64,000 nucleotides of DNA, from NCBI GenBank assembly GCA_013322215.1, contig JAAMEZ010000014.1:186001-250000 (forward strand), written 5' to 3'. Below, piece after piece: positions 1 to 64,000 of the stretch. The translations under genes were made by a program, and so were the position numbers. The notes below the pieces were generated by a model. The model was not told the DNA's origin. It saw only the letters and a list, made by a program, of their open reading frames with translations, and made no database searches. Positions within the stretch are counted from its first letter, which is position 1. Each line of letters starts with the position of its first letter. This stretch comes from Martinezella rhizogenes (lineage in GTDB: Bacteria; Pseudomonadota; Alphaproteobacteria; Rhizobiales; Rhizobiaceae).

Positions 1-2
1 AT

Positions 3-536
3 GAACTGCGACTGCGCCGCGCAGCATTCCTGGTATCCGTCGGCTTTTCGGCCTCCCTGCCCCTTCTTCTCAGTCCTCGTGTTTCGAGCTTTTATTTCAA
101 CCCGGCGCTTATTTATCTGTCGGCGGGTCTTAGCGTAATTTTGACCCCTGCCCTCGTCGGTGTTTTCTCAAGATTGAGTCTCAACGGACGATCTCGACTG
201 CAGCTAATTCTGGCTTTATTCCTCGCAGGTGCCGTACTCTCGGTCGCCGCCAATTTCGGCCGACCCGGAGGCGATCATCCCGCAATCGAAAATGCATCCA
301 GGATCGCCGACACAGCATGCGGCGGTGATGGGAGATGCGCCGTCTCCGGCTGCGGAAGCGTGTTGCAGGATTGGGCGCTCCACGCCTACCTGCAACGTCG
401 TCACAAAACGAGCCTTGAAGATGATGCCGATACCCCACACCGGTTTCTGGTCGTGGGCGCAAATTGCCAGGAACATACCAAAGGGTTTCGAGAGACCGGT
501 GTCGAGCTGGAGCGCTATCGTTTTTTGGAACGCTGA
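3..536 (+). CDS. Hypothetical membrane protein, 5'-truncated by the window edge
   Basis: The reading frame is open from base 3 to the stop at 536, so the start lies upstream of the window. An internal methionine-type start near 141 is unlikely to be real, because the open frame before it encodes a plausible hydrophobic segment (AAFLVSVGFSASLPLLL). A second hydrophobic stretch, ALIYLSAGLSVILTPALVGVF, and a third, LQLILALFLAGAVLSVAANF, follow. The C-terminal half is soluble and contains four cysteines (TACGGDGRCAVSGCG) plus one more further on, which would suit a periplasmic domain with disulfides. I do not recognise the family. The next gene is 226 bases downstream on the same strand and is also a small membrane protein. 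Confidence 0.55.
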   Translation, partial: ELRLRRAAFLVSVGFSASLPLLLSPRVSSFYFNPALIYLSAGLSVILTPALVGVFSRLSLNGRSRLQLILALFLAGAVLSVAANFGRPGGDHPAIENASRIADTACGGDGRCAVSGCGSVLQDWALHAYLQRRHKTSLEDDADTPHRFLVVGANCQEHTKGFRETGVELERYRFLER

Positions 537-762
537 TTACACCCCAGGCATACTGTCAGCTCGGGTTTCCTGCCAAACCTGGTCATCATTGGCTAATGAT
601 TGCAGTTCAAGCTGTGTGCTGGTTCCGCCGACTGGTGCTGAAGATCGAACATGGACATCCCCATTGTTGCAATCCGGCGTTTGGCGATAACCATCGCTTC
701 ACGTCGCTCTCAATTCCTGACATATATGCGGAAAGGCGGCTTGCCGTCGTGGATATGGCGTC

Positions 763-1089
763 ATGAACGGATCAACACCGGAAAAAAGCAAGATGCGCGC
801 ACCTGCGGGCTCCGTTACGGGGCTTTGCTCCGCGTCCGCGACGATGTTTGCAGTGGGAATGGCCTTTCTGGGCTACTGGGGAGTGTATGACCAAGGGCCT
901 TGGCGCATATCCGATTATTTTGTGGTGGCCTTAGCCATCATCGGATTTGCGGCTCTCGGTTCCGTGCCCTGGATCGTAACGACGCCTGTAGCGGAAGAAG
1001 AGGCAGAAAAAGTTGTCGGTGCCAGGCGCGCTCTGGCATTGGGGGTCGCCTTGATCTGGCTGTCCGTTTGCGTCGCGGTATTCACCTGA
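763..1089 (+). CDS. Small hypothetical membrane protein, 108 aa
   Basis: Two hydrophobic helices are visible, around residues 22-40 (ATMFAVGMAFLGYWGVY) and 47-66 (DYFVVALAIIGFAALGSVPW), followed by a third near the C-terminus (ALALGVALIWLSVCVAVF). The short loop before the last helix is acidic (EEEAEK). There is no clear Shine-Dalgarno sequence in front of the ATG, so the start is uncertain. I do not recognise the family. The flanking genes on the same strand are also membrane proteins of unknown role, but the gaps on both sides exceed 200 bases, so an operon is not evident. Confidence 0.45.
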   Translation: MNGSTPEKSKMRAPAGSVTGLCSASATMFAVGMAFLGYWGVYDQGPWRISDYFVVALAIIGFAALGSVPWIVTTPVAEEEAEKVVGARRALALGVALIWLSVCVAVFT

Positions 1090-1312
1090 TCCGTTCTGCC
1101 CGACTTCCATACGGGCAGCATGTCCTCACTCTCGGCGATGAGGGGTCTCGATCGTCATCCAAACGATAGCAGGCTTCCAAACTCCCTAGCCGCCAGGAAT
1201 ACCTGCCTGCCAGGCTATGCGAACGCCTCGAAAGTATCGCGGAGCTTTTATTCTCCCGCTTCATCGAGATACATGACATAATCAACGGCCATATGCAGCT
1301 GGAGCATTTTCG

Positions 1313-2113
1313 ATGCAACGCGAAGCGGTCTGGACGCTGGCTTTGTTTGTTCTTCTTGTGTTTAGCGCCGCAGTCGGCTCGACATTGCGTGCGAGATTAC
1401 CTGCCCCGCATCGCAGCAGCGAGACAATAGACTTCCTCCGGGTCGTCACGGCCCTTCTCGTCACTTTTGCCGCACTTGTCATGAGCTTGCTTTTGGCATC
1501 GGAACTGAATGCGTTCACAACGGCATCTCACGATCGCAACCGCTACGCCTCCGGTCTGGCCGAGATGGACCGCTGCCTGAGGAACTATGGCCCGGCATTG
1601 GATAATGAGCGGCAACTTCTGCGCAGCTACACAACCGCTGTCATTGCCAGCACATGGCCAGGTGAGCCAATTCCACCGGGGGTGACATATCCTGACATAT
1701 CAAAATTGCCTTTGACCGGCGAAGCGCCCGCTCTTGGAGCAATTCTCAACGACATGGGGCTCGGCATTGCCCGCGAACAGCCAGCCGATCCCTTGCATCA
1801 GCTACTCGTAACCCGTTGCAATCAGCTCTTCAGCAATCTCTTGGCGGCGCGATGGACCGTGATCGAGGACGCGCACGGCTCGCTTTCAGCACCGTTCCTC
1901 GGCGTCCTGATCTTCTGGCTTATGCTGGTATTCCTAAGCTTCGGTCTTCAAGCTCCCAGAAACCCGCTCACGGGTTCCATTGTCGCCGTCGCCATCGTCT
2001 CGGTGGCGAGCGTCATGTTTGTCATCCTGGATCTTGATCTTCCCTATGGCGGTCTCTTCGGCATTTCGAGCGAATCCATGCGGCATGCGCTCACCGATAT
2101 GCTGGCACAATAG
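1313..2113 (+). CDS. DUF4239-like (bestrophin-like) membrane protein, 266 aa
   Basis: The protein has two N-terminal membrane segments (about residues 6-24 and 44-65), a soluble middle of roughly 120 residues, and two C-terminal segments (about 184-205 and 218-240). The middle holds the pattern seen in DUF4239 proteins: a conserved Asp-Arg, then YGP, then a Leu/Arg-rich helix and ASTWPGE. That four-helix topology with a cytoplasmic or periplasmic insert fits the family; the molecular function of the family is unknown to me. The start follows GGAG at 1301 with eight bases of spacing. The gene stands alone between a hypothetical membrane gene and the converging IclR gene. Confidence 0.65.
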   Translation: MQREAVWTLALFVLLVFSAAVGSTLRARLPAPHRSSETIDFLRVVTALLVTFAALVMSLLLASELNAFTTASHDRNRYASGLAEMDRCLRNYGPALDNERQLLRSYTTAVIASTWPGEPIPPGVTYPDISKLPLTGEAPALGAILNDMGLGIAREQPADPLHQLLVTRCNQLFSNLLAARWTVIEDAHGSLSAPFLGVLIFWLMLVFLSFGLQAPRNPLTGSIVAVAIVSVASVMFVILDLDLPYGGLFGISSESMRHALTDMLAQ

Positions 2114-2284
2114 AGATCAACCAAGCCATACGCCCGTTGCCGGCCCGCCATCATAGCGACCGGGCTTCATATCGAAACCCACCCCACGCTTCGGCAATCT
2201 CAAAGCAGCGGTCAGGCGGCTAACGCGAAAGGTCACCTTGGGATAGCCGAGTTCCGGCAGGCATCCCACTCGGCCGCTCGTCCA

Positions 2285-3091
2285 TCAATCGGCCAGAGCT
2301 TGGGAAATATCGTTCGCAGTCTGGACAACGACAGGTGCGAGGCCTACGAGGCGTCCGTCGGGCATTCTTTCGCTCGGCCCGGAAACGCTTACCGCCGCGA
2401 AGACGCGCCCCGATGAATCGCGCACCGGCGCTCCGATGCAACGCACCCCGATCTCGATTTCCTCGTTATCGACCGCAAACCCTTTGGCCCTGATGCCCGC
2501 CAGCTCCTCGATCAGCCCGTCGAGCTTGGTGATCGTATTTGCGGTATAGGCATGCAAGCCCTCATGGGCAATCCGCAATATCAGCTCCTCGTCCTGAAAC
2601 GCCAGGAAGGCTTTACCAACACTGGTACAGTAGGTCGGCGCTGCCTGCAGCGTCGTCAGGCTGGAGGCAATCATCTCCTCGCGCTCGACGCAAACCATCT
2701 GGCTTCCATCGAACATGTGAAAATGGATGATTTCGCCCGTCAGCTGCTGCAGCTTGGCGATATGCGGATGCGCCCGCGTCGGCGTGTCGAGGCTTGCCAG
2801 GACACTGCTGCCATAGTGAAACATCTTCAGGCCGAGCCGATAACCCTGGCGCTTGCCGTCCTGATCGAGCAGGCCGACCTCCCGCAAGGATGCAACGATA
2901 CGATGGACCGTCGTCTTCGGCAGACCTGTGGCTTCAGAGAGTTCGGCGATCGTCATGCTCGGCTTGGCGCGGGAAAACGTATCCAGCACACGCGCCATCT
3001 TGCGCAGCGATTTGGCGCCGGCATCCCTGCTTTCCGTTCCTGCCGGAACATCGTCAACGGCCGCTTCATTGATCACCGAATGCGTTTTCAT
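2285..3091 (-). CDS. IclR-family transcriptional regulator, 268 aa
   Basis: The N-terminal winged helix-turn-helix is clear: RVLDTFSRAKPSMTIAELSE is followed by ATGLPKTTVHRIVASLREVG, the usual IclR recognition helix. The C-terminal two thirds is the IclR effector domain (GAPVRDSSGRVFAAVSVSGP). I take the ATG at 3091, which has GGAAAGA six bases upstream, rather than the TTG at 3109. The gene is the last in a minus-strand operon and starts 14 bases after the stop of the amino acid permease, so it is probably cotranscribed with the transporter it controls. Two matching palindromes in the promoter region at 6198-6212 and 6319-6333 are its likely operators. IclR proteins usually bind a small organic effector; which one is not visible here. 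Confidence 0.93.
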   Translation of the reverse strand: MKTHSVINEAAVDDVPAGTESRDAGAKSLRKMARVLDTFSRAKPSMTIAELSEATGLPKTTVHRIVASLREVGLLDQDGKRQGYRLGLKMFHYGSSVLASLDTPTRAHPHIAKLQQLTGEIIHFHMFDGSQMVCVEREEMIASSLTTLQAAPTYCTSVGKAFLAFQDEELILRIAHEGLHAYTANTITKLDGLIEELAGIRAKGFAVDNEEIEIGVRCIGAPVRDSSGRVFAAVSVSGPSERMPDGRLVGLAPVVVQTANDISQALAD

Positions 3092-3105
3092 ATCTCTTTC
3101 CAATT

Positions 3106-3771
3106 TCAATGCCCGGCCATAATCCGCTTTGCTCTTGCTTCGAGTTTACGCGCAATAAATTCCAAAGAGAAGCAGACCACGAAGTAGGTTAGCGCCAATA
3201 GTGTAAACACAATAAAGGGTTGGTTGGTTCGGATGACCACCTCTCGCCCTAGCCTCGTGATTTCGCTGATGCCGACCACCGATATCAATGAGGTATCCTT
3301 GATGATCAATATGGCCTGGCCGACGAGCGAGGGAATGACCGCCATCAGCGTCTGCGGGATGGTAATATCGCGCAGACGCTGGAACAGGCTGAAGCCGACG
3401 GCTATGGCAGCCTCGTTCTGGCCTTTGTCCAGCCCCTTCAGGCCGCCGCGTATGATTTCGGTCATGTAGGCACCGTGCGACAGCGAAAGGGCGATGACAG
3501 CCGTCAAAACTGGACCGATATCGATGTCATATTGCGGCAGCCCGTAATAGACGAGGAAAACGAACATCAGGAACGGCATGCTGCGAAAAAGATAGACATA
3601 AGCACCGACCAGGAAGCGGATCGGCCCGAGGGATGACGAGGCGAGAAGCCCTCCTACAATACCGAGACCGAGTGCGGGAAAGAACGCCGCGGCGGTCAGG
3701 AAGAGGACGATGGGAAGCCCGGTGAGAATAAGCTGAATGGCATCGCCGGCGACAGCAACAATGGTGCTCAT
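3106..3771 (-). CDS. Polar amino acid ABC transporter permease (HisM/GlnP type)
   Basis: This 221-residue inner-membrane protein carries the typical permease EAA loop, GQNEAAIAVGFSLFQ, followed by the LPQ-like IPQ that contacts the ATPase. About five hydrophobic segments are visible, and length and spacing match the His/Glu/Gln/Arg/opine permease group. It lies three bases after the stop of the other permease gene and is followed by the IclR gene, so substrate-binding protein, ATPase, two permeases and regulator form one minus-strand operon. The substrate cannot be read from the sequence; a polar amino acid or an amino-acid-derived compound is likely. Confidence 0.93.
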   Translation of the reverse strand: MSTIVAVAGDAIQLILTGLPIVLFLTAAAFFPALGLGIVGGLLASSSLGPIRFLVGAYVYLFRSMPFLMFVFLVYYGLPQYDIDIGPVLTAVIALSLSHGAYMTEIIRGGLKGLDKGQNEAAIAVGFSLFQRLRDITIPQTLMAVIPSLVGQAILIIKDTSLISVVGISEITRLGREVVIRTNQPFIVFTLLALTYFVVCFSLEFIARKLEARAKRIMAGH

Positions 3772-3774
3772 GGC

Positions 3775-4446
3775 TCAGGCCCGCTTGTGTTTGGAAAAGC
3801 CGGCACGGCTTTCATAGACATCGACGAGAAGGTTGAGCACGACGCAGATAACGATGTAGATCATGCAGCTTACCAGATAGGCTGGCAGGAACTGGTATGT
3901 TTCGTTGCCGACATCGTCGGCAGCCTTGGTGATTTCCAGCACGGCAATCGTGTAGAGGAGCGAAGTGTCCTTTACCAGTTGCACGAACTGCCCGGTTATT
4001 GCCGGAAGAATCGTCGGTGCTGCCTGAGGGAGAAGGACGTAACGCAGAAGAATGCGCCATTTCAAACCGAGCGACTGGGCCGCTTCGATCTGGCCTCGCG
4101 GGATCGCATTCAGCCCTCCACGCACCATTTCGGCGATATAGGCGCCCGAATTGAACGTCAGCGCAATCACGCCCGTCGAAAAGGCCGACAGCGTGATGCC
4201 AAGTGTCGGCAGACCAAAATAGATGAAATAGACCTGCACAAGCAGCGGCGTATTGCGAACCAGCGAGACATAGACGGCAATTGCCCTGCTGAAAATGCCG
4301 CGCGAAGAAAACCGCACAATGCCGGCGATCATGCCAACGCAAAGCGCAAGCAACAGCCCGACGGCCGCAGCCGCAAGCGCATTGCGCATGCCGGTGAGAT
4401 AGGTATCGCGATACTGCCAGAAGATATCGTAAGCATCCGAGATCAT
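3775..4446 (-). CDS. Polar amino acid ABC transporter permease (HisQ/GlnP type)
   Basis: The second permease of the 2.3-6.2 kb transporter has 223 residues and an EAA loop, GQIEAAQSLGLKWRILL, followed by LLPQAAP. It should form a heterodimer with the product of the next gene. The start at 4446 lies 11 bases downstream of the ATPase stop. Family membership is secure; the partner and operon position are seen directly, whereas the substrate is inferred only from the class of the transporter. Confidence 0.93.
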   Translation of the reverse strand: MISDAYDIFWQYRDTYLTGMRNALAAAAVGLLLALCVGMIAGIVRFSSRGIFSRAIAVYVSLVRNTPLLVQVYFIYFGLPTLGITLSAFSTGVIALTFNSGAYIAEMVRGGLNAIPRGQIEAAQSLGLKWRILLRYVLLPQAAPTILPAITGQFVQLVKDTSLLYTIAVLEITKAADDVGNETYQFLPAYLVSCMIYIVICVVLNLLVDVYESRAGFSKHKRA

Positions 4447-4457
4447 GTGCGATCAGC

Positions 4458-5189
4458 CTAATGACGGAGGATCTGATTGAGAAAGGCGCGCGTGCGCGCT
4501 TCTTTCGGCTGCGAGAAGAATTCGCAAGGGGGCGCTTTTTCCACCAATTGACCGGCATCGAGAAAGGCAACCTCGGTGGCAAGCTCCCGCGCAAACCCCA
4601 TTTCATGGGTGACAACGATCATCGTCATGCCCGATGCCGCCAGCTCGCGCATCACCTGCAGCACCTCTCCGACCATTTCCGGATCGAGCGCCGAGGTCGG
4701 TTCGTCGAACAGCAACAGCTCGGGATCCATCGCCAGGGCGCGGCAGATGGCGACACGCTGCTGCTGACCGCCGGACAATTGGGCCGGATAACGGCCAGCC
4801 TTGCTCTCCAGCCCGACGCGCGCCAGAAGCTCCATCGCTCGCGCTGCCGCATCCTTGCGGCTGCGTCCGAGAACGCGCCTTTGCGGCAAGGCTATATTGT
4901 CGAGCACGCTGAGGTGCTGGAACAGGTTGAACCGCTGGAAGACCATGCCGATCCTGCGATACAGCTGGCGGCGCGGCATGGCGGCGATGTCCTGGTCGCC
5001 GAGAAGGATCTGGCCGGCGGACAAGGATCCCGCCAACCTGTTTATGGCGCGGATGAAGGTGCTCTTGCCTGAGCCGGACGGACCGCAGACAACGAGCACA
5101 TCCGACCGTTCGAACTGAATGGATATTCCGCGCAGGGCGTGGAAATCCTTGAAATGCAAATTGACGTCGCGCGCTTCGAAAAATGCCAT
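4458..5189 (-). CDS. Polar amino acid ABC transporter ATP-binding protein
   Basis: This 243-residue ATPase has Walker [10 protein letters not shown] near residue 36, signature LSGGQQQR and Walker [15 protein letters not shown], followed by the switch histidine in VVTHEMGFA. It energises the two permeases encoded downstream. The order SBP, ATPase, permease, permease is the normal arrangement in this family. The 78-base gap to the binding-protein gene is short enough for cotranscription. Nothing about the sequence is unusual; substrate specificity resides in the binding protein. Confidence 0.95.
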
Positions 5190-5267
5190 CGCGATCCTCC
5201 ATAACCTTGCCGAGAGACGATAAGCCGAGCGTCGGCAAGTGGCCGACGCTCATCCCCAAATCCGTCG

Positions 5268-6176
5268 CTATTGCAATGTCATACGGCTGGCATTGCCACT
5301 CTCCGGCGCATAGGCGCCGATGCCAAGCAGATCGACCAGCTTCTTGCGCTCGTCGGAAACGCCATTGTTCTTTTCCAGGAAGTCCTTCTTCCAGGTATCG
5401 CCGTCGACCCAGTATTTCTTGAGCGCGGCCAACTCACCGCTATCCCGGATCTTCGCCAGGAAGAAATTGAGGTACTGCCAGGTGTAGGTGTCACCCGGAC
5501 GCACGGCAAAGCCCCAGGTATCGGTCGTGATCAGTTCACGCGGCTGCTTCAGGGCCTCGAAACCATATTCCGATTTTACCACTCCCAGGACGGCCAGGTC
5601 GTTGAGTGCCGCATCGACGCGGCCTGTCTTCAATGCCTGGTAGGTATCCGCGTCGTTCGGGTAGGTTTGCAGCTCCGCCTTCGGGAAGAACTGCTTGGCA
5701 GCATCGACGGCATTGGTGCCCGCCTTGACGGCGATGCGCTTGCCGGCCTCGTTCAGCTCCTCCCAGGATTTGCCCTGGTCTTCCGGTTTGACGATCGCCA
5801 CGACGCCGGTGGAATACCAGCTCTCCGTCGTGAAAAGGATCTGCTGCGCACGCTTGAACGTCGTCGACATGCTCGTCGCCAGAATATCGGATTTGCGGCT
5901 GAGAAGGCCGGGAATGAGCCCCGCCCACTCGACATTCCGCATTTCGAGGTCAACGTCGAGTTTTGAGGCAATAAGCCTGTCGAGATCCACGGAAAAGCCG
6001 GCCGGATTGCCGTTTGCGTCCCTGAACTGCCAGGGAGCCGCCGAAAGATCGTTCATGATGACGATCTTCTTGTCCTTCATAATCTCGCCGAGCGTACCTT
6101 TGGGATCGTCGGCTGCCGACGCAACGCCTCCCATCACCAGCATCAGCCCCACTGCGAGCACTACAAGCTTCTTCAT
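5268..6176 (-). CDS. Amino acid ABC transporter substrate-binding protein, 302 aa
   Basis: The protein starts with a Sec signal peptide (MKKLVVLAVGLMLVMGG, cleavage probably after ASA) and continues as a family 3 solute-binding protein: PWQFRDANGNPAGFSVDLDR, then SDILATSMSTTFKR and the GRVDAALND hinge segment. It works in the periplasm and delivers substrate to the permease pair. The ATG at 6176 has GGGGAG upstream. It is about 25 residues longer at the C-terminus than typical members (KKDFLEKNNGVSDERKK and beyond). The gene heads the minus-strand operon and is divergent from the aminotransferase operon, sharing a 347-base promoter region with paired palindromes. Confidence 0.93.
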   Translation of the reverse strand: MKKLVVLAVGLMLVMGGVASAADDPKGTLGEIMKDKKIVIMNDLSAAPWQFRDANGNPAGFSVDLDRLIASKLDVDLEMRNVEWAGLIPGLLSRKSDILATSMSTTFKRAQQILFTTESWYSTGVVAIVKPEDQGKSWEELNEAGKRIAVKAGTNAVDAAKQFFPKAELQTYPNDADTYQALKTGRVDAALNDLAVLGVVKSEYGFEALKQPRELITTDTWGFAVRPGDTYTWQYLNFFLAKIRDSGELAALKKYWVDGDTWKKDFLEKNNGVSDERKKLVDLLGIGAYAPESGNASRMTLQ

Positions 6177-6197
6177 CGCTACTCCCCTTTTATCTTG

Positions 6198-6212
6198 TTC
6201 CGTATTGCGGAA
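6198..6212. promoter_or_regulatory. Probable IclR operator 1
   Basis: TTCCGTATTGCGGAA is an inverted repeat with 5-bp arms TTCCG/CGGAA. It lies 22 bases upstream of the binding-protein start on the minus strand. It matches the second site at 6319-6333 at 13 of 15 positions. IclR-family operators are commonly short palindromes of this kind, and an IclR gene ends the operon, so assignment to that regulator is a strong inference, not a demonstrated fact. Confidence 0.7.
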
Positions 6213-6318
6213 TAATAATTATCAACAAGCTCATAAACGCATAAAATAAAATAATCCGCAATATCTATCTTGACTATCTCATTTTTATTTATTTAACTCG
6301 ACATATTAGAAAATCATA

Positions 6319-6333
6319 TTCCATATTACGGAA
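6319..6333. promoter_or_regulatory. Probable IclR operator 2
   Basis: TTCCATATTACGGAA has the same TTCC-N7-GGAA frame as operator 1 and is flanked by A and T, giving a 17-bp near-palindrome. The start-to-start distance from operator 1 is 121 bases, about 11.5 helical turns. A half-site, TCCGCAATA at 6255-6263, lies between them and equals the reverse complement of part of operator 1. The arrangement would let one regulator control both divergent operons. Confidence 0.7.
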
Positions 6334-6523
6334 TAAAGACAAATGACGGCGTCGGGGAGGACGGGGCAAAATCAAGCGGATCTGATGCGCTAAACTGCCA
6401 GCTGCGCTGGAGAAGCGCTCAGGCACAATCAAGATGACTTTTTCATCAGTCCGCCCGCCAGGCGCCGGATCGATGCCAACTACGCTGCGGACCGTTCGAC
6501 GACCGCGCGAGGAGATGATTTCT

Positions 6524-7714
6524 ATGGACTATCGAGCGACCGAGTGGCCGGTTTCCGGCACGCCAGCACGCATCAATGGAATCGAGCTCAACCAGATCTG
6601 CGATATTGCCGACCTGGCGCGCGAAGATCCCGATGTGATCAAACTCTGGATCGGCGAAGGCGATCTGCCGACACCTCAGTTCATACGCGAGGCCGCGGTC
6701 TCGGCGTTGGCTGCGGGACAGACCCGTTATACCTACGCTCTGGGCGTGCCGGCCCTGCGCGAAGGCCTCGACCGCTATCACAAACGGCATTTCAACGTCG
6801 ATATCGGCGCCGATCGCTTCAGCATAACGGCAGGCGGTGTTCAGGCCATCATGCAGGCGGTCCAGGCTGTCCTGAGCCCTGGCGACGAAGTCATCGTGCC
6901 GGTGCCGGCCTGGCCGAACCTGATCGAGATCATCGGCATTCTCGGCGGCAAAGTGGTTCCGGTACCCTACCGCACTCTTGCCGGAGGCGGTTTCGCGCTC
7001 GATCTCGACGATCTGTTCGGCGCGGTCACGCCCAAGACCCGCGTGATCGCCATCAATTCCCCGTCGAATCCGACGGGCTGGGTTATGCCGAAAGAGCAGA
7101 TGCTGGCCGTGCGCGACTTCGCCAGAAGCAAGGGCATCTGGATCATATCCGACGAGGTCTATTCCCATTTCACCTATAACGGCGCTCTTGCCCCCTCCTT
7201 CCTGGAGATCATGGAGCCTACCGATCGACTGATCGTCACCAATACCTTTTCGAAGAACTGGTGCATGACTGGCTGGCGCATTGGCTGGGTCATCTACCCG
7301 AAGGGGATGTCCAAGATCTTCGACAATCTCAGCCAATACAACACGACCAGCGTCGCCACCTTCGTTCAGCACGCTGCTATCACGGCACTCGATCAGGGTG
7401 ACGAATTCATCAAATCCCTTGTTGCACGATCGACGCGTGGGCGCGAAATCATCTGCTCGACGCTCGATAAGCTGCCGAATGTCCGTGTCTTCTGGCCTGA
7501 TGGAACTTTTTATTTCTTCTTCTCCGTCCATGGCATGAATAGCGGCTATGATATGGCGCGCAGGATCCTGAAGGAGGCAGGCGTGGGGGTCGCTCCGGGC
7601 TCGGCTTTCGGCCCAGGCGGGGAAGAATTCCTACGCGTGTGTTTTGCCGTTGATCCTGCACTCATCGAGGAAGGCGCGAAGCGACTGGAAGCGTTTCTGT
7701 GCAAGCAGCAATAG
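6524..7714 (+). CDS. Pyridoxal-phosphate aminotransferase, class I/II, 396 aa
   Basis: A fold-type I aminotransferase that would move an amino group between an amino acid and a 2-oxo acid in the cytoplasm. Family marks: the substrate-binding region SPSNPTGWVM, SDEVYSHFTY around residue 210, and the PLP lysine in NTFSKNW near residue 243, followed by TGWRIGW. The ATG at 6524 is nine bases after GGAG at 6511; an earlier open stretch back to 6434 lacks family-like sequence and I exclude it. It is the first gene of a four-gene plus-strand operon and divergent from an amino acid importer, so it probably acts on the imported compound. Confidence 0.92.
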   Translation: MDYRATEWPVSGTPARINGIELNQICDIADLAREDPDVIKLWIGEGDLPTPQFIREAAVSALAAGQTRYTYALGVPALREGLDRYHKRHFNVDIGADRFSITAGGVQAIMQAVQAVLSPGDEVIVPVPAWPNLIEIIGILGGKVVPVPYRTLAGGGFALDLDDLFGAVTPKTRVIAINSPSNPTGWVMPKEQMLAVRDFARSKGIWIISDEVYSHFTYNGALAPSFLEIMEPTDRLIVTNTFSKNWCMTGWRIGWVIYPKGMSKIFDNLSQYNTTSVATFVQHAAITALDQGDEFIKSLVARSTRGREIICSTLDKLPNVRVFWPDGTFYFFFSVHGMNSGYDMARRILKEAGVGVAPGSAFGPGGEEFLRVCFAVDPALIEEGAKRLEAFLCKQQ

Positions 7715-7725
7715 GATGAAGGACA

Positions 7726-9420
7726 ATGAAGAAGCTCATCAATCGACCCGCTGATGTCGTCCGGGAAATGCTGGAGGGCATTGTCGCTCTCGCACCCGGC
7801 CTTGCGCTGCTCGACACGGAGAATGTCGTGTTGCGCGCCGACCTGCCCGTGATCGCAAACCGGCCGGTCGCCCTGATCTCGGGCGGCGGCGCCGGACATG
7901 AACCGGCCCATGCCGGATATGTCGGACCTGGCATGTTGACTGCGGCTGTTACCGGCGAAGTCTTCACCTCCCCGAGCGTCGATGCCGTACTTGCTGCCAT
8001 CCGTGCCAGTGCCGGCCCGGCAGGCGCACTTCTGATCGTGAAGAACTATACCGGCGACCGCTTGAATTTCGGCCTTGCCGGCGAACTGGCCGCCATCGAA
8101 GGCATTCCCACCGAACTCGTCGTCGTGGCGGACGATGTGGCGCTTTCCGGCCTCGTACCGCGCGAACGCCGCCGCGGCATCGCCGGAACGGTGCTGGTTC
8201 ATAAGATCGCAGGTGCGGCCGCGGCAAGCGGCAAGAACCTCAAGGAAGTTGCCGACATCGCGCGGTCCGCCGCATCCCGTCTCGGAACGATGGGGGTCGC
8301 GCTCGGCTCCTGCATCGTGCCGGCCGCCGGCAAGGCCGGTTTCACCCTCGGCGAGGATGAAATCGAGCTTGGCCTCGGCATTCATGGGGAAAAAGGCGTC
8401 GAACGCACCAAATTGCTGCCCGCCGATGCCGTCACCGACAGGATCGTCGATCAGATCGTCAGTGACATGAAGCTCGATGCCGGCGCCCGGGTTGCTCTGC
8501 TGGTCAACGGCCTTGGAGCGACCCCCCCGATGGAACTGGCCATCGTCGCCCGCAGTGCGGTTGCTGCCCTGCGCTCACGCGGCCTTAGGATCGAGCGGGC
8601 CTGGAGCGGCAATTTCCTGACCGCGCTGGAAATGCCGGGCTGCTCGATCTCACTGCTCGATCTGCGTCAAGACGATCTCGAACTGTTGGACGCGGCAACG
8701 ACCGCAACAGCCTGGCCAAGGGGCGGAGAGGTTACGGGTATCATCAGTATCGTGCCGGCGGTGCGCACCGCGGAGACGGACGCGCCTCTCGGCGATGCCG
8801 GACGCTTCGACCCGCAAGAATTGCGCCGCATCGGTCTTGCCGTCTGTAACGCGCTCGAAACGGCCGAAGGCCATCTGACCGAGCTCGACAGCAAGGCAGG
8901 CGACGGCGATCTGGGTGCGAGCATGCTTCGTGGGGCCGAGGCCATCCGTGCGCTGCCGGAAAGCGCCTGGATCAACCCGGCCAATGCCATGGTTGCGATG
9001 GGCAATGCCCTGCGACGGGCGATCGCCGGAAGCTCCGGTCCCTTCTATGCCATCGCACTGACCCGGGCCGGTCGCCATCTCGGCCGGAACAATCGCTTCT
9101 CGCCCGATGATTTTCGGGAGGCGTTTGCCATCGGTATCGCTGCAATCAGCGAAATCGGCGGCGCAAAACCCGGGGACAGAACCATGCTGGATGCGCTCGC
9201 CCCGGCACTGAAGACCCTCGAGACGGAAGGCGGCAGCCTGCCGGCAGCCGAGGCCTGGAAACGCGCAGCCTCTGCAGCGGCCGAGGGCACACGCCGCACG
9301 GCGGATATGGTGCCGAAGCTCGGTCGCGCAAGCTATCTCGGCGAAAGAGCGCTCGGAACAGAGGACGGTGGGGCTGCGGCCGTCGCGATCTGGATGGAGG
9401 CGCTGGCGACAAGTCTCTGA
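7726..9420 (+). CDS. Dihydroxyacetone kinase family protein, DhaK and DhaL domains fused, 564 aa
   Basis: The N-terminal DhaK domain (residues about 1-330) shows GGGAGHEPAHAGYVGPG and the substrate-binding His at residue 220 in GLGIHGEKG, the residue that forms a hemiaminal with the ketose in E. coli DhaK. The C-terminal DhaL domain (about 365-564) keeps the magnesium-binding aspartates in DSKAGDGDLGASM, although the usual His after the last Asp is Leu. The fusion is the layout of ATP-dependent enzymes such as the Citrobacter dihydroxyacetone kinase and of tetrulose kinases. In this operon, between an aminotransferase and a DapA-family protein, the substrate may be a short ketose other than dihydroxyacetone. 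Start follows AAGGAC; the gap to the upstream gene is 11 bases. Confidence 0.92.
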   Translation: MKKLINRPADVVREMLEGIVALAPGLALLDTENVVLRADLPVIANRPVALISGGGAGHEPAHAGYVGPGMLTAAVTGEVFTSPSVDAVLAAIRASAGPAGALLIVKNYTGDRLNFGLAGELAAIEGIPTELVVVADDVALSGLVPRERRRGIAGTVLVHKIAGAAAASGKNLKEVADIARSAASRLGTMGVALGSCIVPAAGKAGFTLGEDEIELGLGIHGEKGVERTKLLPADAVTDRIVDQIVSDMKLDAGARVALLVNGLGATPPMELAIVARSAVAALRSRGLRIERAWSGNFLTALEMPGCSISLLDLRQDDLELLDAATTATAWPRGGEVTGIISIVPAVRTAETDAPLGDAGRFDPQELRRIGLAVCNALETAEGHLTELDSKAGDGDLGASMLRGAEAIRALPESAWINPANAMVAMGNALRRAIAGSSGPFYAIALTRAGRHLGRNNRFSPDDFREAFAIGIAAISEIGGAKPGDRTMLDALAPALKTLETEGGSLPAAEAWKRAASAAAEGTRRTADMVPKLGRASYLGERALGTEDGGAAAVAIWMEALATSL

Positions 9421-9561
9421 TTTCGCTGGCGTAACGCCACAACCGACATTCGAACAACCTGGATTTCATGGCGTCTTCCTCAGGGGAAGCGATCCCCGAC
9501 CTGCGCCCTGATGTCATCGGCCGATCTCGGCCATCTCTCGCTCAAAACAGGAACTCCAAAC

Positions 9562-10458
9562 ATGAATCTCGACAAAGTCTCCGGCATCATCCCCCCCATC
9601 GTCACCCCCTTCACCAAGGACGGCGACATCGACGAAACGGCCTTCCGCAACATCGTCAAATTCAACCTGAAGAACAAGGTTCACGGCGTCTGCGTCGGCG
9701 GCAGTTCCGGCGAGGGCCATACGCTGACATTCGAGGAATTCGTCCGCCTGATGGAAATCACGGTGGAAGAGGTCAACGGACAGATTCCGGTCCTGGCGGG
9801 CATCATCGCCAATTCCACGCGCGAAGCCGTGCGTCGCGCCAAGGCCATCTCCCACCTTCCGATCCACGGCCTGCAGGTGACGCCGGTCCATTATGTCTTC
9901 AAACCCGACGAGAACGCTACATTCGAGCATTTCAAGACGCTGACGGCGGCCACCGATATACCGGTCATCATCTACAATGTCGTCCCCTGGAACTATCTCA
10001 GCCCGTCGCTGCTGATCCGCCTCATGACGGAATTGCCCGGCGTCCAGGCCGTCAAGCAAAGCGCCGGCGATCTCAAGCTCATGGCCGACCTGATGATCGG
10101 CATCCCGAAGGGCTGCAAGGTCTATACCGCGGTCGATGCCCTGCTCTACCCGTCATTCGCATTGGGTTGCCATGGCACCATCGCGGCAAATCCGGCCGCG
10201 GTTCCCAGCGTCTGCGTCGCCCTTTGGAATGCGGTGCAGCGTGGCGACCATCCCCGCGCCAAGGAGATTCACGAGGCGCTCCTGCGCTTCTGGAACGCGA
10301 TCTATGCCGACAATCTGCCGGCCAACATCAAGACGGCGATCGCGCTTCAGGGCACCGAGGCAGGTCTGCCGCGGATGCCGATGCCGGCAACGACGCCCGC
10401 GCAGCTCGAAAACATCCAGCGCGAGCTCAGAAACGTGCTGCGCTACGAAGAAAAATAA
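9562..10458 (+). CDS. Dihydrodipicolinate synthase/N-acetylneuraminate lyase family protein, 298 aa
   Basis: A class I TIM-barrel aldolase or lyase of the DapA family, cytoplasmic. It begins IIPPIVTPFTKDGDIDE, has the GGSSGEGHTLTFEE loop, the tyrosine in IIYNVVPWN near residue 137, and the Schiff-base lysine in AVKQSAGD near residue 164. The genomic setting (amino acid importer, aminotransferase, sugar kinase) argues against lysine biosynthesis and for cleavage or condensation of a 2-oxo acid. The ATG at 9562 has AGGAA upstream; the frame open from 9511 adds residues the family lacks. The exact reaction is not determinable from sequence alone. Confidence 0.9.
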   Translation: MNLDKVSGIIPPIVTPFTKDGDIDETAFRNIVKFNLKNKVHGVCVGGSSGEGHTLTFEEFVRLMEITVEEVNGQIPVLAGIIANSTREAVRRAKAISHLPIHGLQVTPVHYVFKPDENATFEHFKTLTAATDIPVIIYNVVPWNYLSPSLLIRLMTELPGVQAVKQSAGDLKLMADLMIGIPKGCKVYTAVDALLYPSFALGCHGTIAANPAAVPSVCVALWNAVQRGDHPRAKEIHEALLRFWNAIYADNLPANIKTAIALQGTEAGLPRMPMPATTPAQLENIQRELRNVLRYEEK

Positions 10459-10503
10459 GACCGTCGGTGGCCGGCCCTGCACGGACAGAGCCCGCCGCCA
10501 ACC

Positions 10504-10520
10504 CCGATCCATAGGATCGG
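10504..10520 (+). terminator. Perfect hairpin downstream of the DapA-family gene
   Basis: CCGATCC, a three-base ATA loop and GGATCGG form a perfect 7-bp stem. It starts 46 bases after the stop codon. There is no T-run after it, so it may be an RNA-processing or mRNA-stabilising hairpin instead of an intrinsic terminator. Confidence 0.4.
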
Positions 10521-10521
10521 A

Positions 10522-10584
10522 CTCGTGTCGTCAGTCGACTCGCCTCACTGCGTGGGGTGGGTTGGCTGAGGGAGGCGACACGAG
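10522..10584 (+). promoter_or_regulatory. Long-range stem in the leader of the MFS gene
   Basis: CTCGTGTCG at 10522-10530 pairs perfectly with CGACACGAG at 10576-10584, with an inner helix CGCCTC (10540-10545) to GAGGCG (10572-10577) as an overlapping alternative. The structure ends 38 bases before the GTG start of the transporter gene. It could be an attenuator or a processing site that sets the ratio of MFS transporter to upstream enzymes. Confidence 0.35.
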
Positions 10585-10622
10585 CAGACGGAAACAACAA
10601 ACGATCTGAACGGGAGGAAACA

Positions 10623-11957
10623 GTGAGAACATCGGCCCCAGAAAACATCTCTCCAACCGAGAGCCGCATAGCCAATTCACGACCGGTTCTGGCCAAGGAT
10701 ATGCGCAAGGTCGCATTGGCCAGCGCCATGGGCAATACGATCGAATATTATGATTTCACGCTCTACGCGACCGCCACGGCGCTGGTGTTCAATAAGATAT
10801 TCTTTCCAAACGACAATCCTCTGATCGGAACGCTCGCCGCATTCGCCACCTTCTTTGTCGGATATTGCGCGCGCCCCATCGGCGGCATCGTGTTCGGCCA
10901 TTTTGGCGATCGTATCGGCCGCAAGACGGCATTGCTGTTGACGATGATCATCATGGGGGCCGGAACTTTTCTCATCGGGCTCGTACCCTCCTACGACAGC
11001 ATCGGCATATGGGCTCCGATCAGCCTCCTGCTCCTGCGTCTTGCCCAGGGGATCGGGATAGGCGGGGAGTATGGCGGCGGCATGGTGATGACGGTCGAAC
11101 ACGCGCCGCCCGAGCAACGAGGCTTCTACAGTTCCCTGGTTCATATCGGCGTACCGGCCGGCTTCCTGATACCGATCGCCCTGCTCGGCATCTTGTCGAC
11201 ACAGATGAGCGAGGAAGCGTTCCTGTCCTGGGGCTGGCGGCTGCCGTTCCTTTTCAGCATCGTGCTGGTTGCCCTGGGTCTGTTCATCCGCTTCCAGATC
11301 TCCGAAACACCCGCCTTCAAGCGCATCCAGGAACAGGGAGAAACGGCCACCCTGCCCGTCGTCGAAGCCGTCCGCGACCATCGCTACAACGTGATCCTTG
11401 GAATAGGCGCCAAGATTGCCGAAAGCGGTCTCTTCAACATCTATGCCGTCTTTGCCATTACCTATTGCGTCAATTCGCTGGGCCTGCCGCGGCAAATGAT
11501 CCTGAACGGCGTGCTGGTCGGCTGCGCTCTGGAATGCCTGACGCTTCCGCTGTTCGGTGCGCTCTCCGACCGGATCGGGCGGCGCCCAGTTTACATCGCC
11601 GGCCTGCTTTTCCAGGTCGCGCTCGCCGCCGTCTTCTTTGCCATGCTCGACAGCGGCAACACGACCAGCATCTGGCTCGCGATCGCGCTGGGCCTGGCGG
11701 TCGGACACGGTTCGGTCTTCGGTGCCCAGGGTGCCTTCTTCTCCGAATTGTTCCCTGCCCGCATCCGCTATAGCGGCCTTTCGCTGGTTCAGCAGATCGG
11801 CCCGATCCTTGGCGGCGGCCTTTCGCCTCTGCTGGCAACAACGCTCATGGCGGAGTATCCGGGAAACACCACTCCCATTGCCGTCTATATGGCACTGATG
11901 GCGATCTTCTCGGCTGTCTGCGCATTCGCATTGCGCGCTGCAAGATCAGACAGTTAG
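10623..11957 (+). CDS. MFS transporter, metabolite:H+ symporter (MHS) type, 444 aa
   Basis: A 12-helix inner-membrane carrier of the MHS group (relatives carry shikimate, 2-oxoglutarate, citrate or proline). Visible marks are GNTIEYYDFTLYATATAL at the start of helix 1, ARPIGGIVFGHFGDRIGRK between helices 2 and 3, RLAQGIGIGGEYGGG in helix 4 and LSDRIGRRPVY in the second half. I choose GTG at 10623, which has GGGAGG at the right distance; this leaves a soluble 20-residue N-terminus. It closes the plus-strand operon, so it may import a second substrate for, or export a product of, the aminotransferase/kinase/lyase pathway. Confidence 0.9.
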   Translation: MRTSAPENISPTESRIANSRPVLAKDMRKVALASAMGNTIEYYDFTLYATATALVFNKIFFPNDNPLIGTLAAFATFFVGYCARPIGGIVFGHFGDRIGRKTALLLTMIIMGAGTFLIGLVPSYDSIGIWAPISLLLLRLAQGIGIGGEYGGGMVMTVEHAPPEQRGFYSSLVHIGVPAGFLIPIALLGILSTQMSEEAFLSWGWRLPFLFSIVLVALGLFIRFQISETPAFKRIQEQGETATLPVVEAVRDHRYNVILGIGAKIAESGLFNIYAVFAITYCVNSLGLPRQMILNGVLVGCALECLTLPLFGALSDRIGRRPVYIAGLLFQVALAAVFFAMLDSGNTTSIWLAIALGLAVGHGSVFGAQGAFFSELFPARIRYSGLSLVQQIGPILGGGLSPLLATTLMAEYPGNTTPIAVYMALMAIFSAVCAFALRAARSDS

Positions 11958-12320
11958 AGGAACGCTATATAGTCGGTTTCGATGTATCGCGAACTACGGC
12001 AGCCAATCCTTTTTCAGGTGAGGCTGCCGATACGGGCCAACCAATTGGCCCGCCCGACCCGTAGGCGCTATTATGATTATGGGTCAACCATGGATAGAAT
12101 TGTTTTCCGGTACAATTCCGCCATTCCGATTGGAGTTAATTGGCTCCATCTTATGAGTCCAATCGACCGGAAGTCATGAAAACCTCTAGCGCCCAATCAA
12201 AGATCTTGTCGGTCATAAGAGTGCCAACGCCTGAGGACCCGGACCCTGCGTCGACAAAAATCTGCCGCGCTGTTGAATTATATCGTATTACGATATAATT
12301 TGCGACTTGGAGGATTATTT
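11958..12320. other. Gene-free stretch after the MFS gene, with hairpin and promoter palindrome
   Basis: A 65-codon open frame at 11982-12179 has no family resemblance and no ribosome-binding site, so I do not call it. A perfect hairpin, GGGCCAA, CCAA loop, TTGGCCC, lies at 12034-12051 but lacks a T-run; it may end or stabilise the MFS transcript. The right end holds the palindrome at 12276-12300 (listed separately). Confidence 0.6.
12276..12300. promoter_or_regulatory. 25-bp perfect palindrome overlapping a consensus -10 box
   Basis: Arms AATTATATCGT (12276-12286) and ACGATATAATT (12290-12300) are exact reverse complements around a 3-base centre. TATAAT at 12294-12299 is a perfect -10 element inside the right arm. 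The downstream start codon is 20 bases away. This is the geometry of an autorepressor operator; similar AT-rich palindromes are common in front of toxin-antitoxin and phage-type regulators. Confidence 0.65.
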
Positions 12321-12584
12321 ATGATCGAGACGACCCAGGACACAACATCGGATCTGGAACTGTTTGCCAGGCGTCTGGCCCGTGGCGCAAGGCTCAAGAA
12401 CACTCTCCAGCATTCGCCAAGCTCTGACGAGCTTATGGACCTCAGACACGCGCTTGATTTGCGTCTTCAGTGCGGCAGGATGGACTTGAAACTTCTAGCT
12501 CTGGAGTGGCGATATGACGTAGCGCTCCTGCTCGATCATATGCGCCATTGGATGTTCGAAGTAGATCGAGATTTCAATCGGTAG
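12321..12584 (+). CDS. Small hypothetical protein, 87 aa
   Basis: The ATG at 12321 follows a strong GGAGG site and a consensus TATAAT, so expression is well supported. The product is charged and predicted largely helical: DLELFARRLARGARLKNTL, then SSDELMDLRHALDLRL, and a C-terminal YDVALLLDHMRHWMFEVD helix. No signal peptide or membrane segment is seen. I do not recognise the family and see no helix-turn-helix that I would trust, although the preceding palindrome suggests a DNA-binding or regulated product. The frame upstream of 12321 runs through the palindrome and is not coding. Confidence 0.6.
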   Translation: MIETTQDTTSDLELFARRLARGARLKNTLQHSPSSDELMDLRHALDLRLQCGRMDLKLLALEWRYDVALLLDHMRHWMFEVDRDFNR

Positions 12585-12818
12585 AAACCGCGGCGATTCG
12601 CGGACAATCGGGAGGCTGCGCATGATCGTCGTTCAGCTCAAAGCGAGGGCTTCGGGGCATGATCCGGCGGAGATCCGTTTATAGCGCAGAGACCTCGCAT
12701 CGCTCTCGAGCAGAGATGGAAGCGAGCCGCGACTCCAGCGCGTCGCTTCATTGATCGGGCAGCTAGGAAAGCTGGTGGTTCACGACGAACTGACCGCACC
12801 CGGCGCGATTCCAGCGCG

Positions 12819-13256
12819 TCACGTCAGGCTAGTCGTTACCAGCGCAAGAGCGACATAACGCCCAACCTTCGCGATCGTTACAAACAATAGGAAGGTCAAC
12901 AATGGCTCCCGCAGGACGCCAGCAACAACGGTGATCGGGTCGCCGATAACCGGTACCCAGCTTGCCAGCAGCGACCATCGCCCGTAACGGCGATACCATC
13001 CCCGAGCGTGATCGAGCGTGTCGCTGCCGACCGGGAACCAGCGACGGTCGCGAAACCGTTCGATCCCCCTGCCTAACATCCAGTTGACGACGGAGCCCAA
13101 AATGTTGCCGAGGCTCGCGGTGATGACGAGCCAAAGCGCCGAATACCTTTCGGTCAGAAGAAGCCCTGCAAGCGCCGCCTCGGATTGCATGGGAAGGATT
13201 GTTGCCGCACCAAAGGCCGCCACGAACAGCCCGAAATAGGCAAACAAATCGATCAT
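12819..13256 (-). CDS. YqaA-type SNARE-associated (DedA-superfamily) membrane protein, 145 aa
   Basis: The protein begins MIDLFAYFGLFVAAFGAATI and has the YqaA hallmarks: ILPMQSEAALAGLL, LGNILGSVVNWMLGRG and a GRWSLLASWVPVIGDPIT segment. It should sit in the inner membrane. DedA-superfamily proteins are implicated in lipid flipping and membrane homeostasis; YqaA itself is poorly characterised. The ATG at 13256 follows TAAGGAT, and the gene starts four bases after the stop of the CsoR/RcnR-type regulator, so the two form an operon. The second CsoR/RcnR gene in the window is also followed by a DedA-superfamily gene. Confidence 0.85.
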   Translation of the reverse strand: MIDLFAYFGLFVAAFGAATILPMQSEAALAGLLLTERYSALWLVITASLGNILGSVVNWMLGRGIERFRDRRWFPVGSDTLDHARGWYRRYGRWSLLASWVPVIGDPITVVAGVLREPLLTFLLFVTIAKVGRYVALALVTTSLT

Positions 13257-13260
13257 ATCC

Positions 13261-13536
13261 TTAGAGATACTTCGTGATCGTCTTGAACTCATCTATGGAC
13301 TGGCGCTTATCGCGCGGGAGAGCGCCAAGTGTTTCCTCGAGGCAATGATCGAGATGATCCTGAATGAGTGTCCGCTTCGCGTTGACGATCGCCTTCTCGA
13401 CGGCAGATAGCTGCTGGGCAATGTCGAGACATGGCTTGCCATCCTCGATCATGGCGATGACGCTCTTCAGATGTCCGTGGGCGCGCTTGAGCCGCTTGAC
13501 GATCTCGGGATGGGTATCATGTGTGTGTTCTGTCAT
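13261..13536 (-). CDS. CsoR/RcnR-family metal-sensing repressor, 91 aa (copy 1)
   Basis: An all-helical DUF156 repressor. The metal ligands align well: Cys36, His61, His64 and Cys65 (DHLDHC), with an extra N-terminal HTHDTH cluster (His4, 6, 9). Known E. coli RcnR (Ni/Co) uses Cys35, His60, His64 plus an N-terminal His, whereas CsoR (Cu) uses Cys-His-Cys; this protein keeps the N-terminal histidines of the nickel/cobalt type but has Cys at the last position. An operator-like G/C-tract palindrome lies directly upstream at 13545-13565. The longer frame upstream of 13536 is not coding, since it passes through that operator. It is closely similar to the product of 22427-22867. Confidence 0.92.
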   Translation of the reverse strand: MTEHTHDTHPEIVKRLKRAHGHLKSVIAMIEDGKPCLDIAQQLSAVEKAIVNAKRTLIQDHLDHCLEETLGALPRDKRQSIDEFKTITKYL

Positions 13537-13544
13537 GATTTCCT

Positions 13545-13572
13545 GTATCCCCCCAGAGAGGATAACTGTCAA
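13545..13572 (-). promoter_or_regulatory. CsoR/RcnR-type operator A inside the promoter of regulator copy 1
   Basis: Read on the minus strand, TTGACA (13572-13567) is followed after 17 bases by GATACA (13549-13544). TATCCTCTCTGGGGGGATA (13564-13546) fills the spacer. The palindrome, with TATCC/GGATA arms around a G/C tract, is the classic operator type for this repressor family, and it matches operators B (20402-20422) and C (20497-20517). The -10 overlaps the ribosome-binding site, so the transcript would be almost leaderless. Confidence 0.75.
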
Positions 13573-13926
13573 TACCAGCCCGATTTCACGAAAAATCCAG
13601 CGACTGCGAACACCGAAGGTAGCTCTTGCGGCCAGCGATCGTTGCGCCGACCTCAAGAGTCTGATGAAGACATGACAGACGGTAGCGCACTTGACTGAGG
13701 GACAAGGGGTCATCGGGGACGACAACGGCTTCAGCATCCCGATCAAGCCAGTCTTTTGTCGTGGCAAGCATGGTTCCTCCACCACTTTTGCTCGGCCTCG
13801 GATTGATGCCGGCCAGTCGAGAAGCCGCAATTTCCTACCCTTGCGGTCAGGATACCAGCAAGTACGAACCTGCAGAACGATGGATGAAATCGATCGTTTC
13901 AGCACTGCGGGTTGCAGGCACGGAAG

Positions 13927-13971
13927 AAAAAACGCCGTTAGCGAAGGGGAACTCCAAGTGTCGCTAACGGC
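13927..13971 (-). terminator. Rho-independent terminator of the dipeptide-type ABC operon
   Basis: The 11-bp arms GCCGTTAGCGA (13934-13944) and TCGCTAACGGC (13961-13971) are perfect complements with a 16-base loop. On the minus strand the stem is followed by G and then TTTTTT (13932-13927). It lies about 100 bases past the binding-protein stop. Confidence 0.85.
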
Positions 13972-14071
13972 AAACTTTTCCGAGATCGTCGCCAGAGCTC
14001 AACCGCAATCGAACGGGACCGGCTGCACCGTTTCGGGTCGGGGATCTCGCGAGGCGCGATCTTCCCCGAAA

Positions 14072-15562
14072 TCACTTCAGAGAAAGATCGGGCGTCAAAT
14101 AATAATTATTGAGCGGGTGTGGTCGAAAGCCCTGGACGCGCTTGCTGATCGCATCGAACGTGTTCACATGGACGATATCGACGACGGCCGCATCGTCTTG
14201 CAGCTTCTGGGCAATCTTGCCGTAGAGCGCGTACCGTTCCCCATCGTTGTCGTTGGCGCGGGCATCCTTGATCCAGGCATCCACTTCCGGCGAGCAATAG
14301 TGCGCGAGGTTGTAGCTACCATCGCAGGAGAAATCGGAGGACAAAAAACCAGCCGGATCCAGAACGTCGGTCAGATAATTGCGCGACAGAAACGCGAGGT
14401 CGAAATTGCCCTTCAGCAAATCCGGTTCCACGGCATTGTACTGAGCCTGCTTGATCGTGCTCTCAATGCCAATTTCGGCGAGCATCTGCTGGACGGCGGC
14501 GGCGATGTCCTTGAATTCGGCCCGCTCTACATAGGCAATGATCTCTACCTTCAGGCTTCCTGACGTGATGCCAGCCTCCTTCAGCAGAGACTTGGCAAGG
14601 TCAGGATTATAGGTCGACTTCTGATCCTTCGGCGCCCAGGCATCGGTAGGGCGGAAGACGTCGTTGGCGGCCGGCATCAAGCCTTCGAACAGCGCGTCGG
14701 AAATTGCCTGATTGTCGATCGCCGCCTGTATTGCCCTTCGCACGCGTATGTCGTCGAACGGCTTTTTCTTATTGTTTATCACCAGCATGGTGGTACGCGG
14801 CGTCGAGGCCTCGGACACGGTCGCAACGCCTGAGTCATTGATCTGCTTGACACTGGAGGCCGGTACTAGACGTGCAATATCTGCCTCTCCCGAACGCGCT
14901 TGGACTGCGCGTGTATTGGCGTCGAGGACAAACCTCACCTCACCTTCGTCAACTGCGGGCTTCTTGCCCCAATATGTCGGATTCGCCTTTACTTTGAGCC
15001 CCTGTGCCTGATCCACGGAGACGATCGTGTATGGTCCGGTGCAGTGGTTGATGGGATCGACTGTACCATCTTGCCTGTAGGCGGCCTTCGAAAGGATGCT
15101 TGTCGCCGGCGCGGCAAGATGGGCCGGCAACATCGCAAGCGGCTGAACCGTCGTTATTCGTACCTTGTCCTTGCCGAGCGCTTCCACCGATTTGAATATC
15201 TTCGGCGAGAAGGCACGCGCGGCTACCTCGCCATGGAGGATCTTGTCGAGCGCGAACACGACCGCGTCTGCGTCCAGCGGGGTTCCATCCTGAAATACCA
15301 CGTCCTGTCGCAGAGTGACTTCCCAAACGTTCGGCTCGACGTGCTTGAAGGAAGTGGCGAGCCAGGGTTCGAGCTTGCCGTCGTAGTTGACGCGGGCAAG
15401 CCCTTCGTAGCAGCCAGCCACAGTTCCGACGTAGACATCATCCGATGTCATCGCCCAATTGTTTTTTATACTCCAGAAGTCGCCGACGACTAAGGATTCA
15501 GCGTGAGCTGTCGTTGCCATCAGAAGCAGCGGCAGCAGGGAGATTCTCTTGAAAAGCTTCAT
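14072..15562 (-). CDS. ABC transporter substrate-binding protein, family 5 (dipeptide/oligopeptide/nickel type), 496 aa
   Basis: A Sec signal peptide (MKLFKRISLLPLLLMATTAHA) precedes a large periplasmic binding protein of the DppA/OppA/NikA family. Typical elements are WEVTLRQDVVFQDGTPLDAD and AIQAAIDNQAISDALFEG. Unusually many cysteines are present (GCYEG, NHCTGPY, DFSCDGSYNLAHYC), the last of these next to a His, which could matter for metal or disulfide chemistry. The ATG at 15562 is nine bases from GGGG; the ATG two codons earlier is too close. It is the last gene of the operon, unlike the usual first place. Family 5 includes peptide, nickel-chelate, opine and sugar-acid binders, so the substrate is open. 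Confidence 0.92.
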   Translation of the reverse strand: MKLFKRISLLPLLLMATTAHAESLVVGDFWSIKNNWAMTSDDVYVGTVAGCYEGLARVNYDGKLEPWLATSFKHVEPNVWEVTLRQDVVFQDGTPLDADAVVFALDKILHGEVAARAFSPKIFKSVEALGKDKVRITTVQPLAMLPAHLAAPATSILSKAAYRQDGTVDPINHCTGPYTIVSVDQAQGLKVKANPTYWGKKPAVDEGEVRFVLDANTRAVQARSGEADIARLVPASSVKQINDSGVATVSEASTPRTTMLVINNKKKPFDDIRVRRAIQAAIDNQAISDALFEGLMPAANDVFRPTDAWAPKDQKSTYNPDLAKSLLKEAGITSGSLKVEIIAYVERAEFKDIAAAVQQMLAEIGIESTIKQAQYNAVEPDLLKGNFDLAFLSRNYLTDVLDPAGFLSSDFSCDGSYNLAHYCSPEVDAWIKDARANDNDGERYALYGKIAQKLQDDAAVVDIVHVNTFDAISKRVQGFRPHPLNNYYLTPDLSLK

Positions 15563-15604
15563 GCTCATATTCCCCTTTAATGATTTTTGGACTTTCTGGC
15601 ATGT

Positions 15605-16633
15605 TCAGGCGGTTGCGGCCGCAGGCCTGCGGTGCTTCTTGCGGACTTCCTCGATCCGCTCGAAATGATGGCAGCTCACGAAGTGTCGGACACCATCGTC
15701 CTCGGTGATACTGCGGAGTTGAGGCTGCGCCTGTGCGCAGCGGTTATCGGCGTGCGCACAGCGCGTCCGCAGACGGCAACCCTCGGGCGGAGCGAGAGGA
15801 CTGGGCGGCTCTCCCCGCAAAGTGTCGATCGTCTCCTCAAGGCCATGCACCTCGAGCAAGGACGAGGCGATCAGGGCCTGGGTATACGGATGCCGGGGGC
15901 ACGCGAACAGATCGGCGGCAGGAGCGATCTCCACAATCTGACCGAGATACATGACGGCAATCCTGTCGCAGAAGCGAGACACCAGCCTGAGGTCGTGCGT
16001 GATCATCAGGATCGTAAGGCGCCGTCGCACCCTCAGTTCCGCCAGGAGGTTGAGGATCTGCGTGCGCATGGAGGAATCAAGAGCTGAGGTTGGCTCATCG
16101 CAGATGAGAAACTCCGGTCGCAGAAGAAGCGCGCGCCCGATCCCGACGCGCTGGAGCTGCCCGCCGGAGCATTGATTGGGATAGCGGTCGTAGAAAGCCT
16201 CTGTAAGGCCGACCTCGCGCAGCATTTCGATCACCCTGCCCTTGCAGTCGGCGGGCATGTACATCGCATGTTGCGAAAGAGGCGCCTTCATGCTTTCGCC
16301 GATGGTCATCGAAGGATCAAGGGCCGAATAGGGATCCTGGAACACGAGCTGCATGGTACGGCGCATCTTGCGCAGCTCCTCGCCACGCAAGGCCATGACA
16401 TCACGACCGTCGACTTTGACACGCCCCGACGTGAGTGGCGTCAGGCGCGTGAGCAGCTTTGCGATAGTGCTCTTGCCACAGCCGGATTCACCCACGAGTC
16501 CCAAGACCTCGCCATGCCGAATGGAGAAACTGGCTCCATCGACCGAACGCACCAGCCTCCCCCCGGACAGCGCATAATGCTTGGTGAGGCCTTCTGCGAT
16601 CACGAAATCAGTGCTTGAGACGCGCGGCTTCAT
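15605..16633 (-). CDS. Dipeptide/oligopeptide-type ABC transporter ATPase (DppF/OppF type), 342 aa
   Basis: Walker A GESGCGKST, signature CSGGQLQRVGIGRAL, Walker [14 protein letters not shown] and switch His in ITHDLRLV are all present. The C-terminal extension with CRLRTRCAHADNRC is the Cys-rich tail of Opp/Dpp ATPases. The start ATG at 16633 overlaps the stop of the partner ATPase by four bases (ATGA), indicating translational coupling. The longer frame to 16876 runs inside the upstream gene and is not used. It pairs with the 16630-17682 product to drive the permeases. Confidence 0.94.
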   Translation of the reverse strand: MKPRVSSTDFVIAEGLTKHYALSGGRLVRSVDGASFSIRHGEVLGLVGESGCGKSTIAKLLTRLTPLTSGRVKVDGRDVMALRGEELRKMRRTMQLVFQDPYSALDPSMTIGESMKAPLSQHAMYMPADCKGRVIEMLREVGLTEAFYDRYPNQCSGGQLQRVGIGRALLLRPEFLICDEPTSALDSSMRTQILNLLAELRVRRRLTILMITHDLRLVSRFCDRIAVMYLGQIVEIAPAADLFACPRHPYTQALIASSLLEVHGLEETIDTLRGEPPSPLAPPEGCRLRTRCAHADNRCAQAQPQLRSITEDDGVRHFVSCHHFERIEEVRKKHRRPAAATA

Positions 16634-17682
16634 GCGGGAGCCCCTTCGCTGACAGCGGCTTCGCGATCGACGACAGTCCAGCATCGCGCCTTGCGCCCAA
16701 AATCGGTGTCTCGAAGACCGGGTTCCTCCATGACACAGCGTTCCAGATAACCATGAGCCTGTGCCACGGGACAACGCGGATGGAAGCGGCAGCCAACGGC
16801 CAGATCCCTTGCATGCACAGCGCCGTGCGGCAACGAGAATAGCCGTCCCTGAGCGTCGACCTGAAGAAGCGAGCAACGGATCAGGGCCTGCGTATAGGGA
16901 TGCGCAGGATTCTTCAGAACCTGCGACGTTGGACCCTCCTCGACGACACGCCCCGCATACATCACGACAATGCGGTCGGCGATCGCTGAAACAACGGCAA
17001 GATCATGAGTGATCAACAGCACGGCAAGGCGGCGGCGGCGACGTTCGGCGTCGAGGAGTCGCAGGATCTGTGTCTGGACGGTCACATCGAGCGCCGTGGT
17101 CGGTTCGTCGGCAATCAACAACTCCGGACCGGCGCTGAGTGCCGCGGCCATCATGACCCTCTGAGCCATACCGCCTGAAAGTTCGAAGGAGTAGCAATCC
17201 ACCCGCGCTGCTGGATCCGGGATGCCGACCTCCCCCAGAAGGCCAACCACCTGCCGGCGATTTTCCCGACCATGCGTGCCGTTATGATAAAGGAGCGGCT
17301 CACCCACCTGAACACCGACTTTCGATGTCGGATCGAGCATGACTTGCGGCTGCTGGAACAGCATGGAAAGACGGCCGCCTCTGAGGCGATCGAACGCGGT
17401 GGAGGAAAGCTTCTGCAGGTCCTGACCATCGAATTCAATAGCAGATGCCGACATCTTCGCCGCTGAAGGCAAGAGGCGCATGATCGACAGCGCTGTCACG
17501 CTCTTGCCGGAACCAGATTCGCCTACCAGCGCAACGACCTCACCCCTACGAACGTCGAAGCTGACTCGATCCAGCACCGGCTGACCCAGTCCGACGAAGT
17601 GCACCGTCAGATCGCGGACGGACAGGATTGGGTCTATGATATCTGCAGATCGGTCGGTGCTTTCGCAGGCCTTGCATGTCAT
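16630..17682 (-). CDS. Dipeptide/oligopeptide-type ABC transporter ATPase (DppD/OppD type), 350 aa
   Basis: Walker A GESGSGKSV, signature LSGGMAQRVMMAAALS, Walker B LLIADEPTTALD and ITHDLAVVSAIADR are clear, with the C-terminal CRFHPRCPVAQAHG element. The ATG at 17682 lies nine bases after GGAG; the preceding 12 codons would overlap the GntR gene further. An N-terminal MTCKACESTD brings two extra cysteines ahead of the ATPase fold, which most relatives lack. It starts 33 bases after the GntR stop. Confidence 0.94.
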   Translation of the reverse strand: MTCKACESTDRSADIIDPILSVRDLTVHFVGLGQPVLDRVSFDVRRGEVVALVGESGSGKSVTALSIMRLLPSAAKMSASAIEFDGQDLQKLSSTAFDRLRGGRLSMLFQQPQVMLDPTSKVGVQVGEPLLYHNGTHGRENRRQVVGLLGEVGIPDPAARVDCYSFELSGGMAQRVMMAAALSAGPELLIADEPTTALDVTVQTQILRLLDAERRRRRLAVLLITHDLAVVSAIADRIVVMYAGRVVEEGPTSQVLKNPAHPYTQALIRCSLLQVDAQGRLFSLPHGAVHARDLAVGCRFHPRCPVAQAHGYLERCVMEEPGLRDTDFGRKARCWTVVDREAAVSEGAPA

Positions 17683-17714
17683 GCGATCATTCTCCCATAT
17701 GAGGAACAGAGGAT

Positions 17715-18416
17715 TCACGCTGCCGAGGCGACATCCTTCCTTGCCTGGATCGCCTTGCGCATCGTCTCGACAGGATTGCCAAAATGCCGGCGCAGCTCAG
17801 CAACCCCGGCTTCCAGTGTGCCGGACAAGACCAGATCCGCGAGGAGCTGGTGTTCCTGCACAAGAGCGTCGTTTCCCTTGTAACCGCCCATCAGCTTGTG
17901 CAGGCATAGCTTCGTCTCGGCCTGTACGGTGGCATAAACACGCGACAGCCGCAGGCTTTCGGCGGCGTCGACCAGGGTTCGATGGAACTGCATGTCGAGC
18001 TCGGCAATCTGTGACCAATGGCGGCTGAGGCGGGCACGCTCCATACGGATGGCGATGGCGCTGAGTTCCCTGTGCACGGCGATGCGCTTCTCCGCACTGC
18101 CCATTATCTTTTCCATCGCGGTAAGCTCCAAGGGCTGGCGTACGAGGTAGATGTCGATGACATCGCTTTCCGTCAGTTCCGGCACGAAGACCCCGCGATG
18201 CGGCAGGCTGTTGACGATCCCCTCCTGCGCCAGCCGCGCGAGGGCTTCGCGGACAGGACCACGACTGACACCGAAACGCTCGGCGAGCTCGGCCTCGTTC
18301 AACTGCGAGCCTAAGGGGAAAGCACCGTTTAGAACGCCATTGCGAATTTCATGGGCGACCTGCGTCGCCAGATTGGAGCGTGGAAGCTTGGCATTGCCGC
18401 CCTTCAATTTCGTCAT
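17715..18416 (-). CDS. GntR-family regulator, FadR subfamily (FCD domain), 233 aa
   Basis: The N-terminal winged helix is typical: GSQLNEAELAERFGVSRG followed by PVREALARLAQEG and LPHRGVFV. The C-terminal FCD domain carries the metal-coordinating set (Asp in ELDMQFHRTLVDAAES, His in the same helix, and further His in QEHQLLADLV and RRHFG). FCD proteins bind carboxylate effectors through a divalent metal. The gene is embedded between the permease and ATPase genes of the operon it probably controls. The ATG at 18416 has GGGAG upstream; the longer frame to 18812 lies inside the permease gene and is not coding. Confidence 0.93.
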   Translation of the reverse strand: MTKLKGGNAKLPRSNLATQVAHEIRNGVLNGAFPLGSQLNEAELAERFGVSRGPVREALARLAQEGIVNSLPHRGVFVPELTESDVIDIYLVRQPLELTAMEKIMGSAEKRIAVHRELSAIAIRMERARLSRHWSQIAELDMQFHRTLVDAAESLRLSRVYATVQAETKLCLHKLMGGYKGNDALVQEHQLLADLVLSGTLEAGVAELRRHFGNPVETMRKAIQARKDVASAA

Positions 18417-18436
18417 GCTAATCTCCCTGGACCCGT

Positions 18437-19318
18437 TCAATGTCTGTGCCACTTTTCGAGACCCTGACCGAGCCAGGTGACTGAAAGTGCGGTGAGGAAG
18501 ATCGCGAGCCCTGGAGCAATGATCAGAAGCGGCACGCGATCGAAATAGTTCTGCGACGAGGCCATCATTAGCGCCCAGTCGGCATGAGGCGGTTGAACGC
18601 CGAGACCGAGGTAGGACAACCCACCGACGGTTATCAGCTTGTGGCCGAAGCGCAGAAATGTGATCGCCGCGACGGGTCGCAGGATATTGGGCAGCACATG
18701 GCGAAACAGGATGAAGCTCGGACGGCAGCCGAGCACTTCCGCCGCGGCGACATATTCGCGAGTGTTGATGGTGAGCGTGAGGCTGCGAGCGAGACGAGCG
18801 AACGGCGCCCATCCGACGACGGTCAGCGATACGATGAGCGTGACATAGCCGGAACCAAAGATGGCAACCATGAACATTGCGACTATGACATCGGGAAACG
18901 ACAGGATCAGATCGACGATCCGCATCATGAGTTCGTCAAGCCATCCTCCCGCACGGGCGCTCATCATGCCCACGGCCAGGCCGATTACCACGCAAAGGAG
19001 GAGCGTCAGAGCCGAGATAGCAACAGCGAACTGGCCGCCGGTGAGAATGCGGCTCAACAGATCCCGCCCAAGCTCGTCCGTTCCGAGCCAATAGGTCGCG
19101 CTCGGCGGCTTCAGGCGCTTCAGCAGGCTCTGTGCCGCAGGATCATGCGGCGCAATCCAGGGACCAAGGACGAGCAGCACCGCGATGATGGCAGACATCG
19201 CCGTACCGATTATGAGCGTCCAGTGCCAATGTGCCAGGAGCCGAAGAAATTTCAGCTTCGATATCGCCTGATCTTCCGTCCACGCCGACGACATGCTGGG
19301 ATTTTGGCTAGTGGACAT
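18437..19318 (-). CDS. Dipeptide-type ABC transporter permease (DppC/OppC type), 293 aa
   Basis: The protein has the OppC-type soluble N-terminus, a first helix around residues 38-58, then PWIAPHDPAAQSLLKRLKPP and YWLGTDELGRDLLSRIL, the family signature. The EAA-type loop REYVAAAEVLGCRPSFI contacts the ATPases. Five further membrane segments follow. Its start overlaps the end of the DppB-type gene by 11 bases. A second possible start, nine codons in, cannot be excluded. Confidence 0.93.
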   Translation of the reverse strand: MSTSQNPSMSSAWTEDQAISKLKFLRLLAHWHWTLIIGTAMSAIIAVLLVLGPWIAPHDPAAQSLLKRLKPPSATYWLGTDELGRDLLSRILTGGQFAVAISALTLLLCVVIGLAVGMMSARAGGWLDELMMRIVDLILSFPDVIVAMFMVAIFGSGYVTLIVSLTVVGWAPFARLARSLTLTINTREYVAAAEVLGCRPSFILFRHVLPNILRPVAAITFLRFGHKLITVGGLSYLGLGVQPPHADWALMMASSQNYFDRVPLLIIAPGLAIFLTALSVTWLGQGLEKWHRH

Positions 19319-20252
19319 GGCCGGCCCTCACAGCGGGGTTGATGAACATATGCAGGAGGTCGGCGATCGTGGTGATCACCACGGACAAGATGACGATACA
19401 AACGAAGCCGCCCTGCAACATTGGAATGTCCTTGTTGATCACCGCCTCGTAGAGCAGACGCCCCATGCCTGGTATCGAGAAGATCACCTCGACGACCACC
19501 GAACCACCGAGAAGACCGGCCAGCCACATTGCAAAAAGCGTCAGCACGGGCATGACCCCATTGCGTACGCCGTGATGCAGGACGGTCTGCCGCATGTTCA
19601 ACCCACGCGACAGGGCAGCTGTGATGTAGGGTGCGCCCAGCACGTCAATCATGGCGGCGCGGGTAACCCGCGTGAAATAGGCCATGGGACGCAATGACAG
19701 CACGAGAGCGGGCATGACTACCGAGGATGGTCCCCGCCACCCCGCAGACGGAAGAACGCCAAGATGGAGGGAGAAGAGAAGTATGGCCATAGGAGCCATC
19801 CAGTATTCCGGGACCGCGACGAAGGTCTGCGTCACGAAAGTCGCAGCAGTATCGAACCGCCCGCCAGGACGTATCGCGCTCAATGTACCGAGCGGAAAAG
19901 CCAACAGAAGAGCGAAAGCCAGGGAAACCGCCGCCAGGGTTGCCGAAACGCCCAGCGCCCGTGCGACCTCGCCTTCCACGGGCATCTTGTTGGCGAACGA
20001 AATTCCCAGATCCCCTCTCAACGCATCGGCCAGCCAAATCCCGTATTGCTCATGCAGCGGCCGCTCGAGCCCTAATTTCACTCTCAGCGCTTCCACAGCG
20101 TCTTCATCGACAGCAAGGTCGCCGACGCGCGACTGAAGGATGGTTCGCACAGGGTCTCCGCCGCTCACATAGGGAACAAGAAAGGCGAGAACGGAAACCA
20201 CGAATGTCGTGGCGGCTAGGAAGGCAAGACGCTGCAGCAGGATTTTCATCAT
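19308..20252 (-). CDS. Dipeptide-type ABC transporter permease (DppB/OppB type), 314 aa
   Basis: The first gene of the operon. It starts with a membrane helix (LAFLAATTFVVSVLAFLVPY), then the OppB periplasmic loop with GGDPVRTIL and LGLERPLHEQYGIWLADALRG, followed by the GDLGISFANK signature and the EAA loop APYITAALSRGLNMRQTVL. The ATG at 20252 is preceded by GGAGG at nine bases. Its promoter region contains an operator of the CsoR/RcnR type at 20402-20422, which is unexpected for a peptide transporter. Confidence 0.93.
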   Translation of the reverse strand: MMKILLQRLAFLAATTFVVSVLAFLVPYVSGGDPVRTILQSRVGDLAVDEDAVEALRVKLGLERPLHEQYGIWLADALRGDLGISFANKMPVEGEVARALGVSATLAAVSLAFALLLAFPLGTLSAIRPGGRFDTAATFVTQTFVAVPEYWMAPMAILLFSLHLGVLPSAGWRGPSSVVMPALVLSLRPMAYFTRVTRAAMIDVLGAPYITAALSRGLNMRQTVLHHGVRNGVMPVLTLFAMWLAGLLGGSVVVEVIFSIPGMGRLLYEAVINKDIPMLQGGFVCIVILSVVITTIADLLHMFINPAVRAGHVH

Positions 20253-20401
20253 GTTCGCCCGCCTCCCCCGTTACAATGGAATGCAGCCTGAAGGATATCC
20301 GCCTGGCAGCAGGCTCCTGCCCGCGTCTGTCGGCGTCCTCAAGATGTCTGACCGATAAGAAGAAGGCTTCATCGCTTCGGATTCCATCTTAGATTTAGAA
20401 G

Positions 20402-20428
20402 CTATCCCCCCGGAGGGCATATTGTCAT
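20402..20428 (-). promoter_or_regulatory. CsoR/RcnR-type operator B in the dipeptide-type operon promoter
   Basis: On the minus strand, ATGACA (20428-20423) and GATAGC (20406-20401) are spaced by 16 bases filled by TATGCCCTCCGGGGGGATA (20421-20403). In promoter orientation this matches operator A, including the GGGGGGATA half that forms the -10. The promoter points to the permease gene. The -35 is a weak match to consensus. Confidence 0.65.
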
Positions 20429-20490
20429 GATGGATTCACAATTGTAGGATTGTCAACAATAGAAATATTGACGGGGATGCAAAAAACATC

Positions 20491-20520
20491 TTGATCCTAT
20501 CCTCCCTGAGGGGATATAGA
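20491..20520 (+). promoter_or_regulatory. CsoR/RcnR-type operator C in the metal-resistance island promoter
   Basis: TTGATC (20491-20496) is followed by TATCCTCCCTGAGGGGATA (20498-20516), whose right end supplies the -10 (GATATA at 16 bases or TATAGA at 18). The promoter points to the GNAT gene and the RcnA exporter operon. The site agrees with operator A at 17 of 19 positions. Confidence 0.75.
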
Positions 20521-20569
20521 GTCACGCATCGACAGGTCATATAGACTATATCCCATATAGGTCGTTGCC

Positions 20570-21160
20570 ATGCTTGGCTTGACAAGCCCGAATTTTCCAA
20601 ATCAGCTTCTTCTGACGCAACTGAATGACGAAGCGGGCGAGACAGCAGCTCGCGCGCGCAAATTCTGCCTCGACGTCATCAAGGAGTTCTACGGTTTCGA
20701 CTACCGACCAGATTGGCACGGTGACCTTGACTCGCTCCTACTTCCGCCCGGTGGAAATCATTTCAGCAGCTCCAACCGCGGCGCTTTCTGGATCGTCGAA
20801 GACGAAACTGGCGAGATTATCGCCACGACCGGAATCCGGCACCTTGGATGGAAGCCGAACTGCGCAGCACTCTTCGCCGATATTTATGGCGACGGCACGA
20901 ATGTAGCCTCTCTGTGGCGTCTCTATGTGCGCAAGGACAAGCGCGCTCACGGCCTGGGCAAGAAGCTTGCCGCGCTTTGTGAGTTCGACGCGCTCGCCAA
21001 GGGCTATGGGCGCATGTACCTCCATGCGAGTTCCGATGCAGTCGCGACCGTCGGCTTTTGGAAGTCCAGGCAATATGTCGCGCTCGCCGATGACGGCGAG
21101 ACCATTCATTTCGACAAGCTGATCAACGGCAAAGCCGTGCAGGCCACCGCCCTCCGATGA
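20570..21160 (+). CDS. GNAT-family N-acetyltransferase, 196 aa
   Basis: The acetyl-CoA fold is visible: FWIVEDETGEIIATTGIRHL on strands 3-4, SLWRLYVRKDKRAHGLGKKL with the pyrophosphate-binding loop (RAHGLG), and GRMYLHASSDAVATVGFWKS at the C-terminal end. The acceptor is unknown. The first 60 residues are longer than the minimal GNAT domain. The gene is the first under operator C and is followed after 54 bases by the nickel/cobalt exporter gene, so the island is probably cotranscribed. Small GNAT proteins occur next to metal-resistance genes, but no role has been assigned that I know of. Confidence 0.85.
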   Translation: MLGLTSPNFPNQLLLTQLNDEAGETAARARKFCLDVIKEFYGFDYRPDWHGDLDSLLLPPGGNHFSSSNRGAFWIVEDETGEIIATTGIRHLGWKPNCAALFADIYGDGTNVASLWRLYVRKDKRAHGLGKKLAALCEFDALAKGYGRMYLHASSDAVATVGFWKSRQYVALADDGETIHFDKLINGKAVQATALR

Positions 21161-21214
21161 TCATGTGAAACCAATCGCAAAATCATTCCTTCGAAGCACA
21201 TCTTGGAGAAACTT

Positions 21215-22414
21215 ATGGAATCCTTCAGTTCTTTGGTCGCCCAGGGAAGCGGCGCAGCATGGCTCTATATCCCCAGCGCTATCCTCCTCGGTGCCCTTCA
21301 CGGGTTGGAACCGGGCCACTCCAAGACGATGATGGCCGCATTCATCGTGGCCGTAAGGGGAACGGTCGTTCAGTCGATCCTGCTCGGGCTGGCGGCGACA
21401 TTCTCCCATACGCTGGTCGTGTGGGCGATCGCGCTCGGCGGAATGTATCTTTTTTCCGGTCTCGATGCCGAAACGGCAGAACCGTATTTCCAGATTGCCT
21501 CGGCCGTCATCATCATCGGTGTCGCCACCTGGATGTTCCGGCAGACGTGGAAGGAGCAGAGCGCGGCCAAGCAATATGAGCGCGACGTCGCCGAGTGGGA
21601 AAAGACCCGTGACAAGACAATTCCGGCGCAGCGTATCGATACCGGCCATGGGTTCATGTCGATGGAAATCTCGAAGGAACGACCGGCCTTCTGGCGCCTA
21701 CAGGTCGTCAGCGGCGACAACTGGACGGCCGAGTATGTCACCTTGACCACGGAACGCCCTGATGGCACGAAGCAGAAGTTCTCCTTTGTCGACCGCAACG
21801 GCTACATGGAGTCCGTCGAAACCATCGCCGAACCCATTGATTTCGTGGCTCGCCTCAGCCTCGATCACGGCGACCACGAACACGACTACGACGTCTCTTT
21901 CCTGACAGATTCGGCAAAGGCCAAAACATCCGATAGCGGCGTCAATCTCGCCACTGAGGGCTACCAGGACGCCCATGCCCTTTCCCATGCGAACGATATC
22001 CGCAAGCGGTTCGCCAATCGTCAAGTCACGACCGGACAGATCATCCTGTTCGGACTGACCGGCGGCCTGATTCCCTGCCCTGCGGCAATTACAGTCCTCC
22101 TCCTCTGCCTGCAGCTCAAGGAGATTTCGCTGGGTGCCGTTCTCGTCCTGTGTTTCTCGATCGGTCTGGCAATCACGCTGGTCATGGTCGGTGCCGCCGC
22201 CGCAATCGGTGTGCGCAAGGCCACCCAGAAGTTTTCATGGCTCTCGAACGCCGCTGCCCGCGCGCCCTATTTCTCCAGCGCAGTCATCGTACTTGTCGGG
22301 CTTTACATGGGCTATCACGGCGTCAACGGCATCATGAACCCTCATCACGAACCGGTGGAGAACGCCGCCAGCCTCCTGCAGTCCGGAACAGGTGCCACAG
22401 TCAACGTTCAATAA
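21215..22414 (+). CDS. rcnA: RcnA/NicO-type nickel and cobalt efflux protein, 399 aa
   Basis: The signature of RcnA transporters, LHGLEPGHSKTMMAAFIVAV, lies in the first helices. A long soluble insertion (about residues 115-265) separates the first three helices from the last three and contains a His/Asp-rich patch, LDHGDHEHDYDVSF. The C-terminal half has GLTGGLIPCPAAITVLLL, the second NicO motif. RcnA exports Ni(II) and Co(II) from the cytoplasm. The ATG at 21215 follows GGAG by seven bases. The regulator gene begins 12 bases downstream, as in rcnA/rcnR or dmeRF systems of other bacteria. Confidence 0.92.
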   Translation: MESFSSLVAQGSGAAWLYIPSAILLGALHGLEPGHSKTMMAAFIVAVRGTVVQSILLGLAATFSHTLVVWAIALGGMYLFSGLDAETAEPYFQIASAVIIIGVATWMFRQTWKEQSAAKQYERDVAEWEKTRDKTIPAQRIDTGHGFMSMEISKERPAFWRLQVVSGDNWTAEYVTLTTERPDGTKQKFSFVDRNGYMESVETIAEPIDFVARLSLDHGDHEHDYDVSFLTDSAKAKTSDSGVNLATEGYQDAHALSHANDIRKRFANRQVTTGQIILFGLTGGLIPCPAAITVLLLCLQLKEISLGAVLVLCFSIGLAITLVMVGAAAAIGVRKATQKFSWLSNAAARAPYFSSAVIVLVGLYMGYHGVNGIMNPHHEPVENAASLLQSGTGATVNVQ

Positions 22415-22426
22415 GGAGGATGGATC

Positions 22427-22867
22427 TTGGTACAATCGGCCGGCGAAACTTGCGACAGTCAGGTCAAAGGAATGATGGATATGCCTTCGGAGACTGGAGT
22501 CAATTCCCAGGTCGCATTAGGAACAAGCTCAGGCTCGTCATCCAAATCCTTATCGAAACAGGCCTTGCCAGTAGATCCCGGCAAGGCTGATGATGGCCAC
22601 AGCATCCATCATCATCATGAAGCAATCGCCAAACGGCTGAAGCGCGCCGAAGGACATCTCCATACCGTCGTCCAGATGATCGACAACGGCAGGGAATGCA
22701 TCGACATCGCCCAGCAGCTTTCAGCAGTCGAGAAGGCGATCGTGCAGGCTAAGAAAACTCTCATACAAGATCATCTCGATCATTGCCTGGAAGATGTCGT
22801 CGGAACTCTGACGCATGACAAGCGGCGCCCGATAGACGAGTTCAAAGCCATCACCAAGTATCTCTAG
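22427..22867 (+). CDS. CsoR/RcnR-family metal-sensing repressor, 146 aa (copy 2)
   Basis: The last 90 residues are nearly the same as copy 1 (RLKRAxGHL, CxDIAQQLSAVEKAIV, QDHLDHCLE, DEFKxITKYL), with the same Cys, His, His, Cys ligand set. The N-terminus is extended by about 55 residues of low complexity (VNSQVALGTSSGSSSKSLSK) and has GHSIHHHHEA right before the first helix, a stronger His cluster than in copy 1. TTG at 22427 is seven bases after a perfect AGGAGG; an internal ATG at 22472 is an alternative. The extension is odd for a family of about 90 residues. Likely senses Ni or Co and represses operator C. Confidence 0.9.
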   Translation: MVQSAGETCDSQVKGMMDMPSETGVNSQVALGTSSGSSSKSLSKQALPVDPGKADDGHSIHHHHEAIAKRLKRAEGHLHTVVQMIDNGRECIDIAQQLSAVEKAIVQAKKTLIQDHLDHCLEDVVGTLTHDKRRPIDEFKAITKYL

Positions 22868-22969
22868 CTGCCGACGCGCGTCGCGTCGGCGGAAAGACCT
22901 CAGCCAGATCGACACATGACACGACACGGTCATCGATCGGAGCGATCAAAACTCGCTGAAGGACTCCCA

Positions 22970-23668
22970 ATGGAACAACTCGCCGGGCATATCGCCGACT
23001 TTATCGAATACCACCAGACGTATGCGTTCCTAGTCGCAGGTCTGATCGCGTTTGGGGAATCGCTCGTCATCATCGGGTTTGCGATCCCCGCCACCGCGTT
23101 GATGGTCATTCTTGGAGGACTTATCGGTGCCGGCGCAATTCAGCCCGTACCCATCGTCACCGCTACGATCATTGGCGCTATTCTTGGAGACGCCGTTTCA
23201 TACTGGATCGGTCGATGGGCGGGACCGGGCCTTGCCGATTTGTGGCCACTCGCCCGGTACAAATCCGGCATGGCCAGAGCCCGTATTTTCTTTCGGAAAC
23301 ATGGCGCTTCCTCGGTCTTCTTCGGGCGCTTTCTCGGCCCTGTTCGTTCAACGGTTCCCCTGGTGGCCGGCATGATGGCGATGGACCATCGGCGATTCCA
23401 GCTTGCGAACATAGCTTCAGCAGTCGTCTGGAGCCTCGTCATGCTGTTGCCGGGCTGGCTGGCGGCAATCGGCGCCGCGGAACTCGACAGTGTCGGATAC
23501 ATGGAAAGAGGTGCCGCTGTGCTCGCCTTCTCCCTTTTTCTGATCCTCGGCGCCGGAGCAGTCACCAGGAAGGTTCTTGGGGCCAATGCAACGCGGGCAA
23601 AATCGACCGATCATGCCATCCATCATTGCTGCGGAGGCAAGCACCCTGCCTGCCCCGGCCACATTTGA
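22970..23668 (+). CDS. DedA-family membrane protein with a Cys/His-rich tail, 232 aa
   Basis: The DedA core is clear: GLIAFGESLVIIGFAIPATA, LGDAVSYWIGRWAGPGL, and FFRKHGASSVFFGRFLGPVR with the conserved GRF-PVR element, then MDHRRFQLANIASAVVW. DedA proteins sit in the inner membrane and are linked to lipid scrambling and proton-motive force. The last 18 residues, HAIHHCCGGKHPACPGHI, hold three Cys and five His and look like a metal-binding tail, which DedA proteins do not normally carry. I place the start at 22970 after AAGGAC; the frame from 22916 encodes no family sequence. Confidence 0.9.
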   Translation: MEQLAGHIADFIEYHQTYAFLVAGLIAFGESLVIIGFAIPATALMVILGGLIGAGAIQPVPIVTATIIGAILGDAVSYWIGRWAGPGLADLWPLARYKSGMARARIFFRKHGASSVFFGRFLGPVRSTVPLVAGMMAMDHRRFQLANIASAVVWSLVMLLPGWLAAIGAAELDSVGYMERGAAVLAFSLFLILGAGAVTRKVLGANATRAKSTDHAIHHCCGGKHPACPGHI

Positions 23669-23772
23669 TTACCGACGAGCCCATTCTCCCGCGACGGCGT
23701 GAGTGCGATGCGGCTCATAACGATGCAATGCAAACCGCCACAGACTGGCAAATCACGGAAGGAGAATGTCAA

Positions 23773-24420
23773 ATGTCCGAACAGCCTTCGATTCATATGG
23801 GCCATGGTCAAATGGTCGATATTGTCGGCAAGGGCGCCGACAAATGGGAGATCGCTTTCAGCGAGGCAGGCGTCACCGACTACAAGGCGCCGCCTCTCAA
23901 CGAAATCGAGGCGGATGCGATCGATCTTTCCGGAAAGATCCACCCGCTAGCGATCTCTGCCGGTCCCGACGGTTCGACTGTCGTCGCCAGTGGACGGGTC
24001 GAAGGTGCCTACCGCGTCCGTGTCCGTGTCTGGCATGGCACTCATTTCCATACACGCGAGGCCTATCTGCCAGGTGCAGCGCCAATCGATGCGGTCGTCG
24101 GACCGAATGGAGGCTCGTTGGCGGGCTTCGATGACGATCTCAAGGTGGAGGTCAAACCGATCGATCCGGCGACCTGGGAGCTCTTTTTCATCAGCGGCGG
24201 TGCCGCGATTGAGCCGCCTGAAGCCGAAGCAGTCGTCGTCCAGGCCATCGGGCCTAAGGCCGAGGACTATCAGATCCGTAACCTGAAGACTGCAGCATCA
24301 GGCACTGGCAAGGCTCTGATTGCGGAGGGCAAGATCAGGGATGCCGTCTACGCGCGTATCTCGGTCACGCGAGCTGGAAAAGAAGCCGTTCGCAGCATTC
24401 CCGTACCGCTGGCGAATTGA
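23773..24420 (+). CDS. Hypothetical protein with an internal duplication, metal-island associated, 215 aa
   Basis: The ATG at 23773 is preceded by GGAGAATGTCAA. There is no signal peptide or membrane helix. Two similar halves can be aligned: VDIVGKGADKWEIAFSEAG (from about residue 15) with VEVKPIDPATWELFFISGG (from about 122), and STVVASGRVEGAYRVRVRV with GKALIAEGKIRDAVYARISV. The N-terminus HMGHGQM and the middle WHGTHFHTRE give a cluster of histidines that could bind a metal ion. I do not recognise the family. Location between the nickel/cobalt exporter and a ChrB-like gene suggests a role in metal handling. Confidence 0.75.
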   Translation: MSEQPSIHMGHGQMVDIVGKGADKWEIAFSEAGVTDYKAPPLNEIEADAIDLSGKIHPLAISAGPDGSTVVASGRVEGAYRVRVRVWHGTHFHTREAYLPGAAPIDAVVGPNGGSLAGFDDDLKVEVKPIDPATWELFFISGGAAIEPPEAEAVVVQAIGPKAEDYQIRNLKTAASGTGKALIAEGKIRDAVYARISVTRAGKEAVRSIPVPLAN

Positions 24421-25011
24421 CACATTTGCTGACGCCGCTCTGCCACTCGCAAGAGCGGCGTCAGCAACCATGAAACGGCATTCGCATTCGGATCGGCATT
24501 CGATCCAATGGCAGCGCAAGCTGCCTGACTGGACGTTTGGCGCAGTCACGAGCGCTGGAGCTCATCGTCACGCAAATGACTGTGCAGACAGTCAGTAAGA
24601 AGTCGCCGGTGATCGCCATCCCGCCGTTGCTAGCCGGCAGAGGTTGGTGGCGGTCGAGAAACCCATTGCGCCCTCCTCGATCGTCTCGGCAGAAGGGAAG
24701 CTCCCTGGTCGTAGACCCGCCAGCCATCCTGCTCCTATCGCGAAGAATTTCATCAACGATAGCGATGTCGAGATCGCAGCCGAGGGGGCACGATCCTGTG
24801 CTCCCGAAAACGACGTTCCGCTCCCTTGCAATGCCGTCTCAAGATCTTTGCGAGCGTCACCGCCCGCCCTGCTTGCGATCCTTTTGGTCGCCGCGGTTGT
24901 ACGCAGAACCGACGGCGTCGGTCTTTTGCCGATAGCTCTCCGGAAAGTTCGATTGCGGGTTCCATTTTTTGGTCGTCATGGTATGTATTAGATGTAACAG
25001 TCGTAACAAAA
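24421..25011. other. 591-base stretch without a supported gene
   Basis: Several overlapping open frames occur on both strands, but none has a ribosome-binding site plus recognisable sequence. One minus-strand frame of 40 codons (24979 to 24857, MTTKKWNPQSNFPESYRQ and on) is hydrophilic and divergent from the ChrB-like gene; I see no Shine-Dalgarno for it. The stretch could be the remains of a lost gene, for instance one that once linked the nickel and chromate parts of the island. Confidence 0.45.
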
Positions 25012-25566
25012 TTGAGAAACGCATTGAGCCAATGGATCTTGCTGACCTACAAGGTGCCCTCGGAGCCTGCGGCCCGAAGGGTCGCATTGTGGCGACGCCT
25101 TAAGGGCTTGGGAGCCATCTATCTTCAGAACGGGGTTTGCCTCCTCCCCCGCACCGATGAAAACCTCCGACGGCTGAAGATGTCGGAACTGGATATCTCC
25201 GAGATGGGCGGCGAATCCGTATTGCTGGAATCAGCACCTCTCGATGACGTTCAGCTCAACAAAGTGATCGAACGCTTCAATGCAGATCGTGATGAGCTCT
25301 ACCGAGAGTTCATCGGACGTTGCGACGATTTCGAGAAGGAAATCGCGAAGGAGATATCGAAGCAGAAGTTCACCTATGCCGAACTCGAAGAAGAAGACAC
25401 GGACCTCGGGAAGCTCCAGGAATGGTTTGAGCGGATCAAGAAGCTCGATTTCTACGGCGCGCAATTAGCAACGTCGGCCGCCCAGAAGCTCAAAGCCTGC
25501 GAAGCCCTGCTCGACGATTATGCACGCCAGGTTTTCGAAGCCAACGAAGAGAACAAAGGCGGCTGA
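25012..25566 (+). CDS. chrB: ChrB N-terminal-domain protein (chromate resistance regulator-like), about 184 aa
   Basis: The opening LLTYKVPSEPAARRVALWRRLKGLGAIYLQNGVCLLPRTDENLR matches the N-terminal domain of ChrB (shown here only as separate motifs: KVPSEPAARR, WRRLKGLGA, GVCLLP). The rest is a charged helical region, FEKEIAKEISKQKFTYAEL and ERIKKLDFYGAQ. Full ChrB proteins of about 300 residues have a second domain, absent here. No ATG fits: TTG at 25012 or 25024 must be used. Known ChrB is a chromate-responsive regulator next to the chrA exporter, but no chrA is in the window. It is followed after 26 bases by an NreB-like transporter. Confidence 0.8.
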   Translation: MRNALSQWILLTYKVPSEPAARRVALWRRLKGLGAIYLQNGVCLLPRTDENLRRLKMSELDISEMGGESVLLESAPLDDVQLNKVIERFNADRDELYREFIGRCDDFEKEIAKEISKQKFTYAELEEEDTDLGKLQEWFERIKKLDFYGAQLATSAAQKLKACEALLDDYARQVFEANEENKGG

Positions 25567-25592
25567 ACAAGATGCGCCGAGAGGACCCGCCA

Positions 25593-26801
25593 ATGGTCGA
25601 TGTCAACGCAAAAGGCCGGCGACCGGTACCAGCCATACCCGGCGGCGTCTGGGCACTGGGCTTCGTCTCGCTTTTTATGGACATCTCCTCCGAGATGATC
25701 CATGCCCTGCTTCCTGTCTACATGGTTACCGTTCTTGGAGCCTCGACGCTTTCCGTCGGCATCATCGAAGGCATCGCGGAAGCCACTGCTGCGATCACCA
25801 AAGTATTCTCTGGAGCCATAAGCGATTGGCTCGGCAAACGAAAACTGCTGGTCCTGCTGGGATATGGGATGGCCGCACTGACGAAACCGATTTTTCCGAT
25901 TGCGCCGTCGATCGGCTGGCTTGTAGCAGCACGTTTCATCGACCGTATCGGCAAAGGCATTCGCGGTGCGCCGCGGGATGCCCTGATTGCAGATATTTCG
26001 CCTCCCGAAGTTCGCGGCGCGAGCTTCGGACTGCGGCAGTCTTTGGACACGGTCGGCGCCTTCCTAGGTCCGGCGCTTGCGCTGCTTCTCATGTGGTGGA
26101 CTTCGGATCAATTCGGCACAGTTTTCTGGATTGCCGTCATCCCTGCTTTCATAGCGGTCGGCCTCATCCTTTTCTTCGTCAGGGAGCCTTCAAAAGCGCC
26201 CAGCGACAAAGGCGCGAAATTTCCGTTGCGAAAATCCGATCTTTTGCGTCTCCCAAGTGCATACTGGCTTGTGACGGGGGTAGCGGCGATTTTTACGCTT
26301 GCGCGCTTCAGCGAAGCTTTTCTGCTGCTCGATGCCCAGAGCCTCGAGATGCCTGTCATGCTAATTCCCCTTGTGCTGATCGGCATGAATTTCGTCTATT
26401 CGCTATCCGCATACCCGGTCGGAGTTCTTGCCGATCGGGTCGACCGCGTGACGTTGCTTTTGATCGGTGTCGGGCTGCTGGTCGCGGCCGATCTGGCGCT
26501 GGCTTTCGTTCCCGGGCTACCTGGCCTGGCTCTGGGAGTCTTGCTCTGGGGCTTGCATATGGGCTTCACGCAAGGGATCTTTGCAACGCTGGTCGCCGAC
26601 GCCTCTCCGAGCAATCTGCGGGGAACAGCCTTTGGAGTCTTCAATCTCGTTTCCGGTATCGCCTTGCTATGCGCCAGCATTCTTGCCGGTGGGCTCTGGG
26701 AATGGATCGGACCTGACAGCACCTTTGTCGCCGGCGCGGCTTTTGCGTCCATGGCCGGTCTGATCCTGCTTGCTTTCAGAGAGCGCCTCAAGAGGACCTG
26801 A
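25593..26801 (+). CDS. MFS transporter, NreB-like (nickel-resistance type), 402 aa
   Basis: Twelve membrane segments are visible. The start GVWALGFVSLFMDISSEMIH and SGAISDWLGKRKLLVLLGYG, followed by FIDRIGKGIRGAPRDALIAD, is the pattern of the MFS subgroup that includes NreB and related nickel exporters. NreB usually has a His-rich C-terminal tail; here the protein ends FRERLKRT, so the tail is missing and substrate could differ. I prefer the ATG at 25593, which has GAGAGG upstream, over the one at 25572. It is close behind the ChrB-like gene and 87 bases ahead of the PAP2 gene. Confidence 0.85.
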   Translation: MVDVNAKGRRPVPAIPGGVWALGFVSLFMDISSEMIHALLPVYMVTVLGASTLSVGIIEGIAEATAAITKVFSGAISDWLGKRKLLVLLGYGMAALTKPIFPIAPSIGWLVAARFIDRIGKGIRGAPRDALIADISPPEVRGASFGLRQSLDTVGAFLGPALALLLMWWTSDQFGTVFWIAVIPAFIAVGLILFFVREPSKAPSDKGAKFPLRKSDLLRLPSAYWLVTGVAAIFTLARFSEAFLLLDAQSLEMPVMLIPLVLIGMNFVYSLSAYPVGVLADRVDRVTLLLIGVGLLVAADLALAFVPGLPGLALGVLLWGLHMGFTQGIFATLVADASPSNLRGTAFGVFNLVSGIALLCASILAGGLWEWIGPDSTFVAGAAFASMAGLILLAFRERLKRT

Positions 26802-26888
26802 ACCGCTCGCCCGCTTGTAACTCCCGCCATGGCTTCAGGCAGATGTCAGTGAACTGGTGCATCCCGTCACAACACGATAGGAGACCAA

Positions 26889-27437
26889 ATGTACGCACTC
26901 GACGCTGCCATTACCGGATGGATCAACAGTCTGGCCGGGAACGGCCTTCTGGACCAACTCATGATCGCCGTCTCCACCGTTGGCGTTCCACTGCTTGTCC
27001 TGACCGTCGCCGCCCAATGGTGGGTCGGTTCCGAACGGACAAGAACGCGCCACGTCCTGATCGCGGCCAGTCTGACTTTCCTCATCGGGCTTGGGATCAA
27101 CCAGATCATTTTGCTCTTCGATCACCGCATCCGGCCATATGACGTCGGGATCACCCGGCTTCTGATTGAACGCAGCAGCGATCCCTCGTTCCCATCCGAT
27201 CATGCGACGGCGAGCTTCGCGATTGCAGCAGCCTTTCTTGTGCACAAGCTGCCGAAGCGCGGCCTTTTCTTCCTTCTGGCCGCCGTTCTGGTGTCCTTCT
27301 CGCGGGTCTACATCGGCACGCACTATATCAGCGACATCATGGGCGGCGCACTGACAGGCATCTTCGCGGCAATCCTGGTCAAAACGCTCTACAGACCGGA
27401 GACGCGTGTCGATCGCTTCATCACCGGCATCCTTTGA
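26889..27437 (+). CDS. PAP2-family phosphatase (undecaprenyl-diphosphatase type), 182 aa
   Basis: The three phosphatase motifs are present: the RP of DHRIRPYD, PSFPSDHATASFA with the catalytic PSDH, and SRVYIGTHYISDIMGG with the nucleophilic His. The lysine normally seven residues before the first arginine is not evident. Five or six membrane helices suit a BcrC-like undecaprenyl pyrophosphate phosphatase or lipid phosphatase with a periplasmic active site. RBS is AGGAG before the ATG. Its place next to DedA- and NreB-type genes suggests envelope lipid adjustment during metal stress, which is inference. It converges with the GH3 gene, 17 bases apart. Confidence 0.88.
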   Translation: MYALDAAITGWINSLAGNGLLDQLMIAVSTVGVPLLVLTVAAQWWVGSERTRTRHVLIAASLTFLIGLGINQIILLFDHRIRPYDVGITRLLIERSSDPSFPSDHATASFAIAAAFLVHKLPKRGLFFLLAAVLVSFSRVYIGTHYISDIMGGALTGIFAAILVKTLYRPETRVDRFITGIL

Positions 27438-27454
27438 ACCGCATGAGCCCTATG

Positions 27455-29425
27455 TCAGTACTGCATGTGATAGCCGATCGGATAGAGCGGATGGGATGTA
27501 TCGTGCGGCACATCGGATTTCTGTCTCCGGACCTCATCCATCGATGAAGGAAGCTCGAAGGGCAGCTTGCCTTCCGCCTTCTGCTTGCCCTCGATCACGT
27601 CGAACAAGGCTGCGTCGCTTGCGCCGAAATTGGCAAGGATCGCTGCGGCATGCTCGCGGATGCCGGTAAGGATCGCCGGACGCGCCAGATAGACGGTAAC
27701 GATCGTCGGAACCTGCCTTGCCGTCTCCTTGAACGCCTCGAAATCGGCGTTACCGTCCTTGAAATCCAGATCGCCTTCCTGCTGACGGGAACCGAAGAAA
27801 TAGTTCATATGCGGTTGCTGATAGGGCGCGTTAAGACGCACAACCGCAAAGTCGGCATCCTTGGCATTGGCCACCACAGTAAAGCCCTGCGCCGACGCGA
27901 CTTTGGCATCGACACCGTAGAGGAACACCTTTTTTCCTGACTTCACCGGCAGCAGGCCGGCCTTGTTGTCGAGCAAGACCATGGCTCGGCTTTGAGCAGC
28001 GGTTGCCTCCTCGGCAAATGCCGCATTGCCAACGATTGCCCGCGCCTTTTGCGGGTCGACATACGGATTTTCAAAGAGGCCCTGCTCGAATTTCTGGACA
28101 AGGATACGGGCTGCAGATTGATCGAGGCGCTGCTCGTTGATCTTTCCTTCCTTCACCGCCTGAACAAGAAGATCGGAAGAGGTGACACCGCCGAACTGAT
28201 CGACCCCGGCATTGACGGCTTTGGCGAAGCGGTCGACGCGGCTCAAATCCTCGACACCCCAGGGCATGCCGAAGGTTTCTTCGTTCAAGGTTGGCTTTAC
28301 ACCCGGCTTCTCGCCATCCAAGCAAGCGCCTTTGCAGTCGTTGGTGATCAGCCAGTCGCTGAGAACGACACCGTCGAAACCATAATGGCCGCGTAACAGG
28401 TCGGTCAAAAGCTGTTTGCTGTATCCCGCGCCCACCGGCTCCAGTGGCTTGCCGTCGAGGGTCACGCCATCCAGGATCGAATATGTCGGCATCACGCCGC
28501 CGACCTTCGCCTTGAAGGCGCCCTCAAACGGAATGAGATGTTCGGCGAAATTATTGCCCGGAAAGGTCGCGTGGCGTCCGTAGACGTTGTGGCTGTCGTA
28601 ACCGTCTTTTGCCGCGCCATAGCCGACCCAGTGTTTGGCCACTGCAACGACACTGTCCTTGTTGATGCCGTTCTCGCCATTCTGGAACCCGGCCACATAG
28701 GCTTCCGCCATGGATTTGGCGAGTTGCGCGTCCTCACCGAACGTCCCGTTGGTGCGTGGCCAGCGCGGCTCGCTGGCAAGATCCACTTGCGGAGACAATG
28801 CTTCCTGTATGCCGACGGCGCGATATTCCTGGCGAACAATATCGCCGAAGCGCCGAACGAGCGACGGATCTCCTATAGCCGCCAGCCCGAGGGTCTCGGG
28901 CCATTTCGAGAATCCCCCCGCCGAAACGCTCGCGCCAAGCACGAACTGGAAGTGATTGCGAGGATCGGTGCTGATCGTCGCCGGAATGCCAAGCCGTCCA
29001 CCAGCCTCCGCGATCTCCTGAAGCTTGTTGTTTTGCTCGGCCAATAGAGCGGGATCACCCGCCAATCGCGTTATGAAGGTCACGACCTTGCGCCCATCGA
29101 TCATGTCCTTGGCGCGCACAAGATCATATTCGGTCCCGACCCCCATGCCGGAACCGGGGCCGATAGACGGAGCGGTGCCATGCATCATGAGGCCGGCCTT
29201 CTCCTCCAGCGTCATCTGCCTGATGAGATCGGCAGCCCGCTCGTCAGCGGGCAGGCGCCAGTCTTCGTAAGGATCAAGTTTGCCGTTGCGATTGAGATCC
29301 TTGAAGGAAAGTCCATCAATGGTCAGCGTCTTGGCGACACGGGCCGAAAGTGCGGACTGCTCCTGCGACAAAGCTGTTGAAGCGAGCAGCGATCCGGCCG
29401 CGCATAAGGCAATAAACTGTTTCAT
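27455..29425 (-). CDS. Glycoside hydrolase family 3 (beta-glucosidase type), secreted, 656 aa
   Basis: A Sec signal peptide (MKQFIALCAAGSLLASTALS) is followed by a GH3 enzyme. DLNRNGKLDPYEDW near residue 43 has the spacing of an EF-hand calcium loop and is known from a GH3 subgroup. The TIM barrel carries VAVAKHWVGYG and the catalytic nucleophile Asp in YGFDGVVLSDWL, then the alpha/beta sandwich domain from about residue 480 (VLLDNKAGLLPV). It should cleave beta-glucosides or oligosaccharides in the periplasm. RBS is GGGAGGG. It is on the same strand as the aromatic cluster but 134 bases away, with no known link to it. Confidence 0.92.
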   Translation of the reverse strand: MKQFIALCAAGSLLASTALSQEQSALSARVAKTLTIDGLSFKDLNRNGKLDPYEDWRLPADERAADLIRQMTLEEKAGLMMHGTAPSIGPGSGMGVGTEYDLVRAKDMIDGRKVVTFITRLAGDPALLAEQNNKLQEIAEAGGRLGIPATISTDPRNHFQFVLGASVSAGGFSKWPETLGLAAIGDPSLVRRFGDIVRQEYRAVGIQEALSPQVDLASEPRWPRTNGTFGEDAQLAKSMAEAYVAGFQNGENGINKDSVVAVAKHWVGYGAAKDGYDSHNVYGRHATFPGNNFAEHLIPFEGAFKAKVGGVMPTYSILDGVTLDGKPLEPVGAGYSKQLLTDLLRGHYGFDGVVLSDWLITNDCKGACLDGEKPGVKPTLNEETFGMPWGVEDLSRVDRFAKAVNAGVDQFGGVTSSDLLVQAVKEGKINEQRLDQSAARILVQKFEQGLFENPYVDPQKARAIVGNAAFAEEATAAQSRAMVLLDNKAGLLPVKSGKKVFLYGVDAKVASAQGFTVVANAKDADFAVVRLNAPYQQPHMNYFFGSRQQEGDLDFKDGNADFEAFKETARQVPTIVTVYLARPAILTGIREHAAAILANFGASDAALFDVIEGKQKAEGKLPFELPSSMDEVRRQKSDVPHDTSHPLYPIGYHMQY

Positions 29426-29559
29426 GGCATCCCTCCCGAAAGAATTTCAATCGATCCCGGCAAATTGAAGGGCGCAGATTGCTCCGCCTCATGTGTTTTG
29501 GCGGAACCTGTCGGCCCGCCGATCCCCCATCAGTTTGCAGCCGATAACGTAAGCATAAA

Positions 29560-30408
29560 CTAACGCAACTCATCGACAATCGGATTGCTGAGAATGCCGA
29601 GCCTGTCGATTTCCACCTCCACGACGTCTCCCGGCTTCATCCACAGCGGCGGCTGCCGCTTGGCGCCAACCCCGCCCGGTGTGCCGCTGACAATGACGTC
29701 ACCCGGTTCCAACCGCGTGAAGCTGGAGCAATATTCGATCTGCCGGGCGATATCGAAGATCATCTGGCCGAACGTCGCGTCCTGAACCACTGCCCCATTG
29801 AGACGCGTCTGAATACGAAGATCGGGTAGCGGACCGAGCTCGTCCGGCGTCATCATCCACGGCCCGAAGGCACCGGTGTCGGGGAAGTTCTTGCCCGGTG
29901 TGAACTGATGCGTATGACGCTGGAAATCACGCACGCTGCCGTCGTTGTAGCAGGCATAGCCGGCAACGTAGCCCATGGCCTCGTCGCGGGTGATGTAACG
30001 GCCGGACTTGCCGATGATGACCGCCAGCTCGCCTTCGAAATCGAGCTCAGTCGAGACCTTCGGGCGCACGATCGGGGCGAGATGGCCTGTCTGGCTATTG
30101 GCATAGCGAGCAAAGATCGTCGGATTTTCCACCTCCGCACGTCCCGTCTCCTTGCGATGCATTTCGTAGTTCAGGCCAACGCAGAGGATCTTGTCGGGAT
30201 TGGGGATGACCGGCAGCCATTCGATTTCACCAAGCGGCGTGGCTGCAGCGGAAGCAGCTGCCTCAGCAACGCCGGCAAGACCGGCGGCCACAGCCGCTTT
30301 GAGATCGGCATAACGCGCCGCGAGAGCCGCGCCGGCATCGAGGAAGCGATCGTCCTCGACAACGCCCCAGGTCGGACGGCCGGCGATCTTGACGGTGGAC
30401 AGTCTCAT
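29560..30408 (-). CDS. Fumarylacetoacetate hydrolase (FAH) family protein, 282 aa
   Basis: The FAH fold is evident from ILCVGLNYEMHRKETGR, the metal-binding ELDFEGELAVIIGK, NDGSVRDFQRHT and the C-terminal VIVSGTPGGVGAKR. Members hydrolyse, decarboxylate or isomerise acyl-pyruvates and 2-hydroxy-dienoic acids. Here it is the last gene of a meta-cleavage cluster, so it probably cleaves or isomerises the ring-fission product. AGGAGC precedes the ATG. Which of the three reactions it performs is not readable from the motifs. Confidence 0.92.
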   Translation of the reverse strand: MRLSTVKIAGRPTWGVVEDDRFLDAGAALAARYADLKAAVAAGLAGVAEAAASAAATPLGEIEWLPVIPNPDKILCVGLNYEMHRKETGRAEVENPTIFARYANSQTGHLAPIVRPKVSTELDFEGELAVIIGKSGRYITRDEAMGYVAGYACYNDGSVRDFQRHTHQFTPGKNFPDTGAFGPWMMTPDELGPLPDLRIQTRLNGAVVQDATFGQMIFDIARQIEYCSSFTRLEPGDVIVSGTPGGVGAKRQPPLWMKPGDVVEVEIDRLGILSNPIVDELR

Positions 30409-30451
30409 GGTTCTTGCTCCTGTAGGGGGTCAGACTGGGCGGCGGGCACTA

Positions 30452-31762
30452 TCACACCCGCTGCATTTGATCGGTAAAGCGCGTTATCTTGCCGAAGCGC
30501 TCGATGGTGCGGTCCGGAAAGATCAGTGCGAAGGCGGAAATTGCGCCGATGATGAGGATTGCGGCCGTGAACAGCATGGCGTTTGCATAGCCGGCCGCGA
30601 CATGGTCGGGTCCGGCCGCCTGCACGATCATGCCGGTAACGGCGTTGGATGCGAGTGCCGACACCGCATTTGCCGAATAGATCACGATGATCAGCCGGCC
30701 GCGCTGGACGGCGGGCGCGACGCTACCGAGCGTGATCGGGCCGTAGATCGTCGTCAGACTCGGAGCGGCAAAAGCGATCGCGATCAGCGCCAGTTGCAGC
30801 GGACCGCTGACATGAACCGAGGCAATCAACGCCAATCCACTGACGAGAAGCGCATAGCCCGAGGCGCTGCCGAGGGCGGCACGCTTGCTGACACCCTTCT
30901 GAAGCATGCGCTGAGCAATCCACGAACCGATGAGCAACAGCGGCGACTGGAAGATATAGACGGCTGAAATGATCGAGCCGGTCTCAGTCTGCGAATAGCC
31001 GAGACCCTGCTGCAGGAAGGGCGGCAGCCAGGTGGCCGACATGCCGACGATCCAGTAGGACATGGTGGACATGATGATGACGCCGATGACGGTCGGGTCG
31101 AGCCAGAGCTTGCGGGCTGGGATCGGGGTCTCTCCCACCACAGCGCGAGCCTTTTCGTTCTCCGCGACCGCATGCGGCCCTTCGCCGCCGATGAGCAGCC
31201 AGGCGATGATCCAGGCGACGCCGATCAGTCCGCAGAAAAGGAAGCCCGAACGCCAGCCGTAGTTGACGATGACATAGGTGAGGATCGGCCCACCGGCGAG
31301 CAAGCCGACGCTGATGCCCTGCAGCACGACGGCACTCGGCACGCTGCGCCTTTGTGGGCTGAACCAGTTGTGGCAGGCATGCAATGCCGTCGGCAGCCCG
31401 GGTCCCTCCCCGAGGCCGAGCAGGATGCGGCAGGCGACAAGAACCGTCACCGAGCTGGTGAAATAGATCGGGATCTGCGCGATCGACCAGATTGCCGCAA
31501 GAATGACGAGAATCCATTTGACGGGGACGCGGCCAATCACGAAGAGGCCGACGAGAACGCCTGAAATGGAGAACAAGAGAAAGAAACTGCTGCCGATCAA
31601 ACCGAACTGTTGCGGCGAAATGCCGAGATCTTTCATGATCGACACGGCGGAAAGGCCGAAGACCAGCTTGTCGAAGAAGTTCAGCGTCTGGAACAGGAAA
31701 AGCAGGATAAGGACGGCAAAAGGTTGCCATTTACTGGTGGTATCGGCGGTCGACTCGGACAT
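30452..31762 (-). CDS. MFS transporter, anion:cation symporter type, 436 aa
   Basis: Twelve helices with an early FFDKLVFGLSAVSIMKDLG, the usual ACS-family helix 1, and RILLGLGEGPGLPTALHACH in helix 4. ACS carriers take up organic anions including aromatic carboxylates, hexuronates and tartrate. The ATG at 31762 has GGGAGG at the right distance; the longer frame to 32089 lies inside the monooxygenase gene. It sits between the monooxygenase and FAH genes, so uptake of the aromatic acid degraded by this cluster is the best reading. Confidence 0.9.
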   Translation of the reverse strand: MSESTADTTSKWQPFAVLILLFLFQTLNFFDKLVFGLSAVSIMKDLGISPQQFGLIGSSFFLLFSISGVLVGLFVIGRVPVKWILVILAAIWSIAQIPIYFTSSVTVLVACRILLGLGEGPGLPTALHACHNWFSPQRRSVPSAVVLQGISVGLLAGGPILTYVIVNYGWRSGFLFCGLIGVAWIIAWLLIGGEGPHAVAENEKARAVVGETPIPARKLWLDPTVIGVIIMSTMSYWIVGMSATWLPPFLQQGLGYSQTETGSIISAVYIFQSPLLLIGSWIAQRMLQKGVSKRAALGSASGYALLVSGLALIASVHVSGPLQLALIAIAFAAPSLTTIYGPITLGSVAPAVQRGRLIIVIYSANAVSALASNAVTGMIVQAAGPDHVAAGYANAMLFTAAILIIGAISAFALIFPDRTIERFGKITRFTDQMQRV

Positions 31763-31809
31763 GTGTTCCTCCCAGAACCTCAATGAAAACTGCAATTGCC
31801 GACGCTGCC

Positions 31810-33420
31810 TCAGGCGAGACGCGTCCGTAGATCGGCGATCTGTTGGCGAAGGACCTCGACGCTCCGGGCAGCGCCAAAGACATAGTGGTCGGGACGCACG
31901 AGCGCGGCGATCGCACCATGTCGTTCGAACCAGGCAGAAAGCACGCCGTCCTTCTCCCGAAGTACCGACGGATCGATTGCGTCTGTATCCTTGGGCACAA
32001 CAGCCTTCACCACGATCCCGTCGATCGCTTCCGCGAGTGCCCGTCCCTCCGCCGACCCGATCCGGCGGCCGTCGAGCACAAGTCGCCAAACCGGTCCGGT
32101 GAAAGCGTCCATCAGCCGTTGATCCGAACCCTCGACGATCGCCGGCTGCGGAAACAGTAGTCCCCGTGCCGGCGTGCCTTCTTCTGTGATCAGGCCATCC
32201 TCGATGGGCGGGACGATTTCCTGACGGGTAATGGTCAGCGGCCGACCGCCGCCCTCTGCAAGAATGCGGGCGTCACGTGCCGCAGCAGCCTCCGGATCGC
32301 GTTCGCAGATCGTCTGACCGATCGCCTTGATCTTGCCGGTCAGCGCCTGCACATGCCGCTTGCGTTCCACCGTGTAGGTGTCCAGCAGCGCTTCGGAAGA
32401 CTGTCCCTTCAGGATGCGGTCGAGCCGCCAGATGAGATTGGAAACGTCGCGAAGGCCCTGGCACATGCCCTGCCCGATAAAAGGCGGCTGCTGATGGGCG
32501 GCATCGCCGGCAATCAGTACCCTGCCTCGCCGCCAGTCGTCGGCCACGAGCGCATGAAAACGATAGGCAGCGGCACGCCAAAGCTCGCCCTCTTCCGGCG
32601 CCAGCCAGGGAGACAGCAGCCGCCAGACATTGTCGGGCTTTTCCATCTCACGCGGGTCTTCGCCTGGCAGAAGCATGATTTCCCACCGGCGGTGGTTCTT
32701 CGGCCCCATGATGTAGCTTGTGGGACGCGCCGGATTGCAGAACTGGGCCGAAGTCTGCGGCAGCCTGCCAAGTGCGGCCTCATGCACCTGGACATCGACC
32801 ACAAGCCACGGCTCGTCAAAGACGAGATCTTCGAGCTTCATTCCGGACAGTTCGCGCACCCGGCTTGATGCACCGTCACAGCCGATCACATATTTTGCTG
32901 CGATCCTCCGACTTTTGCCGGACGAATCCTCAAGCGTTACGACCACCTCATCCGCGCGTGGATCGAGAGCGACCATTTCCGTGCCAAGCTCTATCGCCAC
33001 GCAGTCAAAGCTCTCGGCATGGCGCCTCAACACAGCTTCGACAGGAGGCTGGGTAAACACCATGCTCGGGGTATAGCCGAGCGGATAGGGCTCAGGCACC
33101 ATGTCGATGCGGCGGATCAGCTGCCCTTCCGCGCCGAAGTGCTGGGAGGCCGTGAATGGTGCGATATGGGGAAGCACTTCGCCGGCAATGCCCATATTGT
33201 CGAAATGGCGCAGGATTTCGTGGTCGAGCGCGATGGCGCGCGGCTTGTCGTAGATGCCGGTCAACCGATCGACGACGAGCGTGGAATGGCCGCGCGCACC
33301 GAGCATGCCGGCGGCCACAGCTCCAGCCGGGCCGAACCCAACCACCAGCACGTCATAGCGGTTCGAAATATCACTGTCGTTCTTCACAGGCATGCCTCTG
33401 CAAATATCTAACGGGCGCAT
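31810..33420 (-). CDS. FAD-dependent aromatic monooxygenase (MhpA/PheA type), 536 aa
   Basis: A group A flavoprotein hydroxylase. The FAD dinucleotide fold VVGFGPAGAVAAGMLGARG is at the N-terminus, the DG motif VIGCDGASSRVREL near residue 185, and the GD motif LIAGDAAHQQPPFIGQGMC near residue 305. A C-terminal thioredoxin-like region follows, as in phenol and 3-hydroxyphenylpropionate hydroxylases. It would use NAD(P)H and O2 to hydroxylate an aromatic ring before cleavage. Start: ATG at 33420 overlaps the dioxygenase stop (TGATG); ATG at 33393 is an alternative close to AGAGG. Gap to the MFS gene is 47 bases. Confidence 0.92.
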   Translation of the reverse strand: MRPLDICRGMPVKNDSDISNRYDVLVVGFGPAGAVAAGMLGARGHSTLVVDRLTGIYDKPRAIALDHEILRHFDNMGIAGEVLPHIAPFTASQHFGAEGQLIRRIDMVPEPYPLGYTPSMVFTQPPVEAVLRRHAESFDCVAIELGTEMVALDPRADEVVVTLEDSSGKSRRIAAKYVIGCDGASSRVRELSGMKLEDLVFDEPWLVVDVQVHEAALGRLPQTSAQFCNPARPTSYIMGPKNHRRWEIMLLPGEDPREMEKPDNVWRLLSPWLAPEEGELWRAAAYRFHALVADDWRRGRVLIAGDAAHQQPPFIGQGMCQGLRDVSNLIWRLDRILKGQSSEALLDTYTVERKRHVQALTGKIKAIGQTICERDPEAAAARDARILAEGGGRPLTITRQEIVPPIEDGLITEEGTPARGLLFPQPAIVEGSDQRLMDAFTGPVWRLVLDGRRIGSAEGRALAEAIDGIVVKAVVPKDTDAIDPSVLREKDGVLSAWFERHGAIAALVRPDHYVFGAARSVEVLRQQIADLRTRLA

Positions 33421-34313
33421 CAGACGCCGGAAAATCCGATGGAAATCTGCGCCTTCTTACAGGCGTCGCTCTTTGGAGGCGCAATGCCCCAGTGGTCGGT
33501 CCGGCCGGGCGGCCAGACCCATTCCTCAGGGCCTCGGGCGCGGTAGCTGTCGTCCACCTGCAGGACTTCAGTGGTGTATTCGATCACCACACCTTGCGGA
33601 TCGACAAAATAGGCAAAGACGTTGTCGCCCGGCCCATGCCGGCCGACACCCCAGCCGATCGGATAGCCGTGATCGACGACACGGCCCGAACCTCGCATGA
33701 CGGATTCAAGGTCAGGCATGAGGAAGGCGACATGGTTCAGTCCATTTACCGGAGCTTCGGCCAGCACGACCGCGTGATGATCGTCGTTGCAGCGCAGGAA
33801 GGCCATGAGTTTCGACCGGTCTGTCAGACGGAAATCCAGGACATCGCGATAGAATTCCGAAAGAGCCTCGATCTGAGTGCTGTTAATGTTGACATGAGCG
33901 AGGCGCCCCGGCCGGTTGGGAACCACGCGCCCTTGCTTGCGGCGGTCGCCATAGACAAATTCCAGCACCGAGCCTTGCGGCTCTCGGATAACGAAACGCT
34001 CGCCGCCGGCCGGTCCATCGGCGGCTCCGATTTCGCGCAGAACAGTGCAGCCCGCAGCAACCGTCTTTGCAAAAAGCGACGCTAGCGCTTCAGCCGTGCC
34101 GACGCGAAAACTGATCTTGCGCAATTCCGAGCGGTCGCTTTGCTTTAATTCCAGCACATGAAAATCATCGCCCGCTGCCGCCAGGAAAACCTTGCCTCCC
34201 ACTTCGGCAACGACATCCAGGCCCCAGATGCGGGTATAAAAATCGACAGACGTTGCAAGATCTGGCGTAGCCAGTTCCACGCTGCGCAAAGCGATGACAG
34301 GAAATTCAGTCAT
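33420..34313 (-). CDS. Extradiol ring-cleavage dioxygenase, VOC (type I) family, 297 aa
   Basis: Two VOC modules are seen: LRSVELATPDLATSVDFYTR at the N-terminus and GRLAHVNINSTQIEALSEFY from about residue 138. The iron-binding triad of type I extradiol dioxygenases is present in the second half: His in LAHVNI, His in LNHVAFLM and Glu in GVVIEYTTE. The enzyme would open a catechol ring next to one hydroxyl. The ATG at 34313 starts four bases after the amidohydrolase stop. The C-terminus is extended by about 30 residues (WPPGRTDHWGIAPPK). Confidence 0.9.
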   Translation of the reverse strand: MTEFPVIALRSVELATPDLATSVDFYTRIWGLDVVAEVGGKVFLAAAGDDFHVLELKQSDRSELRKISFRVGTAEALASLFAKTVAAGCTVLREIGAADGPAGGERFVIREPQGSVLEFVYGDRRKQGRVVPNRPGRLAHVNINSTQIEALSEFYRDVLDFRLTDRSKLMAFLRCNDDHHAVVLAEAPVNGLNHVAFLMPDLESVMRGSGRVVDHGYPIGWGVGRHGPGDNVFAYFVDPQGVVIEYTTEVLQVDDSYRARGPEEWVWPPGRTDHWGIAPPKSDACKKAQISIGFSGV

Positions 34314-34317
34314 AGGA

Positions 34318-35370
34318 TCAAACCTCATCCAAGCCCAAGAAAGCTCGTGCGTTCGCAAATGTCAGGCGCGCGCGCAAACTTGCATCCGCAAACGCTTCCT
34401 CGATGCGAGCGACAGGCTCTTTCTCCCGAAAATTGAAGGGATAGTCGGTTCCAAGCAGCACGCGATCTTCGCCGAAGACGGCGACCAGATGGCGCAGCAT
34501 GTTCAAATCGAAGACCAGCGAATCCACATAGAGGCGTCGCGCCTGCACAGAAGGGCTCTCCTGCATGATCTCGTTGAGCGCCGGGAAGGTCGAATAACCC
34601 TGCTCCAGCCGCGGCAGCAGCGAGGCAAACGTTCCGCCGCCATGGCTGAAGGCGATCCGCAGTTTCGGGAATTTCTGAAGCAGCCCGCCGGTAATCACGG
34701 ATGCGGCTGCCAATCCGACATCGGTCGGGTAGCCGAGCACCTGCTGAAGCGGGGCCGGCCCGAGCAGTCTGTCCATGCAGGTCGGGCGCACTGCATGCAC
34801 GAAGACCGCAGCGCCAAGCTTCTCGGCTTCCGCAAAGAATGGATGGAAACAAGGATCGCCGATCGGCACGCCATTGATATTGCTGCCGATCTCAACACCG
34901 CGAAAACCGAGTTCGCCGACGATGCGATGCAATTCGAGGATCGCAAGATCAATGTCCTGAAGGGGAAGCCCGCCGAGCCCGACGAAACGCCCCTCACCCT
35001 CTCCGACGATCGCGGCGATCGCATCGTTGACGAATCGGACAAGGTCGCGGGCCGCAGTCTTTTCGATCCAATAGCCGAAGAGTTCGGGCATGGGAGATAG
35101 AGCCTGAATGTGGATGCCGGTCCTATCCATCTCCTCCAGCCGCCGCTCAGCCACCCAGCAGGCATCGCTGACCGTGCGATAAGGCTTGTCATCGATGACG
35201 ACCGTTGCGTGACAAGCATCTGCGGCAACCATCGAAGGCCAGCCGCGGATCGGGGCGTCCCCTGCGGAGAGCGGAAAACGTGCAGGCACCACGTGGCAAT
35301 GGATATCAATGCCGCAACAAGCGCAGCGATTCGCAAAGGCGCCTGACGCTCCCTTTTCCGTTCCGCTCAT
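34318..35370 (-). CDS. Amidohydrolase 2 / ACMSD-type metal-dependent decarboxylase or hydrolase, 350 aa
   Basis: The first gene of the cluster. It encodes a TIM barrel of the ACMSD family: metal ligands in GIDIHCHVVP, VFVHAVR, RIAFSHGGGTFASLL and the late Asp in VLLGTDYPFN. Family members include 2-amino-3-carboxymuconate-semialdehyde decarboxylase, gamma-resorcylate decarboxylase and 5-carboxyvanillate decarboxylase. In this operon a ring decarboxylation before or after cleavage is likely. The N-terminal CACCG adds three cysteines near the metal site, which is unusual. RBS is GGAGGG. It is divergent from a GntR gene. Confidence 0.9.
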   Translation of the reverse strand: MSGTEKGASGAFANRCACCGIDIHCHVVPARFPLSAGDAPIRGWPSMVAADACHATVVIDDKPYRTVSDACWVAERRLEEMDRTGIHIQALSPMPELFGYWIEKTAARDLVRFVNDAIAAIVGEGEGRFVGLGGLPLQDIDLAILELHRIVGELGFRGVEIGSNINGVPIGDPCFHPFFAEAEKLGAAVFVHAVRPTCMDRLLGPAPLQQVLGYPTDVGLAAASVITGGLLQKFPKLRIAFSHGGGTFASLLPRLEQGYSTFPALNEIMQESPSVQARRLYVDSLVFDLNMLRHLVAVFGEDRVLLGTDYPFNFREKEPVARIEEAFADASLRARLTFANARAFLGLDEV

Positions 35371-35425
35371 CGGACCCTCCCTCGTTAAGACATCTCATAA
35401 TGTACAAACTTTTTGCCGTAAAGAT

Positions 35426-35441
35426 AAAATTTATAAATTTT
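35426..35441. promoter_or_regulatory. Perfect AT palindrome in the divergent promoter of the aromatic cluster
   Basis: AAAATTTATAAATTTT is identical to its reverse complement. It lies 53 bases before the GntR start and 55 bases before the amidohydrolase start, that is, midway. An operator for the divergent GntR regulator is likely, but AT-rich palindromes can arise by chance. Confidence 0.45.
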
Positions 35442-35494
35442 GTGCCGACACTTCCTCGTGTATATAAAAAGCGATTTGCAAGCCAGAGAGCACC

Positions 35495-36190
35495 ATGAAC
35501 GTCAACTTGCTGAAGAAAGGGGCCGAAAGCCCCGCGACATTGGCAACCAGCATCTATGAGCGGCTGAAGGCCGACATTCTCTCAACGCGCCTGGAGCCTG
35601 GCCGGAAGCTGCAGTTGCGCTTCCTGATCGAGCACTACGATGCCGGCCAGACACCGTTGCGCGAGGCGCTGAACCGATTGACGACGGAGGATCTCGTCAT
35701 CGGAAAAGAGCAGCGCGGCTTCTTCGTCAAACCCATCAGCCTGGATGAACTGCACGAACTGACGAAAACGCGCTGCTGGGTGGAGACGCTGGCGCTACGG
35801 GAATCAATGGCGAATGCAACGCCCGACTGGGAAGAGGCGCTTCTGGTCGCCCATCACCGGCTGGAGCGCACCCCACGCTCGCTCAATCTGGAGCACTTCG
35901 AAGACAATCCGGAATGGGAAAGGCTTCACCGCGCCTTTCACGCGCTGCTGATCGGGGGCTGTGGATCGAAGCCGTTGATAGGCTTTTGCGAGCAGCTTGC
36001 CGATAGGCTCTACCGCTATCGTGCACTTTCGATTCGCAAGGCCTTTCGTGTGCGCAAGGTCAGCGACGAGCATGCGCGCATCCTCAGAGCCGTGCTCGAC
36101 CGGGACACCCTGGAAGCCGAGCGGTTGCTGCAGCTTCATTATGAAAAAACGGCCGATATCATCCGAGCCGATCTTGATACGGCAACGTAA
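35495..36190 (+). CDS. GntR-family regulator, FCD domain, 231 aa
   Basis: The DNA-binding domain has TSIYERLKADILSTRLEPG, then FLIEHYDAGQTPLREALNRL and EQRGFFVKPI. The C-terminal FCD domain follows from about residue 85 (ELHELTKTRCWVETLALRES, RLHRAFHALLIGGCG, EHARILRAVLDRDTLEAERL) with conserved His positions for a metal-assisted carboxylate effector. It is transcribed away from the amidohydrolase gene and probably controls the meta-cleavage cluster in response to an aromatic or muconate-type acid. Confidence 0.92.
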   Translation: MNVNLLKKGAESPATLATSIYERLKADILSTRLEPGRKLQLRFLIEHYDAGQTPLREALNRLTTEDLVIGKEQRGFFVKPISLDELHELTKTRCWVETLALRESMANATPDWEEALLVAHHRLERTPRSLNLEHFEDNPEWERLHRAFHALLIGGCGSKPLIGFCEQLADRLYRYRALSIRKAFRVRKVSDEHARILRAVLDRDTLEAERLLQLHYEKTADIIRADLDTAT

Positions 36191-36516
36191 GACGCCCCTG
36201 CGGCTGGCTCGAATACCCAACATGGGCCAAAGCACTGATCTCCCGCACGCGAAAGCCGTTCATGATGCCTTGCCACCCGAGGCCCTGGCTGTCAGCGCTT
36301 GTTGCAGCCTGCCACAGAAAGCGAAGTGCGCCGCGCAGGATATGAGCATCCGGACCATCCCCTGAGCCCTCCGCGAATTGAGAATGCGGGGCGCTTATCG
36401 GCTCAAGGATCGTCGAATGTTTTGAACTGATTCAAACTGGCGGTGCGCACCAAAAAGCCAGCTTCACACAAGTCATTATCGCTACCATCCCGGCATCAGC
36501 AACGTGCGAGGAACCA
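36191..36516. other. 326-base gap between the GntR gene and the hook-like gene
   Basis: No supported gene is present. An inverted repeat TTTGAACTGATTCAAA lies at 36421-36436, about 80 bases before the hook-like start, and could be an operator or a weak terminator-like hairpin. No clear promoter consensus is visible; the GAGG at 36510 serves as ribosome-binding site. Confidence 0.5.
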
Positions 36517-37809
36517 ATGAGCATCTTTGGTAGCATGAAAACGGCAGTTTCCGGCATGAACGCGCAGGCAAATAAGCTTAGCACCGTGTCGGACAACATC
36601 GCGAACGTCAATACAACGGGCTACAAGTCGGCGAGCACCAGCTTTTCGTCGTTGATCCTGCCCTCGGGCGGTGGCAGCTATAACTCCGGCAGCGTCGAAA
36701 CCAATGTCAGCTATTCGGTCTCGCAGCAGGGCGATACGGTCTCCACCTCGTCGAGCAGCGATCTCTCGATCCAGGGCGCCGGCTTCTTCGTCGTGCAGGG
36801 CGCCGACGGCAAGACCGTCCTGACCCGCGCAGGCGACTTTACACCGGATGCGAATGGTAACCTCGTCAACTCCGCTGGCTATACCCTGATGGGTTACTCC
36901 TATGCGTCGGGCGCGCCTGCCGTCGTCGTCAACGGCTTCGACGGCCTGGTGCCGATCAATGTCAATCAGAGCGGCCTCGCCAGCACGCCCTCAACGACGG
37001 GCACCTTCACGGGCAACCTCAATTCGAATGCAACGACCGTTACCGATTCATCGACGCTGCCAAGCGCCAATCCGACCTCGGTTACCTCCGATACCCAGAA
37101 GAGCTCGGTTGTTGCCTATGATAAGCTCGGCAACTCCGTCATGTATGACGTTTACTACACCAAGACCCAGTCTGCCGATTCCGCCACGGGCGCGACGGAT
37201 CAGTGGGAGGTTAGCGTCTATCGCAATGCCGATGCGAGCACCTCCGGCACCTCGTCATTCCCTTATGCGGATCCGCCGGGAGAAGTCGGTTCGACGACAT
37301 TGACATTTGATTCAAGCGGAAACCTGACGAGCGGTGGGACATTCGCCATCACCGATTCAACGACGGGCGGGTCCATCGCGATGGATCTGAGCGGAATGAC
37401 CCAGAAGGCCAGCGACTTCAGCTCGACGGGCTCGACCAACGGCCAGGCGGCAAGCCCCGTTACCGGCGTCACGATCGACAAGAGCGGCGTCGTCTATGCA
37501 AACTACAAGACCGGAGACCCGAAGGCGATCTATCAGATCCCGTTGGCAACCGTTGCAAGCCCGGACAAGCTCACGCTCTTGAGCGGCAACGTCTATCAGG
37601 CCAATTCGGATTCCGGCGTGACGGTCACGAGCTTCGCCAACAGCAACGGCCTGGGCTATATCCAGTCGAACTCGCTGGAAGCATCGAACGTCGACCTCGC
37701 CGGCCAGCTCACCGACATGATCCAGGCGCAGAAGAGCTACACGGCGAACTCCAAGGTCTTCCAGACGGGCTCCGACCTGCTGGACGTCCTGGTCAACCTT
37801 CAGCGCTGA
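36517..37809 (+). CDS. flgE: Flagellar hook protein FlgE-like, orphan copy, 430 aa
   Basis: The N-terminal rod/hook signature is complete: MKTAVSGMNAQANKLSTVSD and NIANVNTTGYKSAST. FlgE-type core QGAGFFVVQGADGKTVLTRAG follows, and the C-terminal Flg_bbr_C helix ends SNVDLAGQLTDMIQAQKSY and DLLDVLVNLQR. Length fits rhizobial hook proteins. Hook proteins leave the cell through the flagellar type III apparatus without a cleaved signal. No other flagellar gene is in the window, so it is either a displaced hook gene or a paralog for another filament. The middle domain is rich in Ser and Thr. A strong terminator follows, and the giant repeat gene is next. Confidence 0.92.
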   Translation: MSIFGSMKTAVSGMNAQANKLSTVSDNIANVNTTGYKSASTSFSSLILPSGGGSYNSGSVETNVSYSVSQQGDTVSTSSSSDLSIQGAGFFVVQGADGKTVLTRAGDFTPDANGNLVNSAGYTLMGYSYASGAPAVVVNGFDGLVPINVNQSGLASTPSTTGTFTGNLNSNATTVTDSSTLPSANPTSVTSDTQKSSVVAYDKLGNSVMYDVYYTKTQSADSATGATDQWEVSVYRNADASTSGTSSFPYADPPGEVGSTTLTFDSSGNLTSGGTFAITDSTTGGSIAMDLSGMTQKASDFSSTGSTNGQAASPVTGVTIDKSGVVYANYKTGDPKAIYQIPLATVASPDKLTLLSGNVYQANSDSGVTVTSFANSNGLGYIQSNSLEASNVDLAGQLTDMIQAQKSYTANSKVFQTGSDLLDVLVNLQR

Positions 37810-37829
37810 TCTTCAGCCTGCTTAATCGG

Positions 37830-37852
37830 AAGGGCCCTCCGGGGCCCTTTTG
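37830..37852 (+). terminator. Rho-independent terminator after the hook-like gene
   Basis: AAGGGCCC (37830-37837), a four-base TCCG loop and GGGCCCTT (37842-37849) form a perfect 8-bp stem followed by a short T-run (TTTTG). It lies 20 bases after the stop codon, so the hook-like gene is transcribed apart from the giant gene downstream. Confidence 0.88.
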
Positions 37853-38099
37853 TCGTAAGGCTCGGCGGGCGAAGCCTGTTGCGCGATCAGCATAACGGAT
37901 TTCGACCAATCAGAGAATTAGACACCCCACAACGACAATCACAAGTTCAGGCACAGCTTCAGGCAAGCCAGTCGAACTACGCTGCGTGCGTGGGGCATGA
38001 ATTTTAGAGAGTGTTAATCGGCCAACGCTTCGGCAAGGCAAGCTTGGTCGGCTTTGAATATGCCGGCATTGCAACGCGGCTACGGAAAGAGTCCTGTTT

Positions 38100-41000
38100 A
38101 TGACTTCGATCGTTTCATCCTTGAGCCTCACTCAGATCAGATCTCTTTCGACATCGGCTGTGGCAGCCTGGACCACGGAAGATGTGGCATCGCTGTCCAC
38201 CAAGCAGATCAGCGTTCTCACATCGGCGCAGATCGCCGCGCTGGATACTGAGGACGTGGAGGTTCTCACCTCCCAGCAGTTGAGTGCGATTTCGCAAAGC
38301 GCCATTCCGGGGCTCACGCTCGATCAATTGGCCGCCCTGACGACATCTGCGATCGAGAGCTTCAGTTCCGTGCAGATCACCGCGATCACGACACAGCAGC
38401 TCCAGGCTCTGACCACCGAACAGGCGGAGGCCCTGACGACGTCTCAGGTCCGGGTGTTGAGCTCATCGCAACTCTCTGCGCTTAGCGCCGCAGATCTGGC
38501 CACCTTTTCGACAGACGATATGGCTGCGATCAGCAGCAAGGCGATATCAGGCCTGTCGACCGCTGCAATGGCCGCGCTTTCGACTGATCAGGTCGCGGCA
38601 TTGAGCACCAGCAGCATTTCCAATCTGACGACGAGCCAGATTGCGGCCCTGGGTACCGCGCAAATTGCTGCCCTGACGACGGCGCAAATCGCCGCTCTCA
38701 AGACGACGCAGGTCGCGGCCATGCCCACGAGCGACGTAGCTGCGTTTTCAACTGCTCAGATTGCGGCCCTGACGGCCAGCGCGATTGCCAGCCTGAAGAC
38801 GGCGCAAGTCGCAGCCCTGAGCACTGCGCAAGCCGAGGCTCTCACCTCGAGCCAAGTCAAGGCCCTGGGTTCGGCGCAGCTATCCGTGCTGTCTGCGGGT
38901 AGTATCGCCACATTTTCGACGGATGACATGGCGGCGATTACCGCTGCTGCGGTCGCAGGCCTCTCGACAGCAACCATTTCTTCTCTCGCGACGAATCAAG
39001 TTGCCGCCTTGAGCACGGCCGCGATATCCGGCCTGACAACGGCCCAGATAGCTGCCTTGGGCACGGCGCAGATCGCCGCGATGACAACGGCACAAATCGC
39101 AGCGCTCACCGCGACGCAGATTGCGGTCATGAGCACGGGCGATGTTACGGCCCTCTCGTCCTCACAGGTCGCAGCCCTCAGCAAATCGGCCGTTACCGGC
39201 CTGACCACCATCCAGATCGCCGCACTGAGCACGGTGCAGATCGGCGCATTGACGACAAGCCAAATCAATTCGCTCAAGACGACGCAGACCGGGGTCTTGA
39301 GCACAAGCGATATCGCAGCGCTTTCAACCGCACAAATTGCTGCCTTCAGCGTAAGCGGCATCGCCGGGCTGACAACGAGCCAGATCAGCGTGATGACCAC
39401 AGCGCAGATTGCCGCTCTGACGACGGCACAGGTCGCAGCGCTGACTTCGACCCAGATATCCTCATTGAGTACGGACGATATCGCCGCATTCTCGACCGCC
39501 AGCATCGCGGCAATCACCAGCAAGGCCATATCGGGTCTTGGCACGACCGCCATCGCTGCCTTGTCGACAGCGCAAGTTGCCGCGTTAAGCGCGGCAGGGG
39601 TTGCCGGGTTGAGCACTGCCCAGATTGCAGTTCTGGGCACGGCAAAAACGAGCGTGCTGACCACGTCACAGATCGCGGCCCTGGGCTCAAGCCAAATTGC
39701 CGTGTTGGGTACGGATGTTGTTGCGGCGCTTTCGACGGGACAGATCGCAGCTTTGAAAGCAGCCACCGTTGCCGGTTTGACGACAGATCAGATCGCGGCG
39801 CTAAGCACGCAGCAAGTGGAGGCGCTCACCAGCGCTCAAATTGCGGCGCTGAGTTCGACGCAATTTTCGGCCCTCGGCGCGGACGAAATTGCCACATTCT
39901 CGACGACGGAAATTGCGGCCATTACCAGCAAGGCCGTGGCGGGATTAGGTACGGGGGTCATCGCCTCCCTTTCGACCGATCAGATTGCCGCCCTTAGCTC
40001 CAGCGCGGTCGCGGGCCTGACGACGGCCCAGGTCGCGGCACTTTCGAGCACCCAGATTTCGGGCCTTGCGACGCGTGCCGTCGCGAGCTTGACAACGAGC
40101 CAAGTGTCAAGCCTGAGTTCGCAACAGGTCGCAGCCTTGACGACCACCCAGATCAGCGTGCTGAAAACAGCCCAGATTGCGGCCATCAGCACGAACGACA
40201 TTGCAGCCCTTTCAACTGCGCAAATTGGCGCACTGACCACGACCGCGATCACAGGGCTGACGACGGGCCAGATCACCGCGCTCACGACAACGCAGGTCGA
40301 AGCGCTGTCGTCGAGCCAGCTCAAAATTTTGAGTTCCGCTCAACTTGCCGCGCTGGGTTCCGATGATGTGGCAACTTTCACGACAGACGAGATCGCCGCG
40401 CTGTCCAGCAAGTCGATAGGTGGCCTCACAACCAGCGTCATCGCCTCCCTTTCGAGCGCGCAGCTCGAGGCCCTGACCACGAGTGCCATCACCGGCCTGA
40501 CGACCACCCAGATATCGACGCTGGGTACTGCTCAGCTCGCAAGCCTGACGACCGGCCAGATTGCGGCATTGAGCTCGACACAAATGACGGCGCTGACGGC
40601 AAACGACGTGGCGGCCCTGTCGACGGCCGACTTGGCCGCGATAGCCACCAAGGCGATTGCAGGCTTGAGCACCGGTGCCGTCGCCGGTCTCTCGACGGCG
40701 CAGATTGCGGCCCTGGCCACGAGCACGCTCGCGAGCCTGACGACCACTCAGGTCGCAACCTTGAGCACTGCGCAGCTCGCGGCGCTGAGCACGACACAGG
40801 TCGCGAGCCTGACGTCGAGCCAGGTTGCAGCCCTCAGCACGGGCACCGTTACATCCCTTACCGCCAGCCAGATTGCAGCCCTCAGCACATCCGGCATCAC
40901 CGGTCTCACGACAGATCAGATCGCCGCTCTGAGCACGGCGCAAACGCAGGCATTGACGACGGCCCAGATCGCCAAATTGAGCTCGACACAGGTCTCCGCT

Positions 41001-44000
41001 CTCGGAACGGACGACATTGCGACCTTTACGACCGACGAAATCGCCGCACTTTCCAGCAAGGCGGTAACAGGGTTGAGCACCGGCGTCATCTCGACGCTCT
41101 CGACGCAGCAAATCGCCTCCTTGAGTGCCGTCGGGATCGCCGGCTTGACGACGACCCAGATCACCGCGCTCAATACGGCGCAGATTGCCGCCCTGCCGGC
41201 ATCGTGGATGACGGCTCTCAGCGCAACTCAGATCGCAGCCCTCGACACCAATGTCATCGCCGCTCTGTCCACCGCACAGGTCGCCGCGATAAGCACCTCC
41301 GGGATTACCGGCCTGACGACCGACCAGGTCAATGCGCTGAACACCACGCAAGTCTCAGCCCTGACAACAAATCAGGTCGCGGCTCTGAAGACCGCTCAGC
41401 TCTCCGCACTCGGGACCGATGATGTCGCCGCCCTTTCCGTCGCCGATATCGCCGTGATCACCTCGACCGCGATGTCGGGGCTGTCGACCGATGCGATTGC
41501 CGCACTGACGACCGCCCAGATCGCTGCCTTGAGCACGGCAGGCATTGCAGGCCTCAGCACCGCGCAGATCGATGCATTAAGCGGTAGCCAGGTCGATGCG
41601 TTGCTCACCAATCAGATCGCGGCCCTCAGCCAATCGCAAATCGCGACCATAGATGCGGATATCTTCGCCTCTCTCTCCACAGCCCAAATCGCCGCGTTCA
41701 GCACCTCTGGAGTGGCCGGCTTGACAACGGGGCAGATGGCCGCACTGAGCACGGCACAGGCCGAAGCACTGACCACCGCGCAGGTCAAGGCCCTCAGCTC
41801 AGCCCAGCTCGGCGCGCTGAGTGCCGATGACATAGCAACCTTCTCGACCGCCGATATCGCAGCGATTTCAAACAAGGCGGTATCGGGTCTCAGCACATCC
41901 GTCATTAGTTCATTGTCCACGGATCAGATCGCAGCGCTCGGCACGACCACCGTCGCGGGCCTGACGACCGATCAGGTCGCTGCTTTGAGCACGGCACAGG
42001 TGGCCGTCTTGACCACGACCCGAATTGCCGCGCTGAGCTCATCGCAAGTGGCAGCGCTCGGCACAGGAAGCATCGCTTCGCTTACGACCGCCCAGATGGC
42101 TGCGCTCAGCACCGCCGGAATCTCCGGACTGAGCACCGATCAAGTCAACGTTCTGAGCAGTGCGCAACTTGCCGCTTTGACAACGACGCAGATCGCAGCA
42201 TTGAGTTCAGCTCAGCTTAGCGTCCTTAGCTCGGGCGACGTAACGGCCCTCTCGACCGCGGATATTGCCGCCATCGGTTCGAGTGCCATTTCCGGTCTGT
42301 CCACGGCAGCCTTGGCGGCCTTCTCGACCGCGCAGATCGCCGCACTTAGCCCGACCGGCATCCTTGGCATAAGCACCGATCAGATCAGTGCCCTCAACAG
42401 CGGCCAGATAGATGTGTTGTCGACCAAGCAGATCGCAACCCTGAGCTCGGCGCAGATCGCGGTTTTGGACCCGACCATCGTCGCGACCCTTTCGACGGCG
42501 CAGATTGCGGCCCTCGGCAGCTCGGCCATTGCAGGCCTGACGACCGCGCAGATCTCGGCTCTCAACACTAACCAGACGGAAGCCCTGACATCGGCTCAGG
42601 TCGCGGCTCTGAGTTCCAAGCAGATCGGCAGCCTGGGTGCCGCCGACATCGCTACCTTCTCGACCAAAGATATTTCCGCGATCGGCGCCGCCGCCATCTC
42701 CGGCTTGTCGACGGATGCCATTGCGGCCTTGTCGACGGCCCAGATCGCAGCCCTCAGCACATCGGGCATTACCGGGCTGACCACCCAGCAGATTGCCGCC
42801 TTGAGCACCGGTCAGCTCCAGGCACTGACGACAGCACAGGTCGCGGCACTGAGTTCCGCGCAGCTCTCCGTATTGACGACAAATGATGTAGCTGCCCTGT
42901 CGACCAAGAGCATTGCGGCGCTCACCTCCGCCGCCATATCGGGCGTGCCCACGACAGCAATCGCCGCTTTGTCGACGAGCCAGGTGGCGGCCCTCAGTAC
43001 TTCGGGCATTGCTGGCCTTACCACGAAGCAGATCGCTGCGCTCAGCACCAGCCAGGCCGAGGCGTTGACGACAGCACAGGTCGCGGCCCTGAACTCGACC
43101 CAGCTTTCTGCGCTGACGACAGACGACATAGCCGTATTTTCCACGCAGGACATAGCCGCCATCGGCTCGAGCGCCATATCGGGCCTGTCCACGGGCGCGA
43201 TAGCGGCATTGACGACAAATCAGATCGCAGCCCTCAGCACGCTTGGGATCAGCGGTCTGTCGACCAAACAGATCGCAGTCTTGAATACCGCTCAGGTCCA
43301 TGCCTTGAGCAGCAAGCAGGTTGCTGCGCTAAGCTCGGCGCAGGTTTCCGCCTTGAGCACAACGGACATAGCCTCGCTTTCGACGGCGCAGATCGCCGCC
43401 CTCAGCTCATCCGGCACTGTCGGACTGACGAGCCTGCAGATTGCAGCCTTGAGCACGGGCCAGGTGCAAGCCCTGACGACGACACAGATCAGCGTCCTTG
43501 GCTCCAAGCAGGTAACCGCGCTGACGACCGCCGACATAAACGCAATGTCGACGGCGCAGATTGCTGCTTTGAGCGGTCTTGGCATTGCGGGTCTGACGAG
43601 TGCCCAGATCGCGGTCTTGAATACTGCCCAGGCCGAGGCCCTGACCTCGGCTCAAGTCGCTGCTCTCAGTTCGAGCCAGATTGCGACGCTGAACCCTGCC
43701 AATCTGCAGACATTCTCGACTTCCGATATCGCAGCCATCAGTTCGAGCGCCATCGCCGGCCTGTCGACGGCGACCATCGCTGCCTTTTCTGGGGACCAGA
43801 TCGCGGCAATCGGCACCGCCGGCATTGCGGGTCTCACCACCCTGCAGATTTCGGCTCTCGGCACCAACCAGGTCGCGGCACTTACGACAGCTCAGATCAG
43901 CACACTTGGCTCCAAGCAGATTTCGGCACTCACGACAGCCGATATTGCGGCCCTGTCGACCGCACAAATCGCCGCGCTCAGCACCGGCGGGATCGCCGGC

Positions 44001-45992
44001 CTGACAACGGCACAGCTGGCGGCTCTCAACGTCGACCAGGCCGAAGCTCTGACAACGGCGCAGATCGGTGTGTTGAGCTCGACCCAGATCGCAGCGCTCA
44101 GCACTGATGATCTGGACGCCTTTTCCACCGCCGATATCGCCGCCATCAGTTCGAGTGCCATATCGGGCCTATCGACGGCGACGATCGCGGGATTCTCGAC
44201 CGATCAGATCGCAGCGCTCAGCGCAGCCGGCATTGCAGGCCTGACAACATCGCAGATAGCAACCCTGAATACCGGGCAATTGGAGGCCTTGACCACTGCT
44301 CAGGTTGCAGCGCTCACTTCCAAGCAGATCACGGTACTCGGCACGAGCGGCATCGAAGCCCTCTCCACCAACCAGATCGCAGCGCTGAGCACAAGCGGGA
44401 TTGCCGGACTGACGACAGATCAGATTGCGGCACTCAGCACCGACCAGGCCGAGGCCTTGACGCCGACCCAGATCGGGACCTTGACCTCGAAGCAGATCGC
44501 CACTTTCGGGACAGACGATCTCGCGACCTTCTCGACCGCGGATATGGCAGCCATCGGCTCGCTTGCGATGTCCGCCCTGTCAACCGCTGCAATCGCAGCC
44601 TTGTCGACAGAGCAGATTGCCGCTTTGAGCACGGCCGGCATCGCGGGCCTCACCACCAGCCAGATGGCGGCACTCAGCACGGACCAGGCCGAAGCCCTGA
44701 CACCCGCCCAGGTCGGAGCGCTCAGCTCCGCGCAGATTGCCGCTCTCGGAACCGACGATCTTCAGACCTTCTCAAGCGCGGACATCGCGGCAATCAGCTC
44801 GAGCGCCATATCGGGCCTGACGACTGCCATTGTCGCGGCACTGTCAACGGCCCAGATTACGTCTTTGGGCACGGGCGGCATCGCCGGATTGACGACGGCG
44901 CAGATCGCCGTTCTCAGCACCGATCAAGTCGAGGCTTTGACGGCAGCGCAAGTCGGAGCACTTGGCTCAAAGCAGATTGCAGTCCTTAGCACCGGCGATA
45001 TCGCCGCCTTGTCGACAAGCCAGGTCGCGGCGTTGAGCACGGCGGGCGTGGCAGGTTTGAGCAGCACCCAGGTCGCCGCAATGAGCGTCGATCAGATCGC
45101 AGCATTTTCGACGGCCCAGATCGCGGCCTTGAGTTCCGCCGGCATTGCGGGCCTCAGCTCGGCCGATCTGGCAACTTTCTCCACTTCCGATATCGCAGCG
45201 ATCAGTTCCAGCTCGGTCCAGGGCCTGTCGACCGACTTTATCGCCTCCCTCTCCACCGCCCAGATTGCGGCACTCGGGACGGGCAGCATTGCCGGCCTCA
45301 GCAGTACACAGATCGGGGTGCTCAGCATTGAGCAGTTCGAAGCACTTACGACCACCCAGATCGCAGCGTTGAGTTCCGCCGGCCTGGCGGGACTGACCAC
45401 GGCGGATCTGACGACCCTTTCCACCGCCGAGCTATCCGTGATCAATTCGGACGCGATCCAGGGACTGCCCACCACTGTCGTCGCAGCCCTTACCAGCGAC
45501 CAGATCGCCGTCCTGACGACCTCTCAGATCGCCTCATTGAGCTATGGCCAGATCGCGGCACTGAGCACGGCACAAATCGCTGCTCTTTCGACATCGCAGA
45601 TCGGCGCCTTGAACGCCCTTCAGGTCGCGGCACTGGATACGGACGATATTTCCGTCTTCACGACCGATGACATTGCCGCATTGAGCTCCGGAGCGGTCGC
45701 CGGATTGACCACACGGGTCATCGCGTCGCTGACGACGGCGCAGGCCGAGGCTCTTGCGCCATCCCAGGTCAGCGAGCTGACTTCGGCGCAGGTCGCGGCC
45801 CTGACGACACAGGAGCTCTCGACCTTCTCGACCAAGGATATCTCAGCTTTTAGCTCGAATGGCGTAGCGGGCCTGTCGACGCAGGATATTGCAAGCCTTT
45901 CCAGCACGCAGTTGCTCGCATTGATGCGTTCGCAGATGGCATATCTGAATTCGGATCAAATCGCGGCGGTCATCTCAAGCTATGTGACGTGA
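38100..45992 (+). CDS. Giant octapeptide-repeat protein, 2630 aa
   Basis: After four residues (MTSI) the whole protein is 328 consecutive octapeptides plus a final Val-Thr; I parsed every one and found no insertion or deletion. The pattern is [IVLM]-x-[AGV]-[LFI]-[ST]-[ST]-x-[QDEAG], for example IAALSTAQ, IAGLTTDQ, AEALTTAQ. There is no Cys and only two Trp. Each octad has about two to three Ser/Thr. No Sec signal, membrane helix, RTX motif or type I secretion tail is seen. Certain octads (ATFSTxD, then AAISSxA, then xGLST) recur every 7 or 10 octads, most often 17 (10+7). GGAAAGAG precedes the ATG. I know of no assigned function. The gene lies between a hook-like gene and an OGT-type glycosyltransferase gene, so a glycosylated structural or surface protein is my inference. 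Confidence 0.9.
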   Translation: MTSIVSSLSLTQIRSLSTSAVAAWTTEDVASLSTKQISVLTSAQIAALDTEDVEVLTSQQLSAISQSAIPGLTLDQLAALTTSAIESFSSVQITAITTQQLQALTTEQAEALTTSQVRVLSSSQLSALSAADLATFSTDDMAAISSKAISGLSTAAMAALSTDQVAALSTSSISNLTTSQIAALGTAQIAALTTAQIAALKTTQVAAMPTSDVAAFSTAQIAALTASAIASLKTAQVAALSTAQAEALTSSQVKALGSAQLSVLSAGSIATFSTDDMAAITAAAVAGLSTATISSLATNQVAALSTAAISGLTTAQIAALGTAQIAAMTTAQIAALTATQIAVMSTGDVTALSSSQVAALSKSAVTGLTTIQIAALSTVQIGALTTSQINSLKTTQTGVLSTSDIAALSTAQIAAFSVSGIAGLTTSQISVMTTAQIAALTTAQVAALTSTQISSLSTDDIAAFSTASIAAITSKAISGLGTTAIAALSTAQVAALSAAGVAGLSTAQIAVLGTAKTSVLTTSQIAALGSSQIAVLGTDVVAALSTGQIAALKAATVAGLTTDQIAALSTQQVEALTSAQIAALSSTQFSALGADEIATFSTTEIAAITSKAVAGLGTGVIASLSTDQIAALSSSAVAGLTTAQVAALSSTQISGLATRAVASLTTSQVSSLSSQQVAALTTTQISVLKTAQIAAISTNDIAALSTAQIGALTTTAITGLTTGQITALTTTQVEALSSSQLKILSSAQLAALGSDDVATFTTDEIAALSSKSIGGLTTSVIASLSSAQLEALTTSAITGLTTTQISTLGTAQLASLTTGQIAALSSTQMTALTANDVAALSTADLAAIATKAIAGLSTGAVAGLSTAQIAALATSTLASLTTTQVATLSTAQLAALSTTQVASLTSSQVAALSTGTVTSLTASQIAALSTSGITGLTTDQIAALSTAQTQALTTAQIAKLSSTQVSALGTDDIATFTTDEIAALSSKAVTGLSTGVISTLSTQQIASLSAVGIAGLTTTQITALNTAQIAALPASWMTALSATQIAALDTNVIAALSTAQVAAISTSGITGLTTDQVNALNTTQVSALTTNQVAALKTAQLSALGTDDVAALSVADIAVITSTAMSGLSTDAIAALTTAQIAALSTAGIAGLSTAQIDALSGSQVDALLTNQIAALSQSQIATIDADIFASLSTAQIAAFSTSGVAGLTTGQMAALSTAQAEALTTAQVKALSSAQLGALSADDIATFSTADIAAISNKAVSGLSTSVISSLSTDQIAALGTTTVAGLTTDQVAALSTAQVAVLTTTRIAALSSSQVAALGTGSIASLTTAQMAALSTAGISGLSTDQVNVLSSAQLAALTTTQIAALSSAQLSVLSSGDVTALSTADIAAIGSSAISGLSTAALAAFSTAQIAALSPTGILGISTDQISALNSGQIDVLSTKQIATLSSAQIAVLDPTIVATLSTAQIAALGSSAIAGLTTAQISALNTNQTEALTSAQVAALSSKQIGSLGAADIATFSTKDISAIGAAAISGLSTDAIAALSTAQIAALSTSGITGLTTQQIAALSTGQLQALTTAQVAALSSAQLSVLTTNDVAALSTKSIAALTSAAISGVPTTAIAALSTSQVAALSTSGIAGLTTKQIAALSTSQAEALTTAQVAALNSTQLSALTTDDIAVFSTQDIAAIGSSAISGLSTGAIAALTTNQIAALSTLGISGLSTKQIAVLNTAQVHALSSKQVAALSSAQVSALSTTDIASLSTAQIAALSSSGTVGLTSLQIAALSTGQVQALTTTQISVLGSKQVTALTTADINAMSTAQIAALSGLGIAGLTSAQIAVLNTAQAEALTSAQVAALSSSQIATLNPANLQTFSTSDIAAISSSAIAGLSTATIAAFSGDQIAAIGTAGIAGLTTLQISALGTNQVAALTTAQISTLGSKQISALTTADIAALSTAQIAALSTGGIAGLTTAQLAALNVDQAEALTTAQIGVLSSTQIAALSTDDLDAFSTADIAAISSSAISGLSTATIAGFSTDQIAALSAAGIAGLTTSQIATLNTGQLEALTTAQVAALTSKQITVLGTSGIEALSTNQIAALSTSGIAGLTTDQIAALSTDQAEALTPTQIGTLTSKQIATFGTDDLATFSTADMAAIGSLAMSALSTAAIAALSTEQIAALSTAGIAGLTTSQMAALSTDQAEALTPAQVGALSSAQIAALGTDDLQTFSSADIAAISSSAISGLTTAIVAALSTAQITSLGTGGIAGLTTAQIAVLSTDQVEALTAAQVGALGSKQIAVLSTGDIAALSTSQVAALSTAGVAGLSSTQVAAMSVDQIAAFSTAQIAALSSAGIAGLSSADLATFSTSDIAAISSSSVQGLSTDFIASLSTAQIAALGTGSIAGLSSTQIGVLSIEQFEALTTTQIAALSSAGLAGLTTADLTTLSTAELSVINSDAIQGLPTTVVAALTSDQIAVLTTSQIASLSYGQIAALSTAQIAALSTSQIGALNALQVAALDTDDISVFTTDDIAALSSGAVAGLTTRVIASLTTAQAEALAPSQVSELTSAQVAALTTQELSTFSTKDISAFSSNGVAGLSTQDIASLSSTQLLALMRSQMAYLNSDQIAAVISSYVT
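38148..45986 (+). repeat. 24-bp coding repeat array with 168/240-bp higher-order modules
   Basis: Each octapeptide corresponds to 24 bases, about 326 copies within this interval. Anchor octads occur at octad numbers 17, 34, 58, 75, 95, 105, 122, 139, 156, 173, 190, 200, 210, 234, 251, 268, 278, 295, 305, 315 and 322. Spacings are therefore 17, 24, 20, 10 or 7 octads (408, 576, 480, 240 or 168 bp). Copies are strongly diverged at synonymous positions, so this is not a recent slippage array. Confidence 0.9.
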
Positions 45993-46370
45993 AACAGCAC
46001 AACGGTTTTGCGACAGCGATAAGCGGGATCAAGGGCTAGGGCGCAGGAAGCGAACCCTCGAGATCGCGATATGCCCGCAGCATTGTTGGATCGAATCACG
46101 CAACGGAGCGCCCGGCGACAGGCGATTTCAGAGGTTATCCGCGCTATTGCGGGCAGCGCCCGTGGCATATCACAGTCGCTGGTGGTCCCGGAGACCCGCG
46201 CAGTCGTTTGCAATTCGCTTTCGTGCGTTTGAAAGCTGTTGATTGCCGGCGCGCAACAGCCGATTCCCGCGGCGGGCTGATGACATGCCGACGGCAACGA
46301 AGCACAGTCGACGCATCGGCAGCCATTATGGAAATGGTTGCGTTGCCTGCCGCCAGTTTATGGAATGCCC
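45993..46370. other. 378-base gap between the giant repeat gene and the glycosyltransferase gene
   Basis: No convincing gene, terminator or promoter consensus is seen. Short minus-strand frames (for example 45980-46297) have no ribosome-binding site and no recognisable sequence. The gap is long enough for a promoter of the glycosyltransferase gene, but cotranscription with the giant gene is not excluded. Confidence 0.5.
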
Positions 46371-48419
46371 ATGGTCACCAATGATGCTTCAGTCACCAGC
46401 CCGGTCCTGCCGCTTGCCGGCATTCTGGACCTGGCGCGTTCGCAGCGCCTCTCCTTCAACGACCTGTTCCAATATGCCGAAACGCGAAGTGCGGCTGGGC
46501 AGAAGCTGGAGGCGGCGGAGGCCTACAAGGTCTGGATTGCATTCAACGACGGCCACCCTTACCTGCATCTCGTTTACTTCAACTATTCGGTCACGCTGCG
46601 ACAACTCGGAGACATAGCCGGCTCCATCCAGGCGCTGCGCGCGTGTCTGAAACTCGATCCACAATTCGGCCCGGCCCACATCAATCTCGGACGAGCATTG
46701 GAAGATAGCGGCGTTGCGGCGCATGCCATCGTGCAATGGCGAAGCTTCGTCGAGATGACGGCTGAAAGCACTCCAGACAAGCTTGCGCATCGCCTCATGG
46801 CGCTTCAGCATATTGGCCGCGTCATGGAAAATGCGGGGCTCTTGGATGATGCCGAAGCGGCGCTATGGCAAGCCATCGAACTACGACCCGACAAGAGCGA
46901 GGCAGGCCAACATTGGAGCGCCCTGCGCCAGCGTCAGTGCAAATGGCCCATTCTTGCGACATCCGACCACGTGTCCACTCGTCAGCTCCTCGATTCCATG
47001 TCGCCGCTGACGCTTGCCTGCTATTCCGACGATCCTCTATTTCAACTTGCAAGAGCCTACCAGTACAACAAATCCTTCGTTGGCCGCCCCGACATAAGCG
47101 GATTTCCTCGCAAGGCGCCGCGGAAAAAATCGGGAACCGCTCAGCGGCTTCGCATCGGCTACGTATCATCGGATCTGCGAGATCACGCGGTCGGCTTCGC
47201 ATTGAGGGAAGTGCTGGAGCTGCACGACAAGCAAAGCGTCGAAATCTACGCCTATTACTGCAGCGAACCAGTGGAACAAGATGCCACGCAAATGCGCATG
47301 AAAGCCGTCGTCGACTGCTGGCGCGATATCGCTGCGCTCAGTGATCAGGATGCGGCACGGCAGATCGCCAATGATGACATCGATATCCTCGTCGACGTCA
47401 ATGGCTATACCAAGCACGCCCGAACAAAAATCTTTGCATATCGACCGGCCCCCGTCATCGTCAATTTCTGCGGCTATCCGGGCACGATGGGCAGCCCATT
47501 TCATCACTATATCATCGCGGACGAACACGTCATTCCCCCGGAAAATGAGATCTTCTACTCCGAGAAGGTCCGGAGGATCCCTTGCACCCAGCCTATTGAT
47601 CGCAAGAGAGCGATCGCCGAGAAGCCGACTCGCCTCGAAGCGGGGCTGCCGGAAGGCGCCTTCGTCTTCGCGTGCTTCAACGGGATGCAGAAGATCACGA
47701 AGGAGACGTTTGCACAGTGGATGGAAATTCTCGCGGCAACATCCGACAGCGTGTTGTGGCTGTTGAGCGGCAGCGACGATGTCGACGCGCGTCTGCGCCA
47801 GCTTGCAGCAAATGCCGACGTCGCGCCGGAGCGTCTCATCTTTGCGCCCAAGGCACCAAACGCCAAACACCTTGCCAGGATTGGCCTTGCCGATCTTTTC
47901 CTCGACACATTTCCCTATGGAGCACACTCGACCGCAGCCGATGCCCTGACCATGGGCCTGCCTGTTCTCACCATTCCGGGCAAGAGCTTTGCAGCACGCT
48001 TCTGCCATAGCATCGTTGCAGCCGCCGGCGCAGCACAGCTGATTTGCTCAGACCCGCAAGACTACGTTCAAAAGGCAATCGGATTTGCAAAGGATCCAAC
48101 AAGCCTGAAGAGAATAAGAACGTCCATGCAGGAACAACGGGACACAAGCGTGTTGCGTGATATTCCGGCCCTCGTTCAGCGCCTGGAGACGCTGTTCTGG
48201 CAAATGCAACGAGAAGCGGAGCAGGGAGACACTCCTCAGCCAGACTTGCGCAACCTCGATGTCTATTACGAGATTGGCGTTGGATTGGTGCAAGACAACA
48301 TCGCCTTTTGTGACGATAGCACTTACAGGCGCGAATACGGAAAGCGGCTTGCCGAATGGCATGATTATTCTCCATTGCAGCGAGACGGTCGCCTCTGGCC
48401 CAATGGCACGGCAATCTAG
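46371..48419 (+). CDS. TPR plus GT41 glycosyltransferase (OGT/SPINDLY type), 682 aa
   Basis: The N-terminal 200 residues contain TPR helices (QLGDIAGSIQALRACLKLDP, QFGPAHINLGRALEDSG, AGLLDDAEAALWQAIELRPD). The catalytic part matches O-GlcNAc transferases: RIGYVSSDLRDHAVGFALRE with the conserved His, ILVDVNGYTKHARTKIFAYR, the FCGYPGTMGSPFHHY loop, FNGMQKITKETFAQWMEIL with the UDP-binding Lys, and FPYGAHSTAADALTMGLPV plus PGKSFAARF. GT41 enzymes transfer a sugar from a UDP-sugar to Ser/Thr hydroxyls of proteins in the cytoplasm. The neighbouring giant Ser/Thr-rich protein and hook-like protein are the natural candidate acceptors. Start: ATG at 46371 has GGA at six bases; ATG at 46365 is also possible. 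Confidence 0.9.
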   Translation: MVTNDASVTSPVLPLAGILDLARSQRLSFNDLFQYAETRSAAGQKLEAAEAYKVWIAFNDGHPYLHLVYFNYSVTLRQLGDIAGSIQALRACLKLDPQFGPAHINLGRALEDSGVAAHAIVQWRSFVEMTAESTPDKLAHRLMALQHIGRVMENAGLLDDAEAALWQAIELRPDKSEAGQHWSALRQRQCKWPILATSDHVSTRQLLDSMSPLTLACYSDDPLFQLARAYQYNKSFVGRPDISGFPRKAPRKKSGTAQRLRIGYVSSDLRDHAVGFALREVLELHDKQSVEIYAYYCSEPVEQDATQMRMKAVVDCWRDIAALSDQDAARQIANDDIDILVDVNGYTKHARTKIFAYRPAPVIVNFCGYPGTMGSPFHHYIIADEHVIPPENEIFYSEKVRRIPCTQPIDRKRAIAEKPTRLEAGLPEGAFVFACFNGMQKITKETFAQWMEILAATSDSVLWLLSGSDDVDARLRQLAANADVAPERLIFAPKAPNAKHLARIGLADLFLDTFPYGAHSTAADALTMGLPVLTIPGKSFAARFCHSIVAAAGAAQLICSDPQDYVQKAIGFAKDPTSLKRIRTSMQEQRDTSVLRDIPALVQRLETLFWQMQREAEQGDTPQPDLRNLDVYYEIGVGLVQDNIAFCDDSTYRREYGKRLAEWHDYSPLQRDGRLWPNGTAI

Positions 48420-48626
48420 GCATTCCTGATGGATTTCTTTTACGCCAAGCGTCCAAACGCGCCTAACGCCGAGGTCGCACATGGTTGTTACCACACACTC
48501 ATGTGCATCGGCGAGCGTAGTTGGCGCTTGGCTCGCGCGTAAATTTCAGGATCGGACCGAGCGAGAAGAATTTGGCGGATACAGCGGTCGGATAGAACAG
48601 ACTTCCATAATTCTCAGCGCCTTGCC

Positions 48627-49628
48627 TTATGCGCGGCCAGCTGCTTTCCGGTTGATGAAACTCAGGGCGAGCACGGCGAAGATCAGCGTTCCCGTACCGA
48701 CTTGCTGCCAATAGAAATTCAAATCGGTCAGCAGCAGCCCATTGGCAACAATACTGAGCAGGAGCACGCCCAGGACGGTGCCAGCGACGTTCGGCCGCCC
48801 GAGCGGGCTGAGCGTCGTACCGATGAAAGTTGCACCGATGGCATTCAGCAGGAATGCATTGCCGGAAGACGGGATATAGACGGTGACGGTCGCAGTCAGA
48901 ATCAGGCCAGCGACGGCTGCGATCAACCCGACCAGTACGAAGGTAGCCGCTATATAGGCGGGAGCCGCAATGCCGGAATAGCGTACGACGCCCGGCTGGA
49001 TACCGATTGACAGAATGATGCGGCCGAACCGCGTACGGGCAAAAATAACCGCAGCGGCTGTGATGATGACGATGGCGGCTGCAAGCGGCACAGGGAACCC
49101 TTCGATCGTGCCGTGGCCAAGGAAACGGAAAGCCTCCGGTATGCCGTTCGGCGGCAGATAGACGGGATTGCCGCCATTGGTCAGCAGTTGCTGGATGCTG
49201 CGGCCGATGAACAATGTTCCAAGCGTTGCGAGGAACGGGGAGACGCCTATCCCTGATATCAACAGCGCATTGAATGCTCCGACAAGCATCCCGGCCGCCA
49301 ACCCGGCCAATGCTGCAATCGCCACCGGCTGCCCGGCAAGGACAAGCGAAACAAAAGCGAAGCTCGCGAAATCCATTGCCGTTCCCACCGAAAGATCGAT
49401 GCCGCCCGAGGCGACGGCAAAGGTCATGGCGATGGAGACGATGGCAAGCAGCGTGAAATTGTTGACCAGGATGCTCTGCAGGTTGGCGAACGTCAGGAAT
49501 GTCGGCGTGATCAGGGAAAAGACGGCAAACACGGCAATCAGGGCCAGGATCAGCCCGTAGCGCACCAAGCCGCCGATGATGAGGCGCGGCAAGCCAGTCG
49601 CGGCGGGTGAAGAGGTGTGGAGCGACAT
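48627..49628 (-). CDS. Sugar ABC transporter permease (RbsC type), 333 aa
   Basis: Ten hydrophobic segments with TFAVASGGIDLSVGTAMDFA, the RbsC family signature, and SGIGVSPFLATLGTLFIGR. It would form the channel with the other permease of the operon. The start is two bases after the stop of the partner gene. It ends the ribose-type operon; no sugar kinase or dehydrogenase follows, so the substrate is not indicated. The 207-base gap to the glycosyltransferase gene holds nothing I can support. Confidence 0.92.
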   Translation of the reverse strand: MSLHTSSPAATGLPRLIIGGLVRYGLILALIAVFAVFSLITPTFLTFANLQSILVNNFTLLAIVSIAMTFAVASGGIDLSVGTAMDFASFAFVSLVLAGQPVAIAALAGLAAGMLVGAFNALLISGIGVSPFLATLGTLFIGRSIQQLLTNGGNPVYLPPNGIPEAFRFLGHGTIEGFPVPLAAAIVIITAAAVIFARTRFGRIILSIGIQPGVVRYSGIAAPAYIAATFVLVGLIAAVAGLILTATVTVYIPSSGNAFLLNAIGATFIGTTLSPLGRPNVAGTVLGVLLLSIVANGLLLTDLNFYWQQVGTGTLIFAVLALSFINRKAAGRA

Positions 49629-49630
49629 GT

Positions 49631-50650
49631 TCAGACCTCCTGCCGGCGCAATAAGGTGGTTGCGGAGACGACGATGAGAATGAGCAGGCCCTGAACTCCA
49701 CTCACCAATGTGCTCGAAATGTTGAGCAGCTGGAAACCATTGGTGAGGAAGCCGACCAGTAGGGCTGAAAGCAGTGTTCCGGTGACGGTCGGAACCAGCC
49801 GGCGTGAAAAGACCGAGCCGAGCAAAGCGGTGACCACAACAGGCAGCAGCATCTCGCCGGAACCCGTCGTGCTGCCACTCAGGTAGGAAACCGAGAGGAT
49901 GCCGGCGATGCCACCGGAGAAGCCGCTGGCAACGAATGCACCGGCGAGCAGGCGGCGAAGCGGCAGGCCGGCGGCGCGTGCAGCATCCGGAAACTCGCCG
50001 ACAGCATAAAGGCGCAGACCAAGCGGCGTATATTGCACGATCGCCGTTGCGATCGCGGTGAAGCCGATAAGCACATAGGCAAGGACAGGCATGCCGAATG
50101 GATCCGCAGCCGAAAGCATCGAGAGAAAGGGCGTGGAAGCCGGGAGGACGGTATTTCCCGTCAGCACCAGTTCCAGACCGGCGACGATGTTCATGACGGC
50201 AAGCGTGGCGAGCAGCGGCACGATACCGGCATAGACGATAGCAATGGCATTGACCGCACCGATGAGGGTCCCTGTCAGGATCGATGCGGCGATCGCCGTG
50301 ACGTCGCCATAACCGAGTTGTATCAAGCTGGCATAGACGGCGGCGCTAAGGCCCATATTGGCGGCGAGCGACAGGTCGATGCCGCCGGTAACGACGTTGG
50401 AGCCGCCGGCGATCAGGACGATTGTCAGTCCGATCGCGAGCACGCCGGAGATGGCGGATTGGCCGAGCACATTGCCGATGTTGCCGACGCTCAGGAAGTA
50501 AGGTGCGGTCAGTGAAAAGACGATCAGAATGGCCGCAAAGGCGATGAGCGATCCGAAGCGCAGTGCCGCGGCCGCGATATTGCCGGTCGATCGGTCAGGC
50601 CGCTCCGCGGTCGAAAATCCCGACGGTGCAAATTCCGCTTCAGCCGACAT
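49631..50650 (-). CDS. Sugar ABC transporter permease (RbsC type), 339 aa
   Basis: The second RbsC-type permease, with ISGVLAIGLTIVLIAGGSNVVTGGIDLSLAANMGL-type signature (short form: VTGGIDLSLAANMG) and YAGIVPLLATLAVMNIVAG. I choose the ATG at 50650 because it begins MSAEAE near the ATPase stop; the start overlaps the ATPase gene by 11 bases. Two different permeases in one operon imply a heterodimer, as in some autoinducer-2 and sugar transporters. Confidence 0.92.
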   Translation of the reverse strand: MSAEAEFAPSGFSTAERPDRSTGNIAAAALRFGSLIAFAAILIVFSLTAPYFLSVGNIGNVLGQSAISGVLAIGLTIVLIAGGSNVVTGGIDLSLAANMGLSAAVYASLIQLGYGDVTAIAASILTGTLIGAVNAIAIVYAGIVPLLATLAVMNIVAGLELVLTGNTVLPASTPFLSMLSAADPFGMPVLAYVLIGFTAIATAIVQYTPLGLRLYAVGEFPDAARAAGLPLRRLLAGAFVASGFSGGIAGILSVSYLSGSTTGSGEMLLPVVVTALLGSVFSRRLVPTVTGTLLSALLVGFLTNGFQLLNISSTLVSGVQGLLILIVVSATTLLRRQEV

Positions 50651-52190
50651 GGCGCTGTCCTTCCGACGATCCGGTCGATTCGGCAAGCACGGCATCCGCC
50701 GTCACCTCCGACGATATGAATTCCCGCACCACGCGGCCGCGGAAGAGCACAAGAATGCGATCGGTGATGCCGATCAGCTCCGGCAGGTCAGAAGACAGGA
50801 CTATGACGCCGGCGCCCCGCGCCGTGAGTTCGCCGATCAGCGTATAGATCTCGACCTTGGAGCCGATATCGACGCCGACAGTCGGCTCGTCGAGGAGGTA
50901 GACCTCGGAATGGCGACTGAGCCATTTGGCAATCGCTACCTTTTGCTGATTGCCACCGGAGAGCGTGCGCAGCAAGGCATCGCGCCCGCTGGTCTTCACC
51001 TGCAGCCGCGCAATCAGAGCATCGACTTCACGCCGTTCGCCTTTGCGGTCGAGAAAGCCGAAACGCGCGAAGCGATCGAGGCTGGAAAGGCTCGTATTTT
51101 CCGTGACGCTGAGGTCGAGCGCGACGCCGTGGCGGCGCCTGTCTTCGGGCACCAGGGCGATCTTGTGGCCTGCCGCCTGCGTGGGATTGGCGAAACGGAC
51201 AGCCTCGCCGCTGATTTCGATACGCCCGGAAGCTGGCGTATCCAGGCCAAAGAGGGCACGAATGAGCTCCTTTGCGCCGGAGCCGAGCAAGCCAGTGAGG
51301 CCCAGCACCTCGCCGCGGCGAAGCGTGAAACTGACATCACCATATTTTCCTGGAGCCGAAAGCTGCTCGACCTTGAGGATTTCTTCACCGAGAGCAACCT
51401 CCGGCTTCGGAAACATTTCCTTGATGTCGCGTTCCACCATCAGCCGCGCGATCGCTGCGGCCGAAGTATCCCCGATCGGCACGGAAGCAACGTCCAGCCC
51501 GTTGCGCAGCACGGTAACGTGGTCGCAGAGTTCCTCGATTTCGCTCAGGTAATGCGAGATGTAGATGATCGTCACGCCTTCGTCGCGCAGGCGGCGGATC
51601 AGCCGGAAGAGGATATCGGCCTCGCGACGCACCAATGCGGCGGTCGGCTCGTCGAAGACAAGGACCTTCGGCTGGTTGAGAAGCGCGCGGGTGATCTGGA
51701 CGATCTGCTTTTCGGCCGTCGACAATTCGCTAATCAGAGCGGTGTTTAGCAACCTGACACCGAAGTAATCGTTGAGGATTTCGGACGCGCGCCGCTGCAT
51801 CAGCCGGCGGTCGAGGAATGGTGTGCCCGGAATGCGTGGCTCACGGCCGAGGAACAGCGTTTCGCCGATGGTGAAAGTCGGCACCAGCAGCCGATCCTGA
51901 TGAATGAAGTGAATGCCGAGCTCTTCCGCGAGATGCGGTGTCAGCCTGCCGAATGTTTGCCCTTCGATCTCGATCCGCCCGTCATCCGGCTGGTGAAGAC
52001 CGGCGAGCAGTTTGATCAGCGTCGATTTACCGGCGCCGTTCTGGCCAACGAGACCGTGGATGGTGCCGCGCTTGACGATCAGCGAAGCGCCGCCTAGCGC
52101 CTGCGCGCCGCCGAACCGCTTGACGATGCTTTCGAAGCGGATGATGTCGTCTTTTGCCGTGACCGGCTGCTTGAAGGAAATGGCGGTCAT
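50640..52190 (-). CDS. Sugar ABC transporter ATPase with two nucleotide-binding domains (RbsA type), 516 aa
   Basis: Domain 1 has Walker A GQNGAGKSTLI, signature LSTAEKQIVQITRAL and Walker B VLVFDEPTAALVRREAD. Domain 2 has the degenerate Walker A GLLGSGAKELIRALFG, typical for RbsA-like proteins, signature LSGGNQQKVAIAKWLS and Walker B VYLLDEPTVGVDIGSK. The ATG at 52190 has GGAG at six bases. The arrangement with a binding protein upstream and two permeases downstream is standard for ribose/xylose/galactose-class importers. Confidence 0.95.
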   Translation of the reverse strand: MTAISFKQPVTAKDDIIRFESIVKRFGGAQALGGASLIVKRGTIHGLVGQNGAGKSTLIKLLAGLHQPDDGRIEIEGQTFGRLTPHLAEELGIHFIHQDRLLVPTFTIGETLFLGREPRIPGTPFLDRRLMQRRASEILNDYFGVRLLNTALISELSTAEKQIVQITRALLNQPKVLVFDEPTAALVRREADILFRLIRRLRDEGVTIIYISHYLSEIEELCDHVTVLRNGLDVASVPIGDTSAAAIARLMVERDIKEMFPKPEVALGEEILKVEQLSAPGKYGDVSFTLRRGEVLGLTGLLGSGAKELIRALFGLDTPASGRIEISGEAVRFANPTQAAGHKIALVPEDRRRHGVALDLSVTENTSLSSLDRFARFGFLDRKGERREVDALIARLQVKTSGRDALLRTLSGGNQQKVAIAKWLSRHSEVYLLDEPTVGVDIGSKVEIYTLIGELTARGAGVIVLSSDLPELIGITDRILVLFRGRVVREFISSEVTADAVLAESTGSSEGQRHVG

Positions 52191-52253
52191 GTCGGTCTCC
52201 GGCGAACATATTTCGGGCGATCCAGCCATGGCTGGATCGCCCGGAGCAGATTA

Positions 52254-53267
52254 TCAGCCGATGCCGAGTTTCTTGGTGACCTCGCCGACATTGGCCTTGT
52301 TGGCCAGAAGTGCGGGAACGTAGGTTTCGCGCGGCAGCGTCTGGCCGGCAAGGAGCTTGGCGACATTGCGGATGGCGGTGCGGCCGATTTCTGCCGGCTG
52401 TTGAGCGACATCGGCGCCGGCCGGCGACTTCGGATCGGCGATGAGCTGCAGCACTTCGGGGCTGCCATCGACGCCGTAGGTGCGGATTTCGCTACGACCT
52501 GCGGCGGCGAGAGCCTGCGTCGCACCGAGCTGTGGAATATCCCACGCCGACCAGATCGCCTTGATCGACCCCTTTTCCGGATATTTGTTCAGAATTGCGG
52601 TGATCTGCGTGAAAGCGTCCTGCACGGTGTTCGGGATGACATCGCGCAATTCCGGCTGGAGGATCTTCACCTTCGGGAAATATTTGACGACATTGACCAG
52701 CTGATCGTAGCGGATCGCGCAAGGCGTCACACCATAAAAGCCGTTGAAGACGACGATATTGCCTTCACCGCCGATGTCGGAGACGAGCTGCAGCGCCAGG
52801 TCCTTGCCGATGCCCCAATTGTCGGAGGTGGTGTTGTTGATCGAATTGGTCGAGCCGACGTCGACGGTCAGAACCGGAATGCCGGCATCGCGCGCCTTCT
52901 TCAGCCAGGGGTCGATGACGCTCAGCGTGCCGAGGATCTGAACGATCGCATCCGGCTTCTGGGCAATCAGCGTCTGCAGCTGCGAGACCAGTTTGCCGTC
53001 ATTGCGTCCGGCATCCACGGCGATCGGCTCGCCGCCGAGGCGCTTCACCTCTTCGATCTGGGCATTATAGGCCTGCAGGTCGAAGAAGTGGTCGGTTCCG
53101 GTCGCACTGATGGCAATGCGCTTGCCTTTCAGCGACAGTTCTCCGTCGGCCGCGAAGACTGGCTTCTGCCCGATCAGGGAAGCGCCGGCGACGGCAACTC
53201 CGGCCGCTGCGGATAATTTCAGCAGATCCCGTCTTCCCAGACCGCTATCGGACTTTTCGATGCTCAT
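52254..53267 (-). CDS. Sugar ABC transporter substrate-binding protein (RbsB type), Tat signal, 337 aa
   Basis: The N-terminus GLGRRDLLKLSAAAGVAVAG is a twin-arginine signal, so the protein is exported folded; most RbsB-like proteins use Sec. The mature part is a periplasmic binding protein 4-type fold: IAISATGTDHFFDLQAYNAQ, PDAIVQILGTLSVIDPWLKK, IPVLTVDVGS and IKAIWSAWDIPQLGATQAL. It heads the minus-strand operon. The ATG at 53267 follows GGAGAG. The substrate is probably a sugar or sugar-like ligand. Confidence 0.92.
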   Translation of the reverse strand: MSIEKSDSGLGRRDLLKLSAAAGVAVAGASLIGQKPVFAADGELSLKGKRIAISATGTDHFFDLQAYNAQIEEVKRLGGEPIAVDAGRNDGKLVSQLQTLIAQKPDAIVQILGTLSVIDPWLKKARDAGIPVLTVDVGSTNSINNTTSDNWGIGKDLALQLVSDIGGEGNIVVFNGFYGVTPCAIRYDQLVNVVKYFPKVKILQPELRDVIPNTVQDAFTQITAILNKYPEKGSIKAIWSAWDIPQLGATQALAAAGRSEIRTYGVDGSPEVLQLIADPKSPAGADVAQQPAEIGRTAIRNVAKLLAGQTLPRETYVPALLANKANVGEVTKKLGIG

Positions 53268-53463
53268 TACCACTCTCTCCAATTTGACCTTTGTCTATAA
53301 ATTAAGTGTACTAATGAGAAAGAGGAGAAATGAATTTCCAAAAAAGAGGATCGTGAGGGAAAAGAGTGGACGGAGCGGACGCTCATCCCTGGCTGCGGTT
53401 TTCAAAGGCGATCAGCCGATGGATGCTGTCTTGGCCTGCGAGGGCGGAAGCGTTGGGTCGAGC

Positions 53464-54156
53464 TCAGGTCCGCACCCTGAGCGCCCGCTCCGTCCTGTCC
53501 GCGATCTGGGTTACGGCATAGGCTATCACCATGTAGATCACGACCGCGACCAGAAAGGCCTCGAGATAGTAGAAGTTCAGCGCGGCAGTCAGCTGCGATT
53601 GCGCGAAGATGTCGACAACCTCGATGGCGAACCCCAGAGAAAGTGCCTTCATGATAACCATGAAGGAGTTGGCAAGATCCGGTATCGCGGCGACGATGAC
53701 CTGTGGAAGCATGACCCGGCGGAAGAGCTGGCTCTTCTTGTAGCCGAGCGAGTAGGCCGCATCGGCTTGGCCCGTATCGAAGGAGTTCAGCGCACCTTTG
53801 ACGACCTCTGCCTGAAAGGCAGCGACACAGGCGGTCAGGGCGACGATGAGCGTGACCCAGTTCGGCGTCGAATGACCGTTATAGTCCACGCCCACCAGCG
53901 ACGTCAGGAACTGCAAGGTCGAGGGAAGGCCATAATAGGCGAGGAAGATCACCACGACCATCGGCACGCCCTTGAACGCAACCTTGTAGGCGACGACAAG
54001 CTGGCGGAGGATAGGAATCCGCCGATATTCGACCATGGCGAACAGGCTGCCGATGATCGTCGAGAGGACGAAGATCGCAAGCGCCATCGCGAGTGTGAGG
54101 GGTACTGCGCCCAGAATGTCCCAAAGATCAGGAAGAAGAACGTCGATGTCGAACAT
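53464..54156 (-). CDS. Amino acid ABC transporter permease, 230 aa
   Basis: A His/Glu/Gln-type permease with EAA loop TGQADAAYSLGYKKSQLFRR followed by VMLPQ. Membrane segments around residues 14-36, 60-80, 95-118 and 185-210 are visible. It ends the LysR-led operon and pairs with the product of 54173-54880. GGGG precedes the ATG at seven bases. Confidence 0.92.
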   Translation of the reverse strand: MFDIDVLLPDLWDILGAVPLTLAMALAIFVLSTIIGSLFAMVEYRRIPILRQLVVAYKVAFKGVPMVVVIFLAYYGLPSTLQFLTSLVGVDYNGHSTPNWVTLIVALTACVAAFQAEVVKGALNSFDTGQADAAYSLGYKKSQLFRRVMLPQVIVAAIPDLANSFMVIMKALSLGFAIEVVDIFAQSQLTAALNFYYLEAFLVAVVIYMVIAYAVTQIADRTERALRVRT

Positions 54157-54172
54157 GTAGCAACCCCTTCGA

Positions 54173-54880
54173 TCAGACGCTTGCCATCAGCGTGGTTCCG
54201 CCGCGTTTCGCGCCTGGAGAAAATCTCGCGGAACGAAGCTCGAAGAAGCGGACGACGGACCAGGCGACCAGGCAAAGCAGCGAATAGAGCACCGCCAGTA
54301 CGAGGTAGGTTTCGAACTGGTACTGATTGTAGTCACGCTCCATGACAAGGTGTGCCGTCGCCATGACGTCAGCCGCCCCGATATACATGACGAGCGCAAC
54401 GTTATGGATCAGGTAGATGATCGAGTTCCCGTAGCCAGGGAGCGCAATGTGAACCGCCTGCGGACCGAGAACACGCATGAGCTTCTGGCGGAATGTATAG
54501 CCAAGACTGTCCGCTGCATCGTGCTGGCCGCGTTCGACGGCGAGATAGGCCGGCCGCATGACCTCGGACAGATAGCCTCCATGATAGAGGCTTAAGCCCA
54601 GCATCGCAGCGATGGTCGGAGATACAAAGTCCGCGACGCCGAACACGCCCACAAGCACCGGGAGCCCGTAGAAGGCGACGAACAATTGAAGGACGACAGG
54701 TACGCTCCGGGCATAGGATACGTAGAGATCCGCCAACTGGCTGATCACCGGGATCCTGCGAACCCGAAACGTCGTCGCAATCAAGGCCAGCACGAAGCCG
54801 GCGATCATGGCCGTGAACGTGATCGCGAGCGTCAGCGGCAGGGCCGAGAGCAGCTCTGGGATCATTACGGAAAGGTCCAC
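54173..54880 (-). CDS. Amino acid ABC transporter permease, 235 aa
   Basis: The EAA loop reads RGQHDAADSLGYTFRQKLMR and is followed by VLGPQAVHIALPG. I take GTG at 54880, which lies nine bases after GGAG. Together with the second permease, ATPase and binding protein it forms a complete polar amino acid-type importer. The gene starts 56 bases after the binding-protein stop. Confidence 0.92.
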   Translation of the reverse strand: MDLSVMIPELLSALPLTLAITFTAMIAGFVLALIATTFRVRRIPVISQLADLYVSYARSVPVVLQLFVAFYGLPVLVGVFGVADFVSPTIAAMLGLSLYHGGYLSEVMRPAYLAVERGQHDAADSLGYTFRQKLMRVLGPQAVHIALPGYGNSIIYLIHNVALVMYIGAADVMATAHLVMERDYNQYQFETYLVLAVLYSLLCLVAWSVVRFFELRSARFSPGAKRGGTTLMASV

Positions 54881-54936
54881 TTCGGAACACTCCTTCTTTC
54901 AGTCGTTAGCCTGATCCCCGCGATCGGAGGGCGGCG

Positions 54937-55755
54937 TTACTTCATGTACGTCGTGATGTCCTCGCCGAACCACTTCTGCGAGAGCTTGGCGAGCGTGCCG
55001 TCAGCCTTGAGCTCCTTCAGAGCCTTGTCGATGCCATCGGAGAGAGCCTTGTTCTCCTCGGAACGATGGATCAGGACATAGGTCTGATTGATCGCAACCG
55101 GCTCGCTCGTCTTGATTTCGAGCTTCTGCTGATCGATCACGGTCTGCTCGCCAAGGTTGGATGGCAGGACAAGCGCATCGTACTTGCCGTTCTGCACTTC
55201 CTTCAGGCGGTCCGGATAGGGAACGCCGGCGCTCGAGGCGGTGATTTCGATCTTGTAGGTCGGGTTCTGCTCCTGCCATGCCGTGGCGAACTTGTAGATG
55301 CCGCCGCCGGCGGTGACGGGTACGATCTTCTTGCCGACGAGGTCCTTCATCTCGTTGATGCCGCTGTCCTTGCGGCTGTAGATCTTGATCAGGCTCGCGC
55401 CGATCGGAGCGTCGGGAATGAGGAACTGCTTTTCGCGAGCGGGCGCGCGGTAATAACCGCCCGTCGCGATGTCGTACTTGCCGGTAGCGAGGCCCGTTTC
55501 CTGCGCGATGTCGGCCGCACCTTCCATGACGAACTTATATTGGGGCAGCTTGGCGTTGATCGCCTTCAGCACGTCGGGTTCATAGCCCTGCGGCTCGACG
55601 CCGATCGCGCCCCAGGAGAGCGGCTTCGATTCCGCCGCGGTGGCGATCTTGATCGTGCGAACATCCTCGGCGAACGAGGCCGTTGCGAAGGCGATGGCGA
55701 CGCCTGCTACGGCGAGACCGAGACCACGGCGCGAGACTGAACTCATGGAGGTCAT
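54937..55755 (-). CDS. Amino acid-type ABC transporter substrate-binding protein, 272 aa
   Basis: The N-terminus VSRRGLGLAVAGVAIAFATA followed by SFAEDV is a signal peptide with paired arginines; it could be Sec or Tat. The mature protein is a family 3 binding protein (PQGYEPDVLKAINAKLPQYK, GKYDIATGGYYRAPAREKQF, NGKYDALVLPSNLGEQ). The third ATG at 55755 has AGGA at eight bases, so I prefer it over 55764. Neighbouring flavin monooxygenase and AhpD-like genes suggest that the ligand may be a sulfur compound or other oxidisable molecule. Confidence 0.92.
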   Translation of the reverse strand: MTSMSSVSRRGLGLAVAGVAIAFATASFAEDVRTIKIATAAESKPLSWGAIGVEPQGYEPDVLKAINAKLPQYKFVMEGAADIAQETGLATGKYDIATGGYYRAPAREKQFLIPDAPIGASLIKIYSRKDSGINEMKDLVGKKIVPVTAGGGIYKFATAWQEQNPTYKIEITASSAGVPYPDRLKEVQNGKYDALVLPSNLGEQTVIDQQKLEIKTSEPVAINQTYVLIHRSEENKALSDGIDKALKELKADGTLAKLSQKWFGEDITTYMK

Positions 55756-55769
55756 TTCAGGCATCCTTT

Positions 55770-56510
55770 CTACTGGATCGCGCGTTCGGAATTGAGAAAC
55801 TGAGCGAGGCGCGGGTTGGAGGGTGTGTCAAAGATTTCGGCAGGGCTTCCGTCGGCCGCGACGACGCCCCGGTCCATGAAGACGATGCGGTTTGAGATGT
55901 TCTTGGCGAACTGCATCTCGTGGGTAACGAGGAGCGAGGTGATGCCCGAGGATGTCACATCCTTGATCACCTTCAGGACCTCGTTCACGAGTTCAGGATC
56001 GAGCGACGAGGTCGGCTCGTCGAACAGCATCACGTCCGGCTTGACCGCCAGGGCGCGGGCGATGCCGGTCCGCTGGAGCTGACCGCCAGAGAGCTGAGAG
56101 GGATAATTGTCGAGCTTGTCGGCAAGACCGACGCGTTCAAGCTCCTTAAGGGCGATGGCGCGGGCTTCTTCCTTCGACTTGCGCTGCACGACGACAAGCG
56201 GGTCCATCACATTCTGGATGACCGTCATGTTCTTGAAGACGTTGAACTGCTGGAAGACCATCGCCGTGCGAAGACGGATCGCCTGCACCGCCGCCTTGTC
56301 GGGGCGGCCGTAATCCATGCGGATGTCGTCGAACGCGATCGAGCCGGAGGACGGCTTGGCCAGATGGTTGATGCACTTCAAAAGCGTGGTCTTGCCTGTG
56401 CCGCTCGGGCCGATGATCGACACCACGTCGCCGCGTTTCACCGACAGGTCGACGCCGTTCAGGATCTGCGTGCTTCCGTAGGACAGCTTTAGGTTCTTGA
56501 TCTCCAGCAT
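55770..56510 (-). CDS. Amino acid-type ABC transporter ATPase, 246 aa
   Basis: Walker A GPSGTGKTT, signature LSGGQLQRTGIARAL, Walker B VMLFDEPTSSLDPE and VTHEMQFAKNISNR are all present. The protein begins MLEIKNLKLSYGSTQILNGV; the long upstream frame to 56879 is antisense-like sequence inside the monooxygenase gene. It lies eight bases from the monooxygenase stop and 14 bases from the binding-protein start, so expression is coupled to both. Confidence 0.94.
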   Translation of the reverse strand: MLEIKNLKLSYGSTQILNGVDLSVKRGDVVSIIGPSGTGKTTLLKCINHLAKPSSGSIAFDDIRMDYGRPDKAAVQAIRLRTAMVFQQFNVFKNMTVIQNVMDPLVVVQRKSKEEARAIALKELERVGLADKLDNYPSQLSGGQLQRTGIARALAVKPDVMLFDEPTSSLDPELVNEVLKVIKDVTSSGITSLLVTHEMQFAKNISNRIVFMDRGVVAADGSPAEIFDTPSNPRLAQFLNSERAIQ

Positions 56511-56518
56511 TTCGGGTC

Positions 56519-57994
56519 TCAGGTCCTTTCGGAGGATAGGTCGGAAGGCTCTTCGGTGTCGTTGTCTGCCCACTCGTCTCCGAGGAGTTCCGGCGTGTCG
56601 AAGGCCTGGAGGTTTTCGAAATGTTTTTCGCGGTCGGCGACGAAGAGGGCGCGGACGATGCCACGCGCCAGGCGATCGGCACCTTCGCTGATTGCCGGGA
56701 TGTCGCCGGTAAGCTTGCCGTGACTGAGTGTCGCCGGAAAATTGAAGCAGTGAATCTTTGCCAGCATCGGGCACGAGCCCGGCTCCCTTTCGAGGAACTC
56801 GAACGCTTCTCCAAGATCGGGAGACCCCTCGAGTTCGGCGTTCGGCATTCCCGCCGGCACCGGGAATCGATCGCGCCACAGGCGGATATGCGGGTCGAAG
56901 GCAGCAAGTTCCGGTCGATTGCTGAGGTCGATCTTGAAGCCCGTTCCGAAGATCAGAAGGTCGACCAAGTACCGACCCTTGGGCGTCGTAACGACGACAT
57001 GATCGCCTTCCTGCTCCAGTCCGCTGATCGGGCTCTGAAGATGGAGATGGGCTTGCGGGAAGGAACTGACACGCAAGACGCTCGGCCGCGGGGGCGGTGT
57101 CTGCTGGCCCATGGCATAGTTAAGGAAGCGCCACTTCCACTCATCGGGAAGGCCTGCAAATCCATGCACGACGCCCTGGCTGCCGATGCCAGTGAACTTG
57201 TTGATCCGCGGCAGTTCTTTGCGGCGCACGAACATATCGAGGCGGGACACACCAGCTTCGAGAGCGGTCGCTGCATTGTCCATCGCCGATGCGCCTGCAC
57301 CAACGACGCCTATCCGCTTGCCGCGCAGTTCTGCGAAATCGATATCGTCGGCGGTATGCGCCCAGAACTTGCGGTCTATGCTAGCTGCGATTGCGGGCAC
57401 GAATGGCCCGCCAAGGCCGTCACGACCGGTCGCGAGCACCACATGGCGAGCGACCATCGTTTCCACCTGTCCGTCCTGACTGCAGACGACACCAAGCATC
57501 CCGTCCTCGCGCGGCAGGATCGCATCGACGGTCACACCGTTGCAGACAGGAAGCTCGAGCACTTTCCGATACCAGACCAGATACTCCATCCAGATTTCGC
57601 GCGGAGCCCGGTCGAGCGCGATCCATGCCTCACGCCCATAACGAGCTTCGTAATAGGCCCGGAAGGTAAGCGCCGGAAGCCCCATCGCCGGACCGGTGAG
57701 TTGCTTCGGAGAACGAAGAGTACGCATCCTGGCAAAAGTGACCCACGGCCCTTCCTGACCAGCAGGCGCCTTGTCGAGGACGAGATGGTTGGCGACCCCG
57801 AGACGCTTCAGCATACCGGACGCAACAAGGCCGGCCATGCCTGCACCAATGATGACGACATCGACGACAGGCCGACCGTCGATCACGCGTTGCGGAATCC
57901 ACGATTTGGCCGGCAGTTCCAGCCAGGCGAGATCCTGTCGCAGCCGCACCTCAAGAGCATCGAGACCGTTCGGCGAGAGGGAAAGGTCGCTCAT
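56519..57994 (-). CDS. Flavin-containing monooxygenase / FAD-NAD(P) oxidoreductase, 491 aa
   Basis: The first dinucleotide fold, VVIIGAGMAGLVASGMLKRLG, is near residue 46 and the second, RIGVVGAGASAMDNAATALE, near residue 225. ATGRDGLGG and LLIFGTGFKIDL are the usual linker and ATG motifs of FMO-like proteins. It would oxygenate a nucleophilic N or S atom, or perform a Baeyer-Villiger reaction, using NADPH and O2. The gene overlaps the LysR stop by four bases and precedes the ABC genes, so it probably processes the imported compound. Confidence 0.9.
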   Translation of the reverse strand: MSDLSLSPNGLDALEVRLRQDLAWLELPAKSWIPQRVIDGRPVVDVVIIGAGMAGLVASGMLKRLGVANHLVLDKAPAGQEGPWVTFARMRTLRSPKQLTGPAMGLPALTFRAYYEARYGREAWIALDRAPREIWMEYLVWYRKVLELPVCNGVTVDAILPREDGMLGVVCSQDGQVETMVARHVVLATGRDGLGGPFVPAIAASIDRKFWAHTADDIDFAELRGKRIGVVGAGASAMDNAATALEAGVSRLDMFVRRKELPRINKFTGIGSQGVVHGFAGLPDEWKWRFLNYAMGQQTPPPRPSVLRVSSFPQAHLHLQSPISGLEQEGDHVVVTTPKGRYLVDLLIFGTGFKIDLSNRPELAAFDPHIRLWRDRFPVPAGMPNAELEGSPDLGEAFEFLEREPGSCPMLAKIHCFNFPATLSHGKLTGDIPAISEGADRLARGIVRALFVADREKHFENLQAFDTPELLGDEWADNDTEEPSDLSSERT

Positions 57995-58989
57995 ATCGAC
58001 ACTCCCTCAGGTCGCGGTGCCTGCCCGTAAACTGTGTCGGCCAGTGCTTCTACGCCGCTCGAATCGAACAGACGGCAGCCTGGCATCGCCAAAGCCACCG
58101 CGCGCGCCGCCTCGATCACGGCGGTGATCGTCGAAGTGAGCGGCAGCGCGGCGGGCGATATGGCACCGAACAGGAAGGGGATGGTGTGATCGAGCACGCG
58201 CATTACGACGCCGTCAAGCGGCACGCCGACGACGGTCGCCGGCTCGACGATGCCAACCCCAAGCCCGGCCCGAACCAACGAAAGCGCTGTCAGTGAAGCA
58301 TTGACGTCGATGATCCGGTCCGGCGAAATCCCTGCCCGTTCCAGCGCCTCATCGACCCGGTGACGCAAGCGATATGGGTTTGCCAGAGTGATGATGCGGC
58401 GGTCGACAAGATCGGCAAGGCGCACCACGTCACGGTCGGCAAGCGGATCGCTCGCGCTAATCGCGACAACGCATGGCGCCTCCGCGATCCAGTGTATTTC
58501 GAGGCCGGGATGTTCGAGCGGCAGGCTTGCAATCCCGAAATCCGCCGAACGGGCGAGCACTGCCTGAATGACGTTTTCGGCCGCAAGCGCCTGCACATGC
58601 AGATGACGTGGGATCAGATCCGGGGCAACGGCTGCTAGCGCCTGTGGAAGAACGCCCGCCGCAAGCGACGGTGTGGCCGCGATCGTCAGCGTGGGGGGCT
58701 CATCACGACCGATCGCCTCGGCACGCTCGCGGATATGTGTGAGGCTGGCGAGATGGCGCTCGACCTCGGAATGAAACAGCACCCCCCGCGAGGTCGGCGT
58801 GATCCGCGGACCGCTTCGATGCAGGAGCGCATAGCCGATATCGGCTTCCAGATCCTGGATGAGCCTGGTGACCGCCGGTTGAGATCGGCCCAGCAGGCGC
58901 GCTGCCCCGGTCACGCTGCCTGCGGAAATCACGGCTGCGAAGGCTTCAAGTTGCCGAATATCGAAAGAGTTAGAATGCATAAATGACAT
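57991..58989 (-). CDS. LysR-family transcriptional regulator, 332 aa
   Basis: The helix-turn-helix reads LEAFAAVISAGSVTGAARLL and GRSQPAVTRLIQDLEADIG, followed by the LysR linker and effector domain (LTIAATPSLAAGVLPQAL, SLVRAGLGVGIVEP). The ATG at 58989 has GAGG at eight bases. Unusually, the regulator is the first gene of the operon it probably controls and is also divergent from the CMD gene, so it can govern both sides. The dyad at 59077-59098 is its likely binding site. Confidence 0.93.
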   Translation of the reverse strand: MSFMHSNSFDIRQLEAFAAVISAGSVTGAARLLGRSQPAVTRLIQDLEADIGYALLHRSGPRITPTSRGVLFHSEVERHLASLTHIRERAEAIGRDEPPTLTIAATPSLAAGVLPQALAAVAPDLIPRHLHVQALAAENVIQAVLARSADFGIASLPLEHPGLEIHWIAEAPCVVAISASDPLADRDVVRLADLVDRRIITLANPYRLRHRVDEALERAGISPDRIIDVNASLTALSLVRAGLGVGIVEPATVVGVPLDGVVMRVLDHTIPFLFGAISPAALPLTSTITAVIEAARAVALAMPGCRLFDSSGVEALADTVYGQAPRPEGVSI

Positions 58990-59076
58990 GAAACACTCCT
59001 CTTAATGTGAGTAAAGCATAGGAATTCTCACTTGACGATCGGAATTAGATAATTATTTCGCATCAAGATCGCTCAT

Positions 59077-59098
59077 TCATTATTATTTGACATAATGA
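59077..59098. promoter_or_regulatory. Probable LysR operator (dyad)
   Basis: TCATTAT (59077-59083) and ATAATGA (59092-59098) are perfect inverted arms. The inner ATTAT-N5-ATAAT has the T-N11-A spacing of LysR boxes. It lies in the divergent region, 88 bases from the LysR start and 53 bases from the CMD start. Confidence 0.65.
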
Positions 59099-59150
59099 CA
59101 TGTCGCGCCTACCTAGATGCTACCCCCACAGACGCACCGAGGAGCCTGTT

Positions 59151-59633
59151 TTGACACTCATCGAAACCCTAGTCTCCGTGAAGCCCGGCTCCGCGCTCGC
59201 CGAAGCCATGGAAAAGCGCGCGGAGATCCTGCGCCTGAGCGAGGCAGCCCATGATGCCGTGCTGCTGCCGCGTGATCCCGGCGGTCTCTCCTATGGACTT
59301 CGGGCAGCGCTTGCCGCCCGCATGGCCCGGCAAAATCAAAACGAGGCGCTCGCGCGCCACTACGACACCTTGGTCGCGCGAGCCAAAGAACCATCGACTG
59401 CTCCGCTCGCCGACCCCGACATGACCGTAGCGGACGAACGCACCGCCGAGATTGCTCGTCACGCCGACCGGCTGACCGTCGCACCGAGGGAGGCGACCCG
59501 AGCGCACATAGAAGCATTGCGCAGCACGGGCGTGACGGACGCCGACATCGTCCGGCTCTCCGAACTGGCCGCCTTCGTGAACTACCAGGTGCGCGTTATC
59601 GCGGGATTGGCACTGATCGGAGCAAGACAATGA
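59151..59633 (+). CDS. CMD domain protein, Avi_7170-like family, 160 aa
   Basis: The product resembles the small family named after A. vitis Avi_7170: LTLIETLVSVKPGSALAEAM, then SEAAHDAVLLPRDPGGLSYG and LRAALAARMARQNQNEALA. The carboxymuconolactone-decarboxylase-like part is at the C-terminus (VRLSELAAFVNYQVRVIAGL) but lacks the CxxC motif of AhpD. I use TTG at 59151, six bases after AGGAG; the ATG at 59100 has no ribosome-binding site. Stop and next start overlap (ATGA), so the protein is coupled to the CxxC-bearing partner and may act as its subunit. Confidence 0.85.
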   Translation: MTLIETLVSVKPGSALAEAMEKRAEILRLSEAAHDAVLLPRDPGGLSYGLRAALAARMARQNQNEALARHYDTLVARAKEPSTAPLADPDMTVADERTAEIARHADRLTVAPREATRAHIEALRSTGVTDADIVRLSELAAFVNYQVRVIAGLALIGARQ

Positions 59634-60205
59634 GCGAAGTCGTCCACGCTTTCACCACCAAGGTTCCCCGTTGGCAGCCCTATGTCGTTCCGGTCGACCT
59701 GGAGACTGCGACCGAAGAGCAGCGCGCGGCGATGCAGGTGACGCCGTCCAACAAGGGCATCTCACCCTATGTTCTGACACTTGCGCACGATCCGGAATCG
59801 CTTACGGTTCGCTCTCCCCTGTTCAATCTGATCATGTACGGAAAAGACGGGCTTGCCTCGAGCGAACGGGAACTGGGCGCGACGGCCGCATCTGTCGTCA
59901 ACCACTGCGTCTACTGCGCCGCGGTTCACGCTTCCCGGTTCATCAGCCAGACCAAAAGAACCGACGTGATCGAGGCAATCTTCGCGGACGGCCTCGATGC
60001 GGAACTCGACGAGCACCTGCAGGCGATCTTCGACTTTTCCGCACGCCTCTCGCCAACACCGCCCGAAGCCACTAAGGCCGATGCACAGGCATTGGCCGAT
60101 GTCGGCTTCTCTGAATTGGAATCCCTCGACCTCGTCCTGTCGTCAGCCATCTTCGGCTGGGCGAACCGCTTGATGCATACGCTCGGCGAGCCGGTGATTG
60201 ATTAG
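59630..60205 (+). CDS. Alkylhydroperoxidase (AhpD-like) protein, Avi_7169-like family, 191 aa
   Basis: A peroxidase-related CMD protein with the redox motif VNHCVYCAAVHASRF near residue 100, including CxxC and the following His. The flanks ELGATAASVV and FSARLSPTPPEATKADAQAL are typical. AhpD-like proteins use the two cysteines to reduce peroxides or other electrophiles. Together with the CMD partner it may detoxify a product of the divergent flavin monooxygenase. The pair is found with ABC transporters and monooxygenases in other rhizobia, to my knowledge. Confidence 0.9.
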   Translation: MSEVVHAFTTKVPRWQPYVVPVDLETATEEQRAAMQVTPSNKGISPYVLTLAHDPESLTVRSPLFNLIMYGKDGLASSERELGATAASVVNHCVYCAAVHASRFISQTKRTDVIEAIFADGLDAELDEHLQAIFDFSARLSPTPPEATKADAQALADVGFSELESLDLVLSSAIFGWANRLMHTLGEPVID

Positions 60206-60263
60206 CTCGGATAGATCAAGGGGGCTCCGGACGGCATCCGCGGCCCCGATGATCCGCGTGTCA

Positions 60264-60923
60264 TTACTTTCTGCCCATGCGACTGCGGAGGTTGCTGGCA
60301 AGGCCTCCCATCGTCTCTTGCCTGACGAGACCGAGTGCGGCGGCTACGTGCCACCAGCCATGATCTGCTTGCCGGACGATCGTGCATTCGGCACTCACCC
60401 CCATGTGATTACCCTCAAATGAATGGCCGACGGCAATATGGGCGACCTCTTCGGGAAGCCCCGTTACAAGGCAGACGTACATTCCGAAGACGGAGTGGCG
60501 AAACGTCGGCTGCCCCGCATCCGCCGGAAGGGCGGCCCAACGCTTTCTATTGGACGAATCGAATTCGTAAGGCTTGCCGACATCGTGGCACGCCGCGCCG
60601 GCAAGCAATATGGTCCAGTCAATGACGACCTCGGGATAGGCCTCCTCGAACTCGCGCGCGATGACGCTCGCGTAGCGGAATACGCCGCGGACGTGATCGG
60701 CCTGCGTGCCCTGTGTCAGGACCGGCGCCCCCGGATTGCCGTCGGGCGGGATATCCTTGATGCGCCTGAAATCCGAACAGCAGAGCGAGTAGCTCCATGC
60801 CTCGACCACCTTCGCACGGATTTCGGCATCGCCGATCTCGGCGATTTCGGGGAAGTCTTCGATTACGCTTGCTCTCGTCGCCTCGGTAATGGGTCGCCGT
60901 AATGTCGGATAATGGTAGGTCAT
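60264..60923 (-). CDS. HD-domain phosphohydrolase-like protein, 219 aa
   Basis: Metal-binding residues of the HD superfamily are visible: the first His in ADHVRGVFRYASV, the HD pair in LLAGAACHDVGKPYEF, and further His in FRHSVFGMYV and IAVGHSFEGNH. The family contains nucleotidases, phosphodiesterases and oxygenase-like enzymes; MIOX/PhnZ-type members are di-iron oxygenases. It overlaps the stop of the MFS gene (ATGA) and is therefore the last gene of the minus-strand group. The substrate is unknown; link with a carrier and a dehydrogenase suggests a catabolic enzyme and not a signalling one. Confidence 0.85.
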   Translation of the reverse strand: MTYHYPTLRRPITEATRASVIEDFPEIAEIGDAEIRAKVVEAWSYSLCCSDFRRIKDIPPDGNPGAPVLTQGTQADHVRGVFRYASVIAREFEEAYPEVVIDWTILLAGAACHDVGKPYEFDSSNRKRWAALPADAGQPTFRHSVFGMYVCLVTGLPEEVAHIAVGHSFEGNHMGVSAECTIVRQADHGWWHVAAALGLVRQETMGGLASNLRSRMGRK

Positions 60924-62227
60924 GCTGTGGCCGTTTCGCTTGCTTGCGGCGCAACCGGCGCCGGTAGGGGAAATTCCGGCAGGATAGGCTTCCTGGTCAT
61001 GGTGAGCGTCGCCGCGGCACCAACGAGAAGCAACACCGCCGCGATACCGAACGCCCAGTCATAGCCGCCCGTTGCGGCAACCACATAGCCGGTGATGATG
61101 GGCGCGATCAGTCCGAAAAGATTGCCGCCGAGTGCCGTGATGGCGATGACCCGTGAGACATCGCGGGGATCGCTCAAGAGGTCGCTGGCAAGCGTGAAAT
61201 TCAGCCCTGCACCCGTGGTCGAACCGGTCAGCACAAGCGTCAGGACGACAAGCAGTTCGGTAAGATTTCCAACCGAAGGCGCCAGGACGATCAGAAGGGA
61301 TAGGACCGCCATGACGGCGATGAAATTTCGCCGCTTGCCGTTGCGGACAGCTTCGGATGACAGAAGCCGATCGCTCGCGCGAGCAATGATGAGGCTGAGG
61401 ACGAGCGTAATCAAATAGGGGATGGCGGTAAGGTATCCTGTGCTCATGGTCGACAGCTCGCGGGTCGACTGCAGGAAGGTAGGCAGCCATGTCAGAAACA
61501 GATAGGCGGTATAGACCAGGCAGGCCTGCGTGATAACGAGCCCCCAAATGCTGCGCTGGGCGAAGAGGTGCCGGATCGTTGACGGCGACGCGGATGCGCT
61601 GGATCTCACGTCTCCGTTGCGTTCGCGCAAGATGGTGTCGCGCTCGACATCTGACAGCCACCGCGCGTCCTCGGGCGCCTTGTACCAATACATCCAGACG
61701 CCGAGCCAGACGAACCCAAGGATGCCGAGCAGCAAGAAACAGGCCCGCCAGCCGACGAATTCGACCAGACCTGCGGTGATGATCGCTCCGAGCGCAGGCC
61801 CGGCCGTGGAGCCGCCGTTGAACAGCGTGGTTACCACGCCGCGTTCGCGTTCGGGAAACCAGTCGCGGATCACACGTCCCGATGCCGGATAGGAGGTGGC
61901 CTCGCTCGCTCCCATGACCAGGCGCGCCACCAGGATCGAGGTGAATCCGCTGGCGGCGGAGGTCAAGGCTGTCGCGGCCGACCATATTGCGATGCCGCCG
62001 CCTATCATCTTCTTGACACCAATCTTCTCCAGAGCCAGGCCCAGCGGGATAAGGCAGATCACATAGGTCCAGAGGAAGCCGGAAAAGAGATAGCCCATCT
62101 GCACGGGCGAGAAGCCGTATTCGGCCGCTATCGGCTTCGAGGCAATCGAAAGCGCGATACGGTCGATGTAGTTGATGATGACGGCTGAAAAAATCAAACC
62201 AGCGATCCAGATCCGTTTATGATGCAT
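60920..62227 (-). CDS. MFS transporter, anion:cation symporter (ACS) type, 435 aa
   Basis: The first helix INYIDRIALSIASKPIAAEY and RLVMGASEATSYPASGRVIRD-type helix 4 (short form: MGASEATSYPASGRV) followed by WFPERERG are typical of the hexuronate/glucarate/phthalate carrier group. Twelve helices are seen. ATG at 62227 has AAGGGGAA upstream; the nine earlier codons are not preceded by a ribosome-binding site. It lies 42 bases after the SDR gene. Confidence 0.92.
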   Translation of the reverse strand: MHHKRIWIAGLIFSAVIINYIDRIALSIASKPIAAEYGFSPVQMGYLFSGFLWTYVICLIPLGLALEKIGVKKMIGGGIAIWSAATALTSAASGFTSILVARLVMGASEATSYPASGRVIRDWFPERERGVVTTLFNGGSTAGPALGAIITAGLVEFVGWRACFLLLGILGFVWLGVWMYWYKAPEDARWLSDVERDTILRERNGDVRSSASASPSTIRHLFAQRSIWGLVITQACLVYTAYLFLTWLPTFLQSTRELSTMSTGYLTAIPYLITLVLSLIIARASDRLLSSEAVRNGKRRNFIAVMAVLSLLIVLAPSVGNLTELLVVLTLVLTGSTTGAGLNFTLASDLLSDPRDVSRVIAITALGGNLFGLIAPIITGYVVAATGGYDWAFGIAAVLLLVGAAATLTMTRKPILPEFPLPAPVAPQASETATA

Positions 62228-62269
62228 GTCTTCCCCTTCCCTGTTCCCGTACACGAAATTCGTCTTCGT

Positions 62270-63037
62270 TCACGACGCCAGCCCGCCATCAACCGCATGG
62301 ATATGACCCGTAACGAAGCTGCTCATCCCTGAGGCCAGATAGAGCGCCACATTGGCGACCTCGACCGGATCGGCGTGACGCCCCAGGGGAATCTCCCGGT
62401 CGATCTGCTGGGTGACATTCACGCCATTGAGTGCCCCGATACGATCTTCGATGTCCTGCTGGAAACCATTGGCGATCGGTCCGGGATTGAGCGAGTTGAC
62501 CCGGATGCCCCGCGGGGCAAGAGCACGCGCAGCGGCCCGCACGACCCCAGTTTGCGCATGCTTGGCCGTGACATAGGCGATGTTCTGGCCTGCCCCCTCC
62601 CCGCCTCTCGTGCCGGCCATGCTTGAGGTTATGACAATGCTGCCACCATCGCGCATCCTGCGGGGACCATACTTGCATGCGAGGAAAGCGCCTTTCACGT
62701 GGATGTGGTAAGTGCGATCGAACGCTTCTTCGTCGTAATCTTCGAGCTCACCGATTGCTCCCTGGTTGCCGGCATTGCTGAAGAGGACGTCGATTGCTCC
62801 CCATTTGGCGGCTGCAGCATCGACATAGGCCCGCACCGTTTCCGCGTCCGAGACGTCGCCGGCGAAGATCTCGACGTCGGGTGATCCCAGCTGCGAGCGC
62901 GCGGCCCGCAGCGCATCGGTGTCGAGATCGACCAGAAGGATTTTGGCGCCGTGCTGCAGAAACAGGCGCGCCGATGCCAGGCCGACGCTACCGCTGCCGC
63001 CTGTGATGATGCAGGCCTTGTTATCAAGTAGCTTCAT
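62270..63037 (-). CDS. Short-chain dehydrogenase/reductase, 255 aa
   Basis: The classical SDR set is present: ITGGSGSVGLASARLF for the cofactor, NAGNQGAIG, the catalytic Ser in VITSSMAG and YVTAKHA with Tyr and Lys, then the PG motif in SLNPGPIANG. The acidic residue in LLVDLDTD after strand 2 favours NAD(H) over NADP(H). RBS GGAGAGGAG precedes the ATG at 63037. Its neighbours are an ABC permease pair of carbohydrate type and an ACS carrier, so it may oxidise a sugar alcohol or sugar acid. Confidence 0.92.
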   Translation of the reverse strand: MKLLDNKACIITGGSGSVGLASARLFLQHGAKILLVDLDTDALRAARSQLGSPDVEIFAGDVSDAETVRAYVDAAAAKWGAIDVLFSNAGNQGAIGELEDYDEEAFDRTYHIHVKGAFLACKYGPRRMRDGGSIVITSSMAGTRGGEGAGQNIAYVTAKHAQTGVVRAAARALAPRGIRVNSLNPGPIANGFQQDIEDRIGALNGVNVTQQIDREIPLGRHADPVEVANVALYLASGMSSFVTGHIHAVDGGLAS

Positions 63038-63067
63038 GGACTCCTCTCCCATCTGGTCAATCCTCAT

Positions 63068-63850
63068 CTACTTCACGCTGCCGGCGACAAAGCCACGGCC
63101 GAGTTGCTTGCGGATCAGCGCCAGTGCCACGATCGGCACGATGAAATAGATCGTCGACCCGGCAAAGATCTGACCGTAGAGCGGACCTTGAGGCGGTACG
63201 TAGCGCATCAGGAGCGGCAGAAAGGTCAGCGCATTGCGATCTGTCAGCACCAAAGCGAACAGGAACTCGTTCCAGCAAAAGCAGAAGATCAGGACGGCGG
63301 TGGTCAGGATCGGCCCCGCGGCAATCGGCAGGATGATCCGCCAGAGGATCGTCCAGGAATTTGCGCCGTCCAGCCGCGCCGCTTCGTCGATCGTCTCGGG
63401 GATCGCCGCAAAGAAACCCTGGATCATCCAAATGGCAAAAGGCAGCGAAAAGGTCAGATAGGTTGTGGTCAGACCGACGAGCGAGTCCAGGAACCCCGTA
63501 CTGCGGAAGAACAGGTAGAACGGAATGACCAGCACGATGCTCGGGATCATGCGCATTGCAAGAATGGCAAGCGCCAGGCGGTCGAACCGGCTTCCCAGAC
63601 GGGTCATGCCGAAGGCTGCCATCGACCCGAGCACGATCGAAACCAGCGTGCTTGCGGTCGCCGTCAGGAAAGAATGCCAAAGTGCGGCCCAGAACTGCTC
63701 CTGGGACAGGACGTCGCGATAGTTTTCCAGGCCGAGCCCCGGGCCGGCATCCGTCTGCACGGAGAAGGAGACAAACAGCGCCCAGAGCGGGGGAAGGATT
63801 GTAAGGGCGCAGGCGACCAAGGCGAGAGCATAGAGAAACTTGGTCTTCAT
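63068..63850 (-). CDS. Carbohydrate ABC transporter permease (MalG type), 260 aa
   Basis: An N-terminal helix (FLYALALVACALTILPPLWA) is followed by LGSMAAFGMTRLGSRFDRL and the EAA loop PETIDEAARLDGANSWTILW ending in ILPIAAGPI, diagnostic of MalG/UgpE-type permeases. It starts inside the stop of the upstream permease (ATGA overlap). The binding protein and ATPase are not in the window and must lie beyond 64000 or elsewhere. Confidence 0.94.
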   Translation of the reverse strand: MKTKFLYALALVACALTILPPLWALFVSFSVQTDAGPGLGLENYRDVLSQEQFWAALWHSFLTATASTLVSIVLGSMAAFGMTRLGSRFDRLALAILAMRMIPSIVLVIPFYLFFRSTGFLDSLVGLTTTYLTFSLPFAIWMIQGFFAAIPETIDEAARLDGANSWTILWRIILPIAAGPILTTAVLIFCFCWNEFLFALVLTDRNALTFLPLLMRYVPPQGPLYGQIFAGSTIYFIVPIVALALIRKQLGRGFVAGSVK

Positions 63851-64000
63851 GCCCGAGCTTCCTTGGTGCCAGTGCGATTGAGCGCTGCCATCAAGACAAG
63901 CACGAGCGCCATGATGACGACGAAGACGATGAGAGCAAGTGCCGCGCCCGAACCCATTTGAAAGCCCTGGAAGCTGGTGCTGTAGGCGTAGTAGTTCAGG
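63847..64000 (-). CDS. Carbohydrate ABC transporter permease (MalF/UgpA type), C-terminal fragment
   Basis: The last 50 or so codons of the gene lie in the window; the rest is beyond the edge. The fragment reads LNYYAYSTSFQGFQMGSGAA and continues into a final membrane helix (ALIVFVVIMALVLVLMAAL) and a short basic tail. That is the C-terminus of a MalF/UgpA-type permease, partner of the adjacent MalG-type protein. The stop overlaps the next start by four bases. Confidence 0.85.
   Translation of the reverse strand, partial: LNYYAYSTSFQGFQMGSGAALALIVFVVIMALVLVLMAALNRTGTKEARA

What the first reader, a model, noticed from the sequence alone, without database searches (positions are those of the whole stretch)
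38100..45992. A 2630-residue protein made of 328 octapeptides without a single break
Length is exactly 4 + 328 x 8 + 2 residues. I parsed all octads and phase never slips. The motif [IVLM]-x-A-L-[ST]-[ST]-x-[Q/D/A/G] has no Cys, two Trp, and no identifiable domain at either end. Keeping phase over 7.9 kb means that an indel of even one residue is harmful, so the octad must be one rung of a continuous structure. I know of no characterised protein with this design, though Ser/Thr-rich repeats of similar flavour exist in giant proteobacterial proteins annotated only as repeat-containing.
Basis: seen in the sequence. Interest (0 to 1): 0.95.

Follow-up and report, generated by a model that had tools for sequence, protein, structure and literature searches.

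The report
A giant sugar-coated protein screw
A Rhizobium soil bacterium encodes a 2630-residue protein made of 328 eight-residue repeats in unbroken register; it is predicted to wind into one long thin screw of about 27 residues per turn, which the sugar-adding enzyme encoded next door likely decorates and which is likely exported to the cell surface.

Summary
In detail: the ORF at 38100-45992 is 4 + 328x8 + 2 residues and all 328 octads fit one frame best. The repeat is not unknown: it is Pfam PF20080 (1570 bits), and a PDB chain, HeliScrew4, matches at E 5.9e-16. AlphaFold2 gives one short helix per octad (pLDDT 95). New here: octads vary with a period of 3.39 octads (27.1 residues), and 26 distinct octad counts of rhizobial relatives are quantised at 3.375 octads (0 of 1000 random sets as strong). 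So the octad is not one rung, and length changes by whole turns. An O-GlcNAc-transferase-like GT41 gene lies beside such a gene in 72 of 80 nearest GT41 loci, a UDP-galactopyranose mutase in 61 of 80, type I exporter genes in 10 of 126 loci. GT41-linked proteins have a second Ser/Thr in 84% of octads, 120 other homologues in 31%, with exceptions. Best reading: an exported, O-glycosylated alpha-screw rod. Glycosylation and export are inferred.

The parts
38100..45992 (+). ALTTAQ octad-repeat protein, 2630 aa, 328 octads of consensus [IV]-A-A-L-[ST]-[ST]-x-Q
42648..43871 (+). stretch of 408 aa (51 octads) folded by AlphaFold2: 49 helices of 4-6 residues, pLDDT 95.3, pTM 0.84
   Evidence: alignment A2
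45027..45989 (+). C-terminal 321 aa folded by AlphaFold2, pLDDT 94.7, pTM 0.85
   Evidence: alignment A4
45903..45986 (+). predicted C-terminal cap: two longer helices (residues 2602-2615 and 2618-2629) with a conserved [VI]-[IV]-[SA]-x-Y end motif
46338..48419 (+). TPR + GT41 glycosyltransferase related to human OGT and XcOGT; proposed to modify the octad protein. ORF listed from a TTG; in-frame ATGs at 46365 and 46371 are likelier starts
36517..37809 (+). flagellar hook protein FlgE (neighbour, not counted as part of the system: next to the octad gene here and in Rhizobium sp. 11515TR, but found in only 1 of the 80 nearest GT41 loci)

Best explanation
The protein is a single chain of 328 in-register ALTTAQ octads that is predicted to form a thin right-handed alpha-helical screw of 3.39 short helices (27 residues) per turn, about 97 turns in all, and it is likely O-glycosylated along its length by the neighbouring GT41 enzyme before likely export to the cell surface by a type I system. 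In each octad the first Ser/Thr (position 5) would cap the short helix, while the second (position 6) would be the sugar acceptor on the surface of the rod. The soluble GT41, with its TPR domain reading the rod, would add sugars in the cytoplasm; UDP-galactofuranose made by the mutase found beside GT41 in most relatives would feed a further or alternative sugar. The result would be a stiff rod of roughly 90-100 nm (assuming about 1 nm per turn) that carries some hundreds of sugars, used as a surface spacer, coat or adhesion fibre. Shown: the octads, the 3.39-octad period, lengths quantised in whole turns, gene linkage, the position-6 composition. Predicted: the fold. Inferred: handedness, glycosylation, export, role.
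For: Fold: pLDDT 95.3, 49 helices of 4-6 residues in 51 octads, no strand; the C-terminal part likewise. Period: window peak 3.39 octads, power 7.5 against a maximum of 1.93 in 200 shuffles, the next peaks being aliased harmonics; of 28 proteins scanned (window included) a peak at 3.31-3.44 beats every shuffle in 27, is the strongest in 23 and among the top three in 28. Length: 26 distinct cap-to-cap octad counts cluster at period 3.375 (R 0.77; 0 of 1000 random sets as strong at any period scanned). Turn size in the model: 14 rows named designed armadillo align 27.6-29.2 model residues to each 42-residue repeat (42 is recalled; my arithmetic). GT41 link: 72 of 80, on either side and either strand, and beside ALTTAQ genes in distant families. 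Position 6: S/T 84%, Pro 1% in 15 linked proteins and 81%, 2% in 88 open frames of the 80 loci, against 31% and 26% in 120 others; S/T kept at 92-95% of position-6 sites in four relatives, more than the capping position 5 (87-89%) and position 7 (42-58%). G235 holds both kinds: 0.95 in the GT41-linked protein, 0.32 in the one on another contig. Donor: UDP-galactopyranose mutase in 61 of 80. Export: type I ABC + HlyD matches in 10 of 126 loci, Pfam-confirmed in three; listed homologues carry RTX, Calx-beta, haemagglutinin, FG-GAP and Ig-like domains (names of accessions partly recalled); own genome has three PrtD-type ABC genes over the cut-off.
Against: No type I genes and no mutase lie beside the gene in this window; the mutase and exporters of this genome are on other contigs. 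GT41 and the mutase also sit together in 7 of the 8 loci without an ALTTAQ gene nearby, so GT41 may have other substrates. A TPR-glycosyltransferase, FlmG of Caulobacter, modifies flagellins (PMC7591256, passages read). High position-6 S/T also occurs away from GT41: ten proteins of the window's genus with no GT41 in the 14.8-20 kb fetched have 0.71 (6 of their 9 genomes hold a linked pair), L093 has 0.66, and eight loci of family f206 with no GT41 match listed on their contig have 0.53-0.92 in genomes rich in GT41 (that list was cut); so the association is as much with the genome as with the locus. One linked protein (G666 C2, L186) has only 0.35. The 80 loci were found with a profile of ALTTAQ-linked GT41s, so they are biased to that clade. 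No model coordinates were available, so exposure of position 6, handedness and rise per turn were not measured. No sugar or surface location was observed.
Confidence: 0.6

Rival explanations
1. The screw is an exported surface rod or stalk but is not glycosylated; GT41 acts on flagellin or another protein and the two genes merely travel together in a surface-structure locus.
For: GT41 and mutase sit together without an ALTTAQ neighbour in 7 of 8 such loci; FlmG of Caulobacter modifies flagellins (PMC7591256, passages); R. leguminosarum flagellins stain as glycoproteins (PMC2936354, passages); flagellin-like genes (judged by eye) lie in 6 of the 80 GT41 loci.
Against: 72 of 80 loci keep the ALTTAQ gene beside GT41 in differing orientations; linked proteins carry the extra Ser/Thr and it is kept at 92-95% of sites in four relatives.
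Confidence: 0.22
2. The protein stays in the cell as a long scaffold or ruler, with sugars as an intracellular modification as in eukaryotic O-GlcNAc.
For: No signal peptide is seen by eye at the N terminus (MTSIVSSLSL...; no predictor was run) and no exporter gene was found beside the gene; exact conservation of 328 octads in six rhizobia, window included, would suit a ruler.
Against: Type I exporter matches lie in 10 of 126 related loci; many listed homologues are multidomain proteins with exoprotein domains; octad number differs widely in other relatives (62 to 373), so length is not a fixed ruler.
Confidence: 0.13
3. Part of the flagellum, for example a hook-length ruler, because FlgE is the next gene upstream.
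For: FlgE at 36517-37809 on the same strand, also in Rhizobium sp. 11515TR.
Against: FlgE is matched in 1 of the 80 nearest GT41 loci, and 1 of 126 loci in all.
Confidence: 0.03
4. A low-complexity or disordered repeat, or an assembly artefact, without a defined structure.
For: Six amino acids (A, T, S, L, I, Q) make up about four fifths of the protein.
Against: pLDDT 95; dN far below dS with an unchanged octad count at dS over 1.2; same length in a complete independent plasmid.
Confidence: 0.02

Closest known systems
Pfam PF20080 ALTTAQ repeat
   Same: Same repeat: 1570 bits, 95 stretches. The name itself is the octad core.
   Different: The model is a 38-residue sequence profile; I found no paper that names it. 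Most of the 120 listed homologues carry further Pfam domains; this protein is octads alone.
HeliScrew4, PDB 9zem
   Same: 120-residue chain of the same octad (for example ALTPEQIAAL), E 5.9e-16 over 102 residues.
   Different: Sequence comparison only; I found no paper on it and it was not among the rows shown by the fold searches. It mostly has Pro after the capping Ser/Thr where the rhizobial protein has Ser/Thr. About 15 octads against 328.
Mesothelin
   Same: Right-handed solenoid of 24 short helices in nine layers, repeats of 27-37 residues (PMC10035497, passages); best Foldseek row, E 9.3e-4.
Armadillo repeat proteins
   Different: 42 residues per turn (recalled) against 27; a whole number of repeats per turn against 3.39 octads.
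OGT / GT41 family, and the TPR-glycosyltransferase FlmG of Caulobacter
   Same: TPR plus GT41 domains in the neighbour; FlmG is a soluble TPR enzyme that modifies an exported filament protein (PMC7591256, passages).
   Different: FlmG uses pseudaminic acid on flagellins; here the nearby sugar genes point to galactofuranose and the proposed target is one giant rod.

Membership tests
Pfam PF20080 (ALTTAQ repeat) | Match over the curated cut-off (26.4 bits) | tested here: met
   1570.2 bits, 95 stretches
GT41 / O-GlcNAc transferase (neighbour gene) | GT41 domain over the cut-off with N-terminal TPRs | tested here: met
   PF13844 246 bits, TPR_8 over its cut-off; human OGT chain 7yeh E 5.5e-80, XcOGT 2jlb E 3.9e-76
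GT41 / O-GlcNAc transferase (neighbour gene) | Catalytic His and Lys kept (identity of these residues recalled) | tested here: met
   H283 and K452 invariant in 14 of 14 aligned GT41s; both align with His and Lys of human OGT
GT41 / O-GlcNAc transferase (neighbour gene) | Transfers a sugar to Ser/Thr of the octad protein | not testable with these tools
   Inferred from linkage and position-6 composition
Type I secretion substrate | Cognate ABC + HlyD genes beside it | tested here: inconclusive
   None found beside it in the window; matches in 10 of 126 related loci, Pfam-confirmed in L095, L097, L182; three PrtD-type ABC genes elsewhere in the genome
Type I secretion substrate | Uncleaved C-terminal secretion signal | tested here: inconclusive
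   Conserved C-terminal end motif, but no signal model was tested
ARM/HEAT or mesothelin-like solenoid | Fold match well above unrelated rows | tested here: inconclusive
   [not shown]
Beta-solenoid (pentapeptide or hexapeptide type) | Beta strands along each turn | tested here: not met
   No strand of 3 or more residues in either model
HeliScrew fold (PDB 9zem) | Same three-dimensional fold | not tested
   Only the sequence was compared

The most novel reading that the evidence does not exclude
A bacterial glyco-screw: a natural helix of octads with a non-integer 3.39 repeats per turn whose length evolves in whole turns, served by its own O-GlcNAc-transferase-type enzyme, a galactofuranose branch and a type I exporter, which together build a 100-nm single-molecule rod bearing hundreds of regularly spaced sugars on the cell surface across several proteobacterial families.
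Probability: 0.45. Interest if true: 0.82.

Novelty: new variant of a known kind. Interest (0 to 1): 0.66.

Why it matters
It would give a function to a widespread repeat family that has a Pfam name but no paper that I found, and would add a bacterial OGT with one giant, regular substrate: a clean test bed for how TPR-GT41 enzymes read protein shape. The sequence alone reports the turn of the screw (27.1 residues) and shows lengths quantised in whole turns, an evolutionary footprint of superhelix geometry that can be checked by one solved structure. The rod would also be a natural template for designed proteins that present sugars at fixed spacing.

Tried and rejected
Flagellar link: FlgE is the upstream gene, but apart from Rhizobium sp. 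11515TR it is matched in only 1 of 126 related loci (L152); dropped. Spurious Pfam rows on the repeat (Sigma70_r4_2, LRR_EndoS, Gp5_trimer_C), two of them over their cut-offs, and LRR rows in the PDB sequence search were set aside as composition matches. Flank clustering of 14 loci without a GT41 neighbour found no gene family in more than 3 of 14. The first alignment of 111 stretches (A1) spread to 1040 columns because MAFFT shifted rows by octads; I used 40 of the 111 rows instead (A2). A cluster of 20 loci looked to me like antisense frames (one member without a Pfam match) and was not used. In one search the script filed L145 as downstream by a sign error; by the coordinates its ALTTAQ gene is upstream, so the arrangement counts are up/same strand 31, up/opposite 29, down/same 6, down/opposite 6, none 8. 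The first length test used a poorer anchor and gave 34 of 53 in frame, 22 distinct counts and R 0.82; the second could not anchor 11 of 70 proteins and put 12 of the 59 anchored off frame, the window itself by a pattern slip, so it rests on 47 proteins with 26 distinct counts; its random sets were scanned on a grid twice as coarse, and kinship is not corrected for. The 126 loci include at least three places held twice (L058/L121, L059/L136, L064/L140, by equal contig lengths) and one place in two pieces (L181/L182). Literature: searches for ALTTAQ, PF20080 and HeliScrew gave no paper; searches on octads/solenoids and on glycosylation gave no listing that described this pair. (a TonB family search) was only used to learn where the window lies.

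Full report
What is there. The ORF at 38100-45992 (+) encodes 2630 residues: MTSI, 328 octads, VT. Octad consensus is [IV]-A-A-L-[ST]-[ST]-x-Q. Every octad scores best in the reported frame. The window lies in an 8.16-Mb genome. The closest record in the plasmid collection is Rhizobium sp. 11515TR: there the same stretch (FlgE, octad gene, GT41) is present, the octad protein is 2630 residues, 91.9% identical and ungapped. Four other relatives (L053, L100, L102, L170) have 2631 residues and align without an internal gap at dS 1.25-1.39 and dN 0.18-0.25. It is a real protein under constraint.

It is a known repeat. Pfam PF20080 (ALTTAQ_rpt) matches with 1570 bits. It occurs in 16 of 61 genomes of the relatives sample, 6 of 289 of the class sample and 28 of 398 of the phylum sample, the window's own genome counted in each. 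A search of 5.8 billion proteins, of which the 7987 candidates sharing most words were scored, gave 224 homologues; of the 120 listed most carry further domains, among them RTX, Calx-beta, haemagglutinin, FG-GAP and Ig-like modules (names of accessions partly recalled). A PDB chain called HeliScrew4 (9zem) has the same octad. I found no paper under ALTTAQ, PF20080 or HeliScrew (open-licence PMC papers only).

The turn of the screw. Similarity between octads peaks at lags 7, 10, 17, 27, 34, 44, 61 and 78 among others, near multiples of 3.39. The spectrum of octad composition peaks at 3.39 octads (refined 3.388, 27.1 residues), power 7.5 against a maximum of 1.93 in 200 shuffles; the next peaks, 2.44 and 8.73, are its aliased second and third harmonics. 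In the 28 proteins scanned (window included) the best period between about 3.0 and 3.8 octads is 3.31-3.44; it beats every shuffle in 27, the exception being a 42-octad frame (L062:7370), and it is the strongest peak in 23. In the other five another period is stronger, in L095 and L097 2.00 octads, where near-identical 24-octad blocks repeat. Octad sampling cannot tell 3.39 from its mirror alias, so handedness comes only from the fold matches. As a check on the model, 14 rows named designed armadillo proteins pair 27.6-29.2 model residues with each 42-residue armadillo repeat (42 recalled; my arithmetic). Residues line up by phase: Gly at position 3 in 78% and 63% of octads in two neighbouring tenths of a turn, Glu at position 2 in 37% of another.

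Length in whole turns. Against relatives more than 50% identical, 693 of 744 internal gaps are multiples of 8 residues. Without any alignment, the cap-to-cap octad counts of 47 in-frame rhizobial proteins (26 distinct values, 62 to 373) cluster at a period of 3.375 octads, R 0.77; the strongest of 1000 random sets at any period scanned reached 0.64. Of 70 candidates, 11 could not be anchored and 12 were off frame, and kinship was not corrected for. Length thus tends to change by whole turns, which is what a continuous screw with two fixed caps or faces would demand.

The partner gene. Downstream at 46338-48419 lies a TPR-GT41 protein related to human OGT and XcOGT, with the His and Lys that I recall as catalytic invariant in 14 of 14 aligned members. 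A profile scan of GTDB species genomes kept the 80 best GT41 loci, nearly all titled as Rhizobiaceae genera or Rhizobiales isolates; an ALTTAQ frame is beside GT41, within 1.6 kb, in 72 of 80, upstream or downstream, on either strand (about a dozen of these frames are cut by the end of the stored DNA). The eight without are L107, L109, L112, L117, L127, L157 (a short contig), L171 and L172. The profile was built from ALTTAQ-linked GT41s, so this is not a random sample. In distant families GT41 lies within about 0.2 kb of an ALTTAQ frame in G046, G263, G666 and G684, about 4 kb away in G235 and G331, and some 2-11 kb away in six genomes of family f206. UDP-galactopyranose mutase is matched in 61 of 80 loci, among them 7 of the 8 without an ALTTAQ gene (Pfam-confirmed in L100 and L118), an epimerase in 9 of 80. 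The window's genome has one mutase, on another contig.

A signature in the repeat. Calling octads from positions 1, 3 and 4 only, position 6 is Ser/Thr in 84% and Pro in 1% of 3126 octads of 15 GT41-linked proteins, and 81% and 2% of 15521 octads of 88 frames of the 80 loci, against 31% and 26% of 6664 octads of 120 other homologues (linkage of those 120 unknown). Unlinked members of other lineages are low: L096 0.32, L098 0.29, L099 0.28 (18 octads), G704 0.23, G666 C1 0.21, G519 0.00 (21 octads). Against a strict locus rule: ten proteins of the window's genus without GT41 in the 14.8-20 kb fetched have 0.71 (6 of their 9 genomes hold a linked pair); L093 has 0.66; eight f206 loci with no GT41 match listed on their contig have 0.53-0.92, in genomes with many GT41 matches (list cut); and the linked L186 has only 0.35. 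So the second Ser/Thr goes with GT41 in the genome at least as much as with the locus. In four relatives Ser/Thr is kept at 92-95% of position-6 sites, 87-89% at position 5, 42-58% at position 7. Since position 5 alone would cap the helix, a conserved second Ser/Thr suggests an acceptor.

Export. No signal peptide is seen by eye. Type I ABC plus HlyD matches lie in 10 of 126 loci (L095, L097, L182, L187, L189, L190, L198, L200, L101, L105); in L182 an outer membrane efflux protein follows. None was found beside the gene in the window; the genome has three PrtD-type ABC genes over the cut-off.

How it most likely works. The chain would fold into one long screw; GT41 would read it through its TPRs and glycosylate position-6 Ser/Thr in the cytoplasm, as FlmG does to flagellins before export (PMC7591256, passages); a type I exporter would carry it out. 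With 96.8 turns at an assumed 1 nm each the rod would be 90-100 nm. Everything after gene linkage and composition is inference. I put the whole at 0.6, the fold alone at about 0.9.

Novelty. The repeat and both enzyme families are known; the combination, the fractional turn read from sequence and the quantised lengths were not seen in the papers or listings that my searches reached. In a Rhizobium daejeonense plasmid record the pair is annotated as 'glycosyl transferase' and 'hypothetical protein'.

Noticed in passing
window 36517-37809: A flagellar hook protein FlgE gene is upstream of the octad gene; the genome has a second FlgE_D2 match on another contig.
   Followed up: partly
window 48499-49701 (-): A 400-residue ORF downstream of GT41 has no Pfam or NCBIfam match; a 73.5% identical stretch lies at the same place in Rhizobium sp. 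11515TR. It is followed by sugar ABC transporter genes.
   Followed up: no
L149:12132-13478 and 19 other loci of the 80: A family of about 440 residues with a Methyltransf_FA (PF12248) match lies just after GT41 in 20 of 80 loci; it may be a further sugar-handling partner.
   Followed up: partly
genomes G402, G422, G436, G447, G457 (family f206): Open frames of about 2400-3800 residues hold several GT41 matches in tandem, so GT41 domains appear fused into arrays in genomes that also hold many ALTTAQ matches.
   Followed up: no
L095 6672-12611 and L097 8167-13005: ALTTAQ proteins built from nearly identical 24-octad (192-residue) blocks, about seven turns each.
   Followed up: partly
P0049, P0058, P0094 and others: Some ALTTAQ-like proteins carry PF00648 (calpain-type peptidase), one of them named from Buttiauxella; the octads may serve other machines as a shaft.
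   Followed up: no
[not shown]
   Followed up: no
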